20,503 nt of DNA, taken from a virus. Positions 1-20,503 of this stretch are shown piece after piece. The position numbers were made by a program, and so were the translations under genes. Below the pieces are notes generated by a model. That model ran no database searches and was not told where the DNA came from. It saw only the letters and a list, made by a program, of their open reading frames with translations. Position 1 is the first letter of the stretch. Each line of letters begins with the position of its first letter. The stretch covers positions 1 through 20,503 of IMG/VR virus record IMGVR_UViG_3300044953_000392; one strand, 5' to 3'.

Positions 1-1
1 C

Positions 2-283
2 ATAATGACCAAGAAAGGGGAAAGAGTTATGTATCCTGAATTCGGATGTGATATTTATTCTTTATTGTTTGAACCAATTATAAATGGTGAAATAGATAAT
101 AAAATAGAAGCATCTATTATAAGAGCGGTAGATAATTGGATACCGTATATTAATATTGATGAAATTATTTTTGATTACGATGATGAGCATATCGATAAAC
201 ATCAAATAAATTTAGAGATAAAATTTTCTTTAAAATCAAATGAAAATCTTTCCGAAACATTAAATGTAAGTATAAAAGAATAG
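2..283 (+). CDS. gp25-like baseplate wedge protein, 5' end cut by window edge
   Basis: This is the C-terminal part of a T4 gp25-type protein, a small component of the baseplate wedge that sits near the sheath-initiation end of the wedge core. The sequence shows the family's typical run KKGERVMYPEFGCDIYSLLF near the visible N-terminus, followed by an acidic alpha/beta segment ending in a strand. The frame stays open to the window edge (an ATA codon precedes the first visible ATG at position 5). The conserved GER motif starts only four residues after that ATG, and T4 gp25 is about 130 aa against 92 here. The true start is therefore probably outside the window and the ATG an internal methionine. 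The stop is three bases before the gp6-like gene, which fits the known physical association of gp25 with gp6. The family call is secure; the start is not visible. Confidence 0.85.
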   Translation: MMTKKGERVMYPEFGCDIYSLLFEPIINGEIDNKIEASIIRAVDNWIPYINIDEIIFDYDDEHIDKHQINLEIKFSLKSNENLSETLNVSIKE

Positions 284-286
284 TAA

Positions 287-2320
287 ATGGCACTAAAACC
301 AACAGATAAAAATTGGAAAAATAATACTAGAGATATAAATTATGTCGGTAAAGATTTTGCATCATTTAGACAAAATTTGGTTGAATATTCTAAAACATAT
401 TTCCCAAACACATTTTCAGATTTTAGTGAAGCATCTCCTGGTAGTGTATTTTTAGATATGGCATCTTACGTTGGAGATGTATTATCATTTTATCAAGACG
501 TTCAGTTGAAAGAATCGATGTTGTTACATGCAACGGAAAAAAAGAACGTTATAGCCTTAGCACAAGCACTTGGGTATAAACCAAAACTAACTGCACCAGC
601 TGTTACAACATTAACCGTTTATCAAACTGTACCAGCAAATGGTGCAGGTGGTAACTATCAACCAAATTCTACATATTATTTTAAAATAAAAGATGGATTA
701 CAAATACAATCTAGAACTAATTCAAATATAATATTTAGAACGATAGATACGATTGATTTTTCAAATCCAACTGATAGAGAAATAGATGTTATAGGTAGAG
801 ATGAATCAACAGGTGCACCAAATTTATATTTGATAACCAAAAAAGTAAAAGCAATTTCTGCAGAAGAAAGAGAAATTACTGTAGATATAACAGATAATTC
901 GGAATATCCAACAATAGATTTAAATGAAACAAACGTAATATCAATAATATCTTGCATGGATTCACAAGGCAATGAGTGGTATGAAGTTCCTTATTTGGCA
1001 CAAGAAAGTATTTTTGTGGAACAACCAAACACAGAAACAAATTCTAATTTATCAGAATATGCATCAACGGTTCCTTACATATTGGAGGTAAAAAAAGTAC
1101 CTAGAAGGTTTTCAATAAAAGTAAATACAAACAATACAATATCACTTCAATTTGGCAGTGGAAACAATTCTGCAGGATTTGAGGATGAAATACTTTTACC
1201 AAATACAAAAAATGTTGGATTAGGATTAGCAAACTCTATAAAAAGAACAAATGAGGGAATTGACCCATCTAATTTTTTAAAAACAAATACATTTGGTATA
1301 TCACCTTTTGGAAAAACACTTACAATAAAATATTTAGTTGGTGGTGGAGTAGAATCTAATGTAAATTCTGAAGATTTGACATTTATAGATAGTATAGAAT
1401 TTGAAGAGGACCTTTTAAGTTTTACTGACGAACAAGCTGCCGCTTATGAGGAATTTAAAGATTCTATTGCAGTTGAAAATTTAGAACCTGCAGTTGGTGG
1501 CAGGGGTGGCGAATCGATAGAAGAAATTAGACAAAATGCAATAGCAATGTTTGGCTCACAAAATCGTGCAGTAACTAGACAAGATTATACAGTTAGAGCT
1601 ATATCAATGCCGGAAAGATATGGTAGTGTTGCAAAGGTTTATGTTTCAGCTGATGGTGAAATAGATGGTGGTTCTCCAGCATCAATTCTTTCAAATCCTA
1701 AAAATTTACAAGAATTTACGAATTTAGTAGATTCAATAAAAGGACTATCAAAAAACGATATACAATTAGAGCTTGCAAAATATCTTTCACAAAAAAGAGG
1801 AAATGTTGTAGAATTAAACAATCCATTCGCAATTAATATGTATGTATTGGGTTATACATCTGATAAAAAATTAACAAACCTAAATATAGCAGTAAAAGAA
1901 AACTTAAAAACATATTTAGGTGAATATAGAATTCTAACAGATGGTGTAAATATTATTGATGGATTTATTGTAAATATTGGTATTGATTTTGAAATAATTT
2001 CTTATTCAAATTTTAATAAAAGAGAAATATTAGCAAATTGTTTAACAGAAATGCAAGATTATTTCAATATAGATAATTGGACATTTAACAAACCAATAAA
2101 CATTTCAGAGATAGAATTAATCCTTGCAAATGTTGAAGGTGTTATGAGTGTTCCATCCGTTAAATTATATAACATATGTGGTGAGGGTGGTGCAGGATAT
2201 TCACTAAATAAATACAATTTAGATGAAGCAACTAAAGGTAAGATAATTTATCCATCTTTAGACCCTTGTGTTTTCGAAGTAAAATTCCCTAACAAAGATA
2301 TAAAAGGAAGAGCTTTATAA
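287..2320 (+). CDS. gp6-like baseplate wedge protein (baseplate J family)
   Basis: At 677 aa it is close to T4 gp6 (660 aa). In T4, gp6 dimers form the inner ring of the baseplate and bundle with gp7 and gp25. The N-terminus (about residues 15-100) has the characteristic YVGKDFASFRQNL and a SPGSVFLDMASYVGDVLSFYQD-like stretch, where the protein clamps its partner. A central beta-rich section follows. Around residues 405-435 is the baseplate-J signature: a GGRGGESIEEIRQ motif, then NRAVTRQDY and a segment on SVAKVYV. The C-terminal third is alpha/beta and ends in short strands. The ATG at 287 follows the preceding stop by three bases with no Shine-Dalgarno, as for most genes here. Its position directly after the gp25-like gene supports the assignment. 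I see no truncation or missing segment. Confidence 0.93.
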   Translation: MALKPTDKNWKNNTRDINYVGKDFASFRQNLVEYSKTYFPNTFSDFSEASPGSVFLDMASYVGDVLSFYQDVQLKESMLLHATEKKNVIALAQALGYKPKLTAPAVTTLTVYQTVPANGAGGNYQPNSTYYFKIKDGLQIQSRTNSNIIFRTIDTIDFSNPTDREIDVIGRDESTGAPNLYLITKKVKAISAEEREITVDITDNSEYPTIDLNETNVISIISCMDSQGNEWYEVPYLAQESIFVEQPNTETNSNLSEYASTVPYILEVKKVPRRFSIKVNTNNTISLQFGSGNNSAGFEDEILLPNTKNVGLGLANSIKRTNEGIDPSNFLKTNTFGISPFGKTLTIKYLVGGGVESNVNSEDLTFIDSIEFEEDLLSFTDEQAAAYEEFKDSIAVENLEPAVGGRGGESIEEIRQNAIAMFGSQNRAVTRQDYTVRAISMPERYGSVAKVYVSADGEIDGGSPASILSNPKNLQEFTNLVDSIKGLSKNDIQLELAKYLSQKRGNVVELNNPFAINMYVLGYTSDKKLTNLNIAVKENLKTYLGEYRILTDGVNIIDGFIVNIGIDFEIISYSNFNKREILANCLTEMQDYFNIDNWTFNKPINISEIELILANVEGVMSVPSVKLYNICGEGGAGYSLNKYNLDEATKGKIIYPSLDPCVFEVKFPNKDIKGRAL

Positions 2321-2321
2321 T

Positions 2322-3413
2322 ATGCATAAATTTTTTACATCATCATTCGACGCAAGTATTTACCTACAACAACCTGACCAAAACGCAGGTAGAGATGAAA
2401 TATTGGAAGTAGGTAAACTTTATTATGGTTCTATAAAAGATATAGCTAGAACCCTTATAAAATTTGATACCGGCTCATTAAAGTCCGAAATTGAAACAAT
2501 TGGAACAGGAAGTTGGAATATATTTTTAGTATTACATTCGGCAAATTCATCGGAAATTCCTTTAGAATATTCAATCTTTGCAAACGCAGTATCTCAAAGT
2601 TGGACAATGGGTACAGGTACTAAATTTGATAATATTACTACCGATGGTGTTAGTTGGAAATACAGAAATGGAACTATTAGTTGGCAAGAAAATACAACCG
2701 GAGGTACAGCAATTTTTGAAGCCGGAACTACCGGTTCGGCAAATGCAGAGGGTGGTACTTGGTATATAACAGGCTCTGCAACACAATCTTATAACTACGA
2801 ACCTGATGATGTTAGAATGAATGTAACTGATATAACACACCAATGGATTAGTGGTTCATTGCCAAATAATGGATTTATAGTAAGACATAGTATTGATGCC
2901 GAAAATGATACAACCGATTATGGTTTATTAAAATTCTTTTCAAAAGAAACAAATACAATATATCAACCAAAATTAGAATTAGTTTGGGATGATAGTGTAT
3001 TTGCAACGGGCTCATTATCACCAATAACCGGCTCTGTAAGTTCGGATGTATTAGAAAATTCTAAAATAATTGTAACAAATTTACAAAAAGAATATTTTCA
3101 GAACACTCAAATAAAAATAAGAGTAAAAGGTAGAGATATCTATCCTGAAAAATCATTTGGAATTAATTTTGAATATGATCAATCAAAATACTTACCTACA
3201 TCTTCATATTATCAAATTGAAGATTATATAACAAATGAAATAATTGTTCCGTTTGGTGATTATTCTAAATTAAGTTGCGATTCTAAATCAAACTATTTCT
3301 TTTTAGATACATCTGCATATTCAATTAATAGAACATACAGATTAAAATTAAAAGTTGTTGTAGATAATGTTACAAAAATAATTGATGACAAATTAATATT
3401 TGATGTTGTATAA
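2322..3413 (+). CDS. DNRLRE-like phage structural protein in the baseplate cluster
   Basis: This 363-aa protein is almost entirely beta-strand and rich in Ser, Thr, Gly and Asn. Residues 1-230 resemble the DNRLRE family of beta-sandwich domains. It opens with FFTSSFDASIYLQQPDQNAG, has the arginine-containing strand IARTLIKFDTGSL, and closes with a pattern like NNGFIVRHS followed by a LKFFSKETNTIYQPKLELVW-type strand. Similar domains occur in phage virion proteins and bacterial surface proteins. The C-terminal 130 residues form a second beta domain that I do not recognise. The ATG lies one base after the gp6-like stop. An AGGAAG at 2305-2310 lies about 11 bases upstream but inside the gp6 coding sequence, so its role as ribosome site is doubtful. 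The stop overlaps the next start (TAATG). By position it is probably a baseplate or tail-fibre attachment component; the exact role is inferred. Confidence 0.7.
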   Translation: MHKFFTSSFDASIYLQQPDQNAGRDEILEVGKLYYGSIKDIARTLIKFDTGSLKSEIETIGTGSWNIFLVLHSANSSEIPLEYSIFANAVSQSWTMGTGTKFDNITTDGVSWKYRNGTISWQENTTGGTAIFEAGTTGSANAEGGTWYITGSATQSYNYEPDDVRMNVTDITHQWISGSLPNNGFIVRHSIDAENDTTDYGLLKFFSKETNTIYQPKLELVWDDSVFATGSLSPITGSVSSDVLENSKIIVTNLQKEYFQNTQIKIRVKGRDIYPEKSFGINFEYDQSKYLPTSSYYQIEDYITNEIIVPFGDYSKLSCDSKSNYFFLDTSAYSINRTYRLKLKVVVDNVTKIIDDKLIFDVV

Positions 3414-4531
3414 TGACAAATTTAGAAGCTATAGCATTAAGATTGCAAGAAGAAAAAGATAAAAGACTTGAACAAATATTAAGTGTTTCGGGCTCATCTG
3501 CTATTTCTAAAAATGAATATAATGTAAACATAGTTGATAATTTAAGACCTGAAACATCTTTGGTTTTTAAAAAATTAAATAAGCCAAAAATAGACGAGAC
3601 GGAATTAAAAAAAGCAATAGATGTTAATTTAAAAGAATTAAAACCAAACATACCGAAACAGGCAAAAGATTTAGTTCCAAAACCTTTATATGATGGTGTT
3701 GTAACTGAAAATGAAGATTTAAGAAAACGTGTTGTTACTTTAGAATCACAAGTACAAACATTAGAAATTGATATAAGAAATTTACAAACCAGAGTTCAAA
3801 CCGAAATTAATAATCGTCTAAATATAGAACAAACAAACGATGCTTTGGTTAATCAATTAGATACTTTGAATAAAACAATTGATCAATTTTCAGGACAAAT
3901 TGCAACATCATTACAAAAATCAGTTGATGAATCGGTGTTAAGAGCTGCATTACAGGCACAAAACACAGGATTCAAAGCGCAGATAAATGCATTGATAAAA
4001 CAAATTGATTCACTCAATTCTATTATTGAAGGTTTACAATCTCAATTGGGCGCAGTCCAACAACAACAGGCAATTCAACAATCTACCGCAAATGTGGCAT
4101 TAGCAACGGGTGCAGATGTTGTAAACGGAGCAGTTGCAATTAAAATTACACCTAAAAAAGAAAAAGCGGAACATCCTGACTTTGATGCAAGAATTAATAA
4201 TAAAGATAATGCTACAAAATGGATAAGCGGTAATACCATTGATATAGTAAATAATGATACAAAAGATGTTCAGATAGAGATTGTTTTACAATTTGGTGAA
4301 GGGCAGAGGTGGTTAAGTGTACCAAAAACAAGCTTTAACGTCATAGCTGGACAAACTGAAAAATTAGCATTAACAATTACTCCTGGCGGATGTAACTATA
4401 GAAAAAAAGATAGTAGTAAGTTTTATGAGGGTACTATGATAATAAAAGTTAAGAAAACATCTGATGGTAGTGAACAAAGTAAAGAATATAAAATGCAAAT
4501 CGGTATAATGCATCCTAGATCATACGAATAA
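3413..4531 (+). CDS. Coiled-coil virion protein with C-terminal beta-sandwich
   Basis: I do not recognise a named T4 homologue for this 372-aa protein. Residues 1-95 are mixed, with short Lys/Glu-rich helices. Residues about 98-225 show long heptad-like spacing (ENEDLRKRVVTLESQVQTLE, then DALVNQLDTLNKTIDQF and KAQINALIKQIDSLNSIIEG), predicting an extended coiled coil that ends in a Gln-rich QQQQAIQQS. Residues about 245-372 look like one Ig-like or BACON-like beta-sandwich, with WLSVPKTSFNVIAGQTEKLA followed by strands and a closing YKMQIGIMH. Its start codon overlaps the previous stop, suggesting translational coupling. A coiled-coil stalk with a terminal beta domain suits an oligomeric connector or fibre-like element of the baseplate; that role is inferred from shape and position only. 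Confidence 0.6.
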   Translation: MTNLEAIALRLQEEKDKRLEQILSVSGSSAISKNEYNVNIVDNLRPETSLVFKKLNKPKIDETELKKAIDVNLKELKPNIPKQAKDLVPKPLYDGVVTENEDLRKRVVTLESQVQTLEIDIRNLQTRVQTEINNRLNIEQTNDALVNQLDTLNKTIDQFSGQIATSLQKSVDESVLRAALQAQNTGFKAQINALIKQIDSLNSIIEGLQSQLGAVQQQQAIQQSTANVALATGADVVNGAVAIKITPKKEKAEHPDFDARINNKDNATKWISGNTIDIVNNDTKDVQIEIVLQFGEGQRWLSVPKTSFNVIAGQTEKLALTITPGGCNYRKKDSSKFYEGTMIIKVKKTSDGSEQSKEYKMQIGIMHPRSYE

Positions 4532-4534
4532 AAT

Positions 4535-5977
4535 ATGGGTATTAAAAAATATACAAATTTTGAACAGGTTAATTTAAAAACCACAAACGAAGGTCAGTTC
4601 TTACAAACTGAAGACTTTTTTATTGTCACAAAAAATGAAATTGAAGAAAGTTATTTTGGTGAATGTAAGTACGATGTAATGGAAGTAGCTGTGTATGACG
4701 TTAACAATAATCTTTTACCACAAAAGACCGGAAATAATGTCGCATACATAAAATCGCAAAACATTGCAGAATATATGTACAATATTACAAACCAGCAGGG
4801 CCAAAAGGAGTTAGCAATTAATGCTGAAAAATTATTAAACGATTTAGGTTTTACAAATGGTATACTTAAACTGAATATAAACTTTGTAAGAAACAAAATG
4901 GGTTCGGAAAACGAGTTAGAGAGGGTTTGGATTCAAGAAATATCACCATCAAGGGAAGAAGTGAGAATACTACCTTTAAAAACTAAATTTGAAAATATAA
5001 ATCAAAAAACTAATAAAGAGTTTGATAATTTTAATAATCTTACAAAAGATTTTATTTTTTATAAAAGAGAAATACTTGATTCATTAGATTTATATCAATC
5101 ACAATATCTTGAAAAAATAGATACAACTTTAGAAAGAAAATTTGGCAAAGATTTTTTTGCATTGCTGAAAAAAGATTTTGGACTTGCAAAATTTTCAGAA
5201 TTAAGAACAAAAATATTTTCAGATTTTAGAACATCTGTTTCATATTATTTAGAAAATCGTTACTATACATTGGGAGATGGTACATATGGTAAACCATCTG
5301 AAGTTCGTTTTGATAATTGTGAGAGATATGATTTTAATTTAATATTGGGTGATATTGAAAGTATATTAGTAAATTGTATCGCTGTAAATATGTCTTTTTT
5401 AAAGAGAAGAGAAATAGCAATAGTTAGAAAAGAAAGAGAATTTCTAAAAGTAGATGTTAAAAGGGATATTTTAGACACATTGGGATTATTTAATAATCCA
5501 GTTAAAGATGTAAAAGTGGTATTTGATGAGAAAAAAGCAATTAAGGTGAAAGCACTTGACATTTTTGGCGGATTGCCAGGTGGGCTTGGAGGTGGTGTTC
5601 CAGTAGATAAATTTGATTTACCAGTAGAACCGGATATACCTATTAAGGTTAATCCAATCGAAATAGCTGTAATACCAAAACCAAAACCTAAACTATTACT
5701 AATAGAAGATACACCGCCTATATTTGATTTTGATTTGATTCCTATTGATATTTTACCACCGCCGCCTAAATTTGATGATATATCAGAAACAATCGAACCT
5801 AGAGGTGGTTATGTTGTAGAACCAATTAAAGAAGTACCCCCTCCACCAGGTGGAGGTGTAGGCGGGGGTGTATTTATAAACAACGATCCTTCCAATTTTG
5901 GAAATAATGATGGGTCAGGAACTGGTAACAGTAACCCAAGAGATATAGGTGTAATATCATATGAAAATATGGAATAA
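4535..5977 (+). CDS. Baseplate-region structural protein with Gly/Pro-rich C-terminal tail
   Basis: The product is 480 aa and unnamed. Residues 1-150 form an alpha/beta domain (start MGIKKYTNFEQVNLKTT; then ERVWIQEISPSREEVRILPL). Residues 150-345 are mostly helical and charged, with aromatic-rich helices. From about residue 345 the composition changes sharply to low-complexity Gly and Pro runs (LPGGLGGGVPV, IPKPKPK, LPPPPKF, VPPPPGGGVGGGVF) to the end. Such a tail is probably extended and flexible. The ATG follows the previous stop by three bases with no Shine-Dalgarno. The next gene begins 20 bases downstream and its product also starts with a Gly/Pro-rich stretch. Position in the wedge gene block argues for a virion role. 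The reaction or exact partner cannot be read from the sequence. Confidence 0.6.
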   Translation: MGIKKYTNFEQVNLKTTNEGQFLQTEDFFIVTKNEIEESYFGECKYDVMEVAVYDVNNNLLPQKTGNNVAYIKSQNIAEYMYNITNQQGQKELAINAEKLLNDLGFTNGILKLNINFVRNKMGSENELERVWIQEISPSREEVRILPLKTKFENINQKTNKEFDNFNNLTKDFIFYKREILDSLDLYQSQYLEKIDTTLERKFGKDFFALLKKDFGLAKFSELRTKIFSDFRTSVSYYLENRYYTLGDGTYGKPSEVRFDNCERYDFNLILGDIESILVNCIAVNMSFLKRREIAIVRKEREFLKVDVKRDILDTLGLFNNPVKDVKVVFDEKKAIKVKALDIFGGLPGGLGGGVPVDKFDLPVEPDIPIKVNPIEIAVIPKPKPKLLLIEDTPPIFDFDLIPIDILPPPPKFDDISETIEPRGGYVVEPIKEVPPPPGGGVGGGVFINNDPSNFGNNDGSGTGNSNPRDIGVISYENME

Positions 5978-5979
5978 AA

Positions 5980-5988
5980 ATATTTATA
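5980..5988 (+). promoter_or_regulatory. ATATTTATA motif upstream of the giant gene (copy 1 of 3)
   Basis: ATATTTATA lies in the 20-bp gap before the 1871-aa gene, with nine bases between it and the ATG at 5998. The same 9-mer precedes the genes at 13614 and 14797. It may be a late-promoter-like or translation-related element. It is AT-only in an AT-rich genome, so the support comes mainly from its recurrence in gaps. Confidence 0.35.
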
Positions 5989-5997
5989 CAAAAGTAA

Positions 5998-8900
5998 ATG
6001 CCAGCAAAACAATCAGATTTTGATAGTGAATTAGGTGGAAGTGATATCGGTAATCCATACGATGGTACAGGTGTGTACAATCCATTCGTAAATGGTAGTG
6101 GAGAAGGTGGAAACACAGGAGGAACTTCTACAACCATTTCGACAGTAGGCGACATAGGAGGTGGAGGTGGTACGCTTGATGCTGGTGATGTTGTTTTTAT
6201 ACCACCTTTTGACCTAAACCCAAATTTTATTCCCCCATCATATGAACCATTCCCATATATTGGAATTTATATGGCTGCGCCAGAGCCGGTTCAATTCATT
6301 GAGGATGATAATCTATTAGGATTTGGTGAAGTATATAAAGTTCAATATCAACCATCCACGAAATTTGGAACAAGTAGAATTTATCGTGCGAATATAGATG
6401 GTAGAATATCAAAAAATTATTTCGTAGTTTCTATAAAAAAAGCATATCCAAAAGTAGACCTAATTGGTGTAGATGATTTAATAAAAGAACCAATAAAAAG
6501 TGATGTATTATCACCAATTAAGAGCGAACTTATAAAAGGATTTGAAACAAATTTTGGGACGGAATTAGAAAAAGGACCAAATACAAATTTAAAATTTCAA
6601 GCATCAAATACAGATTTTAATTTTAACCCAATACCACCTACAAGATTTGATGTTTTATATAAAGAAGTTATATCAGTACAAGAATATGAATATAATCTAA
6701 ATACAGGAGAATATGAGGCATTAGCGGAAAGAACTCAACCATCAGCTAATTCGACAGTTAGTCTAAATTTTGCCTTTATAACAAAAGATATACGTGATAT
6801 TGATCCAGACCCAGAATGTCCTGAACCGAATTTACCACCACCACCTCCAGGTAAAATATGGAAAAAGTTTTATATTGATGGACAAAAATGTCCCGAATGG
6901 AGATTAGTTGATGATGGTAGCGGTGACCCGATAAATGAAACAATAAATTATAATCTATCTTTTGTTTCAAACTATACATCCGAATTGGGTGAGTATATTA
7001 GATGTAATTACCAAATAGTAACAGCAGAAAATGATATATTAGATTCTGATTTTATAAAATTGAGTGATGGTAATTTGGATGCTAAATCAACCGATAAGAG
7101 TAAGTTATTATCAGGCCACATTAATATTAATATTACTGAAAATTACGAAACTGTAAGATTAAAATTAAATGAGGAAAACTTGCCTGAAGAATTTTCTTAC
7201 GAATGTTTTTATTGGGCAGATAATAAAATTGCAAAATTAAATCCAAATGATTTTTCCAAATGGAATAAAATCAACAAATCATTTAAAGTAACAGGTCAAG
7301 AATTTGCAAGTGGCATAACCGTTGCTGTTGTATTTAATAAAACAAAATACGAAATTTTATATGCACCAAAGATTACAAACTATTCGGGTAAAGGACAAGA
7401 AAATATATATGAGGTAAGAGAATCAGATATAGATAAAACAATAACAATAAACTTTACAACACAAAATGCCGAGTTTGTTGATGTATATATTTCGGATAGA
7501 CCAATAAGAGTTTTAGTATCTACTCAAGTAGGAAGAAATAATAGACGAATAGTAACAGAATCAGAGCCTGATTTTTCTGATGGAGTAACTAGTCAAACAG
7601 CTACCGTACAACTTTCTTTTAAAAACGATTTCGCTGGTTTATATGGTAGAAAAATAGTTTATTTAGTACCAGTAAATAATATCGGTATAGGTATTACTGA
7701 ATCTATTATTATTTCATTTAATCAAATAAATGATTTTCCATCGTTATTGGAGGTAACTGCGCCTGAGCAAATAGATGTTCCCGTATTTTCAGATTTAAAC
7801 GTAGATTTTAGTGTTGATTACGAAACATTTTCAGCAACTTCTGTTGATGTTTATTTATTGGATACAACTACAAGTCAAATAATTCCTTTATTTTCTAACT
7901 TACCTGCAATTGGTTCTTTTAATGTTAATTTAAGAGAATTAGTTACGAAATATTTACAAAATAAAAAGATAAATTTAATTTTTGGATTTATACCATATAA
8001 CAGAGGTGGTGAAAAAGAACTGATTGGTAATAGTTATGAAGTCATAACAATCGTAATATATCCAGAAATTATTTTAGATGAGTCGCAAATTAAAAATGCA
8101 ATATTTGAAACGATTTCCGAAAACCTTAAATTCAATAAATTAGAACCAGAGAGTAAATACTTAACGCATTTGATTAATTTTGAAAATAATGAACAAATTA
8201 TAATTTCATCGTGGGAAGAAGATGATTGGACATTATCCGAAAAGACTGAAGATGAAATCGGAAATATAATTGTAAAGAATAAAGTTGATTCAATACTATT
8301 AAAATTATATTCACCACTACCAGCAAATATAGGAGTAAATTCAACTCTATGGGTTACAAAATTAATGAGTAATCCTTTAATAGAAACCGTAGTATTAAAT
8401 GAACAAGATTCAATTAAATGTCCACCAATTAAAGGACCAAACTTTAGTATAGAAGTTGATTTTGTAAGTGGACAATCTACTGCATTTGAATCTTTGGATA
8501 ATTTAATATTAAGCGCTTCTGCTATTTCCTCTGCTAATTTAATATCAACTTATTTAAGTTCATCTTTAATTAACACCGATGAATTGAATATAGAATATTA
8601 TAGTGGTTCAAACTTTTTAACAGGTTCTTTACAATGGGAAAATTTTGTACACTTTAGTTCAGCAAAAGAAAGAGTAGATAATTTTGTATATAAAATACAA
8701 CTTATAGAGATATATGAATCCTTAATTTCAGCATCAAATGCACCAGAATCACATAGTGGTTCTTTGGGTTCTAAACAAGAAGCAGAAAGACAAAATTTAA
8801 AGAAAAATCAATTAATAAATAATTTTGATGGATTTGAAAAGTTTTTATATACATCTGCATCAAATCTCACAACAACATCCGCTGCATCTATAACTTGGCC

Positions 8901-11613
8901 TTATGAAGGAAGTGTTAGATTAGCAAGTACAACGAATGTGGTAAATAGTTGGTATGAAAATTTAATAGAAATAGCAGAAAATTATGACAATGAAAATCAA
9001 AACTATTTAAAAAATAATATTCCACAATATATTTTAAATAATAATGAAAATGATAACTTTTTGTTATTCTTTTCAATGATTGGACATCATTTCGATAACA
9101 TATATTATTTCACAAAGGCTTTAGAAAAAAATAAAGGTTTAGGGTATAAAGCAAAGGGAGGAATGCCTGATAAGTTACTGTTTGATACTTTGAAATCGTT
9201 TGGCTGGGATGCTAAAAATCTAGCGGCCGATGAAAAACTTTGGAAATATGTTTATGGACAAGATTCAAATGGTAATACAAAAGAATCAAAATCTCCAAAG
9301 CAAAGGACTAATGAAATATGGAGAAGAATAGTGAATAACCTACCATATCTTTTAAAACACAAAGGCACTCGTAGAGGTGTTTATGCAATTATGGCTTGTT
9401 ATGGTATTCCTTCATCAAATCTTTCTATTTTAGAATTTGGTGGTCCAGAAGGAACCGATAGGTTTTCGGAAACAGAAGAAATCGGTACTACAAAATTATT
9501 AATGGATAATATAACTTATGCATTGGTAATGAATAGTGGTTCTAAAATAGAATTGGAATGGAAAACTACCGATAAAGGATATAAACCAAAGACAATAGAA
9601 TTATTTTTAAAACCAAACGAAGCACAAAATACTACATTTATTTCAGGTTCGGCTGGATGGAATATTGAATTGTCTGGATCAGTTGGTAGTGAGTTTGGTG
9701 TCATAAAATATAATAGTGGAAGTACAAATGTAATAACAACAGATAGTTTACCTATTTTTAATGATAGATTTTTTGGTATGTGTTTATCATCAGGATCAAA
9801 TGGAATGAGATTGGATGTTAAGCAAGTAGAAAAAGATAAAAATATTTTTGAAAATTCATATAGTTCATCTTTAAATAATAATTTTGGCCCGCAAACAGAT
9901 AGAGTTTATTTTGGTTGGGATTACACGGGAAGTTTAGATGAAGTAAGATTGTGGTCTACACAATTGTCTACATCGGCATTTAGTAGACATGTATTATTTC
10001 CTGAAGCAATAAATGGTAATCATATTTCATCATCAACCGAAGATTTATACTTCCGTTTAGATTTTGAATACCCAAAGAATTTGTATTTAACATCATCTTT
10101 ATTAAATGTAGATACAAACATTTTTTTTAGTGGTAGTTTATCAAGAAATGATTATGAAAATAGACCATCATTATCTGCTTCGTTATTTTCTTCAAATGCA
10201 TCACCTTTATTATACGCAACAGCAAGTGGATTTGTTTCATCATCTTTGACATATTCATATCCATATCACTTTGAAGTTGTTGAAAGAACCGTTTCTTTAG
10301 AAATTCCAAATATTGGTTCAAGTAGATATTCTACAAACAAAATTCGTTTTGAGTCACAATTTGATGTATTTGGTAATGATGTTTCTGGTGGTATAAATCT
10401 GTCCTGTAAGAGTAGAGCAACAAAAAAATCATTTGGCCAATCTCCAATGGATTCTAATAGAATTGGATTATTTTTCTCTCCTACAAAAGAATTAAATATT
10501 GATATTGCAAAATCATTTGGTGGTATTAATTTAGATGATTATATAGGAGACCCTTCAGATGAATTTCGTTCAAATTATAAATCATTAGATAAGTTAAGAA
10601 ATTATTATTTTCAAAGATTTAATGGTAGAGATATATACCAATACATCAATCTAATTAAATCTTATGAAAAATCTCTTTTTGAAGATATTAAAAAAATGTT
10701 ACCTGCGAGAGTTAAAGCTACTAGTGGTTTATTAATTGAACCGCATATTTTAGAAAGAAGTAAAATAGAAGAATCTAAACCGACAGGTGAACAATATCAA
10801 AAAGAATCAATAATAAACACTACTGAACATATAATTACTTCTGCTAAAAATAATCAATTTGAATCCATAATTGATACCAATCTTGCAAAAACTTTAATTG
10901 GAGAAAATAATCAATATGAGGTAATTATAGAAAATGGTAATATTACCAATACAACTGCAGAAAATTATCAATATGAAACTCCAATATATGTTAATGATGA
11001 ATTTAGCTCATCGGGCGAATCATATCAGAAAGAAGTTAATATAGATGCAAATTTGGGCGATGGTACAATATTAACAGAATTGGATATTTTTGATATAAAT
11101 ACTATAGCTGGCCAAAGCGATTTAGAAACAATTGGATTTGGTATTTACGCACAAAGTGGTTCGGCTATTAGAACATATTTTGACAAAGAGGGTAGAAGAG
11201 TTAAAGAAAGGATTAGAGTAAATTTAGTAACAGAACAAAAACAAAGAGATATTGTAAAATTTAGAATTGTAATTAATGGAAAAGGTGACCCTAGAGGTGG
11301 TATGGAATTAACTTCATCTTTTTATACTGAAACTAAATTAAATATACAACCATTTAGCGGTTCAACTGTCCCTACAATTGGTGGTAATATTATAGATGTA
11401 AAGCCTGTTAGTGGATATTTAAAAACCCATTATAAAAACACTTCTGATTTGACAAGAGGTTTGGAGAATTCATTTTTTAGAGGTTCAAGAAATACAGCAG
11501 TAACTACATTAGATGGTACTCCTCCTGTAGAAACATTTACTACTAATCCAAATACATTAAGAGTAAATAAAGCAGGTAGAGATGCAAGTGAACCAATATT
11601 GGAAGTAGAATAA
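5998..11613 (+). CDS. Giant (1871 aa) baseplate wedge protein: tail-protein-I/gp7-like with LamG domain and tandem repeats
   Basis: This is the largest gene of the window. Residues 1-90 are Gly/Pro-rich and low complexity. Residues 90-900 are a long series of beta-rich segments, with a proline stretch (NLPPPPPGKIW) near 280. Residues about 1017-1150 are helical and carry the most informative region (DNFLLFFSMIGHHFDNIYYF, then RRIVNNLPYLLKHKGTRRG and ACYGIPSSNLSILEFGG). This resembles the tail protein I / T4 gp7 type of wedge protein that pairs with gp6. Residues about 1175-1345 look like a LamG/concanavalin-type jelly roll, with YFGWDYTGSLDEVRLWSTQL as its signature end. Five 19-residue repeats occupy about 1597-1691, and a beta-rich C-terminus follows. 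T4 gp7 is about 1030 aa, so this is a much enlarged relative if the assignment holds. The LamG-like domain could bind glycans or only add structural bulk. The virion role is secure; the gp7 equivalence is inference from local similarity and gene order. Confidence 0.75.
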   Translation: MPAKQSDFDSELGGSDIGNPYDGTGVYNPFVNGSGEGGNTGGTSTTISTVGDIGGGGGTLDAGDVVFIPPFDLNPNFIPPSYEPFPYIGIYMAAPEPVQFIEDDNLLGFGEVYKVQYQPSTKFGTSRIYRANIDGRISKNYFVVSIKKAYPKVDLIGVDDLIKEPIKSDVLSPIKSELIKGFETNFGTELEKGPNTNLKFQASNTDFNFNPIPPTRFDVLYKEVISVQEYEYNLNTGEYEALAERTQPSANSTVSLNFAFITKDIRDIDPDPECPEPNLPPPPPGKIWKKFYIDGQKCPEWRLVDDGSGDPINETINYNLSFVSNYTSELGEYIRCNYQIVTAENDILDSDFIKLSDGNLDAKSTDKSKLLSGHININITENYETVRLKLNEENLPEEFSYECFYWADNKIAKLNPNDFSKWNKINKSFKVTGQEFASGITVAVVFNKTKYEILYAPKITNYSGKGQENIYEVRESDIDKTITINFTTQNAEFVDVYISDRPIRVLVSTQVGRNNRRIVTESEPDFSDGVTSQTATVQLSFKNDFAGLYGRKIVYLVPVNNIGIGITESIIISFNQINDFPSLLEVTAPEQIDVPVFSDLNVDFSVDYETFSATSVDVYLLDTTTSQIIPLFSNLPAIGSFNVNLRELVTKYLQNKKINLIFGFIPYNRGGEKELIGNSYEVITIVIYPEIILDESQIKNAIFETISENLKFNKLEPESKYLTHLINFENNEQIIISSWEEDDWTLSEKTEDEIGNIIVKNKVDSILLKLYSPLPANIGVNSTLWVTKLMSNPLIETVVLNEQDSIKCPPIKGPNFSIEVDFVSGQSTAFESLDNLILSASAISSANLISTYLSSSLINTDELNIEYYSGSNFLTGSLQWENFVHFSSAKERVDNFVYKIQLIEIYESLISASNAPESHSGSLGSKQEAERQNLKKNQLINNFDGFEKFLYTSASNLTTTSAASITWPYEGSVRLASTTNVVNSWYENLIEIAENYDNENQNYLKNNIPQYILNNNENDNFLLFFSMIGHHFDNIYYFTKALEKNKGLGYKAKGGMPDKLLFDTLKSFGWDAKNLAADEKLWKYVYGQDSNGNTKESKSPKQRTNEIWRRIVNNLPYLLKHKGTRRGVYAIMACYGIPSSNLSILEFGGPEGTDRFSETEEIGTTKLLMDNITYALVMNSGSKIELEWKTTDKGYKPKTIELFLKPNEAQNTTFISGSAGWNIELSGSVGSEFGVIKYNSGSTNVITTDSLPIFNDRFFGMCLSSGSNGMRLDVKQVEKDKNIFENSYSSSLNNNFGPQTDRVYFGWDYTGSLDEVRLWSTQLSTSAFSRHVLFPEAINGNHISSSTEDLYFRLDFEYPKNLYLTSSLLNVDTNIFFSGSLSRNDYENRPSLSASLFSSNASPLLYATASGFVSSSLTYSYPYHFEVVERTVSLEIPNIGSSRYSTNKIRFESQFDVFGNDVSGGINLSCKSRATKKSFGQSPMDSNRIGLFFSPTKELNIDIAKSFGGINLDDYIGDPSDEFRSNYKSLDKLRNYYFQRFNGRDIYQYINLIKSYEKSLFEDIKKMLPARVKATSGLLIEPHILERSKIEESKPTGEQYQKESIINTTEHIITSAKNNQFESIIDTNLAKTLIGENNQYEVIIENGNITNTTAENYQYETPIYVNDEFSSSGESYQKEVNIDANLGDGTILTELDIFDINTIAGQSDLETIGFGIYAQSGSAIRTYFDKEGRRVKERIRVNLVTEQKQRDIVKFRIVINGKGDPRGGMELTSSFYTETKLNIQPFSGSTVPTIGGNIIDVKPVSGYLKTHYKNTSDLTRGLENSFFRGSRNTAVTTLDGTPPVETFTTNPNTLRVNKAGRDASEPILEVE
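10786..11070 (+). repeat. Five in-frame 57-bp (19-residue) tandem repeats in the giant protein
   Basis: Residues 1597-1691 of the 1871-aa protein divide without gaps into five 19-residue units. They begin GEQYQKESII, AKNNQFESII, GENNQYEVII, AENYQYETPI and GESYQKEVNI. Every unit has Q at position 5, E at position 7 and I at position 10, with G or A at position 1. The second half of each unit is variable. The DNA copies have diverged, so this is an old protein-level repeat and not a recent slippage expansion. The pattern would suit a short repetitive beta structure. Confidence 0.8.
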
Positions 11614-11662
11614 CGGAATTTTAAAATTATTATATATATTAACAAACGAATAAACATACATT
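11614..11662. other. AT-rich 49-bp gap with a short palindrome
   Basis: This gap between the giant gene and the 207-aa gene is nearly pure A/T. It contains the perfect 12-bp palindrome AATTTTAAAATT at 11617-11628 and an alternating TATATATATT run. It may hold a promoter for the next gene, but I see no clear paired promoter boxes and no GC stem typical of a terminator. Confidence 0.35.
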
Positions 11663-12286
11663 ATGGGATATTTAAGTAATACCGAATTGACTGTAGATGC
11701 TATTCTTACTAAAAAAGGTAGAGAAAAATTAGCAGCAGGACAAGGTTTAAACATTACACAATTTGCATTAGCTGATGATGAAATTGATTACTCTTTATAT
11801 GAACCCGCTCATCCATTGGGTTCCGCTTATTATGATGCGGCTATCAAAAATATGCCAGTATTAGAAGCTAATCCTGATGAAACACAGGTAATGAAATATA
11901 AATTAGTTACGCTTCCAAAAAATACAACAAGAATTCCTGTTGTAGAGTTTGGTGTACCTAATATAGCAGTTAATCAAAGAAGTGGTGAGGTTTCTCTTTC
12001 ACCAACAACATCACCAGCAGGTAATAGAAATTTAGGGTATACAATTATACTCGCAAATAAAAATGCGGGTGATATTATCGGTGAGGGAGTTTCTGCAGCA
12101 GTTGGTTCAGTACCGGTATTCATTGGCGATGATGTATCAGCAACAGCAGCAATTGCAAAAGGATTGACATTTAAATTTATTCCAAACCCATCTTTAACTT
12201 CGACTATCAAAACTACGATTACAGTTTATGGTAACGAAACGGGTGGTTCACAAACTATTCCAGTAACAGTAACTTACGTTCAATAA
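11663..12286 (+). CDS. Conserved phage virion-associated protein (tail region), 207 aa
   Basis: The N-terminus MGYLSNTELTVDAILTKKGR, followed by an ITQFALADDEIDYSLYEP-like segment, is a pattern I recognise from conserved uncharacterised structural proteins in T4-like and other uncultured tailed phages. The first 100 residues carry it, including a HPLGSAYYDAAIKNMPVLEA-type stretch. The last 100 residues are beta-rich and end in a strand repeat (TTITVYGNETGG, IPVTVTYVQ) that looks like one Ig-type domain. No enzyme motif is visible. The ATG is the first after the gap and lacks a Shine-Dalgarno. It lies eight bases upstream of the 413-aa gene, so the two are probably co-transcribed up to the terminator at 13562. 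A tail or tail-fibre-linked role is inferred from neighbours. Confidence 0.65.
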   Translation: MGYLSNTELTVDAILTKKGREKLAAGQGLNITQFALADDEIDYSLYEPAHPLGSAYYDAAIKNMPVLEANPDETQVMKYKLVTLPKNTTRIPVVEFGVPNIAVNQRSGEVSLSPTTSPAGNRNLGYTIILANKNAGDIIGEGVSAAVGSVPVFIGDDVSATAAIAKGLTFKFIPNPSLTSTIKTTITVYGNETGGSQTIPVTVTYVQ

Positions 12287-12294
12287 TATAAACT

Positions 12295-13536
12295 ATGGCA
12301 GTAATTAGAGATAATAGAGGAGCCCTTTTAGCAAGTAACTTATCACAATATTTAGCAGGTGCAGCTAACACCGCAGGTACACCAATTGATACTAACGAAT
12401 TAGTTAGAATCATGAACAACTTTTTGGGACAGGGAGAACAAATTAGTGGTGATTTAACAACTATTACAAATGGCATATACAAAAAGTTTGGTGCTATTGA
12501 TAAAGTTACTAATAGAACTGAAATCGTAACTTCTGGAATTTGGAGCGGTGATACGGGTTCTCTGGCAGCTAAAGCAAATTTCACATCTTCTGAACAAGTA
12601 GCTTCAACAAGTGGTTATTATTATTTAGATGTTTATAATTCATTAACATCTTCAGATGCTTCCGAAGTTCAATTTTCAATCTCATATGGTGATTCCAGAG
12701 GATTTGGTGCTCCAACTTTGACAGATGATGATACTTCCACTTTATCTACAAAGGCGATATATAATCAATTTAAAAATATTTTATTAGAAAGAAGTGATGA
12801 ATTTTTTAGTGTTTATAGTGGTTCAACTGCCGGTGGACATAATTTAAGAAATTTTTATGCAATTAATATAAATAGAGCTAGATATAAAGAAAGATTAGAT
12901 CCAGGAAATTTGTCATTAACACTTTCTGGTTCAATAAGATCAGTAAAATTAATTGATGATAGTGGTGGTACTGATGAAAATGTGACAACTGCGGGTAGAG
13001 TTTACAACTTAGCTAGTGGTTCGTTAAACATTGGTTCTGCACTAACTGCATCAATCAATACTTACACTGCATCAAATGGAGAGGGATGGGGATTATTTTA
13101 TCCTGATATGGGAATTATATTGTTAAACCCGTCAGCATTGGCTGCATCGGTTGACCCATTTTTAGCACCTGCCAACTCATCGATAAAAGATGTATATCAC
13201 CAAAATAATGGTAATAAATCAGGATCAGTTGCATTGTTAATGGCAATTAGCGGTGGTGCGGATTTTGAAGCTCGTAGAACAGAAAACGTATCAACTTCTC
13301 ATTTCTTCGTAAGAGCAAATAATAGAGAATTTAATTTTTCAAATAATCCAACATTCGTAACCGGTTCAATAGGACAATTCTCCGTACCAAGTTTTGAAAG
13401 AGACCCTAGGGTATACATAACTACTGTTGGTTTATACGATGATGCTAATGAGCTATTAGCAGTTGCAAAAGTATCCAAGCCAATCGAAAAGTCATTCGAT
13501 AAAGAAGTGGCAATAAAAGTCAAATTAGATTTCTAA
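12295..13536 (+). CDS. Probable virion structural protein, 413 aa, with shared C-terminal module
   Basis: The product starts MAVIRDNRGALLASNLSQYL, has an N-terminal helical part (residues 1-75), then a long Ser/Thr/Gly/Asn-rich beta region typical of tail or fibre proteins. Near residue 340 is REFNFSNNPTFVTGS. The last 41 residues, starting VYITTVGLYDD, match the end of the 384-aa product encoded next, without gaps and with 19 identities. No catalytic motif is visible. The gene ends 25 bases before a strong terminator, so it is probably the last gene of the upstream transcript. The precise virion location is unknown. A role in fibres or fibre attachment is plausible because of composition, but this is inference. 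Confidence 0.6.
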   Translation: MAVIRDNRGALLASNLSQYLAGAANTAGTPIDTNELVRIMNNFLGQGEQISGDLTTITNGIYKKFGAIDKVTNRTEIVTSGIWSGDTGSLAAKANFTSSEQVASTSGYYYLDVYNSLTSSDASEVQFSISYGDSRGFGAPTLTDDDTSTLSTKAIYNQFKNILLERSDEFFSVYSGSTAGGHNLRNFYAININRARYKERLDPGNLSLTLSGSIRSVKLIDDSGGTDENVTTAGRVYNLASGSLNIGSALTASINTYTASNGEGWGLFYPDMGIILLNPSALAASVDPFLAPANSSIKDVYHQNNGNKSGSVALLMAISGGADFEARRTENVSTSHFFVRANNREFNFSNNPTFVTGSIGQFSVPSFERDPRVYITTVGLYDDANELLAVAKVSKPIEKSFDKEVAIKVKLDF

Positions 13537-13561
13537 TAGAGAATAACCAACAGATTAGTAG

Positions 13562-13592
13562 AACCCAACCCCGTAAGGTTGGGTTTTCTTTT
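13562..13592 (+). terminator. Rho-independent terminator after the 413-aa gene
   Basis: A perfect 9-bp stem, AACCCAACC (13562-13570) with GGTTGGGTT (13577-13585), encloses the 6-base loop CCGTAA. It is followed directly by the T-rich tail TTCTTTT (13586-13592). It is one of the few GC-containing palindromes in the window and sits 25 bases after a stop codon, in the same direction as all genes. Confidence 0.93.
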
Positions 13593-13598
13593 AGGTAG

Positions 13599-13607
13599 AT
13601 ATTTATA
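13599..13607 (+). promoter_or_regulatory. ATATTTATA motif between terminator and 384-aa gene (copy 2 of 3)
   Basis: ATATTTATA begins seven bases after the terminator T-tail and ends six bases before the ATG at 13614. A promoter is needed here if the terminator is efficient, and this is the only recurrent motif in the remaining 21 bases. If it were a promoter -10 element, the transcript would have almost no leader. Confidence 0.4.
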
Positions 13608-13613
13608 TGTGAT

Positions 13614-14768
13614 ATGTTAAAACGAATACCCAAATCCGATATTAGTATAAGACCTTTTAAGGCTTATAAAAAATGGAATTTTAATGAAACTTCTAATGAG
13701 ATTACTTTATTAGAAGCAAACGCCACATCGAGTGTATCATCATCTTATTTTCCAAAAAAATCAATTTATGGACAACTAAAAGCTCAATTTTATAATGATA
13801 ACATAGATAATCCATTTTTAAGATTTGGAAATAAATCAACACAGCACATTACAGGTTTAGGCTCCGAAAGATTTATAACAGATTCAGCAAAAGTTTTATC
13901 AATACCACAAATATATGTTGGTGAAGGTATAAAAAAAGGTTCAGTAACGTTAATAGATAATAATACAACTTATATTGATGATTCTAATGGTAATTTAATT
14001 GGTGTAGAAGGAGATAAACTTACTTATACCAATGTTAATAATCAAACAGGAAATGTAACGTTTTTTGATATTTTAAATAATCAATATGATATTATAATTA
14101 CTGAATTAAATTTTGCTACAGGAGATATAACAGGAAATTATTTAGGAGAACCTTTTTCTGCAATAATGACTTCATTTAATTTAGAAAGTGGTATAATGCT
14201 CGTAGATAATTTTGATTTTTTGGAACCTGAAGCTGGAAGTAATAAAGTTGGTAATATTTTTTATAATCAGGGATTAATAGTTATAACCCGTGAATCGGAA
14301 GAGAAATTAACATCAGATTGGTATTTATCATTTAAATCAACAAAAACAATTTATGAGCATGAATACCTATTAGTAGTAAATCCAGATGAATTTAATTTTT
14401 CACAAAATCCATCCGCAGTAAAAGATATTGGATTTATATACGACTATATAACTGGATCAGATAGTAAAATATATAAGGTAAATACTAAAGTTGGTGGAAG
14501 ATATATTAGAAAATTGAATGTTTTAGAAAATGGTGATACATTAGATTTTAGATATGGTTCATCGGTTGATTCTTCAATATCAGGTGGTTTTGATGATTGG
14601 GAATTAAGTGGTTCAATTGATTCAACAGGATCATTCTTGTCTCCGTTTATCACTACAATTGGATTATATGATGATGATTGTGATTTGGTAGCGGTTGCAA
14701 AATTACCACAACCAATTAAATCAGAACCTGATTTTCCTGTAAACTTTATTGTACGATTTGATATTTAA
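13614..14768 (+). CDS. Probable virion structural protein, 384 aa, C-terminal paralogue of the preceding product
   Basis: The start MLKRIPKSDISIRPFKAYKK is basic and helical, followed by a beta-rich body with many Asp, Asn and Gly. Around residue 260 is DEFNFSQNPSAV, which parallels REFNFSNNPTFV in the 413-aa protein. Residues 344-384 (from PFITTIGLYDD) align over 41 positions without gaps to that protein's end. The bodies between these shared pieces do not resemble each other by eye, and the two anchor motifs lie farther apart here (about 80 residues against about 25). The ATG follows the terminator and the ATATTTATA motif, so the gene is probably transcribed separately from its upstream neighbour. 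It is likely a tail, fibre or attachment protein with a shared docking end; function unknown. Confidence 0.6.
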   Translation: MLKRIPKSDISIRPFKAYKKWNFNETSNEITLLEANATSSVSSSYFPKKSIYGQLKAQFYNDNIDNPFLRFGNKSTQHITGLGSERFITDSAKVLSIPQIYVGEGIKKGSVTLIDNNTTYIDDSNGNLIGVEGDKLTYTNVNNQTGNVTFFDILNNQYDIIITELNFATGDITGNYLGEPFSAIMTSFNLESGIMLVDNFDFLEPEAGSNKVGNIFYNQGLIVITRESEEKLTSDWYLSFKSTKTIYEHEYLLVVNPDEFNFSQNPSAVKDIGFIYDYITGSDSKIYKVNTKVGGRYIRKLNVLENGDTLDFRYGSSVDSSISGGFDDWELSGSIDSTGSFLSPFITTIGLYDDDCDLVAVAKLPQPIKSEPDFPVNFIVRFDI

Positions 14769-14771
14769 TTT

Positions 14772-14780
14772 ATATTTATA
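14772..14780 (+). promoter_or_regulatory. ATATTTATA motif upstream of the 69-aa gene (copy 3 of 3)
   Basis: ATATTTATA lies 16 bases before the ATG at 14797, in a 28-bp gap. It is identical to the copies at 5980 and 13599. The spacing to the start codon varies among the copies (9, 6 and 16 bases), which argues against a ribosome-binding role and is compatible with a promoter or operator. Confidence 0.35.
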
Positions 14781-14796
14781 ATAAAACAAATAAGAT

Positions 14797-15006
14797 ATGT
14801 CAAAAATATTAGAAACATATGAAGCGCAAAAATCAGCACTTGGTGTTGATAAAATTTCATTTGATGCGGGGGTAAATGCAAAAACTCCATATACTACAAA
14901 CGATTTGAAAAAAGCAGATGAACAAGTTTTAACTGCTGCAAAATTCAAAACAGGTAGAGGTGGTGAACTTAATGAAAAAAAATACTCCGATACCGTAAAG
15001 AGATAA
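14797..15006 (+). CDS. Small protein of unknown function (69 aa) at the structural/replication junction
   Basis: The 69-aa product is hydrophilic and Lys/Ala-rich (opens MSKILETYEAQKSALGVDK; ends with a Gly-Gly-containing basic tail, TGRGGELNEKKYSDTVKR). It has no cysteines, no membrane segment and no signal peptide. I do not recognise a family. It is probably a real gene: it has its own ATG after a gap carrying the recurrent ATATTTATA motif, fills the space exactly, and its stop is five bases before the endonuclease gene. It sits at the boundary between virion genes and DNA-metabolism genes and could belong to either group. Confidence 0.6.
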   Translation: MSKILETYEAQKSALGVDKISFDAGVNAKTPYTTNDLKKADEQVLTAAKFKTGRGGELNEKKYSDTVKR

Positions 15007-15011
15007 TTTTA

Positions 15012-15428
15012 ATGACAAAAAAAGTTACAAAAAAGAAAGCCAACTCTAAATGGGTTGCAAAGAAGTATGGATTTAAGTCAGGTCTTGAAGAAAACATTTC
15101 CCAACAAATCAAAGGTAAAGGAATTAAAGTTGAGTATGAAACAGAACAGATTCCTTATATTGTACCTGTTAGTGAACATACTTACCATCCTGATTTTCTT
15201 TTACCTAACGGAATCAGAATAGAAACAAAAGGTAGATTTGTTATCGCAGATAGGAAAAAACATCTGTTAGTTAAAGAACAACATCCAGAATTAGATATTC
15301 GTTTCATATTTACAAATTCAAAGAATAAAATCAGTAAAAAATCCAAAACAACCTACGGAATGTGGTGTGAAAAATATGGATTTAAATATGCGGACAAAGA
15401 AATTCCGAATGATTGGTTTGAAGAATAA
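15012..15428 (+). CDS. T7 endonuclease I-like Holliday junction resolvase
   Basis: The product resolves branched DNA such as four-way junctions, working as a dimer in the cytoplasm during phage recombination and before packaging. At 138 aa (T7 gp3 is 149) it follows T7 endonuclease I closely: SGLEENISQQ, then EYETEQIPYIVPVSEHTYHP, DFLLPNGI, ETKG, DRKKHLLVKEQHPELDIRF, and a YGMWCEKYGFKYADK-type C-terminus. The four catalytic residues of the T7 enzyme (E20, D55, E65, K67) map to E26, D61, E71 and K73, each shifted by exactly six, so the active site is intact. The N-terminus is Lys-rich, as in T7. The ATG lies five bases after the 69-aa gene, with AAAGAG about ten bases upstream as a weak ribosome site. 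The stop is three bases before the polymerase gene, suggesting one transcript. Confidence 0.95.
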   Translation: MTKKVTKKKANSKWVAKKYGFKSGLEENISQQIKGKGIKVEYETEQIPYIVPVSEHTYHPDFLLPNGIRIETKGRFVIADRKKHLLVKEQHPELDIRFIFTNSKNKISKKSKTTYGMWCEKYGFKYADKEIPNDWFEE

Positions 15429-15431
15429 GTT

Positions 15432-17093
15432 ATGTGTAAAGTATTAATTGATAAATTTGTAAGAGAATATCCATTACACTTTGATTATGTTAGAAGGTTA
15501 AAAGAGGAGTTTGAAATTATTGAGCAGAAAGGTTTTATTGAAACCTATAAACAAGTTTGGGATATTATACAAATTGTAAAACAAAAAGGTTATTTATGGT
15601 TATTAAGAGGTAGTGGTGCTAGCTCTTTAGTTGCTTATTATATGGGTATACATGATATAGACCCAATAAAAGAAAATATTCCAATTGAACGTTTTTTAAA
15701 TTGGACGAGAGAAGACCAGCCGGATTTTGACATTGATGTTCCTTATGATGTTAGAGATGAAATACTATTAATGATTGGAGAAAAATATCCAAACATGGTC
15801 TCTCGTATTTCTAATAGAGTAAAATACACAGAAAAATCTGCATTAAGAGAAGCAATCCGTCAATGTGGTTATCGTAAGTTTGTTCCTAAATGGTTTAAGG
15901 TTGAAAAGATATTTTCAGATGTTCAAACACAACAAAAGTGTTATAGAATTGCTGAAAAACTATTGGGTAAACAAAGAAATTGGAGTAAACATTGTGGGGG
16001 TATTGTAATTTGGAAAGATGGGATACCAGAAGAACTTATACTTAAAGAAAATCAAATAGCAGTAGATAAATATGATGTAGAGGAACACAATTGGATAAAG
16101 ATTGATCTCCTTTGTAATAGAGGATTAGCTCAATTAAGAGAGTTAGACCCAATTACAAAGTTATCTGAATACCAATTTGATGATAAACTTACATCGGAAT
16201 TATTATGTAGTGGTGATGTATTAGGTTTGACGCAAAGTGAGAGTAGAACGATGAGGAAAACTATTCTTGCTATCCAACCAAAGAATATGTACGATGTTGC
16301 ATTAGCACTAGCATTAATTAGACCGGCTGCAGCGGATGGTGGTAGAAAAGCAAGTTATTTTAGAGATGGCAAAGCAATGTTTGTGTACGATGAAGATGCG
16401 CTCACATTTATATCATCCGCAATAGGTTGTACTCTTTCAGAGGCGGATAGATATCGAAGGGGGTTTGCTAATTTGAGAGCAGATATAATTAAGGATTTTA
16501 AGCAAAAGTGTGATAATATAGATATACTAAAAGAACTATCACATCTTCGTAAGTATTCTTTTGCAAAAGGACATTCAATAGCGTACGGTCAAATGGTTTG
16601 GGCATTGGCATATCACAAAGCCCGTAATCCTAAAAAGTTTTGGGAAGCAACATTAAAACATAATCAATCATCTTATAAAAAATGGGTGCATATAAGAGAA
16701 GCGATTATAAATGGTGTAGAAATTAATAATAAACAAACAGGAACTATATATGACCAATTTACAAAAACAGGTTGGTGGGATAGTAAAAATTTTTTACCAA
16801 AATTAGGTGGTGGGGAGCATGAAGGACAATTTTATTTTAATGGAATAGTTGCAAATTTCCGTAAACTAAATAGGTATGGCAAAAATTGTGTATTAATGAC
16901 GATTGGAACAGCAAATGGAGAATATATAGATTTAGTCATCAATAAAAAATATCCATTTGGTTATTATGGTTGTATAGAAGGATGGGGATTGAAAAAAGAA
17001 CAATTTAACTCATCATTTATAGAAGTACAAGATTTTAGACCATATAATTTACACGGTTCGGCAGAGCATAAAATGGAAAAGTTTTTTGTATAA
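15432..17093 (+). CDS. Compact DnaE-like (C-family) DNA polymerase lacking the PHP domain
   Basis: The protein extends DNA primers; it is related to the bacterial replicase subunit Pol III alpha but has 553 aa instead of about 1100-1200. It starts directly in the palm. RGSGASSLVAYY (59-70) matches the nucleotide-binding GRGSGAGSLVAY motif. PDFDID (97-102) supplies two catalytic aspartates (D100, D102), and IKIDLL (222-227) supplies the conserved Lys and third aspartate (K223, D225). The thumb motif is NWSKHCGGIVI (183-193). Fingers elements are GDVLGLTQSESRTM (261-274), ALIRPAA (294-300), LSEADRYRR (335-343) and FAKGHSIAYG (377-386). Residues about 465-535 look like the C-terminal OB fold. 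Missing are the PHP domain, the tandem HhH/clamp-binding region and the tau-binding end; part of the fingers is also short. No clamp-binding peptide is obvious. The start is three bases after the endonuclease stop, so no upstream extension is possible without overlap. Polymerase activity is likely but inferred. Confidence 0.88.
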   Translation: MCKVLIDKFVREYPLHFDYVRRLKEEFEIIEQKGFIETYKQVWDIIQIVKQKGYLWLLRGSGASSLVAYYMGIHDIDPIKENIPIERFLNWTREDQPDFDIDVPYDVRDEILLMIGEKYPNMVSRISNRVKYTEKSALREAIRQCGYRKFVPKWFKVEKIFSDVQTQQKCYRIAEKLLGKQRNWSKHCGGIVIWKDGIPEELILKENQIAVDKYDVEEHNWIKIDLLCNRGLAQLRELDPITKLSEYQFDDKLTSELLCSGDVLGLTQSESRTMRKTILAIQPKNMYDVALALALIRPAAADGGRKASYFRDGKAMFVYDEDALTFISSAIGCTLSEADRYRRGFANLRADIIKDFKQKCDNIDILKELSHLRKYSFAKGHSIAYGQMVWALAYHKARNPKKFWEATLKHNQSSYKKWVHIREAIINGVEINNKQTGTIYDQFTKTGWWDSKNFLPKLGGGEHEGQFYFNGIVANFRKLNRYGKNCVLMTIGTANGEYIDLVINKKYPFGYYGCIEGWGLKKEQFNSSFIEVQDFRPYNLHGSAEHKMEKFFV

Positions 17094-17096
17094 AAG

Positions 17097-17127
17097 TTGG
17101 TAATATCAAATATCTGTCGTATGTTTG
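17097..17127 (+). promoter_or_regulatory. Bacteroidota-type promoter candidate before the primase gene
   Basis: TTG at 17097-17099 and TATGTTTG at 17120-17127 are separated by 20 bases. This matches the TTG-N17-23-TAnnTTTG consensus known for Bacteroidota primary sigma promoters. It occupies the only gap in the replication block. The predicted transcription start would fall near the GTG start at 17132, implying a leaderless or nearly leaderless message. Confidence 0.45.
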
Positions 17128-17131
17128 TTAG

Positions 17132-18073
17132 GTGTTGAAGCAGACTGATAAAAATATTGTAATATCTACGTTATCTAATACGTTGGGTAGTTATTCTACA
17201 TTAAAGGGTAACGAATTAGCATTTTATTGTCCGTTTTGTAATCACCACAAACAAAAATTACAGATAAACACAGAAACCCAAAAGTGGCATTGTTGGACTT
17301 GTAATAGTGGTGGTAGGAAATTGACATCCCTGCTTCGTAAACTTGATGTGGATAGGAAAACTATATCCGTAATCAGAGAAATATACGGAGATAGTAATTG
17401 GACACCACAGCAAGAGGATACTGATACAAAGGTATTTATTTCCCTTCCAAAAGAGTTTATTAGTTTATCAGAAGAACCGAAAGGGTTTAATCCTGAATAT
17501 AAAAATGCAATTTATTATCTTACTAAAAGAGGTATTACAATAAAAGATATAATTAAATACAATATTGGTTATTGTAAAGAAGGATTGTATGCACAAAGAG
17601 TAATTATTCCTTCATACAATTCCGATGGGTCACTTAACTACTTTGTTTCCAGGTCTTACTATCCTGAAAACAAAATGAAATACAAAAACCCACCAATCAG
17701 CAAAAATATAATTTGTTTTGAATCGCAGGTAAATTGGAAAGAACCGATTATACTTTGTGAGGGTGTATTTGATGCAATTACAATTAAAAGAAACGCAATA
17801 CCACTTTTGGGTAAGTTTCCATCTAAACAATTGGTAGAAAAAATTTTTATGAGTGGAGTAAATAATATCATTATCTCATTGGATAATGATGCTATGGCAG
17901 AAGCATTAAAAGCAGCAGAGTATTTTCGTAAAAATGGAATAAATGTAAAAATGATGTATCTAAAAGATAAAGATGCTGCCGATATGGGTTATGAAAACTT
18001 TTATGAAGAACTAAAGAAAACTAAAGAATTTAATAGTGAGGAATTACTATTGATGAAAATAAATCAATTATGA
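17132..18073 (+). CDS. DnaG-like DNA primase (zinc ribbon plus TOPRIM)
   Basis: The product synthesises RNA primers on single-stranded DNA. An N-terminal CHC2-type zinc ribbon is visible at residues 31-62: FYCPFCNHHKQKLQI and KWHCWTCNSGG give C33, C36, C54 and C57 as likely zinc ligands. The catalytic core has the TOPRIM signature: ILCEGVFDA (E210), SLDNDA (D251, D253), and DKDAADMG near 279-286. At 313 aa it is close in size to T4 gp61 (342) and much shorter than DnaG; no helicase domain is fused. The frame opens with GTG at 17132, immediately after an in-frame TAG at 17129; a TTG follows at 17135, and no in-frame ATG occurs before the zinc ribbon, so a non-ATG start is required. The stop overlaps the next start (ATGA). 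Partners are probably the polymerase upstream and a helicase outside the window. Confidence 0.9.
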   Translation: MLKQTDKNIVISTLSNTLGSYSTLKGNELAFYCPFCNHHKQKLQINTETQKWHCWTCNSGGRKLTSLLRKLDVDRKTISVIREIYGDSNWTPQQEDTDTKVFISLPKEFISLSEEPKGFNPEYKNAIYYLTKRGITIKDIIKYNIGYCKEGLYAQRVIIPSYNSDGSLNYFVSRSYYPENKMKYKNPPISKNIICFESQVNWKEPIILCEGVFDAITIKRNAIPLLGKFPSKQLVEKIFMSGVNNIIISLDNDAMAEALKAAEYFRKNGINVKMMYLKDKDAADMGYENFYEELKKTKEFNSEELLLMKINQL

Positions 18074-20503
18074 AATTAAAAAGAATTTATCATATCGCAG
18101 ACGTTCATATTCGTAATGTGAAAAGACACAAAGAGTATAGACAAGTATTTGAAAAAATGTTTGAAGAAATCTGTCAAAGAGGAACGGAGGATTCAATTAT
18201 TTATTTAGCAGGTGATATTGCACATGCTAAATTGGAAATGTCTCCTGAATTATTAAAGGAGATTAGTTGGTTATTTACTGAATGTTCTAAATTGTGCACA
18301 ACAATTCTTATTACAGGTAATCACGATTGTAATATGAACAATTTGGATAGATTGGATGTTCTTACACCAATTGTAGAAGCATTGGATTTACCAAACTTTC
18401 ACTATTTGAGAGATACGCAGGTATATTCTATTGGTGGAGTTGATTTTTCCGTATTCTCAATTTTTGATAATAAAGACAATTGGATTACCGCAGATAAAAT
18501 TTTTGGTAATAAAAAGATTGCACTATTCCACGGACCCGTTGATAACTCAATGACCGATGTGGGGTATGTAGTTAGTAGTAGACATTTCACAACGGATATA
18601 TTTGATGGATTTGATTTGGCACTATTGGGTGATATCCACAAAAGACAAGAAATGATTAGTCCGAAAGGGTGTAAGATTGCATATGCCGGTTCATTGGTAC
18701 AACAAAACTTCGGTGAGACATTGGATAAGCACGGATTTCTTATTTGGGATTTAGATACTATGACATATGAAGCAGTGGATATTCTAAATGATTACGGATA
18801 CTATACTTTGGATGTTGATAATGGGTTTGTACCAGTTGTAACAAATATGCCAAAGCATGCACGTTTGAGAGTGCGTTTATCTAACACCGACACTGCGGAC
18901 ACGAAGAAAGTCCTAACACAAATAAAGATGCAGTATGGTATTGAGGATTTTACTCTTATCAGAACCGACTCACTTTCTAAATTAAAGACCGGTAATAGAC
19001 AAAACAAATTGGACTTTGAAAATATTACAGATGTAAACCATCAAAACTCACTTATACATGATTATGTGAGTAGAATGATGCCATTTGTGAACAATGCGGA
19101 CTTAGCAGAATTAGAAACAATTAACAGAGATATAAATAGTAGGATAGTATTAGATGATGTGGTTAGAAATATCCAATGGAAACCTATCAGATTTGAATTT
19201 TCCAATATGTTCTCCTATGGTGAGGATAATAATATTGATTTCACAAAGTTAAATGGTTTGATGGGATTGTTTGCACCAAATGCAAGTGGTAAATCATCCC
19301 TATTTGATGCAATCTCTTTCTGTCTTTACGATAAGAGTAGTAGAGCATTTAAAGCAGCAAACATAATGAATAATCGTAAAACGGATTTCAAATGTAAGTT
19401 AGAATTTGATATTAATGGTGAACGATACTTCATTGAAAGAACTGCAAAGACCGTAAACAAAGGAAAGAATGTAAAAGTGGATGTGGAATTTTACCGAATG
19501 GATGGTAATGAAAGAACATCTTTAAACGGAACGGAACGTAGAGATACAAACGCAGTAATTGAACAATATGTAGGAACATATGAAGATTTTGTTCTTACTG
19601 CATTGAGTTTACAAGGTAATAATGCACTTTTTATTGATAAATCTCAAAGTGAGAGAAAGGATTTATTGGCACAATTTATGGGATTAAATATCTTTGATAA
19701 ATTGTACGATACAGCAGTGGAGGATATTAGAGAAGTTAGCATACTTATTAAAAATTTTAAGAAAACCGACTTTACGACAGAATTGGCCAATAAGGGTATT
19801 GATATTAAGAATAAAAATAGTGAATTAATAGAATTACAAACACACTTAAATAGTGAAACAAAGATTAAGGTTGATATTGAAAATGTTATATTGGATTTGA
19901 CAAGACAACTTACGCCAATTGATTCTAAATTGGATTTACCCACATTGAGAACAAAAAGAGATAGCCTGAAAGACCAAATTAAATCTTTAGAAACCGAATA
20001 TGAAGCAAAAGAAAGTAAAATTGAAGAATATAAAGAATTACTCAATGAAGTTTCTCAATCGGTTGTAAATAAATCCAAATCCAATGAACTTGATATAGAA
20101 GTTGTATATTCTAATTATCAATCAGAACAAAAAAAATTGATCGAAGCGGAAAAAGTATATTCAAACGCAAAATTATATTTAAGTTCTGCACAAGAAAAAA
20201 TTAAACATTTAGATAATCATAAATACGACCCTAATTGTAAATTTTGTTGTGATAATACATTCGTAAAGGATGCAATGAATGCAAAAGAATCATTACCACA
20301 ATTAGAACAAACAGTTAAAGATGCTTTAATATATGCAACTGGTATTCAACAAACTTTGGATAGATGGGAAGATATACCACAACAATATAATGAATGGAAT
20401 GATTTGAAAACAAAATACTCAAAGGGTAAAGTTATATTAGAAAAAACAGAAGCTGAATTAAGTGGTTTAGATACTAAAGAAGAATTATTACAAACTCAAT
20501 TGG
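18070..20503 (+). CDS. Fused Mre11/SbcD-type nuclease and Rad50/SbcC-type ATPase (gp47-gp46-like), 3' end cut by window edge
   Basis: One frame of at least 811 codons, without a stop, encodes both halves of the DNA-end-processing complex that T4 makes from genes 47 and 46. The nuclease half (about 1-350) has all metallophosphoesterase motifs: HIADVH (D11, H13), AGDIAH (D49), GNHD (N84, H85), FHG (H154), LGDIHKR (D188, H190), and AGSLVQQNFGE, followed by a capping domain. The ATPase half begins around residue 370 (IRFEFSNMFSYGE), has Walker A APNASGKSS (402-410), the Q-loop region SLQGNNALF, then a long coiled coil. CKFCC at 723-727 is the zinc-hook position. The returning coil, signature motif and Walker B must lie beyond the window. 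The ATG overlaps the primase stop by ATGA, indicating coupling. The fusion may fix 1:1 stoichiometry. Internal ATGs near residues 349-350, 380 and 398 could permit a separate ATPase product. Confidence 0.92.
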   Translation, partial: MKLKRIYHIADVHIRNVKRHKEYRQVFEKMFEEICQRGTEDSIIYLAGDIAHAKLEMSPELLKEISWLFTECSKLCTTILITGNHDCNMNNLDRLDVLTPIVEALDLPNFHYLRDTQVYSIGGVDFSVFSIFDNKDNWITADKIFGNKKIALFHGPVDNSMTDVGYVVSSRHFTTDIFDGFDLALLGDIHKRQEMISPKGCKIAYAGSLVQQNFGETLDKHGFLIWDLDTMTYEAVDILNDYGYYTLDVDNGFVPVVTNMPKHARLRVRLSNTDTADTKKVLTQIKMQYGIEDFTLIRTDSLSKLKTGNRQNKLDFENITDVNHQNSLIHDYVSRMMPFVNNADLAELETINRDINSRIVLDDVVRNIQWKPIRFEFSNMFSYGEDNNIDFTKLNGLMGLFAPNASGKSSLFDAISFCLYDKSSRAFKAANIMNNRKTDFKCKLEFDINGERYFIERTAKTVNKGKNVKVDVEFYRMDGNERTSLNGTERRDTNAVIEQYVGTYEDFVLTALSLQGNNALFIDKSQSERKDLLAQFMGLNIFDKLYDTAVEDIREVSILIKNFKKTDFTTELANKGIDIKNKNSELIELQTHLNSETKIKVDIENVILDLTRQLTPIDSKLDLPTLRTKRDSLKDQIKSLETEYEAKESKIEEYKELLNEVSQSVVNKSKSNELDIEVVYSNYQSEQKKLIEAEKVYSNAKLYLSSAQEKIKHLDNHKYDPNCKFCCDNTFVKDAMNAKESLPQLEQTVKDALIYATGIQQTLDRWEDIPQQYNEWNDLKTKYSKGKVILEKTEAELSGLDTKEELLQTQL

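Follow-up and report, generated by a model that had tools for sequence, protein, structure and literature searches.

A single-frame Mre11-Rad50 fusion gene in a virus contig and its relatives among phages

The last part of a 20.5-kb linear virus contig (20,503 nucleotides, here the window) seems to encode a nuclease and an ATPase, Mre11 and Rad50 (also known as SbcD and SbcC, or gp47 and gp46), as a single polypeptide. This locus raises the question of whether such a gene is real, how its two halves are joined, and which kind of protein it would make.

One reading frame from nuclease to ATPase

The fused Mre11-Rad50 gene occupies positions 18070..20502 of the plus strand. Its ATG shares bases with the stop codon of the preceding primase gene (ATGA), and the frame then runs stop-free for 811 of about 1047 codons and is still open at the window end. 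An earlier note on this DNA had claimed one uninterrupted frame from the phosphoesterase motifs to the Walker A motif, which is borne out by these 811 codons and by profile matches to both halves: Pfam Metallophos at residues 5-191 (37.5 bits) and AAA_23 at residues 378-595 (56.2 bits), each exceeding its curated cut-off, as well as an SbcD-like (3-306) and an SbcC-like (274-802) PHROGs match in the same frame. As in other proteins of this kind, the Mre11 phosphoesterase comes first and the Rad50 ATPase second within a single reading frame. The last 236 residues were taken from a near-identical contig, L002, which is 99% identical over residues 1-811 and completes a protein of 1047 aa (gene at L002 2875-6015); the numbering of the motifs is that of L002. 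Domain boundaries were also drawn from an AlphaFold2 model (AF2; monomer, 32-sequence alignment) with a mean pLDDT of 82 and a pTM of 0.47, a low value that leaves the placement of head, nuclease and coil, and the docking in cis of the Rad50-binding helices, to inference.

The nuclease half begins with an Mre11-like phosphoesterase domain at residues 1-240 (18070..18789, plus strand), recognised by the Metallophos profile, its motifs and a structural match, and continues with a capping domain at about residues 241-298 (18790..18963, plus strand), delimited by the AF2 model and the same structural match, in which the nuclease and capping domains of Staphylococcus aureus SbcD (7dog_A) are matched by residues 3-298 with a Z of 24.7 (VIA-align). 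The nuclease motifs read DVH (11-13), GDIAH (48-52), GNHD (83-86), H154 and GDIH (187-190), so that the metal-binding residues D11, H13, D49, N84, H85, H154 and H190 are kept. Two departures from the Mre11 of P. furiosus are seen, an Asp (D188) in place of the first histidine of motif V and a motif II that ends in His. Since phage T5 D12 has a GDxH motif too, a loss of nuclease activity would not be implied by this comparison of motifs.

The ATPase half starts with a Rad50 N-lobe at residues 369-540 (19174..19689, plus strand; AAA_23 profile and structural match to 7yzo_D), which contains the Walker A motif APNASGKS at residues 402-409 (19273-19296, plus strand). The first arm, the turn and part of the second arm of the Rad50 coiled coil follow up to the window end (19690..20502, plus strand), with coil helices predicted by AF2 on L002 at residues 540-715 and 730-900 and a zinc-hook CxxC at residues 723-726 (20236-20247, plus strand), much as the earlier note had described. 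This hook is found in 78 of the 78 loci reaching that point, out of 80 close loci. The signature, Walker B and D-loop, which the note proposed to look for in the same frame beyond the window, were found in L002: the signature CSGME at residues 958-962, Walker B and D-loop (FLVIDEGFGTLD) at 985-996 and also an H-switch (ISH) at 1020-1022. In this way, both Rad50 lobes are present, the one with Walker A in the window and the C-lobe through L002, and E. coli SbcC (7yzo_D) is matched by residues 370-1047 with a Z of 31.6 and 3.7 Å over 348 residues (VIA-align).

The junction between the two halves

The join had been placed by the earlier note across 20-30 residues near 345-372, where the Rad50-binding helices of Mre11 would normally lie. 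The predicted structure points to a different picture, in which the helices are kept and the true tether is narrower, of about 11 residues (358-368). AF2 predicts two helices at residues 322-336 and 342-357, in a block with a pLDDT of about 90, then a gap at 358-368 and the first Rad50 strand at 369-378, which the long helices of the coil and the C-lobe follow. The junction would thus comprise a strap between the capping domain and the helices, predicted as disordered (residues 301-315, pLDDT under 50; 18970..19014, plus strand), the helix-loop-helix (HLH) that forms the Rad50-binding domain of Mre11 (residues 322-357; 19033..19140, plus strand) and a covalent linker of 11 aa (residues 358-368; 19141..19173, plus strand), the latter defined by the AF2 boundaries, the lengths found in the clade and a codon-position test. 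Counterparts of residues 322-357 are found by alignment in the C-terminal parts of T4 gp47, T5 D12 and E. coli SbcD, and the family profile over 182-349 aligns to residues 204-370 of the Thermotoga maritima Mre11 (3tho_B). Across the main clade of fused proteins, down to about 25% identity, the linker measures 10-13 residues, and 11 in most of them. Predicted structure and alignment therefore agree on a kept HLH and a linker within the range of about 9-12 residues described for other fusions (PMC3175470).

Among members at least 65% identical, the differences per codon position over residues 340-372 amount to 0.24, 0.17 and 0.40 for the first, second and third positions. This third-position excess continues through the linker, which argues for a linker that is read in frame and under constraint; judging from these substitutions, the codons of the junction are under purifying selection, looser than in the core domains.

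A forced 1:1 stoichiometry and a permanent tether, as the earlier note suggested, are plausible consequences of the fusion, but weaker than they sound, because the subunits of the native complex assemble 2:2 in any case and the base of the Rad50 coil is already bound by Mre11 through its HLH, which is apparently kept here. Moreover, stoichiometry would not be strictly locked if the fusion were accompanied by free Rad50 or free Mre11, arising from internal initiation or from proteolysis of the linker region. In-frame ATGs at residues 336, 337 and 380 are conserved, and the strap at 301-315, being predicted as disordered, could be cut; against this, no Shine-Dalgarno sequence precedes the in-frame ATGs near the junction in seven sampled members, Met336 and Met337 belong to the HLH or its immediate surroundings, and Met380 falls within the Rad50 fold, after the first strand of the core, so its product would be truncated. 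An internal translation start for a free Rad50 is consequently without support, and we regard this more complex scenario, proteolysis included, as unlikely.

Relatives, descent and variants

A scan of IMG/VR revealed 384 stretches encoding relatives of the protein, the best 80 of which were retained. All 80 cross the junction in one frame, with complete members of 1037-1054 aa from the start of the match, so that the search for other spanning fusions suggested in the earlier note was successful, and the two separate genes that it had considered for close relatives are found in none of these nearest loci. Scans with more distant queries added 34 loci, single-frame except for L106. Single-CDS fusions also occur in cultured phages: Microcystis phage Mel-JY01, Tenacibaculum phages PTm1 and pT24, Chryseobacterium phage MA9V-1, Sphingomonas phage PAU and Rhizobium phage RHph_TM40. 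No split at the Mre11-Rad50 junction was seen in the fused clade, where both exceptions break inside the nuclease. The loci L121-L135 come from a genome collection and belong to MAGs, most of them resembling phage contigs binned with bacteria; left out of the count were L133 (apparently Mre11-only) and L130 (truncated), both of which reach frame breaks or masked N, and L134, which ends soon after the nuclease part. Neither a second, unfused Rad50-type ATPase nor a second long nuclease-ATPase frame was detected in 11 long IMG/VR contigs or in the 190-kb genome of Mel-JY01, and the small stand-alone phosphoesterases of G001 and G008 have no ATPase partner.

A tree built on conserved columns of Mre11 and Rad50 unites 27 fused proteins, and two more whose nuclease is split, in a single clade (support 100/98), outside of which fall the two-gene sets of T4, T5, SPO1, Staphylococcus, GAP32, a cyanophage, a Vibrio phage and E. 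coli. The Rhizobium RHph_TM40 fusion, with a short junction and no HLH, sits on a long branch outside the main clade, and a single origin that includes it is not rejected (p-AU 0.39). That at least this one phage fusion stands apart would favour an independent and recent fusion of an ordinary gp47-gp46 operon in the window phage, but the grouping of the fused proteins away from the two-gene sets, together with a linker of nearly constant length in the clade, speaks against it, and the fused close relatives of the window phage rule it out, leaving this origin a very small probability. As for an assembly or sequencing artefact, in which an indel or a lost stop merged two adjacent genes, the window is certainly a single metagenomic contig whose ORF runs off the end, but the same continuous frame in 80 independent contigs, in the isolate Mel-JY01 (1066 aa, one CDS) and in contigs down to about 25% identity, along with the codon-position signal through the junction, rules out a frameshift or misassembly at this point and reduces its chances to practically nil. 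The window gene is thus confirmed as a genuine single-frame Mre11-Rad50 fusion.

Some members of the fused clade show further rearrangements. In a 484-kb phage (LR756508.1; L083, positions 5965-10178) the nuclease is interrupted just after GDIHKRQ by a Cys-rich ORF of 305 aa with a weak match to TnsA-like endonucleases, probably a homing-type insertion, and the Mre11-Rad50 junction remains fused; no Rfam match to an intron was obtained at this split. L106 (3313-6544) has its nuclease divided at this site too, here into two ORFs that overlap and lack an intervening endonuclease, and the two splits lie on different branches of the clade. A sub-clade comprising L104, L106, L127, L128 and L129 has a C-x6-C hook (e.g., VPCGDNFPTCRF) instead of CxxC.

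In a viral structure library, the best matches of the protein were giant-virus fusions (Tupanvirus, with 25% identity, Harvfovirus and Yasminevirus), followed by Tenacibaculum phages. A tentative proposal, to which we give somewhat less than even odds, would join two ideas: that the phage fusions, from the window type to those of 735-kb huge phages and jumbo phages of Bacteroidota, and the R555-like fusions of giant viruses go back to a single ancient fusion event whose product was passed between phages and viruses of eukaryotes, and that the near-invariant linker of 11 residues has a mechanical function, holding taut in cis and so setting which Mre11 serves which Rad50, rather than joining the halves passively.

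Neighbourhood, proposed role and known systems

Directly upstream of the fused gene lies a DnaG-like primase (17132..18073, plus strand; Pfam and PHROGs), which is a conserved neighbour, present in nearly all relatives carrying the flank except for the distant L084/L111-L120 group. A phage endonuclease I, a Holliday-junction resolvase of the T7 gp3 type (15012..15428, plus strand; Pfam PF05367, E 6e-58, and synteny), usually precedes the primase, giving the order endonuclease I, primase and Mre11-Rad50. RecA was found in the seven genomes (7/7) that were searched.

Between endonuclease I and primase, the window also holds a 553-aa DNA polymerase III alpha-like gene (15432-17093) with palm, fingers and following parts and a PDFDID motif, and without a PHP domain. 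It occurs only in the window and L002, is absent from this place in about 70 relatives with flank, and seems to have been inserted recently; the 484-kb phage LR756508 has a copy with 54.5% identity. In L024, L025, L044 and L066, endonuclease I and primase are separated by gaps of about 0.4-1.1 kb, which suggest that the spot beside endonuclease I is a hotspot of gene insertion. Elsewhere in the window (5998-11613), a 1871-aa protein with a weak laminin-G/lectin match is probably a tail or adhesin protein.

Altogether, we consider with a probability of roughly 0.9 that the window gene encodes a phage fusion of Mre11 and Rad50 of the type known from Mimivirus (R555), most likely dimerising into an M2R2 machine that processes DNA ends for recombination-dependent replication; the dimer architecture, the biochemical activity and the role are inferred. 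Each chain would carry, in this order, the nuclease, the capping domain, the Rad50-binding helices, the 11-residue linker and a complete Rad50 ATPase including its coiled coil and hook. Two such chains would dimerise into a normal M2R2 machine, each HLH packing against the base of the coiled coil in the same chain. ATP binding and hydrolysis would then open and close the nuclease, and DNA ends and hairpins would be processed to expose 3′ strands for a phage RecA-type recombinase. T4 gp46/gp47 acts in recombination-dependent replication and degrades host DNA; by analogy, the fused protein may resect and bridge ends in such replication, with degradation of host DNA as a possible additional role.

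Fusions of Mre11 and Rad50 (SbcDC) were described in 2011 by Yoshida, Claverie and Ogata in Mimivirus (R555), a Bacillus phage (0305phi8-36), plasmids, bacteria and eukaryotes, with Mre11 before Rad50, the HLH kept in most cases and a linker of 9-12 residues estimated from the T. maritima structure (PMC3175470). The window protein belongs to this known kind; at least 80 close phage relatives share its arrangement without exception, and cultured phages have it too, so it is not the unusual case that the earlier note took it for. As in R555, an N-terminal Mre11, a region of capping and HLH length, a short linker and a C-terminal Rad50 follow one another, and both motif departures reported for R555 (GDxxH in motif II, where His replaces the third Asp, and an Asp at the place of the first motif V His; PMC3175470) are seen in the window protein (GDIAH and GDIH). 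These departures are not exclusive, however, since GDxH occurs in T5 D12 and GDxxH in the two-gene phages SPO1, Stab22 and GAP32. The primase and endonuclease neighbours of the window match the SPO1-type primases and T7 gp3-type endonucleases carried by aquatic phage-like GOS scaffolds with R555 homologues (PMC3175470). R555 differs in its 1351 aa, its coil of cellular length and its amoeba-virus origin, compared with 1047 aa in a tailed phage for the window type; the link between both draws on the description in that paper and on the structural matches to giant-virus fusion proteins.

Among cultured phages, the single-CDS fusion of Mel-JY01 (WWT39521.1) is 43% identical to the window protein, whereas the jumbo-phage fusions are much more distant and longer (1301-1326 aa). 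The pairs T4 gp47/gp46, T5 D12/D13 and SPO1 gp21.3/gp21.9 share domains, motifs and a context of phage replication and recombination, but they are encoded by two genes, have Rad50 halves of 560-640 aa and fall outside the fused clade. The head complex of E. coli SbcCD (7yzo, 6s85) has the same Rad50 head fold, and the nuclease fold is shared via S. aureus SbcD, but it is made of two chains, with an SbcC that alone reaches 1048 aa and a canonical GHxH nuclease motif. With its short coil and a mass of about 120 kDa, a natural Mre11-Rad50 in one chain would be handy for structural and single-molecule studies of the gating of the nuclease by the ATPase, since neither stoichiometry nor pairing can vary in it. 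The cultured-phage fusions (Mel-JY01, PTm1, pT24, MA9V-1 and PAU gp288) appear in their annotations simply as AAA protein, DNA repair exonuclease, metallo-phosphoesterase or gp288, so that what phage entries label as AAA protein or phosphoesterase can be an entire end-processing machine. To the fusions described in 2011 we add full-length sequences, a linker of almost constant length and an HLH predicted to be retained, and an arrangement formerly called sporadic turns out to be uniform in a large group of aquatic phages.
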